34,337 nucleotides of DNA from Sulfurimonas sp. Its GTDB lineage: Bacteria; Campylobacterota; Campylobacteria; Campylobacterales; Sulfurimonadaceae. Location: NCBI RefSeq assembly GCF_016744025.1, contig NZ_JADGFC010000012.1, forward strand, positions 1-34,337. Reading direction: 5' to 3'. Positions 1 through 34,337 of the stretch are shown one piece after another; within the stretch, counting starts at the first letter, position 1; each line of letters opens with the position of its first letter. The translations under genes were made by a program, and so were the position numbers. The notes under the pieces are model-generated. The model ran no database searches. It saw nothing but the letters and a program-made list of their open reading frames with translations, and was not told the DNA's origin.

Positions 1-116
1 CTTCTTTGTTTTTGGTCGAATAAGATTAGCAGATTATCGATTAATCCTATCTTTCAACTTACTTTCAAAAAATTGCACTTGATTTTAGAATTGGCGAATT
101 TAAAGGGATACCAATA

Positions 117-560
117 ATGAAAAAAAATCAAAATATTTTATCATCTGTTTTACTAGCATCTTCTTTAGCCCTAACTCCACTTATTACAACATCTTTAACA
201 GCTAGCACAAAATTTAAAGCAAATTCAGTATCAAGTTCTATTGCTAAACATTTACATAGAAGAGGTATTGATGAAGATGCTTCTAAAAAAATGGCAACTA
301 ATATTTTTATTGTTGAAGAAGAGCTATTTGCTCTAATGCTTCAAAACCTTAAATATAGTTGTGACAAACTAAGTAGAAATGACATTATGGACTTTTTATC
401 TACTCAAGCACTTATGAACAAAGAAGTACATCTTGATTCATATGCATACTTAGTAAATATGGTTTACCAGATTAAGAAACAAGTTTTAAACAAAAATGAC
501 TTAAATACTCTAAACACAATCGCTACAAAAAATTCTCTTTTTGCACAAAGTTGGTCTTAA
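117..560 (+). CDS. Small exported protein of unknown function
   Basis: I do not recognise this 147-residue protein. It starts with a Lys-rich n-region (MKKNQ), then a hydrophobic stretch over about residues 8-30 that looks like a signal peptide, so it is probably periplasmic or outer-membrane associated. The mature part is charged, predicted mostly helical, with a single Cys near residue 82 and no metal or catalytic motif I can name. An AAAGGGAT purine stretch lies about 10 bases before the ATG. The 3' end overlaps the convergent ackA stop by four bases, and a 14-base palindrome (CTTAAAATTTTAAG, 556-569) spans both stops. The 116 bases upstream hold no gene that I can see. Confidence 0.7.
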   Translation: MKKNQNILSSVLLASSLALTPLITTSLTASTKFKANSVSSSIAKHLHRRGIDEDASKKMATNIFIVEEELFALMLQNLKYSCDKLSRNDIMDFLSTQALMNKEVHLDSYAYLVNMVYQIKKQVLNKNDLNTLNTIATKNSLFAQSWS

Positions 561-1582
561 AATTTTAAGCACTGCCTTGCAATTTCAAGCTCTTCATCTG
601 TTTTTATAACTAAAACAGGTGTACCTTTGGCTAAATTATTATCCATTACTCTATCTCTAATATAAGCAGAATTTTCACCAATTCCTCCACTAAAGACTAT
701 GGCATCTACTCTACCTAGAAGAGCTAAATATGCACCTATATACTTTTTAACACGCCTAACCATCATATTTATAGCTAGCTTTGATTTTTCATCATCACTT
801 TGTAAAATCTTTCTTATGTCACCACTATTACAGATGCCAAGCAAACCAGATTTTTTATTTAGCATTTCATCTATTTCATTAACACTAAGTCCTAAATCTC
901 TTTGCATATACAATACAACAGCAGGATCAATATCTCCAGATCTTGTACCCATAACTAAACCTTCTAAAGGTGTAAAACCCATAGAAGTATCTATACTTAT
1001 GCCATTTTGTATAGCACAGGCACTTGCTCCATTACCTAGATGCAAGGTTATTATATTTAATTCTTTAGTCTCTTTTTTTAGAAGTATTGCACACTCTTTT
1101 AAAAGATATGAATGAGAAGTTCCATGAAAACCATATTTTCTTATCTTATGTTTTTCATACATCTCATATGGAAGAGCATACAAATACCCTTCTTGTGGCA
1201 TCTGTGCATGAAAAGCTGTATCAAAAACTGCTACTTGCAGAGCATCTGGAGCTTTTTGCCTCGCTACCATTATGCCCTTTAAGTTTGCTGTATTATGAAG
1301 TGGCGCAAGAGGAATTAGATCCTCAATTTTTTCAATTACTTTTTCATCTATTATAGTTGCTTCATGAAAGTATTCACCACCATGGACAACTCTATGCCCA
1401 ATGATATCTACATACAAAAAATCAATATCTAAGCTCTCTAAAGCCTCTTGATGAGTTTTAATCTTAGAATTTTTTTCACCAATATTTTCTACTACCAAAG
1501 TATATAAAACTTCTTGAGTGTCCATATTAAAGAGTTTAAATTTCAATGAAGAACTACCAGAATTGATGACAGCAACTCTCAT
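557..1582 (-). CDS. ackA: Acetate kinase
   Basis: Interconverts acetyl phosphate plus ADP with acetate plus ATP in the cytoplasm, the second step of the Pta-AckA pathway. Family motifs are all present: NSGSSSLKFKLF at the N terminus, GHRVVHGG, DTAFH, YGFHGTSH, LHLGNGAS, MGTRSGDIDP and FSGGIGEN near the C terminus. The frame stays open further upstream, but the conserved start MRVAVINSGSSS sits on the ATG at 1582, which shares one base with the pta stop (TAATG), so this start is chosen. At 341 residues it is clearly shorter than the roughly 400 usual for the family; the missing residues appear to lie after the N-terminal phosphate-binding loop (before GHRVVHGG) and between FSGGIGEN and the final IKTDEELEIA segment. 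All active-site motifs survive, so it is likely functional. Translationally coupled to pta. Confidence 0.95.
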   Translation of the reverse strand: MRVAVINSGSSSLKFKLFNMDTQEVLYTLVVENIGEKNSKIKTHQEALESLDIDFLYVDIIGHRVVHGGEYFHEATIIDEKVIEKIEDLIPLAPLHNTANLKGIMVARQKAPDALQVAVFDTAFHAQMPQEGYLYALPYEMYEKHKIRKYGFHGTSHSYLLKECAILLKKETKELNIITLHLGNGASACAIQNGISIDTSMGFTPLEGLVMGTRSGDIDPAVVLYMQRDLGLSVNEIDEMLNKKSGLLGICNSGDIRKILQSDDEKSKLAINMMVRRVKKYIGAYLALLGRVDAIVFSGGIGENSAYIRDRVMDNNLAKGTPVLVIKTDEELEIARQCLKF

Positions 1583-3663
1583 TATTCTTGCCCTGCTTGA
1601 ATTGCAGTAATTGCTATAGTATTCACAATATCTGTAACTAAGCATCCCCGACTTAAATCATTAATAGGTTTATTTAATCCTTGAAGTATTGGACCAATAG
1701 CTACTGCACCACTTGAACGCTGAACTGCTTTATATGTATTATTACCAGTATTTAAATCTGGAAAAATAAGAACATTTGCTTCTCCAGCTACTTTAGAATC
1801 TGGAAGTTTTGTACGAGCTACATTTTTATTAACTGCTGCGTCATACTGAATAGGTCCCTCTATAAGGAAATCACTATGTTTACTTTGAACTATTTTAGTA
1901 GCCTCTCTTACCTTTTCTACCTCAGCACCACTACCACTCTCTCCTGTTGAGTATGAGAGCATTGCAACCTTTGCATCTATCCCAAAAGCTTCAGCTGTAC
2001 GAGTAGATGATATTGCAATCTGAGCTAATGTTTTGGCATCTGGGTCTTGATTGACTGCACAATCTCCATAGACTAATACTTCTGTTTTAAGACACATAAA
2101 AAATACACTAGAAACCACGCTAATATCTGGTTTAGTTTTTATAATCTGAAGAGCCGGTCTGATGGTCTCTCCAGTTGAGTGAATTGCACCACTTACCATT
2201 CCATCAGCATATCCTAGTTGAACCATCATAGTAGCGAAGTAGTTTAGATGTCCCATGGCATCTCTTGCTGCTTCTCTTGTTAGTCCTTTTTCTTTTCTTT
2301 TTTCATAAAACTCTTCTATAAACTCTTCCATAAGTTCTGAATTTAGGTAGTCGATAATAGTTGCCTCACTAAGATCAAGCCCAAGTCTCAAGTAGTTTTG
2401 TGTTAGTTTTTCTTCATTTCCCAAAAGAATAACATCGGCTACTCCACGACGTAGAGTTATCTCAGCTGCTCTTAAAATTCTCTCATCCATACTCTCAGGC
2501 AAGACTATTCGTTTTTTATTTACTCTAGCCTGTTCAAATAACTTATACTCAAACATCATAGGAGTTGTAATTTTTGTTTTAGAAGCAGCAATTTTTTTCT
2601 CTATTAGTTCTATATCTACATTTGCGTGAAAAAGTCCAAGAGCCAAAGATATCTTTCTCTCACTTGTTACTCTTAGCTTTGCATTTACTTGTGAAAGTTT
2701 TTTGCCTGTTTCATAAGTATCTGTAGCAACTGAGAGAACTGGGATATTAAAACTGTCTAGTCCCTCTATCAGTTTTTTAACATTCTTATGCGCTGTCATA
2801 TCAAAAGGAAAAACTATGGCACTAATATTTGGATAGTTTTTAGAATAAAGCGCTCCAAAAAGACCAAGTATAATATCTGATCTATCAGCTGGAACTATTA
2901 CCAAATCATCTTCTTCAATATGATCTAAAAAATTATCAAGACTAAGAGCTGCTACTTTTATTCCTCTTATAACTCTAGTATGGTCTTTTTCTCCTATTAA
3001 AACAGCCTTAGCATCTACACCTTCTATTACATCTTGAACAGTTAAAAGATCTAACTCAGATAACTCTTTAAAGAGATAAGTGTTTTCTCTGCTACCTTGT
3101 AGTTTTTTTTCTAACTCTTCATATTTTCCATCACCAAGTCTATTTACGATTGTTGCAAAACAATCACAGCTCTCAGATTTAAGATTATCCCTTTCCATAA
3201 GAACATCTTCATAAACTTCTGTTGCAGTTGAGTTTCTTGCATTGATAATATTTATTACAGATGAGCCGAAGTTTTGAGCTATTTTAATATTTAAATCATA
3301 GTTTATAGTTGTAGTTAAGAATGAACGTCTTATTCCCTCACAGAGTACAAAATCATATTCATTTTCTAATTTTTTAAATTTACTTATAAGTTGATTTATT
3401 AACTCATTTGAACGATTTGAAGCTATCATATTTTCAACATATTCAATATCAAAACCATAAGCATCTTCATACTTCATGTCAATATCATATCTTTGTAAAA
3501 TGAACTCAATGTCTCCATCAACCGTATCTTTGGATAAGGTAATAGGCCTAAAAAAAGCAACGCGGTGAAGATTTCTCTTTAATATTTCCATCATTCCCAT
3601 GGAGACAAAAAGAATTCCTGCACCTTTTTCTTGTGCAGATATATATAGTGATTTTATTTTCAT
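1582..3663 (-). CDS. pta: Phosphate acetyltransferase, long three-domain form
   Basis: Converts acetyl-CoA plus phosphate to acetyl phosphate plus CoA. The 693-residue length fits the long bacterial Pta: an N-terminal dethiobiotin-synthetase-like domain with a degenerate P-loop (QEKGAGILFVSMG, about residues 11-24), a middle DRTGG domain (about 215-330), and the C-terminal PTA_PTB catalytic domain (about 370-693) with RIVLPESMDERILRAAE, SYSTGESGSGAEVEKV, EGPIQYDAAVN and VLIFPDLNTGNNTYKAVQRS. It is first in a two-gene unit with ackA. A TATTAT -10-like hexamer (minus strand, 3675-3670) lies only seven bases from the ATG and there is no clear Shine-Dalgarno sequence, so the message may be leaderless or nearly so; the ATG itself matches the conserved Pta N terminus. 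Confidence 0.96.
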   Translation of the reverse strand: MKIKSLYISAQEKGAGILFVSMGMMEILKRNLHRVAFFRPITLSKDTVDGDIEFILQRYDIDMKYEDAYGFDIEYVENMIASNRSNELINQLISKFKKLENEYDFVLCEGIRRSFLTTTINYDLNIKIAQNFGSSVINIINARNSTATEVYEDVLMERDNLKSESCDCFATIVNRLGDGKYEELEKKLQGSRENTYLFKELSELDLLTVQDVIEGVDAKAVLIGEKDHTRVIRGIKVAALSLDNFLDHIEEDDLVIVPADRSDIILGLFGALYSKNYPNISAIVFPFDMTAHKNVKKLIEGLDSFNIPVLSVATDTYETGKKLSQVNAKLRVTSERKISLALGLFHANVDIELIEKKIAASKTKITTPMMFEYKLFEQARVNKKRIVLPESMDERILRAAEITLRRGVADVILLGNEEKLTQNYLRLGLDLSEATIIDYLNSELMEEFIEEFYEKRKEKGLTREAARDAMGHLNYFATMMVQLGYADGMVSGAIHSTGETIRPALQIIKTKPDISVVSSVFFMCLKTEVLVYGDCAVNQDPDAKTLAQIAISSTRTAEAFGIDAKVAMLSYSTGESGSGAEVEKVREATKIVQSKHSDFLIEGPIQYDAAVNKNVARTKLPDSKVAGEANVLIFPDLNTGNNTYKAVQRSSGAVAIGPILQGLNKPINDLSRGCLVTDIVNTIAITAIQAGQE

Positions 3664-3669
3664 AAATTT

Positions 3670-3675
3670 ATAATA
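3670..3675 (-). promoter_or_regulatory. Putative pta -10 element
   Basis: TATTAT on the minus strand in a divergent AT-rich region. A start site about seven bases downstream would fall on the pta ATG itself, which suggests a leaderless transcript. Prediction from spacing only. Confidence 0.35.
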
Positions 3676-3697
3676 GAGCTTTTTTCGTTAAAGATAG

Positions 3698-3703
3698 TAT
3701 AAT
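3698..3703 (+). promoter_or_regulatory. Putative -10 element for the SEC-C protein gene
   Basis: A perfect TATAAT in the context AGTATAATTT, 22 bases before the ATG at 3726. It is divergent from the pta promoter. No clear -35 hexamer is seen, as is usual for vegetative promoters in this bacterial class. Confidence 0.5.
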
Positions 3704-3725
3704 TTTTAAAAAAAATGGATAATTT

Positions 3726-4085
3726 ATGCATACACCATGTTCAACACCTCTCGAACTAATGAGAAGTAGATATGAAGCCTTTGTCAAAGAGGATTGGGAC
3801 TATATTGTTGAGACTTCAATAAAACAAAAAATTCAAGATTTTAAAGATATAAATTCTACAGAGTGGTTAAAGCTAGATGTTCTCAATGCTTATGATGATA
3901 TAGTTGAATTTAAAGCATACTACAGAGAAAATGCTAAGATATACGTTTTACATGAAAAGAGTAGTTTTGTAAAAGTTGATGGTTTATGGAAATATCTAGA
4001 TGGAGAGCTTTTCAATTCTAAAATTGAGCGAAATGAAACTTGTCCATGTGGAAGTACAAAAAAGTTCAAGAAGTGTTGTGCATAA
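3726..4085 (+). CDS. YchJ-like protein with C-terminal SEC-C motif
   Basis: A 119-residue protein related to the YchJ (UPF0225) family. The core MRSRYEAFVKEDWDYIVETS is the NTF2-like middle part of YchJ, and the last residues (about 103-119) form a SEC-C zinc-binding motif, CPCGSTKKFKKCC. Unlike Escherichia coli YchJ there is no N-terminal SEC-C motif; the protein begins directly at the core with an isolated Cys (HTPCSTPLELM). SEC-C motifs bind zinc and in SecA contact SecB and ribosomes; the role of this small protein is not known. A perfect TATAAT precedes it. It lies alone between divergent pta and the ferritin gene. Confidence 0.75.
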   Translation: MHTPCSTPLELMRSRYEAFVKEDWDYIVETSIKQKIQDFKDINSTEWLKLDVLNAYDDIVEFKAYYRENAKIYVLHEKSSFVKVDGLWKYLDGELFNSKIERNETCPCGSTKKFKKCCA

Positions 4086-4142
4086 TAATTTATAGAGGAT
4101 TAATACACTTTACCCTAAAATAAAAAAAAATAGGAGTTTACT

Positions 4143-4649
4143 GTGATATCTAAAAAAATACAAAAAGGCTTGTCTTCTCAGCTAAACCAAGAGTTCTATT
4201 CGGCTTATCTTTATCTTGCTATGTCTGCATATTGTAATCATTCAGACTTTAATGGTGCTGCTAACTGGCTTAAGATGCAGTATGAAGAAGAACACATGCA
4301 TGCTACTAAGATATACAACTATCTAGTAGAACAAGGTGTACATGTATCTCTAAAAGAGATAGCTAAACCACCTAAAAGTTTTGGAACTCTGTTAAATGTT
4401 TTTCAACTTAGTTTACAACATGAACAGATGATGACATCTAGGCTAAATAATCTAAGTGATTTGGCACTAAAAGAAAAAGATCATGCGACTTACAATCTAC
4501 TTCAGTGGTTTGTTAATGAGCAAGTCGAAGAAGAGTCTTCAGTAAATGAGATTATCTCGAAAATCAAACTTGTTAAAGACGATGGATATGGTCTGCTTAT
4601 GATAGATAATGAACTTCACCAAAGAGCAACTCCTTCACCTATAAACTAA
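4143..4649 (+). CDS. ftn: Non-haem ferritin
   Basis: An iron-storage ferritin of 168 residues, the normal length for bacterial FtnA. It forms a 24-subunit cage that oxidises Fe(II) and stores it as a mineral. Ferroxidase ligands are visible: Glu in NQEFYSAYLYLAMS (helix A), the EEEHMHA cluster (helix B, about residues 48-54), and NEQVEEE (helix D). Translation starts at GTG (4143) with AGGAG at 4132-4136, a good spacing, giving MISKKIQKGL, the usual ferritin start. A perfect hairpin overlaps the stop codon and probably ends transcription. Confidence 0.95.
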   Translation: MISKKIQKGLSSQLNQEFYSAYLYLAMSAYCNHSDFNGAANWLKMQYEEEHMHATKIYNYLVEQGVHVSLKEIAKPPKSFGTLLNVFQLSLQHEQMMTSRLNNLSDLALKEKDHATYNLLQWFVNEQVEEESSVNEIISKIKLVKDDGYGLLMIDNELHQRATPSPIN

Positions 4650-4667
4650 ATAATATTTAGTTTATAG
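4639..4667. terminator. Hairpin between convergent ftn and GNAT genes
   Basis: A 13-bp perfect stem: CTATAAACTAAAT (4639-4651), loop AAT, ATTTAGTTTATAG (4655-4667). It contains the ftn stop codon and lies before the end of the convergent GNAT gene, so it could act in both directions. The stem is AT-rich and no long T run follows, so termination strength is uncertain. Confidence 0.55.
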
Positions 4668-4680
4668 AGTCTTAATAACT

Positions 4681-5100
4681 CTAATTAACGCTCTTTAAAA
4701 AGATATAACTTTTTTTATCAAAACCATGCTTTTCGTAAAATCTATGTGCATCTTCTCTCTCAAAGTTAGAAGATAAAACTATATTTTGGCACATGCATGT
4801 TTTTGCATAATCATTTAGAAAATCGAGCATCATAACTCCATATCCACCATTTCTATATTTTTCATCACTCACAAGCTCAAAAACATATAGATGTCTCTTA
4901 TGATAAAGGTTTGTTTGGACAGCGACACCGGCATAAGTAATAAGTTCTTCGCCATCCATAATACCAAACATTTTATATTCCATATGTCTCATATCATATA
5001 TTAAGTCTTCAAACTCTTTATAACTAAGGGTTGGTCTGAGTTGCTTTAACACATCATAAACCGTATATAATTCTTTTAAATCTAATTCTCTTATTTGCAT
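4681..5100 (-). CDS. GNAT-family N-acetyltransferase
   Basis: A 139-residue single-domain acetyltransferase. The acetyl-CoA pyrophosphate-binding motif A is clear: FELVSDEKYRNGGYGVMML (R-x-x-G-x-G near residues 82-87), followed by the alpha helix LDFLNDYAKT and the C-terminal motif DAHRFYEKHGFDKKSY typical of the fold. The N-terminal half matches GNAT beta strands (GIMDGEELITYAGVAV). The acceptor cannot be told from sequence. The gene stands alone, convergent with ftn. Confidence 0.85.
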   Translation of the reverse strand: MQIRELDLKELYTVYDVLKQLRPTLSYKEFEDLIYDMRHMEYKMFGIMDGEELITYAGVAVQTNLYHKRHLYVFELVSDEKYRNGGYGVMMLDFLNDYAKTCMCQNIVLSSNFEREDAHRFYEKHGFDKKSYIFLKSVN

Positions 5101-5281
5101 TACATATTTTACAATTTATTTCTTAGAATTGTAAATAAAATATTTACAAAAAACCCAAGATTATAAATATAATAAAAAGTAACAATATATTAAAAATAGA
5201 GCATAATTATTACAATAATTTATTTAATTTAATCAAAGAGTTATCACAGTATTATCACATATTAAGAATTAAGGATATATT

Positions 5282-5515
5282 GTGAATATAAAAAGTATTA
5301 AATTTAAAGTAATTGCATTGTTAGCAGTTTCACTTCTTGTAATGACTCTGAGTATTATGTCTATATCTATAAGTAGAGCTTCAGACTCTTTAGTCAAAAG
5401 TAATATGGCACTTCTAGATGCAGTAAAAGAGTCTAAAAAAGAGCATATAGTTGACTTTGCTAGCTCTATTGAAAATTTATTACTCTCTAGAACTGCGGAC
5501 TCTACTACAGTTTAA
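5282..5515 (+). CDS. Truncated chemoreceptor N terminus (TM1 plus sensor start)
   Basis: A 77-residue reading frame ending at the premature TAA (5513-5515). Residues about 8-30 (FKVIALLAVSLLVMTLSIMS region) form TM1 or a signal anchor, and the rest begins the periplasmic helix. It has the only good ribosome binding site of the broken locus, so a short membrane peptide may be made. It is best seen as part of the pseudogene 5282-7338. Confidence 0.5.
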   Translation: MNIKSIKFKVIALLAVSLLVMTLSIMSISISRASDSLVKSNMALLDAVKESKKEHIVDFASSIENLLLSRTADSTTV

Positions 5516-5518
5516 TCT

Positions 5519-6361
5519 ATGTGGGCTTTAGATGAGGGCTTTGAAGAACTAGAAGAGATGCAAGAAGTATCAACAGATGATATTAAAGCTGCCCTTATCA
5601 AACACTATGATAATGAGTATTTAAATAAGGTAAACTTTAAAATAAAAGGTGCAAAACCAAAAAAAGAAACCGAAGAATACTTACCAAAAAGTAAAAGTGC
5701 TCAAATAGCTCAATACTTATACATTGTAGAGAATGAACATAAGATTGGAGAAAAAGAAAAACTAGTAATGAGTAAAAAGCACAAAGAAGAATACTCTACT
5801 ACTCATGTTCAAGTTCATCCGGCATATAAACAGATATTAGATCACTATGGACTATATGATATATTTATAGTAAATGCAAAAGGTGATTTGGATGAAGCTT
5901 TGGTTGAGAGGTGGGTTTATGTTAAGCCTGAATATAGTTTAAATATAGATGCTGGGCTGACATGGGCTGAAAGCATGGAAGATACTCCGTATAAGCAAGA
6001 AAGTTGGTCACTTAGAAAAAGTGAAAATAGTGATGGACTTGAATATATTGATTGTTCTGAACTTGTAAGTAGATATTTGCATAAAATTGGATGGTCTAAA
6101 GAAGTAAGACCAAGAAACACACAGGGATTACTTAATTATGCAGAGAGTCATCCCGATAAGTTAGTAGAGAATACCGGTACTCTTAAAAAAGGTGATATTT
6201 TTGTATGGAGAAAATCTAATGGTGGGCACACAGGAATTATTAAAAATTATAACAGTGAAACTAATATAGTCACAACTATAGAGGCTATTAGTGAAACAAG
6301 TCAAAGCACACATCCTGGAATAAATTTTCATGAAGTTTCAATATATGACTATCATTACTAA
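5519..6361 (+). CDS. Chimeric ORF: chemoreceptor sensor fragment fused to NlpC/P60-like domain
   Basis: A 280-residue frame. Residues 1-124 continue the chemoreceptor periplasmic sensor, up to [12 protein letters not shown]. Residues about 125-280 are foreign to that family and resemble an NlpC/P60 cysteine peptidase domain of the kind found at the ends of Rhs-type and phage proteins: [12 protein letters not shown] (putative nucleophile Cys179), a proline-arginine loop ([11 protein letters not shown]), [18 protein letters not shown] (His237) and a third polar residue around TTIEA. NlpC/P60 enzymes cut peptide bonds in peptidoglycan stem peptides. The ATG lies three bases after the premature TAA and has no ribosome binding site, so expression could only come from re-initiation or stop readthrough. 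The same frame as TM1 would place the peptidase domain in the periplasm if the stop were read. Confidence 0.55.
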
Positions 6362-6570
6362 ATACTCTTCAAGATGCTTCTTATAATTTAGCTAAAGGAG
6401 AAGGTGATTTAACAAGTCAAATAATAGTTCCTGAGGGTGATGAAATTTCTGAAGTAGCTCAAAATATAAATGCTTTTATTGATAAAGTTCGCAGTACAGT
6501 ATCCCAAGCTAAAACTTCATCTTCTCAAAATACAGATATTTCCCAAACACTATCCGAGACTTCATCAAGC

Positions 6571-7338
6571 ATGAAAGTAAAAGCACAAGAAGAGAGTAAT
6601 CTGGTAAATAAGGTATCAGTTGAAGGTCAAGATCTTAAAGATATTCTTACTTTTTCAATTGAACAAGCAAAAACTACAAAAGAAGATATCAATTTAGCTG
6701 GAGAGATACTTAAAGGTGCAAACGAACAAATAGTTGAATTGGCAACAGATATTCAAGTACGTGCCCAAGAGGAAATAGAGTTATCACATAAACTAGAGCA
6801 ATTAAGCGCAGATGCCACTCAGGTTAAAGATGTATTAGTAATTATCGCAGATATTGCCGATCAAACAAATTTATTAGCCTTAAATGCTGCTATTGAAGCT
6901 GCTCGTGCAGGTGAGCATGGACGTGGATTTGCTGTTGTTGCTGATGAAGTTCGTAAACTTGCGGAGAGAACTCAAAAAACACTCAGCGAGATTAATGCGA
7001 CAATCAGTGTTATAGTTCAGTCTATTATGGACGCTAGTGAAAGTACTTCTAAAAATGCTCAAGCCACTGAGAAATTATCTAAAGATGCAAGTAATACTGA
7101 AAATGAAATCAGTACAAGTATGCAATCAATAGAACGCTCTATCGTTCAAGTAGATGAAACAGTTACAGGATATATTAAAAATTCTCAAACTGTAGAATCT
7201 ATGATTCATAAGGTTTCAGAAATACAAGAGATATCAACAGAAAATAAAAAAAGTATGGATGACATCTCAGATGCGTCTTCTAAATTGACACAAATGACTA
7301 TAAATCTAAATGATATGCTTAAAGGTTATAAAACTTAG
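6571..7338 (+). CDS. Orphan chemoreceptor cytoplasmic signalling domain
   Basis: A 255-residue 3' remnant. The frame is open further up, from about 6358, and starts with the HAMP-end motif [13 protein letters not shown] and [14 protein letters not shown], which has no usable start; the first ATG is at 6571. It holds the complete MA domain with the highly conserved hairpin tip [20 protein letters not shown], then [19 protein letters not shown], the region that binds CheA and CheW. With TM1, TM2 and HAMP missing, any product would be a soluble receptor tail. Soluble receptors exist in this class, but the visible wreckage upstream argues that this one is a remnant. It is part of the pseudogene 5282-7338. 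Confidence 0.55.
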
Positions 7339-7371
7339 TCCATTATAATGAAATCTTAAACAACTCTTAGA

Positions 7372-7377
7372 TATAAT
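7372..7377 (+). promoter_or_regulatory. Putative -10 element for the ybiT-type gene
   Basis: A perfect TATAAT in CTTAGATATAATCGCG, 68 bases upstream of the ATG at 7446. It would drive the four-gene run 7446-10511. No clear -35 is seen. Confidence 0.5.
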
Positions 7378-7445
7378 CGCGAAAATAGCTAAAGTTGCCT
7401 GCAAAACAGAATATTCTTTGGTAAATCAATCTAAGAGATATAATT

Positions 7446-9053
7446 ATGGTAAACGTACAAAATTTAATTATGCGCTTTGGAAATAGAGTTCTATTTCAAG
7501 ACATTAACCTCAAGCTAGACCGTCACAAACGATATGGTCTTATTGGTGCTAATGGCGCCGGAAAAACAACTTTTTTGAAAATCCTATGTGGTCAAATTGA
7601 TGAATTCGAAGGTGATATCGTTATCCCTAAAGCAAATAAAGTTGGTGTTTTAGGACAGAATCAATTTGCTTTTGAAGATTACACAATTCTAGATGCTGTT
7701 CTTTTTGGTAACAAAAGACTATACGATGCAATCAAAGAAAAAGAGTTGCTTTATACAACTGGAGACTTCGAAGATGATGCAGTTAACAATCGTCTTGCAG
7801 AATTAGAAGTAATCTCAGTTGAAGAAGATCCAACTTACGAGTATGATGTAAATATCGCTAAAATACTTGAGAATGTAGGAATTGAAGCTGATTTACACCA
7901 AAACCTTATGAGTACACTAGATAGTGCTGATAAATTCAAAGTTTTACTTGCACAAGTTTTATACCCAAAACCAGATGTACTATTTCTTGATGAGCCTACA
8001 AACAACCTTGACATCGAGACAATTAGTTGGTTAGAAAATGAGCTTAAGCGCCATGAAGGAACTATGGTAGTTATCTCTCACGATAGACACTTCCTTAATG
8101 CTGTTGTTACAAATATCCTTGATGTTGATTATCAAAAAATCCGTGAATTTACTGGTAACTTTGATGATTGGTATATTGCTGCAAATGTAATAGCAAAACA
8201 GATGGAACTTAACAATGCTAAAAAAGAGAAAGAAAAAGATGAACTAGAAGCTTTCGTTCGTAGATTTAGCGCAAATGCTTCTAAAGCTAAACAAGCAACT
8301 TCAAGACAAAAAAAACTTGATAAGCTAGTTATAGAAGATATAAAACCATCTTCAAGAAGAGATCCAAGTATTGTTTTTAAAGCAAAAAGAACTATGGGTG
8401 ATGAAGCATTAACTCTCGTAAATGTAAATCATACTTATCCTGATGGTAATGAAGTTCTAAAAGATGTAAGTCTTAAATTTGAGCCAGGTGAAAAAGTTGC
8501 ACTTATCGGACCAAATGGTGCAGGTAAATCAACTCTTGTTAAAATTTTAATGGAAGAGATGAAAGCAAGTTCAGGAGAAATCAACTGGGGTGCTACAATT
8601 GAAAATTCTTACTTCCCTCAAGATACAGCTGATACAATTAGTGGTGATGGTACTCTTTACGATTGGTTAAGAGCTTTTGATCCTAAACGTGATATTGCAG
8701 AAATCAGAAACTGTCTTGGTCGTATGCTATTTAATGGTGAGCAACAAGAAAAATCTGTAGTGAGCATCTCTGGTGGTGAAAAACATAGAATGATGCTTTC
8801 TAAAATGATGTTAGAGGGTGGAAACTTTTTAGTTTTAGATGAGCCTTCAAATCACCTTGACCTTGAAGCAATTGTTGCACTAGGTGAAGGACTTTTAGAA
8901 TTTACAGGAAATGTAATATGTGTGTCACATGACCGTGAGCTTTTGGACGCATTTGCTAGTCGTATTATTGAAATACATGCTGATGGTAGTATTACAGATT
9001 TCAAAGGTTCTTACGAGGAGTATGCTCTTGTTAAGGAAAATGCTAAGGCATAA
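7446..9053 (+). CDS. ybiT: ABC-F family ATPase, YbiT type
   Basis: A soluble protein of 535 residues with two ABC ATPase domains and no membrane segment. ABC-F proteins bind the ribosomal E site and adjust translation. NBD1 has Walker A GANGAGKTT and Walker B VLFLDEPTNNLD, but its signature is degenerate (MSTLDSADKFKVLLAQ), as in E. coli YbiT (MSEVAPGWKLRVLLAQ), which is why I prefer YbiT over EttA or Uup. The linker carries the charged coiled-coil arm (KKEKEKDELEAFVRRFSANASKAKQATSRQKKL). NBD2 has GPNGAGKST, SISGGEKHRMMLSKM, FLVLDEPSNHLD and VSHDRELLD. It heads a run with three small genes; a hairpin follows its stop. Confidence 0.9.
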   Translation: MVNVQNLIMRFGNRVLFQDINLKLDRHKRYGLIGANGAGKTTFLKILCGQIDEFEGDIVIPKANKVGVLGQNQFAFEDYTILDAVLFGNKRLYDAIKEKELLYTTGDFEDDAVNNRLAELEVISVEEDPTYEYDVNIAKILENVGIEADLHQNLMSTLDSADKFKVLLAQVLYPKPDVLFLDEPTNNLDIETISWLENELKRHEGTMVVISHDRHFLNAVVTNILDVDYQKIREFTGNFDDWYIAANVIAKQMELNNAKKEKEKDELEAFVRRFSANASKAKQATSRQKKLDKLVIEDIKPSSRRDPSIVFKAKRTMGDEALTLVNVNHTYPDGNEVLKDVSLKFEPGEKVALIGPNGAGKSTLVKILMEEMKASSGEINWGATIENSYFPQDTADTISGDGTLYDWLRAFDPKRDIAEIRNCLGRMLFNGEQQEKSVVSISGGEKHRMMLSKMMLEGGNFLVLDEPSNHLDLEAIVALGEGLLEFTGNVICVSHDRELLDAFASRIIEIHADGSITDFKGSYEEYALVKENAKA

Positions 9054-9065
9054 GCAAATTTACTT

Positions 9066-9081
9066 TTCGCCTTCGGGCGAA
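9066..9081 (+). other. UUCG-tetraloop hairpin after the ybiT-type gene
   Basis: Perfect stem TTCGCC-TTCG-GGCGAA just after the stop at 9051-9053. UUCG tetraloops are very stable. The downstream tract is A-rich (TAAATAAAAATAAAA), not T-rich, so it is a poor plus-strand terminator; it may be a processing or attenuation site, or protect the upstream message 3' end. Confidence 0.5.
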
Positions 9082-9105
9082 TAAATAAAAATAAAAGGAT
9101 GAACA

Positions 9106-9957
9106 ATGCCAAAATATAAAAATTTTCTAGGTCTTGGTATAGCAGGTAACTTTGCTTTGCATCTAGCTCAAGCTGGTGAGTTAGAAGAGTTTAAAGATAT
9201 TATAACTGCAGATGAAGCAGCACCTAAAGGCATGTTCCCTTTTTATTTACCTCGTTCAAGTGATAAAGAAAATCAACTTCCTTTAAACGCTAAAGATATT
9301 TTATCTACCTACCCTCTTTCAAACTCTCGAATCAAACTTCCAAAAGAAGATATAAATATTCAAGCTGAACCTGAAGTTGCTCTTATTTGTAATCTACAAT
9401 ACTCTGATGGAAAACTATCTAAAATAACACCAACTCACTTTGGTGCTTATAATGACTGTTCTATAAGAATTGCTGGAAAGAGTAAAATCAGTGACAAAAA
9501 GAACTGGGGAGAAAATTCTAAAGGAATTAGTGATTCTCTTGTAAAAATAGATAAGTTTGAAGAAGGCGGGGTAATGGATTCATACTCTATTTGTAGTTTT
9601 CTTTCTCGTGATGGTGAACTTCATGCTTATGGAGAAGATGTAGAACTTAATGGTTACAGTTACTTTTATGACAAACTTCTTGTGTGGATGACAAATCAAA
9701 TCAATGTCCAAGAAAACTTTGGACCACTAGAACCTCTAAGCGAATACCTTCAAGCATGTGATAATCCTAAAGAAGCAATTATAAGTATTGGTGCTACTAG
9801 ATATACGGAGTATGGAGAAAGCACATTTTTGAAAAATGACGATGAGATAATTATCGCACTTTATAATAGAAATGATTTTTCAAAAGAAGAAGTTACTCAA
9901 AATATTAAAAATAACGCATATGATAAGATGTGCGTATTGGCTCAAAAAGTAGTTTAA
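9106..9957 (+). CDS. DUF5718-like protein of unknown function
   Basis: A 283-residue soluble protein that I tentatively place in the DUF5718 family, known mainly from this bacterial class. Its central part (EPEVALICNLQY, THFGAYNDCSIRI, KNWGENSKGIS) is reminiscent of the fumarylacetoacetate hydrolase fold, where similar positions bind a metal and the ketoacid, but the match is by eye and the enzyme activity is unproven. No signal peptide or membrane segment. A good AAAGGATG purine stretch precedes the ATG. It lies one base upstream of a DUF1653 gene and is probably co-transcribed with it and with the SUI1-like gene. Confidence 0.65.
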   Translation: MPKYKNFLGLGIAGNFALHLAQAGELEEFKDIITADEAAPKGMFPFYLPRSSDKENQLPLNAKDILSTYPLSNSRIKLPKEDINIQAEPEVALICNLQYSDGKLSKITPTHFGAYNDCSIRIAGKSKISDKKNWGENSKGISDSLVKIDKFEEGGVMDSYSICSFLSRDGELHAYGEDVELNGYSYFYDKLLVWMTNQINVQENFGPLEPLSEYLQACDNPKEAIISIGATRYTEYGESTFLKNDDEIIIALYNRNDFSKEEVTQNIKNNAYDKMCVLAQKVV

Positions 9958-9958
9958 T

Positions 9959-10174
9959 ATGAAAACTGGTATTTACGAACATTATAAGGGTCATCGCTAT
10001 GAAGTCATAGATACAGTTAGACATAGTGAGAGTGAAGAGCTTATGGTTCTTTATAGAGCACTATATGCTGATGAGAGTCTATGGGTAAGACCATATACAA
10101 TGTTTTTTGAAAATATTGTAATTGATAACAAAGAAATTCCACGCTTTTCATACATTGGAGATTCTAATGTCTAG
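9959..10174 (+). CDS. DUF1653 family protein
   Basis: A 71-residue protein matching the DUF1653 pattern almost end to end: GIYEHYKGHRYEVIDTVRHS, EELMVLYRALY, LWVRPYTMFFE and PRFSYIG. The family is a small beta-barrel of unknown function, often encoded near metabolic or RNA-related genes. The start ATG is one base after the stop of the upstream gene, and the 3' end overlaps the next gene by eight bases, so it is translated as part of an operon. Confidence 0.88.
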   Translation: MKTGIYEHYKGHRYEVIDTVRHSESEELMVLYRALYADESLWVRPYTMFFENIVIDNKEIPRFSYIGDSNV

Positions 10175-10511
10175 AGGAAAAAAACTAGATATTTTCATTG
10201 GTGCAGATATTGACGATGGATGGGCACAAGTTCAAACTCCTCGTAAATCTAAGGTATCAAATGAAATACTAGAACCTTCTAAACACTTTTTAGTATTTAA
10301 AAAAGAAAAAAGACGAGGGAAAACTGTAACTCTTGTTGGTGAATTTCAACTTCCAAAAGAAGATACTACTGCTACACTTAAACTCTTAAAAAAGAAACTG
10401 GGTTGTGGTGGAGCTTATAAAGATAATTGGATGGAATTTCAAGGCGAACTAAAAGTTAAACTAAGAGAACTATTAGTAAATGAAGGCTTTAGGTTTAAAC
10501 ACGGTCACTAA
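10167..10511 (+). CDS. yciH: SUI1/eIF1-like translation factor, YciH family
   Basis: A 114-residue protein of the bacterial YciH (SUI1) family. The SUI1 core is clear in the second half: EKRRGKTVTLVGEFQLP, TTATLKLLKKKLGCGGAYKD and MEFQGELKVKLRELL, ending GFRFKHGH. eIF1 checks start-codon choice; YciH has been linked to discrimination against aberrant initiation in bacteria. The frame is open upstream to 10122, but MSRGKKLDIFIG from the ATG at 10167 is preferred because GGAG (10157-10160) sits seven bases before it. It overlaps the DUF1653 gene by eight bases and its stop overlaps the stop of the convergent diguanylate cyclase. Confidence 0.88.
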   Translation: MSRGKKLDIFIGADIDDGWAQVQTPRKSKVSNEILEPSKHFLVFKKEKRRGKTVTLVGEFQLPKEDTTATLKLLKKKLGCGGAYKDNWMEFQGELKVKLRELLVNEGFRFKHGH

Positions 10512-11767
10512 GCACCTATCTGCTCAGAGCTCTCTAGGACCGTTGCTTCACTTACATTGGTTGTAATGATATAACCATCTCTGCCACTCTCTTTAGCTTT
10601 GTATAGCATCTCATCAGCACGACTTATTAATATATCTTCATTAAGAGCCTCATCAGCTACGCAGCATACTACCCCGATTGATATAGTAAGAAATTCATTG
10701 ACCTTACTTGTCTCATGTTTTATCTCTCTTAATCTAATTGAGTCACATATCTCACGTGCTAATCTAGCGCTATTTGACTCATCAGTATCGATAAGTAAAA
10801 CACCAAACTCTTCTCCACCTAATCTAAATACATAATCACTAGGTCTTTTTAAAGAATCTTTTAATACCTTAGCTACACTCTTAAGTGCGAAGTCTCCTTC
10901 TATATGTCCATAAGTATCGTTATACTGTTTGAAAAAGTCTATATCTAACATCATAAAGGTTATATATGATTTTGTTCTTTTAGCACGTTTTAATTCTCTG
11001 TCGTATACAAAGTTAAAATACCTTCTATTATGAAGAGATGTTAAAACATCTGTATATGAAACATTTTCAAGCTTTTTATTTGCTCTTCTTAATTTTTTAG
11101 TTGTAATTTCTAATTTTGTATGATCATTTTGAATACTCTTAAAAACATAATATGAAATAATCAATACACCTAAAATGATTATAGATAAAATAATTCCAAC
11201 ATTTTGAATAAGCTTTTCATATAGGGAGAGAAAGCTTTTCCTCTCATATTTAGCAACTTCAACTTCATAGTTAATTAATTTTTTTACTGTTGAGTGAATA
11301 TGTTCTACTCGTTTTTCAAAGTTTTCCATAGAAATATTTTCTATTGTTTCTCCGGAGAGAACGCCATTGAGTATTTTTTTAAAGTATTCATTTGTTGCTT
11401 TTATCTCTAAAGCAGTATATTGAACATACTGAAGTTCTTCATCTCTTTTAAAATGAGACTCATAATTTCGCCATTGCATCTCTATTTTTAAAAGAGCATT
11501 TTCTATCTCAGATGTTGTTTGAGATGAGCTAATTTCAGTGTTTCTTGCTTTATATATTGTATTAGCGATTGAGCCATGATATATTTGAAGGATTTCATTT
11601 AATTCAGTTACTGGAACTAGTGAACCGAAGTATAGGGAGTCTAGATTTTTTTTCATGGAATTAATATTTAAATAACCCATTATTCCAATAATAACAAGGC
11701 CCATAGTAATAAGCATAAAAAGAAAAAACAGTTTACTTCTTAACTTTAGTGCTTCAATAAACTTCAT
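10508..11767 (-). CDS. Membrane-bound diguanylate cyclase (GGDEF)
   Basis: A 419-residue inner-membrane protein that probably makes c-di-GMP. TM1 is at about residues 12-34, then a roughly 150-residue periplasmic helical domain of the four-helix-bundle MCP type (ligand sensor), TM2 at about 189-210, a short coiled coil, and the GGDEF domain (about 237-405). The active site reads RLGGEEFGVLL, an active GGEEF form. An RPSD motif exactly five residues before it is the inhibitory I-site (RxxD), so product feedback is expected. DVLTSLHNRRYFN and SRADEMLYKAKESGRDGY are typical flanks. RBS TGGAGGA precedes the ATG. Divergent from the Crp/Fnr gene; convergent, with a four-base stop overlap, with yciH. 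Confidence 0.92.
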   Translation of the reverse strand: MKFIEALKLRSKLFFLFMLITMGLVIIGIMGYLNINSMKKNLDSLYFGSLVPVTELNEILQIYHGSIANTIYKARNTEISSSQTTSEIENALLKIEMQWRNYESHFKRDEELQYVQYTALEIKATNEYFKKILNGVLSGETIENISMENFEKRVEHIHSTVKKLINYEVEVAKYERKSFLSLYEKLIQNVGIILSIIILGVLIISYYVFKSIQNDHTKLEITTKKLRRANKKLENVSYTDVLTSLHNRRYFNFVYDRELKRAKRTKSYITFMMLDIDFFKQYNDTYGHIEGDFALKSVAKVLKDSLKRPSDYVFRLGGEEFGVLLIDTDESNSARLAREICDSIRLREIKHETSKVNEFLTISIGVVCCVADEALNEDILISRADEMLYKAKESGRDGYIITTNVSEATVLESSEQIGA

Positions 11768-11887
11768 ATATCCTCCAACTTATAGATTCTTTAAGTCAAT
11801 AAGCAAATTTTATGCCATTTATTTATGATAAAATACAATCAAGAATTAAAAAACAGGTATTTTAATAATGGTAATTAAAGAGTTTAT

Positions 11888-12559
11888 ATGAAAGATGAGA
11901 AACTAGAATCTATAAAAAAATTAAATTTTTTTAAGTCTTTAGATAGTGAACAACTTCAAGAAATAAAAAGTATTTCTAATATAGTTGAGTATCCTAAAGG
12001 ATCTATACTATACTATGAAAACGACACTTTTAACAAAATCTTTTTTTTAGTTTCTGGAGTATTAAAAGTCTACAAAATTGATAAATTTGAAAATGAAATT
12101 TTCCTATACCACATTCACAAAAACTCTCTTATCTCTGAATTAACAAGCTTAGACAATGACTCTATCTACTGTTACTCAAATTCAGAGTTTATGGAAGACA
12201 GTATAATTATTGAAGTAAATTTTACAAAATTTAAAGAAAAATTTCTAGCTAACAATATACTTAATAATGAATTTATAAATGAAATTCTATTAAAAACTCA
12301 TCAACTACACTGTGTTGTAAATAGAGAACTTGTTTTTGATGCCACTGCCAAAGTTGCATTTATGATAAGTGAAGATTTAGAAATGTTTAACTCTTTAAAA
12401 AGACAAGAAGTCTCTTTTATGCTACATATTCAACCTGAAACACTTTCGAGAGTTTTGAAAAAATTAAAAAGAAGTGAAATCATAGAGGTAGAAAACTCTA
12501 ATATTTCTATTTTAGATTATGAAAAATTAAATAATATATTTAGAGGTGAACAATTATGA
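11888..12559 (+). CDS. Crp/Fnr-family transcriptional regulator, possible nap regulator
   Basis: A 223-residue regulator with an N-terminal cyclic-nucleotide-binding-type beta-roll (about residues 12-120: FFKSLDSEQLQEIKSIS, YPKGSILYYEND, FFLVSGVLKVYKI), a dimer helix, and a C-terminal winged helix with recognition region HIQPETLSRVLKKLKRSEII (about 177-196). It has only two cysteines, so it cannot hold the four-Cys [4Fe-4S] cluster of FNR; it looks more like the NnrR/DNR/NssR type, which senses NO-related signals. The cAMP-binding arginine-serine motif is not evident. Its stop overlaps the start of the P-box sensor gene (ATGA), and a perfect TTGAC-N4-GTCAA box stands before napA, so control of nap is a reasonable inference. 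Confidence 0.85.
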   Translation: MKDEKLESIKKLNFFKSLDSEQLQEIKSISNIVEYPKGSILYYENDTFNKIFFLVSGVLKVYKIDKFENEIFLYHIHKNSLISELTSLDNDSIYCYSNSEFMEDSIIIEVNFTKFKEKFLANNILNNEFINEILLKTHQLHCVVNRELVFDATAKVAFMISEDLEMFNSLKRQEVSFMLHIQPETLSRVLKKLKRSEIIEVENSNISILDYEKLNNIFRGEQL

Positions 12560-13566
12560 AAAAAGCAACTAGTATAAGTACAAAAATCAAAGTATTAGGT
12601 GCTCTTCTTATTGTATTAATGCTTAGTGTAATAGCTACCACAATATATTTAAACCAACAAAATGAAAAAGATGCCCTGATAATTAACATTGCAGGAAAGC
12701 AGAGGATGCTTACACAAAAAATGTCAAAGAATGTTTTTTATATACACTATAGCTCTAACAAAGATTTTTATGAACTAAATTCTGCTATCGATGAATTTAT
12801 AAAAGGTCTCAATACTTTAAGACATGGTGATTCAGATAAAAATATCTCTCCAGTTCCTACATATAAGATATCATTACAACAGATAGAAATAAATAAGCTT
12901 TGGGAACATTTTTATGAAAATATACAGAACTTCAAACTATATACTACTTCAGATTTAAATAGAAAAGTTGAACTTGAAGAAATTATTACTTCTATATATA
13001 TGGACAACACTATCCTTTTAGATAATGTAGATAAATTAGTAACCATGTATACTGATTATAGTGAAGACAAAACTAACTTTATCAAAACATTTCAGTACAC
13101 CGCTGGAATTATATTAATTATATTATTTTTGTACTCTCTTTTACAGTTACGTTCTATTGAGTCTCATGTTGATGCCTTTATGCAATACTCAAGAATGCTT
13201 ATAAATAATGAAGATATCTCAAATCTAAAACCACTACAACTAGAAGATGCAAGTGAGACTGAAATTGTTGAAGTAAGTGATACTATTAACTGTTTTATAC
13301 AAAAAGTTAATACTGCTATGGATTATTCTAATGGTGCATTACTTCAGTCTGAAAAAGCTGCTTCTAAATTAGAAGAGCTTACAGATGAGTTTGATTCTAT
13401 CATTGATGAATTAAAAGACAAGTCTTTAGTTCATAAACATCTTAATAATAGTGAAGATATAGTTATAGAATCAACGGAAGAACTCATGAACTCCACAAAA
13501 AAGCTATCTAACTTGAAGCGAGAGTTAGAAAAACTAACAAAAAGTTGCCAAGAAGCTAGAATATAA
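12556..13566 (+). CDS. PilJ/NarX-type P-box membrane sensor lacking an output domain
   Basis: A 336-residue inner-membrane protein. TM1 (about 12-32) is followed by a periplasmic domain whose first helix carries IINIAGKQRMLTQKMSK (about 42-58), the P-box of nitrate sensors NarX and NarQ and of the PilJ N-terminal domain; the conserved Arg50 matches the nitrate-contacting arginine position of NarQ. TM2 is at about 182-198. The remaining 138 residues are cytoplasmic helices, including a coiled coil, without histidine kinase, MA, GGDEF or other known output. It is coupled by a four-base overlap to the Crp/Fnr gene and lies just before napA, so it may report nitrate to that regulator or to another partner. 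The function is inferred, not shown. Confidence 0.8.
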   Translation: MKKATSISTKIKVLGALLIVLMLSVIATTIYLNQQNEKDALIINIAGKQRMLTQKMSKNVFYIHYSSNKDFYELNSAIDEFIKGLNTLRHGDSDKNISPVPTYKISLQQIEINKLWEHFYENIQNFKLYTTSDLNRKVELEEIITSIYMDNTILLDNVDKLVTMYTDYSEDKTNFIKTFQYTAGIILIILFLYSLLQLRSIESHVDAFMQYSRMLINNEDISNLKPLQLEDASETEIVEVSDTINCFIQKVNTAMDYSNGALLQSEKAASKLEELTDEFDSIIDELKDKSLVHKHLNNSEDIVIESTEELMNSTKKLSNLKRELEKLTKSCQEARI

Positions 13567-13578
13567 TCTATATTCTAG
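13556..13578 (+). terminator. Hairpin over the stop of the P-box sensor gene
   Basis: Perfect 10-bp stem CTAGAATATA (13556-13565), loop ATC, TATATTCTAG (13569-13578), containing the stop codon. No T run follows directly, so it may be a weak terminator or a 3' end stabiliser separating this pair from the nap operon. Confidence 0.4.
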
Positions 13579-13639
13579 GTGCTACTTATCTTCACTCTTT
13601 TCATAAATAAAACAATTCTTAATAAAAAAATCTAACTTT

Positions 13640-13653
13640 TTGACATAAGTCAA
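13640..13653. promoter_or_regulatory. Crp/Fnr-type box upstream of napA
   Basis: A perfect palindrome TTGAC-ATAA-GTCAA, with the symmetry running one base further on each side. This is the classic half-site spacing of the Crp/Fnr superfamily, and the TTGAC/GTCAA form is typical of the NNR/FixK side. Its centre (13646.5) lies 41.5 bases before a start site predicted from the TAGTAT element, the usual class II activator position. The likely ligand is the regulator encoded at 11888-12559. Confidence 0.75.
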
Positions 13654-13676
13654 AGATTTTTTTGCCATCAAAGTGG

Positions 13677-13682
13677 TAGTAT
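13677..13682 (+). promoter_or_regulatory. Putative nap operon -10 element
   Basis: TAGTAT placed 30-36 bases downstream of the centre of the Crp/Fnr box, giving a predicted start near 13688 and a leader of about 85 bases before napA. The match and spacing support an activated promoter; no independent evidence. Confidence 0.5.
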
Positions 13683-13773
13683 CAAATCGTTAATGGACAC
13701 CTTAACAAAAAATTGAAATAAAGTAATTTTTTGAATTCACTTCGTTTCTAAAAATTATCTAACAGGAGAATAT

Positions 13774-16617
13774 ATGTCACTTTCAAGAAGAGAATTTCTT
13801 AAAAGTTCAGCGGCAGCATCTGCAGCAGCAGCAATTGGTATGAGTGTACCAGCAGAGCTAGAAGCAGCGGCGAACAAAGCTGAAGGCGGCTGGAGATGGG
13901 ACAAGGCAGCTTGTCGTTTCTGTGGTACTGGTTGTGGTATCATGATGGCTACTAAGAATGGTAAAATTGTTGCTGTTAAAGGGGACCCTGCGGCTCCAGT
14001 TAATAGAGGACTAAACTGTATTAAAGGTTACTTTAATGCTAAGATTATGTATGGTGCGGATAGACTTACTCAACCACTACTAAGAATGGACGCTAACGGT
14101 AAATTTGACAAAAAAGGTAAATTTGCTCCAGTTTCTTGGAAAGTAGCATTTGATGTTATGGAAGAGAAAGCTAAAGCAGCTTTTAATGAAAAAGGTCCTG
14201 AGGGAGTAGCAGTATTCGCTTCTGGTCAGTACACTGTTATGGAAGGTTATGCAGCTCAGAAGATGATGAAAGGTGGATTCCGTTCAAACGCAATCGATCC
14301 TAATGCTCGTCACTGTATGGCATCTGCTGTTGTTGGTTTTTATCAAACATTTGGTATTGATGAGCCTTCAGGTTGTTATGATGATATCGAACTTACTGAT
14401 ACAATCGTATCTTGGGGTTCAAATATGGCAGAAATGCACCCGATCCTATGGTCTCGTGTAACTGACAGAAAACTTTCAGATCCTGAGAGAGTAAAAGTTA
14501 TCAATATTTCTACTTATACTCATAGAACTTCAGATTTAGCTGATTCAGAGATTATTTTCTCACCAAGTACAGACCTTGCTATGTGGAACTACATTGCTAG
14601 AGAAATCGTATTTAATCACCCAGAATCAATTGATTGGGATTTCGTAAACAAGCACATGGTGTTTGCAGCGGCACATCCAAACATCGGTTATGGTATGAGA
14701 AAAGCTGGTGAAAAGTCAATCAGAGAAGGTAAATATACTGACGCTGAAATGGAGATTATCAAAAAAGAAATGAAAACTATCGTTTCTGAAAAAGAAGCTC
14801 CAGCTCTAGCACCATATGGTTACAAAGCTGGTGATGAAATGATTCACAATAAGCCAGGTCTTAAGCACTGGTTAATAGAATTTGAAGAGTATAAAAAATC
14901 TTTAGCTCCATATACACTAGAGTATACTGCTAAAATTTCTAAAGGTGATCCAGATGAGTCTATTGAAAGTTTCCAAGCGAAACTTCAAAACTTAGCTAAT
15001 TTATACATTGAAAAAGGAAGAAAAGTAGTATCTTTTTGGACTATGGGTATGAATCAACATACACGTGGTACTTGGGTTAATACTCTTGCTTACAATGTTC
15101 ACTTTTTACTAAATAAACAAGCTAAGCCGGGTGATGGTGCGTTCAGTTTAACTGGTCAACCTTCTGCTTGTGGTACTGCTCGTGAAGTTGGTACATTTAC
15201 ACATAGACTTCCAGCTGATATGATGGTTAAAAATCCTAAGCATAGAGCTATTGTTGAGAAAAAATGGCAAGTTCCTGCAGGAACTATCAATGGTCAAATG
15301 GGACAACATATTATGCGTATCCACCGTGACCTTGAAGATGGTCATGTTAAATTTGCATGGATTAATGTTTGTAATCCTTACCAAAATACAGCTTCTGCAT
15401 CTCACTGGTTAAAAGCTGCTAGAGAGATGGATAACTTTATTGTATGTTCTGATGGTTACCCAGGTATTTCTGCTAAAGTTTCAGATCTTATCTTACCAAC
15501 AGCTATGATTTATGAAAAATGGGGTGCTTATGGTAATGCTGAGCGTCGTACTCAACACTGGAGACAACAAGTTCTACCAGTAGGTGATTCAATGTCAGAT
15601 ACATGGCAATGGATTGAGTTCTCTAAGCGTTTTACTATTAAAGATCTTTGGATGAAAGATGTTAAAGTAAAATGGGGCAAGAAAGACATGAAAGCTATCT
15701 CAGCAGCAGCAGTTAAAGCAGCTGGTTATACACCTGAGACTACTATGTTTGAAGTTCTTTTTGCTAATGATAGAGCTAAATCTTATAAAAAAGATATGAA
15801 CGATCCTATTAATACTGGATATGATGACACTGAAAGTAATGGCGATAGCCGTGGTGTTATGGGTTCAGATGGTAAAGAATGGGCAGGTTATGGTTTCCAT
15901 ATCCATAAATACCTTTTTGAAGAGTATGCAGCATTTACACGTGGTCACGGTCATGACCTTGCACCATTTGATGTTTACCATAAAGTTCGTGGTCTTAAGT
16001 GGCCTGTTGTTGACGGTAAAGAAACTCAGTGGAGATTCAATGCGAAATACGATCCTTATGCAGCTAAAGCTACAAAAGAGACTGGTAATTCACATGCATT
16101 CTACGGTGGATTCTTAAAAGTTCGTCCTCAAGGTAACTTGAATGGAATTAAGAAAGATTTAAAACTTAGCTATGCTGATAAACCAGGTAAACATTACCTT
16201 AAAAACAAAGCTAAAATCTTTGCTCGTCCATATATGGATCCTCCAGAAATGCCAGATGCAGAGTACCCTACTTGGTTAAGTACAGGTCGTGTATTAGAAC
16301 ACTGGCACTCTGGAACTATGACTATGCGTGTACCTGAACTATATCGTGCAGTTCCAGAAGCACTATGTTATATGCACCCTAAAGACGCTGAGAAATTCGA
16401 TGTAAAACAAGGTGGTTTATGTTGGGTAGAATCTCGTCGTGGTAAAGTAAAAGCTAGAGTTGAAACTCGTGGTAGAAATAGACCATCTCGTGGTCTTGTT
16501 TTTGTTCCATGGTTCGATGAAAAAGTTTTTATCAATAAAGTATGTTTAGATGCGACTTGTCCATTATCAAAACAAACAGACTTCAAGAAATGTGCTGTAA
16601 AAATTTACAAAGCATAG
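13774..16617 (+). CDS. napA: Periplasmic nitrate reductase catalytic subunit
   Basis: Reduces nitrate to nitrite in the periplasm with a Mo-bis-MGD cofactor and one [4Fe-4S] cluster. Residues 4-10 (SRREFLK) form a twin-arginine signal followed by an unusually Ala-rich h-region ending near ELEAAA. Cluster ligands are C47-x2-C50-x3-C54 and C82 (NCIKGY). The molybdenum ligand is Cys181 in [12 protein letters not shown]. The length of 947 residues matches the long epsilonproteobacterial NapA rather than the 828-residue E. coli form, the extra residues being spread over internal insertions. AGGAG at 13764-13768 fits the ATG. It is first in the nap operon, behind a Crp/Fnr box. Confidence 0.98.
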
Positions 16618-16639
16618 TTAGAAAAAGGAAAGATTCGTT

Positions 16640-17452
16640 TTGAGCGAAAACAGACCTAAAATAGAAAGAAAAGAACCATTGAGTGATAGAAGAAAATTTA
16701 TCCTCACTATGGCACGCGGTGTTGGAGTTACAGCACTGGGTGGATTTGTATGGAGTGCATTTATTGATGAAGTTACGGCTTCTCAATTACTCCTTCGTCC
16801 ACCAGGCGCCATAAAAGAGGATGATTTTTTGAAAACTTGTATTAAGTGTGGATTGTGTGTTGAAGCATGTCCATTCGATACATTGTTACTCGCTAAACCA
16901 GGTGATAATAAACCTCTAGGAACTCCATATTTTATTCCTAGGGAAATTCCCTGTTATATGTGTCCAGATATTCCTTGTGTACCTGTTTGTCCAACAGGTG
17001 CACTTGATCAATCTAGTGTTACGACTGATGAAAAACTTGATATAAATGTGGCCGACATGGGTCTTGCAGTTATTGATGACGAAAGTTGTATTGCTTTTTG
17101 GGGAATTCAATGTGATGCATGTTATAGAGCTTGTCCTTTATTGGGTGAAGCTATAACTGTAGTTTATGAGAAGAACGAAAGAACTGGTAAACATGCTTTT
17201 ATGAAACCAATTGTTCATGCTGACGTCTGTACTGGATGTGGTTTGTGTGAAAAAGCTTGTGTTACAGAAAAAGCAGCTATATTTGTGCTTCCTAGGGAAG
17301 TTTCAATGGGTAGAGCAGGAGATTACTATATCAAAGGTTGGGATAAAGAGGACGAAAAGCGTTTAGTAAATGCTAAAGAAATCAAAACTCAAACAAGACT
17401 TAGTGAAAAAAGTGCAATTGACTCTTTAAATGATTCGGGGGATTTATACTAA
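16640..17452 (+). CDS. napG: Ferredoxin-type protein NapG
   Basis: A periplasmic iron-sulfur protein that works with NapH to move electrons from menaquinol toward NapAB, replacing NapC. Four cluster motifs are visible: CIKCGLCVEACPF, CYMCPDIPCVPVCP, CIAFWGIQCDACYRACP and CTGCGLCEKACV. The N terminus has a Tat-type signal, SDRRKFILTMARG, with a hydrophobic stretch ending near FVWSAF. The start is TTG (16640); AAAGGAAAG lies about 8-14 bases before it and no better start precedes the Tat motif. The stop overlaps the napH ATG by one base (TAATG). Confidence 0.96.
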   Translation: MSENRPKIERKEPLSDRRKFILTMARGVGVTALGGFVWSAFIDEVTASQLLLRPPGAIKEDDFLKTCIKCGLCVEACPFDTLLLAKPGDNKPLGTPYFIPREIPCYMCPDIPCVPVCPTGALDQSSVTTDEKLDINVADMGLAVIDDESCIAFWGIQCDACYRACPLLGEAITVVYEKNERTGKHAFMKPIVHADVCTGCGLCEKACVTEKAAIFVLPREVSMGRAGDYYIKGWDKEDEKRLVNAKEIKTQTRLSEKSAIDSLNDSGDLY

Positions 17453-18279
17453 TGGCTACGCTATGGAATAATTACCGATATCTTTTTATGAGAAGATTTG
17501 TCCAGATAGGTTTACTATTGTTGTATTTTGGAGCTAACCATTGGGGATGGAATATCCTTATGGGTAATCTTAGTTCATCAAGTTTTTTAGGTGTTATTCC
17601 TTTAAGTGATCCGTATGCTGCTTTGCAAATGCTTGCAGCTGGTGCTATTTTAGCAACTGATTTACTAATAGGCGTTGCAATTATTACTATTTTTTATCTA
17701 CTAATAGGCGGTCGTGCTTTTTGTAGTTGGGTTTGCCCTATAAATATGATAACTGATGCAGCAGCATTTACAAGAAGATTTTTTGATATAGATCGTAACC
17801 AAAAGAGACAACCAGCAACTCGATATATGAGATACTGGGTTTTAGTTTTAAGTTTAATTATCTCAGCAGTGATGGGCATTACTGCTTTTGAGTTTATTAG
17901 TCCAATCTCTATGGTTCATAGAGGAATAGTATTTGGTTTAGGATTTGGGTGGGCAGCAATGCTTATTATTTTTCTATTCGACCTTTTCGTGCTTAAGAAT
18001 GGCTGGTGTGGGCATATATGTCCTCTAGGTGGTTTTTACTCACTAGTAGGTAAATTTAGTCTGATTAAAGTAAAACATACTGTAGAGAACTGTACTGCAT
18101 GTATGAAGTGTAAATTAGTTTGTCCTGAGAAGCAAGTTTTACATATGATCGATAAAGAAAGCCTACCTGTACTTTCAGGTGAATGTACAAATTGTGCTAG
18201 ATGTATTGAAGTGTGTGATGATAATGCACTTGGTTTCTCAATCAGAGAACTAGCAAAAAATAAAAGAACGGGAGAGTAA
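17452..18279 (+). CDS. napH: Membrane quinol-oxidising ferredoxin NapH
   Basis: A 275-residue inner-membrane protein with about four transmembrane segments (near residues 15-30, 60-85, 120-140 and 158-182) and cytoplasmic CxxxCP motifs, CSWVCPIN and CGHICPLGG, thought to be involved in quinol oxidation or redox signalling. The C-terminal tail holds two [4Fe-4S] motifs: CTACMKCKLVCPEK and CTNCARCIEVCDD. With NapG it forms the quinol dehydrogenase of the Nap system in species lacking NapC, as here. Starts within the napG stop (TAATG); napB begins two bases after its stop. Confidence 0.96.
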   Translation: MATLWNNYRYLFMRRFVQIGLLLLYFGANHWGWNILMGNLSSSSFLGVIPLSDPYAALQMLAAGAILATDLLIGVAIITIFYLLIGGRAFCSWVCPINMITDAAAFTRRFFDIDRNQKRQPATRYMRYWVLVLSLIISAVMGITAFEFISPISMVHRGIVFGLGFGWAAMLIIFLFDLFVLKNGWCGHICPLGGFYSLVGKFSLIKVKHTVENCTACMKCKLVCPEKQVLHMIDKESLPVLSGECTNCARCIEVCDDNALGFSIRELAKNKRTGE

Positions 18280-18281
18280 CG

Positions 18282-19010
18282 ATGAAAACAATGAGTAAGA
18301 TAACGATTGGTTTAGTTGCTGCAACACTTCTAATTGTAGGTTGTGGTGATAGTGGCAAAGCTGCTCCAACTGCAAATGCAAAAGTGGCGCCAACTATTAC
18401 TGAAGCATCTTTAGGCCTTAGAAAAACTGACCTTTATAGTGAAGACACTACAGTAGGTGATATGACTATGTATAATAAGAGTGCTGCTGGTAGCAGTATG
18501 AAGATTAAAAGAGCTTTCCAAGATGCTCCACCTATGATTCCACATGATGTAGAGGGAATGTTACCAATTAAAATTGGAAACAATGCTTGTATTAGCTGTC
18601 ATGCTCCAGAAGTTGCACCAAGTATGAATGCACTTCCATATCCTGAATCTCATATGACTAACTTTAGAGCGGTAACGTCTATTGGTCAAGATGGAAGAAT
18701 TACTAAAAATGGTGTAAGTGTTGATAATACTTCAACTTCAACAAGAGATCAAATGTCTGTTAAAAAGACATCTCATCTTCAAGGTGCTAGATTTAATTGT
18801 AACCAATGTCATGCTCCACAATCAGAGAGTAAAATATTAGTTGAAAATAATTTTGAAGCTACTTATACTCGTGAAAGTGGTGCTACTAAATCAGGTTGGA
18901 ACGGTACTGCTCTAACTGATCAATTAGATACTATTAAAGGTGAAGCAGGTAAAGTAACTGCTGCTGATATTGCAAATGCAAACTCTGCAGCTGGAAGTTT
19001 AGCTCACTAA
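18282..19010 (+). CDS. napB: Dihaem cytochrome c NapB, lipoprotein-like with C-terminal extension
   Basis: Small electron-transfer subunit of periplasmic nitrate reductase. Two haem c sites are present: CISCH (C103-H107) and CNQCH (C173-H177); candidate axial histidines are in MIPHDV, PESHMT and TSHLQGAR, all at NapB family positions. Two things are odd. The leader ends LLIVGC, a plausible lipobox with Cys21, so the protein may be lipid-anchored rather than freely soluble. After the second haem and APQ motif there is an extension of roughly 50-60 residues, rich in Ala, Thr and Gly, making 242 residues against about 150-175 in well-known NapB proteins. RBS GGGAGAG precedes the ATG; the stop overlaps napF (TAATG). 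Confidence 0.95.
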   Translation: MKTMSKITIGLVAATLLIVGCGDSGKAAPTANAKVAPTITEASLGLRKTDLYSEDTTVGDMTMYNKSAAGSSMKIKRAFQDAPPMIPHDVEGMLPIKIGNNACISCHAPEVAPSMNALPYPESHMTNFRAVTSIGQDGRITKNGVSVDNTSTSTRDQMSVKKTSHLQGARFNCNQCHAPQSESKILVENNFEATYTRESGATKSGWNGTALTDQLDTIKGEAGKVTAADIANANSAAGSLAH

Positions 19011-19504
19011 TGGAAAGAAGAGAGCTTTTTAGCTCTCTGGCCTCCAAATTGAAGGGTGAAAACTCTTCAAAAAATAGTCCAGAGAAACTTATAAGACCGC
19101 CATACTATAGTGATGAATCTCTTTTTCTCAATGAGTGTAGTAAGTGTGAAGCAAAATGCGCCACTGTTTGTGAAGAAGATATAATTAAAATTGCAAAAGA
19201 TCAAACTCCATATTTAGATTTTTCTAATAGTGGATGTACATTCTGTGATAAATGTGCAGAAACCTGTGAATTTGGGGTTCTTAACGTAGAAGATAAAAGA
19301 AATATAAATGCTAAAGTAACAATTTCAAAAAATGAATGTCTAAGCTGGAAAGCGGTTATGTGCTTCTCATGCAAAGACCCATGTTTAGACAATGCAATTG
19401 ATTTTCAGGCTATGTTTATGCCTGTAATTAACGACAGATGTACATCTTGTGGATTTTGCATAAGTAGATGTCCAGCGTCATCAATAAATTTTGAGGTAAT
19501 ATAA
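19010..19504 (+). CDS. napF: Ferredoxin-type accessory protein NapF
   Basis: A 164-residue cytoplasmic iron-sulfur protein thought to help load or activate NapA before Tat export. Cys clusters: CSKCEAKCATVC, CTFCDKCAETCEF, a shortened CFSCKDPC and CTSCGFCISRCP. The N terminus MERRELFSSL is Arg-rich as in other NapF proteins but has no hydrophobic signal. One-base TAATG overlaps join it to napB upstream and napL downstream. Confidence 0.93.
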   Translation: MERRELFSSLASKLKGENSSKNSPEKLIRPPYYSDESLFLNECSKCEAKCATVCEEDIIKIAKDQTPYLDFSNSGCTFCDKCAETCEFGVLNVEDKRNINAKVTISKNECLSWKAVMCFSCKDPCLDNAIDFQAMFMPVINDRCTSCGFCISRCPASSINFEVI

Positions 19505-20457
19505 TGAAAAGAATCCTACTACTAACTCTATTTGTAACTTCATTGGTTTTTGCTGAGCATATTACAATGCCCGCTAAAGAGTATATATCAAGTGGCTCAG
19601 TCACTGATATTGTTGTTAATAATTCAAAACTATACACTGCAACAAATGCAGGTACTATAGATATTTTCAACCTTAAAAGTACAAAACTTATTGATAAAAT
19701 CAAAGTAGATAAGATTAAAGACTTTATGGGTGATAATGTAGATTCAAAAATTTACTCTGTTGATGTATTGGACAATCAAGTCTTACTTCTTTCTCAAGCA
19801 AAAAGTGGATATAGAAGAGTTCATATATATAAAGACAAAAAACTTGAACTTGTTATTGCATATACTAAAAACCTTACCATTGCTAAGGCTAAATTTTTAG
19901 ATAAAGATAATATTTTGTTAGGTTTATTAAGTAGTGAACTTATCTCTTACAATCTTAACACTAAAGAATATAATTGGAAAGTTCAAGTCTCTGGAGCTAA
20001 ATTTTCAGACTTTGCACTAAGTGAAAAAAGAGATGAAGTTATCATTGCAGATGAAAGTGGAAGTCTAAAAATACATAGTACAAAAGATGGAAAATATATA
20101 AAAACTCTAGAAGGTCAAAACCTAGATAATGTTTTTCAAGTTGATTATAAAAATGGAATCATTGCAACAGCAGGACAAGACAGAAGAGTTGTAATTTATG
20201 CTGATAAATTCAACTCTGCATATTATAAGTTGTCAAGTTTCTTGATTTATAGTGTTGGTTTATCTCCTAGTGGAAAAAGAGTTGGATTCTCAAGTGATGA
20301 AAATAATAACATTACTGTTTTTAATACTATTACAAAATCGGTTCTTGGTAAATTTGGAGGCAATAGAATGACTCTCTCCAATATACTATTTTTAAGCGAA
20401 AATGAGTTTTTAGTTACAAGTGATGATAAAACCATTAATCTTTATAAGATAAAATAG
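19504..20457 (+). CDS. napL: Periplasmic beta-propeller protein NapL
   Basis: A 317-residue protein with a clear Sec signal peptide (MKRILLLTLFVTSLVFAE, cleavage near FAEH) followed by repeated WD40-like blades such as GSVTDIVVNNSKLYTATNAG, KFSDFALSEKRDEVIIADES and VYSVGLSP. NapL is found in nap operons of Campylobacterota; it is not essential for activity where tested and its exact role is unclear, probably assembly or stability. Joined to napF by a TAATG overlap. A 109-base structured gap separates it from napD. Confidence 0.9.
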   Translation: MKRILLLTLFVTSLVFAEHITMPAKEYISSGSVTDIVVNNSKLYTATNAGTIDIFNLKSTKLIDKIKVDKIKDFMGDNVDSKIYSVDVLDNQVLLLSQAKSGYRRVHIYKDKKLELVIAYTKNLTIAKAKFLDKDNILLGLLSSELISYNLNTKEYNWKVQVSGAKFSDFALSEKRDEVIIADESGSLKIHSTKDGKYIKTLEGQNLDNVFQVDYKNGIIATAGQDRRVVIYADKFNSAYYKLSSFLIYSVGLSPSGKRVGFSSDENNNITVFNTITKSVLGKFGGNRMTLSNILFLSENEFLVTSDDKTINLYKIK

Positions 20458-20464
20458 AGAACTG

Positions 20465-20543
20465 CATTACACTGCTGTAATGGGCTTATGCCGAAGAAAA
20501 ACAAGGGTTAACATAGGTAGCAGAATTATTTCTGATACCGTAT
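20465..20543 (+). other. Structured RNA segment between napL and napD
   Basis: Three consecutive hairpins in the only sizeable gap of the nap operon: CATTACA-CTGC-TGTAATG (20465-20482), GGC-TTAT-GCC (20483-20492), and GGTAGCAGAA-TTAT-TTCTGATACC (20516-20539) with one mismatch, extended by ATA/TAT outside a bulged G. None is followed by a T run. It may set differential message stability or control napD translation. I compared it by memory with c-di-GMP, Moco, TPP and other common riboswitch cores and found no match. Confidence 0.5.
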
Positions 20544-20566
20544 TAAAATAATAAAAGGAAAATTAA

Positions 20567-20959
20567 ATGAATGTTTCAAGTATAGTAGTTCAAACAGTAC
20601 CAAAGTTTTTAGATGAAGTGGTTCAAAGCCTAAAAGATTGTGAGGTATGTGATTATCATCTTCATGATGCTAAAGGTCGTATTATTATTACTATAGAAGG
20701 TGCTGGTGTTGAAGAAGAGTTAAAAAAACTTCGTGTTGTTGAAGCTATTCCTCATGTTATTGCAGCAGATATGCAGATGGCATATAGTGAAGATGAGTTA
20801 AATGAGCATATGGAAGTATTAGCAAATTCTGATATCGTGCCTAAGATGCTAAATGATGAAGATTTAGATCCAAGAGACATAGTTTACAATGGTGACTTAA
20901 AGAAAAAAGACCTAGAAGACTTTGCAAAACGTTTTGATGAAACAGGTAAAGATAAGTAA
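20567..20959 (+). CDS. napD: NapA maturation chaperone NapD
   Basis: A 130-residue cytoplasmic protein of the NapD family. It binds the twin-arginine signal of NapA and holds export until the cofactor is inserted. The ferredoxin-like core is in the first 80 residues: MNVSSIVVQTVPKFLDEVVQSL, HDAKGRIIITIEGAG and VVEAIPHVIAADMQMAYSE. The last 50 residues are an acidic tail (NDEDLDPRDIVYNGDLKKKD) that short NapD proteins lack. RBS AAAAGGAAA precedes the ATG. The stop overlaps the next small gene (TAATG). Confidence 0.92.
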   Translation: MNVSSIVVQTVPKFLDEVVQSLKDCEVCDYHLHDAKGRIIITIEGAGVEEELKKLRVVEAIPHVIAADMQMAYSEDELNEHMEVLANSDIVPKMLNDEDLDPRDIVYNGDLKKKDLEDFAKRFDETGKDK

Positions 20960-21249
20960 TGAGTTTAATTTTCGAATCAGTAATTAAAGTAGATGAAAAC
21001 AATGAATGGTTTATTCAACTTACAGATACTTCTGATGGAAGAGTTGAAATTTGTAAGAACATGGATGAATACAAAGAGAAGTTTGAACAAATGGGTGAAG
21101 ACTACGGTGGAAATGTTGATGAAGTAAAATGGTCTCAAGATGATAATGTTGCTCCACAACATATCGATGAGATAAGACAAGCTATGTCTAAACTTCAAAC
21201 TGAAGTTGAAGAAAAAACAGGTAAACCTTTAATGGAAGATAAAAAATAA
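20959..21249 (+). CDS. Small acidic protein of unknown function in nap operon
   Basis: I do not recognise this 96-residue protein. It is strongly acidic, has no signal peptide or membrane segment, has one Cys (VEICKN) and is predicted to have beta strands first (SLIFESVIKVDENNEWFIQL) and an amphipathic helix at the end (HIDEIRQAMSKLQTEVEEK). One-base TAATG overlaps link it to napD and to the following gene, so all three are made together. A role in nitrate reductase assembly is the simplest inference, without direct support. Confidence 0.75.
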   Translation: MSLIFESVIKVDENNEWFIQLTDTSDGRVEICKNMDEYKEKFEQMGEDYGGNVDEVKWSQDDNVAPQHIDEIRQAMSKLQTEVEEKTGKPLMEDKK

Positions 21250-21677
21250 TGGAAGCTAAAGCTATAGTTACAGACACTTATTTAGACTCTCTAGAGATAA
21301 ATAAACATCTTGAAAATGTAGAGTATATAATTATGGCTTGTGATGCTCCAAAGCATTTTAAAGAGACTCCTATCCATTTTACAATATTTTTAAATACTAG
21401 AGATAAACTACCTAAAGATATACAAGATGCTATTTTAGATAAATTTTTACAAGAACAAGGAATAACTAAACCTGCTGAGTTAATGAGTCAGTTAATGCCT
21501 GTAGGTTTTGGAAAAAGTGTTCAAGACACACCAATGCCTTTGCTACTAGTTAAACCTGAGGATCAAAGAACAATTCCTCATGATGTAATGTTTGTTATGG
21601 ATTTTTTAGCAGATTCGCAAAATTTCAATGAAGCGAAGAACAATGCATTAACGGGTTGGTCTTACTCATATAATTAA
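21249..21677 (+). CDS. Conserved-looking protein of unknown function, last gene of nap operon
   Basis: A 142-residue soluble protein that I cannot assign. It is mixed alpha/beta with patches such as EYIIMACDAPKHFKETPIHF, LPKDIQDAILDKFLQEQG and RTIPHDVMFVMDFLADSQNF. One Cys (MACDAP) and three His residues are present but no recognisable metal site. It starts within the stop of the preceding gene (TAATG) and is followed by a strong hairpin, so it closes the nap transcription unit. Confidence 0.75.
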   Translation: MEAKAIVTDTYLDSLEINKHLENVEYIIMACDAPKHFKETPIHFTIFLNTRDKLPKDIQDAILDKFLQEQGITKPAELMSQLMPVGFGKSVQDTPMPLLLVKPEDQRTIPHDVMFVMDFLADSQNFNEAKNNALTGWSYSYN

Positions 21678-21679
21678 TC

Positions 21680-21707
21680 AAGTAAAGGGAAGTAATTCCT
21701 TTTACTT
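21680..21707. terminator. Terminator hairpin ending nap operon and the opposite pepP run
   Basis: A 12-bp stem AAGTAAAGGGAA (21680-21691), loop GTAA, TTCCTTTTACTT (21696-21707), with a single G-T pair. It lies between convergent operons, so it can serve both directions. Confidence 0.7.
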
Positions 21708-21733
21708 CGCCAGAGTCGCTATGGCTACTAAAG

Positions 21734-23038
21734 TTAAACTTCTTCGAAGTTAGAGTTACTCTTTACATTTTTAGAGATATCTTCTATCTCTTTAATAGTT
21801 TTAGCAATTTTATTAGATAAATATTTATAAGATTTTTTTGTAACTAAAATATCATCTTCTATTCTAATTCCTATACCTCTAAATCTCTTTGGCACATTCA
21901 TATCATCTTTTGATATATAGATGCCAGGTTCTATTGTTAAAACCATACCTTTTTTAAGAGCAATCTCTTTTTTATTTATATCTAGATAAGGAGCTTCATC
22001 ATGGACATCAAGTCCCATCCAATGTCCTATGCCATGTGGGTAGTACTTTTTGTGTTCTTGCCCTTCTATGAGCTTTTTAAAGTTACCTTTTAAGATGCCA
22101 AGACTAAGCAAACCTTTTGTAAGAAGTATCTCCGCTTGTTTTTGTAAGTCTGTTCTTAAAACATCTGGTTTTATCATTTGAATTATTTTATATTGAGTCT
22201 CTAAAATCATATTGTACAAATCTTTTTGAGCTATTGAAAATTTTCCACTTACAGGTATGGTTCTAGTTATATCACTTGCATAGTATTCATATTCACATCC
22301 AGCATCTATAAGAATAAGTTCATCATCTACTAAGGGCTTATCATTGGATATATAATGTAATGTATTTGCACTATCTCCACATGCCACTATTGAAGTATAA
22401 GCATCACTATAAGCACCATTCTTTTTAAAGTTATACTCTATAGATGCAAGAAGCTCATACTCATTTTTATTTTTTTTATTAATACTCATTGCTTTATGAT
22501 GAGCTTTTTTTGTAATCTTAATAGCTTTTTGTATTAACTTTATTTCTGATTTTGATTTAATAAGTCTCATTTCACCGATAAGAGGTGCAATATCTTTATG
22601 AACTGAAAAATTATCTTTTAGAAATTTTTTAGCTTTAGGCATTTTCTCATTAAAGTCAGTATAAATATATTTTATATTTGTACTAAGCTCTTTTATACTC
22701 TTTTTAAAATCTTTACTGAGTAAAACCAAATCAACTAAAAATCTTTTTTTAGCCTTCTCTTCTCCTAATCTTTTTCCATTCCAAAGTTCATAGACTTCAT
22801 CTTTATGTTGAAGAAAAAGTATTATTTTTACATCTTTTTTACCTTTGAGGATAACAAGAAAAGAATTGTCTTCTTTGAATCCTGTCAGGTAGTAGAAGTT
22901 ACTATTTTGTCTATATGGATAATTTGTATCGTTAGAACGAGTTTTATTATTAGCACTAAAGAGGATAGTTATTGAGTTCTTAGATAACTTTTTTGCTAAT
23001 GTCTCTCTTCTTTTTTTATATTCGCTCTCTTTTATCAC
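21734..23038 (-). CDS. pepP: Xaa-Pro aminopeptidase (aminopeptidase P)
   Basis: Removes N-terminal residues preceding proline. A 434-residue protein with the N-terminal creatinase-like domain (YRQNSNFYYLTGF, about residues 42-54) and the C-terminal pita-bread metallopeptidase. The five metal ligands are visible: LIDAGCEYEYYASDITRT (two Asp), YPHGIGHWMGLDVHD (His), LTIEPGIYI (Glu) and GIRIEDDILVT (Glu). It is last in the eleven-gene minus-strand run, overlapping the lipoprotein gene by four bases; nothing links it functionally to the Mla genes. Confidence 0.95.
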   Translation of the reverse strand: MIKESEYKKRRETLAKKLSKNSITILFSANNKTRSNDTNYPYRQNSNFYYLTGFKEDNSFLVILKGKKDVKIILFLQHKDEVYELWNGKRLGEEKAKKRFLVDLVLLSKDFKKSIKELSTNIKYIYTDFNEKMPKAKKFLKDNFSVHKDIAPLIGEMRLIKSKSEIKLIQKAIKITKKAHHKAMSINKKNKNEYELLASIEYNFKKNGAYSDAYTSIVACGDSANTLHYISNDKPLVDDELILIDAGCEYEYYASDITRTIPVSGKFSIAQKDLYNMILETQYKIIQMIKPDVLRTDLQKQAEILLTKGLLSLGILKGNFKKLIEGQEHKKYYPHGIGHWMGLDVHDEAPYLDINKKEIALKKGMVLTIEPGIYISKDDMNVPKRFRGIGIRIEDDILVTKKSYKYLSNKIAKTIKEIEDISKNVKSNSNFEEV

Positions 23039-23634
23039 TTACAAACCTCATTTAAAGAGTTTAAGCCTTGAACTAAAATATCAGAGAGAGCTGCATCTAA
23101 AGCTTTTACTCCACCAGACGCGTCTTGTGTAATAACTTCTTCATTTGCTCTAAAAGTATTTGTAGCAATTACTTCACTTGTTTTTGAGTCTATCAGTGTA
23201 AAACTTATTTCAACATTTACATATGACTGATCTATGTTTTTACTGTAGTATTGCATAAAATCTTCTATATTTATCTCTAATATAAGATCACTTTTACTTC
23301 TTGACTTTGAGTTTTGAGTGTTTTTAAATAATTTCGATTCTCTAAGAACTTTTACTACCTGAGATGAAACTTCTTGATTTGGTGAGTTACTCCATTGTGC
23401 TTGTGAGTAGGAATATATTTTATGACCATCCAAAACATATTTCATCTGCAGTGACATTAGTGAACTTGAGCTAAATGCTTGTGAGACTTTGAGCGATTTA
23501 TCTTTACATCCTTGAAATGAACTAATATGTTTCAGTGCTTTTTGAGATAATTTATACTCCGTAACTGCAGGTTCTGTTGTTGAACAAGCAGATATTATAA
23601 ATATAAGCATAATTGCTAAACTAATTCGTATCAT
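23035..23634 (-). CDS. ABC-transport auxiliary lipoprotein (PqiC/YmbA-like)
   Basis: A 199-residue lipoprotein. The leader MIRISLAIMLIFIISACSTT ends in a lipobox (ISAC, Cys17). The remainder fits the ABC-type transport auxiliary family (DUF330/PqiC-like): a hydrophilic alpha/beta domain with SSLMSLQMKYVLDGHKIYSY, SQVVKVLRESKLFKN and LILEINIEDFMQYY. Such lipoproteins partner with MCE proteins in phospholipid transport across the periplasm. Overlaps mlaD by one base (TAATG) and pepP by four. Confidence 0.82.
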   Translation of the reverse strand: MIRISLAIMLIFIISACSTTEPAVTEYKLSQKALKHISSFQGCKDKSLKVSQAFSSSSLMSLQMKYVLDGHKIYSYSQAQWSNSPNQEVSSQVVKVLRESKLFKNTQNSKSRSKSDLILEINIEDFMQYYSKNIDQSYVNVEISFTLIDSKTSEVIATNTFRANEEVITQDASGGVKALDAALSDILVQGLNSLNEVCK

Positions 23635-24596
23635 TACTCTTCTCCTGGACCTTTTTTGATCTCTTCTTGTTTAAATAATATATCACCAGGACTTCTTTCA
23701 TGCTGGTTAAGTGCACTCTCTATTCTAATCATTAGATGCTGCAGTTCAATGAGTGTATTATTCATAGTAGGAACAACATCAGTAGATATCTCTTTTATAT
23801 TAAAGTCTCCATTTGCTATTGCTAATTTAAACCTATCCATAGAAGCACTAATTCCAAGGTAACTATTCATAATTGAAGCAAATGAATTAGCTATCTTATT
23901 TTCCCAGGCTACACTACCATCAACAAAAAGTTCAATCTTTGGCATTAGTGCGTCCATCTGCTTTGAAGCACTGTTAAAGTTCTTAATAGATTCATGTAAA
24001 TCTTTTATTGCATCATCAGTCATTAGCTTATCCATCTGAGTCATAAAAGAAGCTGTTGATTCTAAGAGCACTGTTATTTGCTCTTGATTATCTTCATTTA
24101 AAAGTTCTTCTGTTCTACTTAGAGTTTTAGACATTTTAGTTGAAACACTTCTTAAGGATTTTTCAAAACGTTCAAAAAATGAAGCTTCTGTTTTTATAAC
24201 TGGATATTCTTCACCATCTTTTGCCAAAAGACGAGCAGCACCATTGTCTCCAAGACTTAGATTGATATAACTAAGACCTGTAATACCTTGAGATGTCAAC
24301 TTTGCAACTGTTGTCTCTTTTATTGGTGTTGTTTTTAATATAGTAACTTGAACTTCTACCTGTTCAGAGTTTTTAGGATTAATACGAAGTTTACTAACTT
24401 TACCAACGTCTATACCTCTATACTTAACAGTAGAATCTACATTTAGCCCAAGAACAGACTCATCAAAAAGTATATTATATATCTCTGTTTGATTTTCTGC
24501 TGATGGCTTCAAAAGCCAATAAGTAAAAATCAACATTAATGTCACTCCAGATAGAACCATTATTCCAACTGCTGTATAGTTAACTTTATTATTCAT
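23634..24596 (-). CDS. mlaD: MCE-domain protein of phospholipid ABC transporter
   Basis: A 320-residue membrane-anchored periplasmic protein. A single TM segment (about residues 10-29) is followed by the MCE domain (about 40-120) with ILFDESVLGLNVDSTVKYRG, IDVGKVSKLRI and TSQGITGLSYINLSLG, the hexameric lipid-channel fold. The C-terminal 180 residues are helical and longer than in E. coli MlaD (183 residues in total), closer to PqiB- and Mce-like tails. The start codon directly follows the mlaF stop (TAAATG). Confidence 0.92.
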   Translation of the reverse strand: MNNKVNYTAVGIMVLSGVTLMLIFTYWLLKPSAENQTEIYNILFDESVLGLNVDSTVKYRGIDVGKVSKLRINPKNSEQVEVQVTILKTTPIKETTVAKLTSQGITGLSYINLSLGDNGAARLLAKDGEEYPVIKTEASFFERFEKSLRSVSTKMSKTLSRTEELLNEDNQEQITVLLESTASFMTQMDKLMTDDAIKDLHESIKNFNSASKQMDALMPKIELFVDGSVAWENKIANSFASIMNSYLGISASMDRFKLAIANGDFNIKEISTDVVPTMNNTLIELQHLMIRIESALNQHERSPGDILFKQEEIKKGPGEE

Positions 24597-25334
24597 TTAG
24601 TTAGCTCCTTTAAAAAATGTTTGTATGAATTTGCTATCACTATTTTTTATATCGCTCAAATCACCCTCATAAACTATTTTCTTTTCATCTATAATAGCGA
24701 CTGAATCGAGTGTATCATGAATTGATTGTAAATCGTGTGAAACCATTACAATACTCAAACCTAAAAGCTTTCTTAGTTTAAGAATCAAAGAGTCAAATTC
24801 TCTTGCAGATATCGGGTCTAGTCCACTAGTTGGCTCATCTAAAAACAAGAGTTTTGGATCCATAGCAAGTGCACGAGCTAAGGCTGATTTTTTCTTCATA
24901 CCACCACTAATTTGTGAAGGATAAAGAAGTGCATCTTCTGATTTAAGACCAACAAGGTTTATTTTAAACTCAACTATCTCATCTATCATTTTTTTAGAAA
25001 GATCTGTGTACTCGATTAAAGGTAGAGAGATATTTTCTTTTATATTCAAAGATGAAAAAAGAGCTCCTGCTTGAAATAAAACACCCCACTCACGTCTAAG
25101 TTTTTGTGCTTGTTTATGTTTTATATTTCCTATATTTTGCCCTAAAATTTCAATAGAACCAGAGTGAAAATCTTGAAGCATTACCATCTCACGTAGAAGT
25201 GTTGTTTTACCACAACCTGATGGACCCAATAGTCCATATATCTCACCTTGTTTGATTGTGAGATTTAATCCATCATGAATAACTCTATCATCTAAAACTG
25301 TCTTAAGGTTATTTACTTTAATTATTGTTGACAT
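24597..25334 (-). CDS. mlaF: ATPase of Mla-type phospholipid ABC transporter
   Basis: A 245-residue ABC ATPase. Walker A is GPSGCGKTT, the Q-loop is VLFQAGALFSSL as in MlaF proteins, the signature is SGGMKKKSALARALA, Walker B is LLFLDEPTSGLD and the switch is MVSHD. It energises lipid movement with MlaE. GGGGAT lies before the ATG, which shares one base with the mlaE stop (TAATG). Confidence 0.95.
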   Translation of the reverse strand: MSTIIKVNNLKTVLDDRVIHDGLNLTIKQGEIYGLLGPSGCGKTTLLREMVMLQDFHSGSIEILGQNIGNIKHKQAQKLRREWGVLFQAGALFSSLNIKENISLPLIEYTDLSKKMIDEIVEFKINLVGLKSEDALLYPSQISGGMKKKSALARALAMDPKLLFLDEPTSGLDPISAREFDSLILKLRKLLGLSIVMVSHDLQSIHDTLDSVAIIDEKKIVYEGDLSDIKNSDSKFIQTFFKGAN

Positions 25335-26407
25335 TAAATCCCCAAGTTAGTAAAAAGTATAGAAAATATTGCGTCACATACTATCACTGCAAATATAGCT
25401 TCAACAACGCTCTTAGTAGTGTTAAAACCAATACTTTGAGTATCATCTTTTACCATAAGTCCTCTATACACACCTATAGATGCTATAAGAAATGCAAAAA
25501 ATGGACCTTTTGCAATACCTATAAAAAAATGTTTTGCTGCAACAACATCATTAAATCTTTCTAGAAAAAGTTGTGGACTTATTCCTAAATCAACAGATGC
25601 AACTATCAATCCGCCAAAAACACCCATGATATCAGCAACAAATATAAGTATAGGCATCATAATCATCAAGGCAATGATACGTGGTATCACCAAAAATAGA
25701 TACGGATCAAAACCCATAGTTCTCATTGCATCTAACTCTTCTGTAATCTTCATAGCACCGATTTGAGCAGTAAAAGATGAACCACTTCTTCCTGCTATGA
25801 CAACGGCTGTCATTAATGGGGCTAGTTCTCTAAGCATCGAAATTCCAAGCATATCCACTATAAATATATTTGCACCATATATCTTTAGTTGAAATGCTGA
25901 TTGATAAGCTACGACTAGACCAATTAAAAAACTAGTTAATGCTATGATTCCCAAAGCTTTAATAGCGCTCTCATTCATCTCAAAAGCTATCTCTTTAAAT
26001 CTAATATTATTAATATTACTCAAGTAACTTAATTTAGTAGCAAATAGTTTTCCGATAAAAGCCATAAATGCTAAAAACCCATTGTAGTAAAAATAAGTAG
26101 TTTGTCCTAGAATTTCTAAAAGAGTTCTTTTTGCTTTTTTAGGAAGAGGTTTAGATGTTTTTTTAGATATTTGTACTAATTCTAAAGTATCTAAGATATC
26201 TTTATCAGTTGTAAGAATATTAGAACTTATTTTTTTTTCATTAAACTCTTTTACAGTTGAGTTTATAAAAATAGATGCAGCAGTATCAAAGTAGACTACA
26301 TCTTCTAAATCAAAATCGACTGTTTTGACTTTAGAGAAATCAATTTTACCAATTTCTTTTTGATAAGAAGTTATAGTATAAAGTGTAAACTCTCCTGAAA
26401 ATTTCAA
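25334..26407 (-). CDS. mlaE: Permease MlaE fused to an N-terminal STAS domain
   Basis: The permease of the Mla-type transporter, with a STAS (MlaB-like) domain joined at its N terminus: about residues 1-85 read as STAS (GEFTLYTITSYQKEIGKIDF, VDFDLEDVVYFDTAASIFI) and about 115-357 as the MlaE membrane domain with its conserved ELDAMRTMGFDPYLFLVIPR loop. So MlaB and MlaE functions are in one chain; no mlaC or mlaA is nearby. The start is uncertain. The TTG at 26407 has no ribosome binding site and cuts off the first STAS strand. The frame is open upstream to an ATT at 26440 that overlaps the cheW stop as TAATT, mirroring the TAATG junctions in the window, and would add INYSLSETKLS. Confidence 0.9.
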   Translation of the reverse strand: MKFSGEFTLYTITSYQKEIGKIDFSKVKTVDFDLEDVVYFDTAASIFINSTVKEFNEKKISSNILTTDKDILDTLELVQISKKTSKPLPKKAKRTLLEILGQTTYFYYNGFLAFMAFIGKLFATKLSYLSNINNIRFKEIAFEMNESAIKALGIIALTSFLIGLVVAYQSAFQLKIYGANIFIVDMLGISMLRELAPLMTAVVIAGRSGSSFTAQIGAMKITEELDAMRTMGFDPYLFLVIPRIIALMIMMPILIFVADIMGVFGGLIVASVDLGISPQLFLERFNDVVAAKHFFIGIAKGPFFAFLIASIGVYRGLMVKDDTQSIGFNTTKSVVEAIFAVIVCDAIFSILFTNLGI

Positions 26408-26439
26408 AGAGAGTTTAGTTTCAGATAGTGAATAGTTAA

Positions 26440-26934
26440 TTAAAAATCTCTCTCTAATAACTTGTTTACTTTAAGTATAGTTATTATTCTATCTTCTTGT
26501 TTACCAACACCATCTATCATAGTGTTATCACCATTAATAGTGTCAGGCGCAGGTCCAATATTTGTCTTTTTAATTCTGATTGCCATTGTTAATCTATCTA
26601 TAACAAATCCAGCAACATCATCACCATCTTTCATTACAATAAAACGAGTTTCATCATTATGCTTTTTCTCTGATATACCAAACTTCAAACGAAGGTCAAT
26701 AAGAGGAATAACAGCACCACGAAGATTAAAAACACCCATAACATATTTTGGAACTTGAGGAACTCTAGTCCAAGGAAAAGGTTTGATAATCTCTTGAATT
26801 GATAAAATTGGAATCGCATATTCTTCTTCACCAATAATAAATCCAACTAACTGAACTATATCATCTGATTGGTCCAGAGACTCACCTTTTTGTGCACTCT
26901 GTTTATTAATTACTTCTTTTAATTTATCACTCAT
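26440..26934 (-). CDS. cheW: Chemotaxis coupling protein CheW
   Basis: A 164-residue single CheW domain that bridges chemoreceptors and CheA. Diagnostic stretches: VQLVGFIIGEEEYAIPILSI, EIIKPFPWTRVPQVPKYVMG, VFNLRGAVIPLIDLRLKFG and FVIDRLTMAIRI. The first 25 residues are a charged leader. It starts four bases inside the cheA end (ATGA overlap), so the two are coupled. Confidence 0.95.
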   Translation of the reverse strand: MSDKLKEVINKQSAQKGESLDQSDDIVQLVGFIIGEEEYAIPILSIQEIIKPFPWTRVPQVPKYVMGVFNLRGAVIPLIDLRLKFGISEKKHNDETRFIVMKDGDDVAGFVIDRLTMAIRIKKTNIGPAPDTINGDNTMIDGVGKQEDRIITILKVNKLLERDF

Positions 26935-29348
26935 GATAAGAACTCCGATTTAAAGTTAACATTTCTTTGAACAACACTTGATAGATAGTCAGCAGAATAA
27001 GGTTTTGTAATATACTCAACCATTCCAGACTCTACACCTCTCATACGATCAGACTTACCTGTACGTGATGTAACTGCAATCAGAGGCATATTTTTGTATC
27101 TGTTATATTTTTTAATCTCTGTTGCTAAAGTATATCCATCCATTCTTGGCATCTCGATATCAATAAGCATAGCATCAAAATTATGATCACCTTGCTTTAA
27201 TACATTTAGAGCTTCTTGACCATCGGCTGCTTCAACTAAAATCATTCCAGTAGCTTCAAGTGATTTTCTCATAATCATTCTATCTGTTTTAGAATCATCA
27301 ACAATCATAATAGTATAATCACTAGCTTTCGTTTTCTCTTTAGTTCCAGCTCCATCACCATTTTGATCTGAAATCATTGCTGTTGCTTTTACACTTTTTG
27401 CCATATCCATAATTGCTACAACATCAACAATTAAAGTTACACCACCATCACCACGAATTGTTGCACCAGCTACACCTTCGATACCTTTTAAGTATTCGCC
27501 TAGTGACTTAATAACAATTTCTTCTTGACCTACAAGAGAGTCAACTATTAGTCCAAGTTTTTGAGCACCAAGACCTAGAACAACAACATAAGCATGTTCG
27601 CTAGAATCTAAAATTCTCTCAACTTCAAAGATATCTCCGATATGAACTAAAGATAATACTTCATCTCTTAGTCTCATAACCGAACGTCCCTCAACTGTAT
27701 AAATCTCATCTTTAGAGATTCTAACAGTTTCAAGTACTGAAGATAATGGAATTGCGTAATATTCTTCTTGTACACCAACTAAAAGAGCTTGGATAATTGC
27801 AAGAGTTAAAGGAATCTTCAACCTAATAGAACTACCTTGACCTTTTTCACTCTCAATATCAATGATACCATTAACTTTTTCGATGTTTGTCTTTACAACA
27901 TCCATACCAACGCCACGTCCAGAAACATTAGTTACAGCTACGGCAGTTGAAAAACCTGGTTTCATGATAAGACCAAAAGCTTCTTTATCACTCATATTAT
28001 CAGCTTCTTTTTCACTGATTAGAGCTTTTTCCAATGCTTTGTTTTTCAGCATTTGGGCATCTAAGCCTTTACCATCATCATCAATTTGAATAACGATTTG
28101 ATTACCTTCGTTATAAGCTTTTAAAGAAATAGTACCTGTTTCATCTTTACCAGCTGCCAAACGAATATCTGGCGTTTCAATACCATGATCACAAGAGTTT
28201 CTAATAATATGAACTAATGGATCACCAATTTCTTCAACGATAGACTTATCAAGCTCTGTCTCTTCTCCATCTATTTCTAGCTCTATTTTCTTATTTAACT
28301 CTCTAGTTAAATCACGAATCATTCTAGGAAACTTGTTAAACACTTTTCCAATAGGAAGCATTCTTGTCTTCATTACAGCAATCTGAAGGTCTGTTGTAAC
28401 AAGAGAAACAATAGAAACAACTTGATTTAACTCTTCTAAGAACTCTTCACCTTCATAACGTTCTTCAACATCATCATTGATTTTTATAAGTCTATTTTTT
28501 GCAAGAACAAGTTCACCAATTAGGTTCATAAGGTGATCAAGTCTTTTCACATCAACACGAATAGTTTGCTCAACCGTAGCAGCTGCTCTTTTAGCAGGAG
28601 CAGCAGCCTTTGCATCATCTCTTACGTCTTCAGCTTTAGCTGGTGCAGGAGTTGGAGTAACTGGTACCGGAGCAGCAGCTGGTGCTGGAGCTTCTGGCTC
28701 TTTAGCCTCTTGTTTAGCAACATCTTCAGGTGAAGGAGGAGGAGCTGGAACATCTTCTCCCGCTGCAATTTTAGCTTCTCTTTTAGCTTTATCTTCAACT
28801 TGTCTTTCATTAAGAAGTCTCTGAATCTCAGCTTCTACATCATCATCTGACATATTGTCATAGTCTAGTTCATCTTCTGCTTCAACAGGAGTTGCTGCTT
28901 CTACAACTGGTGCAACTTCTTCTATCACAGGGGCAGAAGCTTCTGGTGTTGGAACATTACCATCTCCACCACTAACCTCATCAAGTCTCGCAACACAAGC
29001 TGCAACATCAACACCTGCATCTGCACTTGTGTCTCGGATAACATATAGAAGTTGTTTCATTAAATCTATAGACTCAAGAACTACGTCCATAATATTAGGA
29101 GTAATAATTAGTTCACCGTGTCTTGCTTTATTTAAAACATCTTCCATATGATGAGTTAAGTGAGTTAAAACATCAAAGTTAAGGAACGATGAAGCCCCTT
29201 TAACTGTATGAGCAACGCGAAAGATTCCGTTTAAAAGTTCTAAATCTTCCGGAGTTGCTTCTAACTCGACTAAATCTTCATCTAATTTTTCAACAAGTTC
29301 AAATGACTCAACTAAAAAATCTTGTAATATTTCTTGAAATTCATCCAT
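26931..29348 (-). CDS. cheA: Chemotaxis histidine kinase CheA with C-terminal receiver (CheAY)
   Basis: An 805-residue kinase. Order of domains: Hpt (phospho-His47 in FRVAHTVKGASS), a long Ala/Pro/Glu-rich linker (about 130-250) with no clear P2 domain, dimerisation P3, HATPase with N box IIRNSCDHGIE, G1 DDGKGLD and G2 GRGVGMDVV, a CheW-like P5 domain (about 530-660), and a receiver domain (about 680-800) with IMIVDDSKTDR, the phospho-Asp in LIDIEMPRMDG and YITKPYS. CheA-receiver fusions are typical of Campylobacterota, where the receiver probably acts as a phosphate sink. RBS GTAGGAG precedes the ATG. Ten bases separate it from cheV. Confidence 0.97.
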   Translation of the reverse strand: MDEFQEILQDFLVESFELVEKLDEDLVELEATPEDLELLNGIFRVAHTVKGASSFLNFDVLTHLTHHMEDVLNKARHGELIITPNIMDVVLESIDLMKQLLYVIRDTSADAGVDVAACVARLDEVSGGDGNVPTPEASAPVIEEVAPVVEAATPVEAEDELDYDNMSDDDVEAEIQRLLNERQVEDKAKREAKIAAGEDVPAPPPSPEDVAKQEAKEPEAPAPAAAPVPVTPTPAPAKAEDVRDDAKAAAPAKRAAATVEQTIRVDVKRLDHLMNLIGELVLAKNRLIKINDDVEERYEGEEFLEELNQVVSIVSLVTTDLQIAVMKTRMLPIGKVFNKFPRMIRDLTRELNKKIELEIDGEETELDKSIVEEIGDPLVHIIRNSCDHGIETPDIRLAAGKDETGTISLKAYNEGNQIVIQIDDDGKGLDAQMLKNKALEKALISEKEADNMSDKEAFGLIMKPGFSTAVAVTNVSGRGVGMDVVKTNIEKVNGIIDIESEKGQGSSIRLKIPLTLAIIQALLVGVQEEYYAIPLSSVLETVRISKDEIYTVEGRSVMRLRDEVLSLVHIGDIFEVERILDSSEHAYVVVLGLGAQKLGLIVDSLVGQEEIVIKSLGEYLKGIEGVAGATIRGDGGVTLIVDVVAIMDMAKSVKATAMISDQNGDGAGTKEKTKASDYTIMIVDDSKTDRMIMRKSLEATGMILVEAADGQEALNVLKQGDHNFDAMLIDIEMPRMDGYTLATEIKKYNRYKNMPLIAVTSRTGKSDRMRGVESGMVEYITKPYSADYLSSVVQRNVNFKSEFLS

Positions 29349-29358
29349 TCTTACGCTC

Positions 29359-30300
29359 CTACTTCATATGTGCACGAACAACTCGTGCTACTTCATCGTA
29401 AAATGAGCTTGCTTCAAACTTAACTAAATAAGCTTCACCGCCTGCTTCTTTACCTCTACTCTCACTAAAATGATCACTAATTGATGAGTTAAATACAATA
29501 GGAATATTGTTAAATCTACCATCTTCTTTAACATTGGCAGCAAAATGGAAACCATCCATTTTTGGCATCTCAACATCAGAGATAATTATCTTTAGTTGTT
29601 TAGCTATATCATCACCATACATTTTATGTAAATCATCTAGTTTATCTAAACCTTCTTGACCGTCACCGGCTTCGATAACATTAAATCCCATCTTTTGTAC
29701 AGCTTCTTTAACGATTTTTCTTGCAGTTGAGCTATCATCTAAAATAAGAGCTAAACCTGTGAAATTATCCATATTTTCTGGAATATAATCAATATCTGGT
29801 TCATATAGACCTAAATCCTGTACTACACTCTCTAAGTCAAGAATAAGAAGTACATTATCATCCTCTATCTTAGTTACACCAGTAATTTTACTACCATCTA
29901 GAGAACCAGCACCACTTACGAAAGAAGCTGGTTCAATATCACTCCAGTTAATTCTTCTGATTCGTTTTGCCTCATGAACTACAAATCCTATCAGAACATT
30001 ATTAAACTCTGTGATAATTACTCTAGAGTCAGATTCTGCTGATTCTGGTGTTGTAATACCCATCCACTTAGCTAAGTTTACTACAGGGATTACAACACTT
30101 CTCAGATCAAAAATACCTTCTATATATTCAGGTGTTCCTGGTAATTCTGTAAGGTTTGGCATCTTAATAATTTCACGAACTTTTGAAACATTAATGCCGT
30201 ATATCCCTTCATAAATTTCGCCATTTTCTTCTTTTAAAATACGAAAGTCAACAAGTTCCATTTCATTGGAACCTACTTTCAGCGAATCTTCTGTATGCAT
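29359..30300 (-). CDS. cheV: Chemotaxis coupling protein CheV (CheW plus receiver)
   Basis: A 313-residue adaptor: CheW-like domain (about residues 15-160: YGINVSKVREIIKMPNLTEL, GIFDLRSVVIPVVNLAKWMG) followed by a receiver (about 180-310) with LILDDSSTARKI, phospho-Asp in IISDVEMPKMDG and the Lys of AYLVKFEA. It couples receptors to CheA and may adjust sensitivity by phosphorylation, which matters in this class because several CheV copies often exist. RBS AGGAG sits 11-12 bases before the ATG. Confidence 0.95.
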   Translation of the reverse strand: MHTEDSLKVGSNEMELVDFRILKEENGEIYEGIYGINVSKVREIIKMPNLTELPGTPEYIEGIFDLRSVVIPVVNLAKWMGITTPESAESDSRVIITEFNNVLIGFVVHEAKRIRRINWSDIEPASFVSGAGSLDGSKITGVTKIEDDNVLLILDLESVVQDLGLYEPDIDYIPENMDNFTGLALILDDSSTARKIVKEAVQKMGFNVIEAGDGQEGLDKLDDLHKMYGDDIAKQLKIIISDVEMPKMDGFHFAANVKEDGRFNNIPIVFNSSISDHFSESRGKEAGGEAYLVKFEASSFYDEVARVVRAHMK

Positions 30301-30326
30301 ATTTCACATCTCCTGATATTGTTGTC

Positions 30327-31058
30327 TTATATAAAAAAGTTTTCTTCTAACAATTCAACATCTTGTGTAAAGTTTACAATAAAATATCTTTGATTGCAAG
30401 CAAAAGCTGCTAAATTAGTATAAATGAATTCATCATATTTTAGAGTTTTATTTTGATGGAAGTGCCCTTCTATAAAGTAGTCACACTGATATTTACCATC
30501 AAGCCTATTTTGAATGTATTTTCTAAATCCTGTAAACTCTTTACAATCTTCTTTTTTACTCAAATACTCATCTAATCTCTTAATAATGGAATGTCTTGAG
30601 ATTATGTCAAATATATTTAATATACTAATAACAAAAGGGTTTCTTATAATTGCAGTATATACATTATAAAGTAATGGACTCTGTATATCACCATGCGCGA
30701 GCAAAATGGTTTTATTCTTGCATCTTACTTTAAGAGGTTGTTGTTTGATTCCAAATACTTTTACTTTTGGAAATATCTTTTTTAGATTAAAGTCATGATT
30801 ACCTTCTAAATATACCACTTCCATACTTTGAGATATTTCGTTTATAATATTGACAGCTTCAAAGTTCACTTTTTGAGTATAAGGAACATTTCCAAAAAGA
30901 GTATCAAAGATATCACCCATTAGTATAAGTTGACTTGGTTGAAGTTGTTTTGATTGAATTGCTTTTAAGAAGTTAAGAAGTTCTGGCCGAAGGTGTGAGT
31001 AGTGTGCATCTGAGACAACAAATGCACCCTCTTTTAGTTCTATATCACTATGGAACAT
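30327..31058 (-). CDS. Metallophosphoesterase, LpxH-like UDP-2,3-diacylglucosamine hydrolase
   Basis: A 243-residue calcineurin-like phosphoesterase. All five metal motifs are visible: VVSDAHYSH (D-x-H), LMGDIFD, LEGNHDF, LAHGD and EGHFHQ. The spacing and the helical segment between HGD and GHFH (about residues 125-190) resemble LpxH, which makes lipid X in lipid A synthesis. The GNHD form instead of GNRD and the DAHYSH start differ from E. coli LpxH, so the symbol is withheld; another diphosphatase is possible. The gene overlaps argC by 11 bases and lies 26 bases before cheV. Confidence 0.78.
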   Translation of the reverse strand: MFHSDIELKEGAFVVSDAHYSHLRPELLNFLKAIQSKQLQPSQLILMGDIFDTLFGNVPYTQKVNFEAVNIINEISQSMEVVYLEGNHDFNLKKIFPKVKVFGIKQQPLKVRCKNKTILLAHGDIQSPLLYNVYTAIIRNPFVISILNIFDIISRHSIIKRLDEYLSKKEDCKEFTGFRKYIQNRLDGKYQCDYFIEGHFHQNKTLKYDEFIYTNLAAFACNQRYFIVNFTQDVELLEENFFI

Positions 31059-32052
31059 ATGCTATTGTTGGTATCCCAGTTTTTTGACATATACCCATCA
31101 TTATATTTGCATTTACAACTGCTTGAGATGAAGCACCTCTCATTAGATTATCAATTGCACTAGATATAAATAGTACATTTCCTTTTTGTTTAACATACAA
31201 ATCACAAAAGTTAGTCCCTGCTACATTTTTCATATCTACAGGATGTTCACTTACACGTACAAATGGTTCATTTTTATAAAACTCACTAAGTACTTCAAAA
31301 GCATCAAAGTCTTGATTCACTTGTATATATATAGATGATAGCATTCCACGAGTTAGAGGAATAAGATGCGGAACAAAGTTCACTTCATCAAATGAAACAC
31401 CAAGCTTTTGCGCTATTTCAGGAGCATGTCTGTGCATCATAGGATTATAAGCAAATAAGTTATCGTTAACATTAACAAAGTGAGTAACATCACTTAGTTT
31501 CTTTCCTGCTCCACTAACACCAGTCTTTGCATCTACAATGATTGGCGTATTTTCTATTCTTTTACTCATAAATGGAACTAAGCCTAAAAGTGCTGATGTT
31601 GGAAAACAACCAGGATTTGCAACAAGTTTAGCTGATTTTAACTCTTCACGGTAAAGTTCAGGAAGTCCATAAACAACATGTTCTAAGTTATCTGGATCTG
31701 TATGAGGTGTATAAAACTCTTCATAAATATCTTGAGGAAGTCTATAATCAGCTGAAAGATCAACTACTTTTACACCCTTAGCTATAAGTGGTTTAACATA
31801 AGCCATAGCAGTTTTGTGAGGAAGTGCTAAAAACACAAGCTCACAAGAAGATGCTATTTTTTCTATATCAGCTTTTTGAACTTCAAGCTCACAAACACCT
31901 GATAACGATGAATGTAATTTATCTATAGTTATGCCACCCGTAGAGTTAGCAACATAAGATAGAGTAAACTTTGGATGATTTATAAGGATTTTTACAAGTT
32001 CTAAACCAGTGTAACCACTAGCTCCGATAACTCCTACATTAATTACACTCAA
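31048..32052 (-). CDS. argC: N-acetyl-gamma-glutamyl-phosphate reductase
   Basis: Third step of arginine biosynthesis: NADPH-dependent reduction of N-acetylglutamyl phosphate. Recognised by the Rossmann motif NVGVIGASGYTGLELVKIL, the active-site Cys in LVANPGCFPTSALLG, KTGVSGAGKK, and HRHAPEIAQKLG. Start choice: a TTG at 32058 directly abuts the AGGAG sequence (32064-32060), whereas the TTG at 32052 lies seven bases after it, so 32052 is preferred (334 residues). The 5' end overlaps the end of greA by 14 bases. No arginine-operator site was identified. Confidence 0.94.
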   Translation of the reverse strand: MSVINVGVIGASGYTGLELVKILINHPKFTLSYVANSTGGITIDKLHSSLSGVCELEVQKADIEKIASSCELVFLALPHKTAMAYVKPLIAKGVKVVDLSADYRLPQDIYEEFYTPHTDPDNLEHVVYGLPELYREELKSAKLVANPGCFPTSALLGLVPFMSKRIENTPIIVDAKTGVSGAGKKLSDVTHFVNVNDNLFAYNPMMHRHAPEIAQKLGVSFDEVNFVPHLIPLTRGMLSSIYIQVNQDFDAFEVLSEFYKNEPFVRVSEHPVDMKNVAGTNFCDLYVKQKGNVLFISSAIDNLMRGASSQAVVNANIMMGICQKTGIPTIAYVP

Positions 32053-32536
32053 AAACAATCTCCTGATATTTAACTTCTTCTATTTCATACTCTTTTACGC
32101 CGTTTGGAAGTTTAACTTTTACCTCGTCACCCTCTTCACGTCCAAGAAGTTGTTTTGCCAAAGGTGAACCAAAAGAGATAAGACCCATATCTGGATTACT
32201 TTCACAACCACCAACAATAGTATAAGTGAGTTCTTCATCACTATCCATATCAGTCATAACAACAGTTGAACCAAAACTAATTTTTGCATGTTCAAGTTCA
32301 CTAGGATCAACAATGCGAGAACAACCTAAAATTTCTGCCAATTCTGCTAAACGATTATCTATATTTTTTTGACCCTCTTTAGCTGCATGGTACTCAGCAT
32401 TTTCTTTTAAATCTCCATGCTCTAATGCGTCTTCAATCGCTTTAACAATTGCTGGTCTTTTAACTTCTTTTAAATCTTTTACTTCTGCTTGTAGTTTTTC
32501 GTAACCGAAAAGTGTCATTGGCTCGACTTTTTGCAT
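32039..32536 (-). CDS. greA: Transcription elongation factor GreA
   Basis: A 165-residue GreA: N-terminal coiled coil (about 8-80) whose tip carries the acidic residues of GDLKENAEYHAAKE that stimulate transcript cleavage in backtracked RNA polymerase, then the C-terminal FKBP-like domain (TYTIVGGCESNPDMGLISF, SPLAKQLLGREEGDEV). The start MQKVEPMTLFGYEKL is the usual one. It is the first gene of the long minus-strand run; a TATAAT sits about 34 bases upstream. Confidence 0.97.
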   Translation of the reverse strand: MQKVEPMTLFGYEKLQAEVKDLKEVKRPAIVKAIEDALEHGDLKENAEYHAAKEGQKNIDNRLAELAEILGCSRIVDPSELEHAKISFGSTVVMTDMDSDEELTYTIVGGCESNPDMGLISFGSPLAKQLLGREEGDEVKVKLPNGVKEYEIEEVKYQEIVFECN

Positions 32537-32569
32537 AGTGGTTCTCTTTATATAAATTTTATTTTAGTT

Positions 32570-32575
32570 ATTATA
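32570..32575 (-). promoter_or_regulatory. Putative greA operon -10 element
   Basis: On the minus strand, TTTTGCTATAATAA contains a perfect TATAAT with a TGC extension, a common vegetative promoter form in this class. It is the only strong promoter I see ahead of the eleven-gene run. Confidence 0.55.
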
Positions 32576-32582
32576 GCAAAAT

Positions 32583-32601
32583 TTAGTAGTTTCTTGGCTT
32601 T
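32583..32601 (-). repeat. 19-base direct repeat, copy 1
   Basis: Plus-strand sequence TTAGTAGTTTCTTGGCTTT, identical at 34078-34096. On the minus strand it reads as the end of a coding frame, KPRNY followed by stop, and here continues upstream as NYTTSKPRNY. It lies between the greA promoter and the symporter terminator. Confidence 0.8.
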
Positions 32602-32644
32602 GAAGTGGTGTAGTTTAAAATATATTGAAGTTTAAATGAGTGGA

Positions 32645-32680
32645 AAATACTGAAAATAAAAAATATTATTTTCAGTATTT
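32645..32680 (-). terminator. Terminator hairpin of the symporter gene
   Basis: A perfect 15-bp stem AAATACTGAAAATAA (32645-32659), loop of six, TTATTTTCAGTATTT (32666-32680), beginning four bases after the stop of the symporter gene. Rich in A and T; the downstream side on the minus strand ends in a short T run. Confidence 0.7.
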
Positions 32681-32684
32681 ATAT

Positions 32685-33926
32685 TTAGATTTTAATAGGT
32701 TTTAAGATGTCTTTTTTATCATTGATTTCATCTATGATAACAGCACAAGCTGCGTCACCCGTAATGTTTAGAGCAGTTCTAATCATATCAAAGATTCTGT
32801 CTAGTGCAAATAACAATGGAAGTCCTTCAATAGGAATACCAGCAGCTAATAAAACAGCAACAACTAGGAAACTAGGACCAGGAACACCGGCTTGACCGAT
32901 AGCACCAATAGTAGCAGTAAAAACGATAGCAGCGTAAGCACTAAATCCTAATTCTATTCCATATACTTGAGCAAAGAAGACAGCAACAAGACCATAATAA
33001 ATAGCATTACCACTCATGTTTATAGTAGCGCCAAGAGGAAGAACAAAAGATGTAGTTGATTTAGAAATACCTAAATCTTCTTCACAAGTCTCCATTGTTA
33101 CAGGAAGAGTAGCCATTGATGAAGCAGTTGATAGTGCTACCATCTGAGGTTTTTTCACAGCAGACATGAATTTTCTAACTGACATTTTTGAAAATGTTTT
33201 TATCATTAGTGGGTAGAAAATAAAGCCATAAACTAAGATAGCACCAATATATACTAAAAATAATTTTAATACTAAAGTTAAAACATCAAAACCATATGTA
33301 CCAACAGCTTCAGCCATAAGACCAAATACACCAAGTGGTGCGATGTACATTACAATATTTACCATCCAGATTAGTGCTTGAATTATTGCATCTAATCCAT
33401 TAGTTATTGACAATCTTTTATCAGTATCTAGTTTAGAAACTGCAATACCAAAAAATAGACAAAATACTAAGATTTGTAATATATTTGCATCGTTTAGCGA
33501 TTGGAAGAAGTTTGTAGGAATCATACCAACAATAGTTTCCATTGCTCCTGGTAATGCACCTTTATCAGCATACTGATTTGAGAACATGCTTTCAACACTA
33601 CTTAAGTCAATTCCTACACCTGGTTGAAAAAATTCTCCAGCAAAAATAGCCAAAGAAACTGCTACAGCTGAAGTGATCATAAAAAAGGCTATTGTACCAA
33701 TACCTATTTTACCAGCACTAGGACTATCACCTAAGTTTGCTCCACCAGCGATGATTGCAACTGCAATCAATGGAACAACTAACATTTTGATTAAGTGAAT
33801 AAAAATATCACCCAATGGTTTGAACATAATAGCTTCTGGACCCATTGCTACACCAACTAAAGCTCCAAAAATCATGGCTATCAATACTTGAAAACCTATA
33901 TTCTTAATCAACGATTTATCTTTCAT
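32685..33926 (-). CDS. Dicarboxylate/glutamate:cation symporter (DAACS family)
   Basis: A 413-residue inner-membrane transporter with about eight transmembrane segments plus two re-entrant loops. Family motifs are clear: the serine-rich hairpin ALSTASSMATLPVTMETCEE, PLGATINMSGNAIYYGL (the NMDGT-like motif of TM7), GQAGVPGPSF (hairpin 2), and DRIFDMIRTALNITGDAACA (TM8). The family moves glutamate, aspartate or C4-dicarboxylates with Na+ or H+; DRIFDMIRTALNITGD alone does not settle which substrate. It stands alone with its own RBS (TAGGAG), a palindrome upstream, and a terminator; a 19-base direct repeat brackets the gene. Confidence 0.93.
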   Translation of the reverse strand: MKDKSLIKNIGFQVLIAMIFGALVGVAMGPEAIMFKPLGDIFIHLIKMLVVPLIAVAIIAGGANLGDSPSAGKIGIGTIAFFMITSAVAVSLAIFAGEFFQPGVGIDLSSVESMFSNQYADKGALPGAMETIVGMIPTNFFQSLNDANILQILVFCLFFGIAVSKLDTDKRLSITNGLDAIIQALIWMVNIVMYIAPLGVFGLMAEAVGTYGFDVLTLVLKLFLVYIGAILVYGFIFYPLMIKTFSKMSVRKFMSAVKKPQMVALSTASSMATLPVTMETCEEDLGISKSTTSFVLPLGATINMSGNAIYYGLVAVFFAQVYGIELGFSAYAAIVFTATIGAIGQAGVPGPSFLVVAVLLAAGIPIEGLPLLFALDRIFDMIRTALNITGDAACAVIIDEINDKKDILKPIKI

Positions 33927-33992
33927 AAAAACTCCTATTTTAGAAAACTCATAAATTCTGCCATAATGAAGTGGCTAAAAGGAGTGTTGATT

Positions 33993-34007
33993 ATTTGTAT
34001 AACAAAT
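33993..34007. promoter_or_regulatory. Palindrome upstream of the symporter gene
   Basis: ATTTGT-ATA-ACAAAT, 67-81 bases before the symporter start. A plausible operator; the regulator is unknown. The rest of 33927-34077 is AT-rich and shows no gene. Confidence 0.35.
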
Positions 34008-34077
34008 GATTGATTTTTCTATCTAAAACTTTTTCAATAGATTCGATCTTTTGCGTACTTGTTTTATTTATATAAAG

Positions 34078-34096
34078 TTAGTAGTTTCTTGGCTTT
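34078..34096 (-). repeat. 19-base direct repeat, copy 2
   Basis: Identical to 32583-32601, 1495 bases away. On the minus strand it encodes the last residues (KPRNY, stop) of the frameshifted gene tail at 34078-34337. Confidence 0.8.
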
Positions 34097-34337
34097 ATTA
34101 CGACTTTAAGAGTTGTATAGTTCTTATCATTTATAAACTCTATAAGCTCATCAAGTTTTTGTACTTCTCTTCTTTTATAAGTTCTTCATCTGCCTGTGCG
34201 AAACTATCGAAATGAATTTTTTTATTGCTTATAATAAGTACATATAGGTCATATGTTTCCATTCCTTTATGCATAAGAGAAGCTTCAGGAATAGTCTCAA
34301 ACTCTTTATCTGGAATATTTTCTTGTTTATCTTTTTT
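34078..34337 (-). pseudogene. 3' end of an unrecognised gene with a C-terminal frameshift (partial)
   Basis: The gene runs off the window. The frame from the edge reads ENIPDKEFETIPEASLMHKG, then ETYDLYVLIISNKKIHFDSF and AQADEELIKEEKYKNLMSL before a TAG at 34140-34142. From about 34164-34172 (minus-strand GAAGAGAAG) the next frame continues in a more protein-like way, EVQKLDELIEFINDKNYTTL, then KVVIKPRNY and a TAA at 34078-34080, which suggests a one-base loss. I do not recognise the family. If the first frame is real, the protein simply ends in MSL. Whether the gene is truly broken cannot be judged without its 5' part. Confidence 0.5.

What the first reader, a model, noticed from the sequence alone, without database searches (positions are those of the whole stretch)
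5891..6361. NlpC/P60-like peptidase domain spliced in-frame into a chemoreceptor sensor
The chemoreceptor sensor reads normally to NAKGDL (about 5890), then switches to an NlpC/P60-like domain with DCSEL (Cys179 of the ORF) and GGHTG (His237), ends with its own stop, and the receptor resumes at the HAMP end in another frame ([18 protein letters not shown]). The middle of the receptor was replaced rather than merely interrupted. The peptidase part is in frame with TM1 and the sensor, so apart from the TAA at 5513 it would make a membrane-anchored periplasmic peptidoglycan hydrolase. This could be recombination with an Rhs or phage effector tip, or a new sensor-hydrolase architecture now inactivated.
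Basis: partly seen in the sequence, partly recalled or inferred. Interest (0 to 1): 0.75.

Follow-up and report, generated by a model that had tools for sequence, protein, structure and literature searches.

The report
Foreign hydrolase fragment in broken chemoreceptor
In one bacterium the middle of a chemoreceptor gene has been swapped for a ~470-base scrap of foreign DNA encoding the cell-wall-cutting tip of a probable inter-bacterial weapon, leaving a dead gene; this is a neat fossil of gene transfer rather than a new kind of receptor.

Summary
Window 5282-7338 is a methyl-accepting chemotaxis receptor with a nonsense codon (TAA 5513-5515), in which about 680 nt (227 codons: rest of the sensor, TM2, start of HAMP) is replaced by about 470 nt encoding a CHAP cysteine-peptidase domain (Pfam CHAP E=3.6e-7, above cut-off; NlpC/P60 only 0.02). 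Intact receptors lie in the same place (GNAT upstream, ABC-F downstream) in four congeners examined. The replaced part is nowhere else in this genome, and the CHAP segment is in none of 134 congeners or the ~400 phylum genomes sampled. Its full-length relatives (34-51% identical) form the extreme C-terminus of large Bacteroidota proteins that look like injected peptidoglycan-hydrolase effectors (one directly downstream of a PAAR gene; candidate immunity genes follow).

Best explanation: a short piece of effector-gene DNA replaced the receptor's middle by illegitimate (indel-replacement) recombination. The result is a pseudogene: upstream stop, frame lost at the right junction, no TM2, remaining 280-aa ORF without TM or signal, CHAP truncated. 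The 'new sensor-hydrolase architecture' is not supported. Misassembly cannot be excluded without reads, but two junctions inside 0.5 kb make it unlikely.

The parts
5282..5512 (+). N-terminal end of the receptor pseudogene (TM1 and first part of sensor), GTG start
   Evidence: translation; 84-70% aa identity over 5282-5890 to the five closest congener receptors
5513..5515 (+). nonsense codon TAA where all five close orthologues have Gln
   Evidence: Q78*
5516..5887 (+). rest of the retained sensor part; left junction at 5877-5887
5888..6357 (+). foreign segment replacing about 680 nt of receptor; encodes a CHAP cysteine-peptidase domain, Cys 6053-6055, His 6227-6229, Glu 6281-6283
   Evidence: Pfam CHAP E 3.6e-7; alignment with effector tips; boundaries
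6359..6361 (+). stop codon of the CHAP frame, at or made by the right junction with receptor DNA (CTAAATACT)
6358..7338 (+). receptor remnant, other frame: HAMP end, MCP signalling domain, stop
   Evidence: HAMP, MCPsignal E 2.7e-33; 80-85% identity to close congeners
5519..6361 (+). 280-aa ORF spanning sensor remnant and CHAP; no TM or signal peptide seen; not considered functional

Best explanation
A horizontally acquired short DNA segment, the 3' end of a peptidoglycan-hydrolase effector gene of the type found in Bacteroidota, replaced the middle of an ordinary chemoreceptor gene by illegitimate (insertion coupled with deletion) recombination, probably after uptake of free DNA. The gene also carries a nonsense codon and is a recently inactivated pseudogene; the CHAP piece is a passenger and does nothing. 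Shown: replacement, boundaries, homology, synteny, loss of frame, absence elsewhere in the genomes searched. Inferred: DNA uptake, illegitimate recombination, order of events, lack of function, identity of the donor.
For: Intact orthologues with the same neighbours in four congeners; clean switch of homology at 5877-5887 and 6350-6357 with ~680 nt missing; missing part not elsewhere in G000, best 35% identity; CHAP segment single copy in G000, absent from 134 congeners and 396 other phylum genomes; the rest of the Tamlana effector and any PAAR gene absent from G000, so no sign that it moved from within it. The relatives with a long open frame carry CHAP at the C-terminus of large effector-like proteins. 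The insert starts inside the effector homology and ends before the conserved YF.P tail, as a random fragment would. Receptor remnants have more private substitutions than orthologues (15/215 vs 1-4 of 201-204 in the C-terminal part), as expected after loss of constraint. Published homology-facilitated illegitimate recombination gives insertions coupled with deletions of similar size, about 1 kb each (PMC3240628); small replacement segments, often in membrane-protein genes, are common in bacterial genomes (PMC2884548).
Against: No donor with near-identical DNA was found, so junction microhomology cannot be measured. Codon usage of the insert is within, at the low end of, the host's range, so composition does not mark it as foreign. 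dN/dS of the remnants is still low (0.07-0.17), so inactivation must be recent. No reads were available.
Confidence: 0.8

Rival explanations
1. Assembly or amplification chimera: reads of a co-occurring bacterium joined into the receptor.
For: Draft genome of 252 contigs; the fusion is unique among genomes searched.
Against: Two separate false joins within 470 nt, with the receptor resuming at the orthologous place, would be needed; the displaced receptor middle is on no other contig, though an unassembled piece could be missing; the extra nonsense codon and raised substitution load fit a real pseudogene.
Confidence: 0.12
2. A functional new membrane-anchored sensor-hydrolase (or a freshly made CHAP protein started at the TTG at 5888 behind AAAGGTGAT), used for cell-wall remodelling.
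For: CHAP frame open, catalytic Cys/His/Glu kept; in frame with the sensor; a Shine-Dalgarno-like AAAGG before a TTG.
Against: TAA 5513 separates it from TM1; no signal peptide on the 280-aa or TTG ORF, so no access to peptidoglycan; CHAP tail truncated; no other genome searched has it.
Confidence: 0.04
3. A degraded remnant of a larger mobile element or prophage insertion carrying a tail-tip or endolysin CHAP, later trimmed by deletions on both sides.
For: Weak PHROG matches to endolysin and minor tail protein families.
Against: No phage, plasmid or close viral-contig match to the insert; no integrase or other phage genes next to it and no flanking repeats typical of an element; PHROG matches can reflect the general CHAP fold.
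Confidence: 0.04

Closest known systems
CHAP domain (PF05257) at the C-terminus of PAAR-linked / injection-type peptidoglycan-hydrolase effectors of Bacteroidota (e.g. Tamlana agarivorans 1251-aa protein, L016)
   Same: About 50% identity over most of the insert, same catalytic motifs DCSEL / GH.G / EA
   Different: Here only the tip is present, without the ~1070-residue N-terminal part, the PAAR gene or the following candidate immunity gene, and without the last residues
Products of homology-facilitated or double illegitimate recombination (insertion coupled with deletion)
   Same: Foreign segment replaces a resident segment of similar size (470 vs about 680 nt)
   Different: Donor DNA unknown, so one-sided homology and microhomology could not be shown
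Ordinary HAMP-MCP chemoreceptors of the genus (L005-L015, L030-L033)
   Same: 80-85% identical N- and C-terminal parts in the nearest ones, same neighbours
   Different: Middle 227 codons gone, nonsense codon, frame broken

Membership tests
CHAP domain (PF05257) | profile score above the curated cut-off | tested here: met
   31 bits vs 26, E 3.6e-7
CHAP domain (PF05257) | catalytic Cys and His conserved | tested here: met
   C55, H113 and also E131 invariant in alignments
CHAP domain (PF05257) | papain-like fold | tested here: inconclusive
   AlphaFold models from 2-4 sequences have mean pLDDT 37-42; order of elements (helix at Cys, strands at His/Glu) agrees but is not reliable
NlpC/P60 (PF00877) | profile score above the curated cut-off | tested here: not met
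   15.4 bits vs 23
T6SS/PAAR-type peptidoglycan effector | effector domain attached to or encoded beside a delivery part, with immunity gene | tested here: not met
   true of L016 (PAAR upstream, DUF5991 protein downstream) but in this genome no PAAR and no effector body
Functional MCP chemoreceptor | one open frame TM1-sensor-TM2-HAMP-signalling domain | tested here: not met
   TAA at 5513, TM2 missing, frame change at 6358
Homology-facilitated illegitimate recombination | 3-10 bp microhomology at the illegitimate junction, homology at the other end | not testable with these tools
   no donor DNA found

The most novel reading that the evidence does not exclude
The fused frame, or a CHAP protein started at TTG 5888, is made and acts as a domesticated cell-wall hydrolase or as a decoy against the cognate effector: a first step of toxin-domain capture by a receptor gene.
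Probability: 0.03. Interest if true: 0.7.

Novelty: new member of a known kind. Interest (0 to 1): 0.2.

Why it matters
It is a clear, datable example of a short foreign segment replacing part of a resident gene across phylum distance. It suggests that scraps of effector genes from competing bacteria can enter campylobacterote genomes by uptake and illegitimate recombination. It also warns that such fusions can be mistaken for new domain architectures.

Tried and rejected
Origin from another place in the same genome: rejected, the CHAP segment and the effector body have no other copy. Phage or plasmid source: no match. Swap with the receptor middle elsewhere in the assembly: not found. Second CHAP gene of G000 (contig C251, L023): unrelated small CHAP protein, not the donor. 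L017 (Actinomycetota) hit: a 31-residue match in a stretch without an open CHAP frame, taken as chance. L036: distant endolysin-like CHAP of a viral contig. Codon usage as a sign of origin: inconclusive. Structure prediction: too poor for a fold search, so none was run. Literature searches for a known CHAP-chemoreceptor fusion or a described Bacteroidota CHAP effector gave nothing to the point.

Full report
What is there. The window lies in a draft genome of 2.93 Mb in 252 contigs and is a whole contig, C132 positions 1-34337. From the GTG at 5282 an MCP receptor reads TM1 and sensor, broken by TAA at 5513-5515 where the five close orthologues have Gln. The same frame continues to NAKGDL (to 5890) and then runs into an unrelated sequence with DCSEL and GGHTG, ending at TAA 6359-6361. 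In another frame the receptor resumes at [11 protein letters not shown] from 6358 and runs through HAMP and the signalling domain to 7338.

What the insert is. Pfam names it CHAP (E 3.6e-7, 31 bits, cut-off 26); NLPC_P60 stays below its cut-off. A scan of one genome per species (GTDB) found one true relative, the C-terminus of a 1251-aa Tamlana agarivorans protein, about 50% identical. That gene follows a PAAR gene directly, and a DUF5991 protein (candidate immunity) follows it. Searching its family and the viral-contig collection gave further relatives at the very C-terminus of large proteins: L028 (open frame of 1345, cut off at the locus edge), L034 (1317 aa) and L035 (1307 aa), plus L027 (389 aa). 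L035 has a glycoside-hydrolase-19-like stretch before CHAP (24.0 bits, just under the 25.5 cut-off), and lipoprotein-like genes follow L034 and L028. That these are effectors is inference from architecture. The invariant residues include D54-C55-S56-E57, G112-H113, E131-A132. The relatives end in a Y-F-x-P strand that the window copy lacks, so the piece is cut at or just after its last strand.

What it replaced. Receptors similar over the sensor stretch occur in a minority of congeners (25 of 100 genomes have a match of any strength, the window's own genome included; the nearest are 83, 80 and 73% identical). In the four examined the neighbours are the same: GNAT gene upstream, ABC-F gene downstream. 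DNA similarity stops at window 5877-5887 and resumes at 6350-6357; the orthologues have about 673-690 nt in between, 681 nt by protein matches. So about 680 nt (rest of sensor, TM2, first part of HAMP) were exchanged for about 470 nt. The lost part is not elsewhere in the genome (best 35% identity).

Is it unique and foreign? CHAP of this type occurs once in the genome, not in 134 other congeners, nor in the other genomes of a 397-genome sample of the phylum. No PAAR gene and no effector body are found in the genome (one search has no positive control). Phage and plasmid collections have no match. Codon usage is at the low end of the host range (2 of 47 host windows lower) and equally compatible with a small Tamlana table: inconclusive.

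How it came about. An insertion coupled with a deletion of similar size is the known outcome of homology-facilitated illegitimate recombination during natural transformation (on average 1 kb in, 1 kb out, mostly with 3-10 bp microhomology; PMC3240628). Short variable segments, abundant in genes for membrane proteins, are common in bacterial genomes and were attributed to illegitimate recombination (PMC2884548). This is the best-supported mechanism but is inferred; the donor DNA is unknown and microhomology could not be measured.

Does it do anything? Probably not. The only frame joining sensor and CHAP begins after the stop codon and shows no TM or signal peptide; a TTG start at 5888 behind AAAGGTGAT would give a cytoplasmic CHAP fragment with no peptidoglycan to cut. 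The receptor remnants carry more private amino-acid changes than the intact orthologues (8/126 vs 2-5 of 120-123 in the N-terminal part, the stop, the start codon and a junction residue included; 15/215 vs 1-4 of 201-204 in the C-terminal part), though overall dN/dS remains low, which points to recent inactivation.

Verdict. Observation confirmed, interpretation partly right: an effector-like tip recombined into a receptor that is now a pseudogene. Ordinary in kind, instructive as an example. Misassembly remains possible (about 0.12) until reads are checked.

Noticed in passing
L023:1225-2378 (contig C251 of the window's genome): A second, unrelated 211-aa CHAP protein directly followed by an adjoining 172-aa gene with a signal-peptide-like start; could be a toxin-immunity or lysis pair.
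   Followed up: partly
window 5868-5889 and 6389-6410: The left junction (AAGGTGATTT) repeats a stretch of the HAMP part of the same receptor, whereas close orthologues have GGTGATGTT at the left place. Possibly a trace of the recombination, possibly chance.
   Followed up: partly
window 11888-13566: A Crp/Fnr-type regulator overlapping a PilJ/NarX-like sensor-domain protein without a recognised kinase domain, just upstream of nap genes; probably a nitrate-responsive pair.
   Followed up: partly
L030-L033 compared with window 3726-5100: The ferritin gene between the SEC-C and GNAT genes was matched only in L032; L030 and L031 keep the neighbours without it.
   Followed up: no
L034, L035, L016, L028: A family of large Bacteroidota proteins with a C-terminal CHAP domain, in part preceded by glycosidase-like stretches and followed by lipoprotein genes, two of them on contigs filed as viral; they look like bifunctional peptidoglycan effectors of injection systems.
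   Followed up: partly

Follow-up and report, generated by a model that had tools for sequence, protein, structure and literature searches.

The window, a stretch of 34,337 nucleotides from a Sulfurimonas sp. that corresponds to contig C132 of the genome that we searched (2.93 Mb in 252 contigs), carries a gene for a Crp/Fnr regulator and a gene for a membrane receptor ahead of a nap operon (Table 1). The regulator and receptor ORFs share four bases in an ATGA overlap that is exact in window coordinates, and 207 bases separate the receptor stop from the napA start. A preliminary description of this DNA had noted a Crp/Fnr gene overlapping a P-box sensor gene ahead of nap, and its coordinates, strands and overlap all proved exact. 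One ORF of the nap operon is presumably napL, a label that we take from its position. Divergent from the pair, a gene encoding a 4HB_MCP-GGDEF protein (10508-11767, minus strand) is retained in several Sulfurimonas-type nap loci, and an MCPsignal ORF is found at 6571-7338 of the window.

Table 1. Features of the regulator-receptor-nap locus in the window
Feature	Position	Strand	Basis or remark
Crp/Fnr regulator gene, Nss/DNR kind	11888..12559	+	223 aa; Pfam cNMP_binding and HTH_Crp_2
Membrane receptor gene: TM1, PilJ/P-box, TM2, HAMP-like segment, helical hairpin	12556..13566	+	336 aa; Pfam and AF2 model
G47-x-x-R50 nitrate-contact motif of the receptor	12694..12705	+	alignment columns 47 and 50
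Conserved C-terminal helix of the receptor, proposed output surface	13447..13533	+	residues 298-326; conservation
Putative operator TTGACATAAGTCAA	13640..13653	+	sole perfect TTGA-N6-TCAA in the window; between receptor and napA
-10-like TAGTAT	13677..13682	+	37 bases from the operator's first base, class II spacing
napA, presumed target	13774..16617	+	NCBIfam NapA, 1425 bits
napG, napH, napB, napF, (napL), napD	after napA, to 20959		NCBIfam; NapD PF03927

Pfam assigned a single family to the receptor, PilJ (PF13675; 71.6 bits against a cut-off of 26.6, residues 31-124), which was the only one above its cut-off, also when matches were listed up to E = 10; in that same listing, no kinase (DHp, ATPase), MA, GGDEF or DNA-binding domain was found. 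The HAMP-like segment (about residues 198-254) was delimited by aligning the AF2 model (mean pLDDT 78.4, 34 alignment rows) with NarQ, Pfam HAMP being unmatched up to E = 10, and both TM spans are our reading of the sequence and the model rather than the output of a TM predictor. Structural comparison with VIA aligned the model with the nitrate domain of McpN (Z 17.8, rmsd 1.9, 124 aligned) and its residues 1-255 with NarQ as far as the HAMP region (Z 13.9, rmsd 3.0 over 222 residues), bearing in mind that high Z values arise easily for helical bundles. McpN and NarQ were also the only proteins among the Foldseek rows for this model at E ≤ 0.001 (7 rows). Since both the kinase and the MA domains are missing, the receptor belongs neither to the nitrate kinases nor to the chemoreceptors, as expected from the preliminary description, which had proposed a P-box sensor lacking an output kinase or MA domain.

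The binding motif of the receptor is that of the known nitrate sensors. G47 and R50 bear residue numbers identical to those of the nitrate contacts of NarQ, G-x-x-R contacts nitrate in NarQ, NarX and McpN, and replacement of the arginine, even by lysine, makes NarX and NarQ insensitive to their ligand (excerpts of PMC8199190). In a set of 215 unique regulator-receptor pairs, R50 was found in 160 receptors, 159 of them with G47, while the other 55 have K50, 53 of them with N47.

Beyond the HAMP-like segment, the receptor continues for only 82 residues. The cytoplasmic tail was modelled (75 rows, pLDDT 79.5) as a helical hairpin made of helices 235-285 and 290-333. Over the 215 unique pairs, mean conservation was 0.68 for the P-box and 0.60 for residues 298-326, compared with 0.38-0.52 for the other segments, and this C-terminal helix is conserved across all classes of the receptor. 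E300, D301, I304, E308, L310, L317, L320 and L324 rank within the 30 best conserved positions of the protein, and E300, D301 and E308 appear to exceed what a pure coiled-coil core would need. The tail motif was present in 192 of the 215 paired receptors versus 0 of 22 PilJ ORFs lacking a neighbouring regulator. The earlier view that the cytoplasmic part is only a coiled-coil tail therefore stands as far as the missing kinase and MA domains are concerned, but not otherwise, since this part includes a HAMP-like region and a last helix whose conservation is second only to that of the P-box. Relatives of the tail were also sought by fold, and nothing was concluded from them: VIA-align gave Z values of at most 10.0, to unrelated helical proteins, as is common for helices.

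The regulator matches cNMP_binding (37.3 bits) and HTH_Crp_2 (39.8 bits) in Pfam, and, among solved structures, it is closest in sequence to DNR (3dkw), a regulator that senses NO through haem. Cys95 and Cys142 are the sole cysteines of its 223 residues, a count that leaves no FNR-type four-cysteine Fe-S cluster site in this protein. The two cysteines occur together: both are present in 140 of the 215 regulators, neither in 72 and one alone in 3; among classes, both are found in 110 of 117 pairs with a single-PilJ R50 receptor and either one in 0 of 55 K50 pairs. Cys95 aligns with Arg82 of CRP, and Cys142 with Glu129, adjacent to Ser128, three residues of the cAMP pocket. The window regulator is tied to NssA of Wolinella succinogenes solely through identity values for a nap-linked homologue from Nitrosophilus labii, which is 44.8% identical to NssA (excerpts of PMC11539149). 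A third Crp/Fnr gene of the same genome (L005 1067-2145), 32% identical, is preceded by an ORF that resembles NosL by eye.

A perfect core site, TTGA-N6-TCAA, was found in the intergenic stretch of 44 of 67 nap loci and of 10 of 10 nos loci, when shuffled sequences lead one to expect 0.38 and 0.06, respectively (one further nos locus was omitted because its intergenic stretch is too short). As a genome-wide signal, this core form is not specific, with 193 sites versus 168 for the reversed pattern, and only the longer form TTGAC-N4-GTCAA (TTGACNNNNGTCAA) is, with three sites in the genome compared with one for its reversed control pattern. The three sites lie before napA, before nosZ and on contig C53. 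The latter (C53:3225; L285 1501-3013) stands ahead of a 113-aa ORF and of a gene for a multi-helix membrane protein, neither of which has a Pfam match. Across 55 loci, the best match to a -10 element begins 36-37 bases from the first base of the site, in agreement with the 48-49 bases between site and transcription start in N. labii (excerpts of PMC11539149); for the window itself, we infer the transcription start. Autoregulation was also considered: of 66 nap loci, 9 have a perfect core site upstream of the regulator, where 0.52 would be expected, and autoregulation is not claimed here because these upstream sites are too uneven.

The two genes are kept together far beyond chance. Of the 200 genomes in the family set, 126 were matched by the receptor query and 188 by the regulator query. 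Among the matches listed, 142 of 150 receptors lie 3' of a listed regulator on the same strand, five of these 142, about 500 bp away, each being the second half of a tandem-PilJ receptor; the remaining eight correspond to four contig edges and to four receptors with a weaker regulator directly upstream (three read in loci L054-L056, and that of G067 by coordinates). Beyond the family, a regulator precedes every full-length receptor match that was compared among those listed (73 of 73), a count that omits additional matches in genomes already represented, which are the second parts of tandem receptors. When the 215 unique pairs were examined, the two genes overlapped in 120 and were separated by no more than 20 bp in another 92, and the neighbour of the receptor was Crp/Fnr in all of them, so that a response-regulator gene as partner was absent from this set. 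At a threshold of E ≤ 1e-5, matches to the receptor profile came from 178 of 397 phylum genomes, in 49 of 68 genera, with other PilJ proteins included among the weak ones. In 80 loci that were read, the regulator lies directly upstream in 57, L149 providing one more; 20 loci hold other PilJ proteins, and two members have no readable pair, L138 owing to a contig edge and L146 owing to a broken frame. Sulfurospirillum diekertiae, Malaciobacter halophilus, Poseidonibacter ostreae, Aliarcobacter vitoriensis and Helicobacter rodentium all possess the pair.

PilJ proteins of other layouts also occur. Tandem two-PilJ receptors of about 440-470 aa with a similar tail occur in Sulfurospirillum and other genera (L047, L048, L105-L111, L125-L161). 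The 22 PilJ ORFs of the 20 loci mentioned above, which come from other groups, display G-x-x-R, but neither an adjoining regulator nor the tail motif, and were therefore set aside as non-members. Tail-less PilJ ORFs with G-x-x-R, about 280-330 aa long, are found in other phyla (L186, L188, L194, L199, L202 and others); some tail-less ORFs directly precede chemoreceptor-like genes that match window ORF 6571-7338, and they are possibly nitrate-binding partners of chemoreceptors.

The receptor also tracks napA. At E ≤ 1e-25, it was detected in 119 of the 397 genomes, corresponding to 117 of 331 with napA versus 2 of 66 without (G494 and G514), an association with a Fisher value of 5e-9 when kinship is ignored; the other 214 napA-positive genomes have no receptor at this threshold. 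Among pairs with enough flanking sequence, napA comes directly after 48 of the 80 that have a single-PilJ R50 receptor and 19 of the 40 that have a tandem one, and the other pairs are located near nap in different orders or away from nap. Conservation of the pair beside nap, which the preliminary description had named as a check, is borne out within and outside the family, and neither of the two outcomes named in advance as contrary, a pair that is not conserved with nap or an unlinked partner kinase, was found. No linked kinase partner was detected and no neighbour but the regulator is retained across families; likewise, a PF13675 search of the window's genome revealed no PilJ-domain kinase, the second match (C246, 21.7 bits, below the PilJ cut-off) being a GGDEF protein that was dropped. 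Five loci in four genera (L067, L068, L071, L072, L117) have the regulator, napA and a perfect core site without any receptor, the regulator being divergent from napA in L117 and directly before napA in the other four. The receptor is therefore not indispensable everywhere, and its absence probably leaves the regulator still able to act at nap. At residue 195, the regulator has R in 211 of 215 receptor-paired cases, and Q, Q, K, K and I in these five receptor-less ones; R195 is a possible contact residue, but since this lead was chosen after the fact, it is not counted as evidence.

A paralogous pair exists in the same genome on contig C82 (L037 5402-8110), where a regulator 45% identical to that of the window is followed by a 321-aa receptor homologue and then by nosZ. 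Pairs of this kind are also linked to nosZ in L038-L043, L045, L046, L074 and L075, and of the 22 nos-type receptors found across the phylum, 21 lie 242-289 bp before nosZ on the same strand, the exception being G031, where nosZ is on another contig. The N47/K50 pairs, a class that we met in the window's family alone, form one clade with a support of 1.0 in the receptor tree and in the regulator tree, showing that regulator and receptor were duplicated together. Two loci break the correspondence between class and neighbouring gene: in L096 (G386), nosZ is preceded by a G/R receptor, and in L044 (G163; 6405-9113) an N/K pair is followed by a gene for a PAS histidine kinase instead of nosZ. Since an Arg-to-Lys change blinds NarX and NarQ and since the NarQ R50K structure is listed as apo among the Foldseek rows, the nos-linked receptor should, judging from these residues, not be a NarQ-style nitrate binder, and should be either blind or tuned otherwise. 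The nos-linked pair is a candidate for an N2O or NO route.

On the basis of the computed architecture, motif, pairing, operator and duplication, we propose with high confidence that the regulator and receptor genes make up a single signalling unit for nap. The receptor would be a NarQ-like homodimer that binds nitrate in the periplasm between its two P-boxes, through G47 and R50, and the signal would pass via TM2 and the HAMP-like segment to the cytoplasmic helical hairpin, whose conserved C-terminal helix would act directly on the co-encoded Nss-type Crp/Fnr regulator without phosphorylation. The regulator would then activate nap from the operator at its class II spacing. That nitrate is the signal seems likely from the conserved residues of the P-box, and we consider it fairly probable that the receptor tail touches the regulator; the mechanism in full, with a nitrate-bound receptor controlling the regulator through its C-terminal helices without phosphorylation, is a reading that we favour by a modest degree. 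As to its sign, anti-activation, in which the regulator would be held without nitrate and released with nitrate, appears to have a slight edge over activation by contact, given that receptor-less lineages retain the regulator, the operator and nap. Points against this proposal are that nap is constitutive in N. labii (excerpts of PMC11539149), that the regulator is related to DNR and has the co-varying cysteines, and that the receptor is missing from the five loci and the 214 napA-positive genomes described above. An extension to the nosZ-linked copy is more tentative and, taken as a whole, rather doubtful: a receptor of the NarX/NarQ kind would control a Crp/Fnr regulator by contact and without phosphorylation, and the duplicated N47/K50 copy would sense another nitrogen oxide, possibly N2O, a signal postulated for Wolinella.

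The preliminary description had suggested direct contact or sequestration of the regulator at the membrane, and both remain proposals here; it mentioned neither the HAMP-like part and the conserved last helix nor the nosZ-linked pair, the operator, the receptor-less loci and the cysteine pair. Covariation between the two proteins was considered as evidence for the contact and rejected. A mean-field coupling analysis of the 215 pairs (Neff 134) gave 28 inter-protein couplings over z 4 versus 0 or 1 in six within-class re-pairing permutations. However, among the 172 non-tandem pairs, 48 couplings over z 4 joined the regulator to the periplasmic part, which it cannot touch, versus 46 to the cytoplasmic part, and couplings above z 3 per 1000 were 7.26 and 7.63, respectively. 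Because the periplasmic part scores equally, the signal is attributed to shared ancestry, and it is not evidence against contact either.

Among other explanations, the one that survives best, although we regard it as unlikely, is that the regulator senses alone, responding to NO or redox via Cys95/Cys142 or via haem in its effector pocket, while the receptor merely tunes it or reports elsewhere. The co-occurrence of the two cysteines at CRP effector-pocket positions and the five receptor-less loci that keep regulator, operator and nap fit this idea, but the receptor is never seen without the regulator outside the family, nor, contig edges apart, within it, and its binding site and target operon changed together, unlike what one expects of a mere passenger. 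Moreover, of the five receptor-less regulators, those of L067 and L068 alone keep both cysteines (by eye). Still, given the receptor-less loci and the co-varying cysteines, the regulator may sense on its own as well, and a second, cytoplasmic input through the Cys95/Cys142 site is possible alongside the proposed control by the receptor. Less probable again, and in our view improbable, is that the receptor acts by contact in response to nitrite, NO or another anion rather than to nitrate: P-box proteins of the NarX/NarQ kind do answer nitrite in addition to nitrate (excerpts of PMC8199190), but G-x-x-R is the nitrate contact in NarQ, NarX and McpN, the pair is linked with nap in the loci seen, and nap of W. 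succinogenes is induced by nitrate, NO and N2O, not by nitrite (excerpts of PMC8139620). Finally, signalling to an unlinked output, be it a kinase, a diguanylate cyclase such as that of 10508-11767 or chemotaxis, with a regulator that is merely co-transcribed, is very improbable in spite of the 4HB-GGDEF gene found beside the pair in several nap loci of the Sulfurimonas type and of the MCP-signalling ORF of the window, given that the regulator is the sole neighbour kept across families, that the genome has no other PilJ protein over the cut-off and that the two genes were duplicated together and stayed together.

A receptor that controls the co-encoded regulator, as we propose, would bear on a question raised for this phylum, as reviews of 2019 and 2021 describe NarXL-type systems as not conserved in Campylobacterota and call the sensing of nitrate, NO and N2O by Nss regulators an open question (excerpts of PMC6682613 and PMC8139620). 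Our literature searches, whose scope ended short of the primary paper on NssA-C, returned no description of the pair. It offers one gene, one motif and one operator for the nitrate question, and a sister pair at nosZ for the N2O side, next to genes that consume the greenhouse gas nitrous oxide. If the contact is direct, it would represent a third wiring of a P-box receptor, besides the kinase and the chemoreceptor, and a route by which extracellular signals could control Crp/Fnr proteins.

Four known systems invite comparison. With NarQ and NarX, the receptor shares the G47/R50 P-box and the four-helix periplasmic domain, and probably the two flanking TM helices and a HAMP-like segment, but it lacks their signalling/GAF-like, DHp and ATPase domains and ends in its own conserved helical hairpin, and its partner is a Crp/Fnr regulator instead of NarL or NarP. 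McpN/PilJ chemoreceptors have the ligand-binding domain (PF13675) in common with it, whereas their MA (MCP-signal) domain is absent here and no chemotaxis gene is kept beside the pair. NosR, a membrane protein on which nos transcription depends in Pseudomonas, likewise works with a Crp/Fnr regulator at nos, and its domains are presumably unrelated to those of the nos-linked P-box receptor homologue. Within the same phylum, there is a parallel with NssA, NssB and NssC of W. succinogenes and NssR of Campylobacter jejuni, which are also Crp/Fnr proteins acting at nap and nos through TTGA-N6-TCAA; the excerpts of the literature considered here name no membrane receptor acting with them, whereas the window pair has one.
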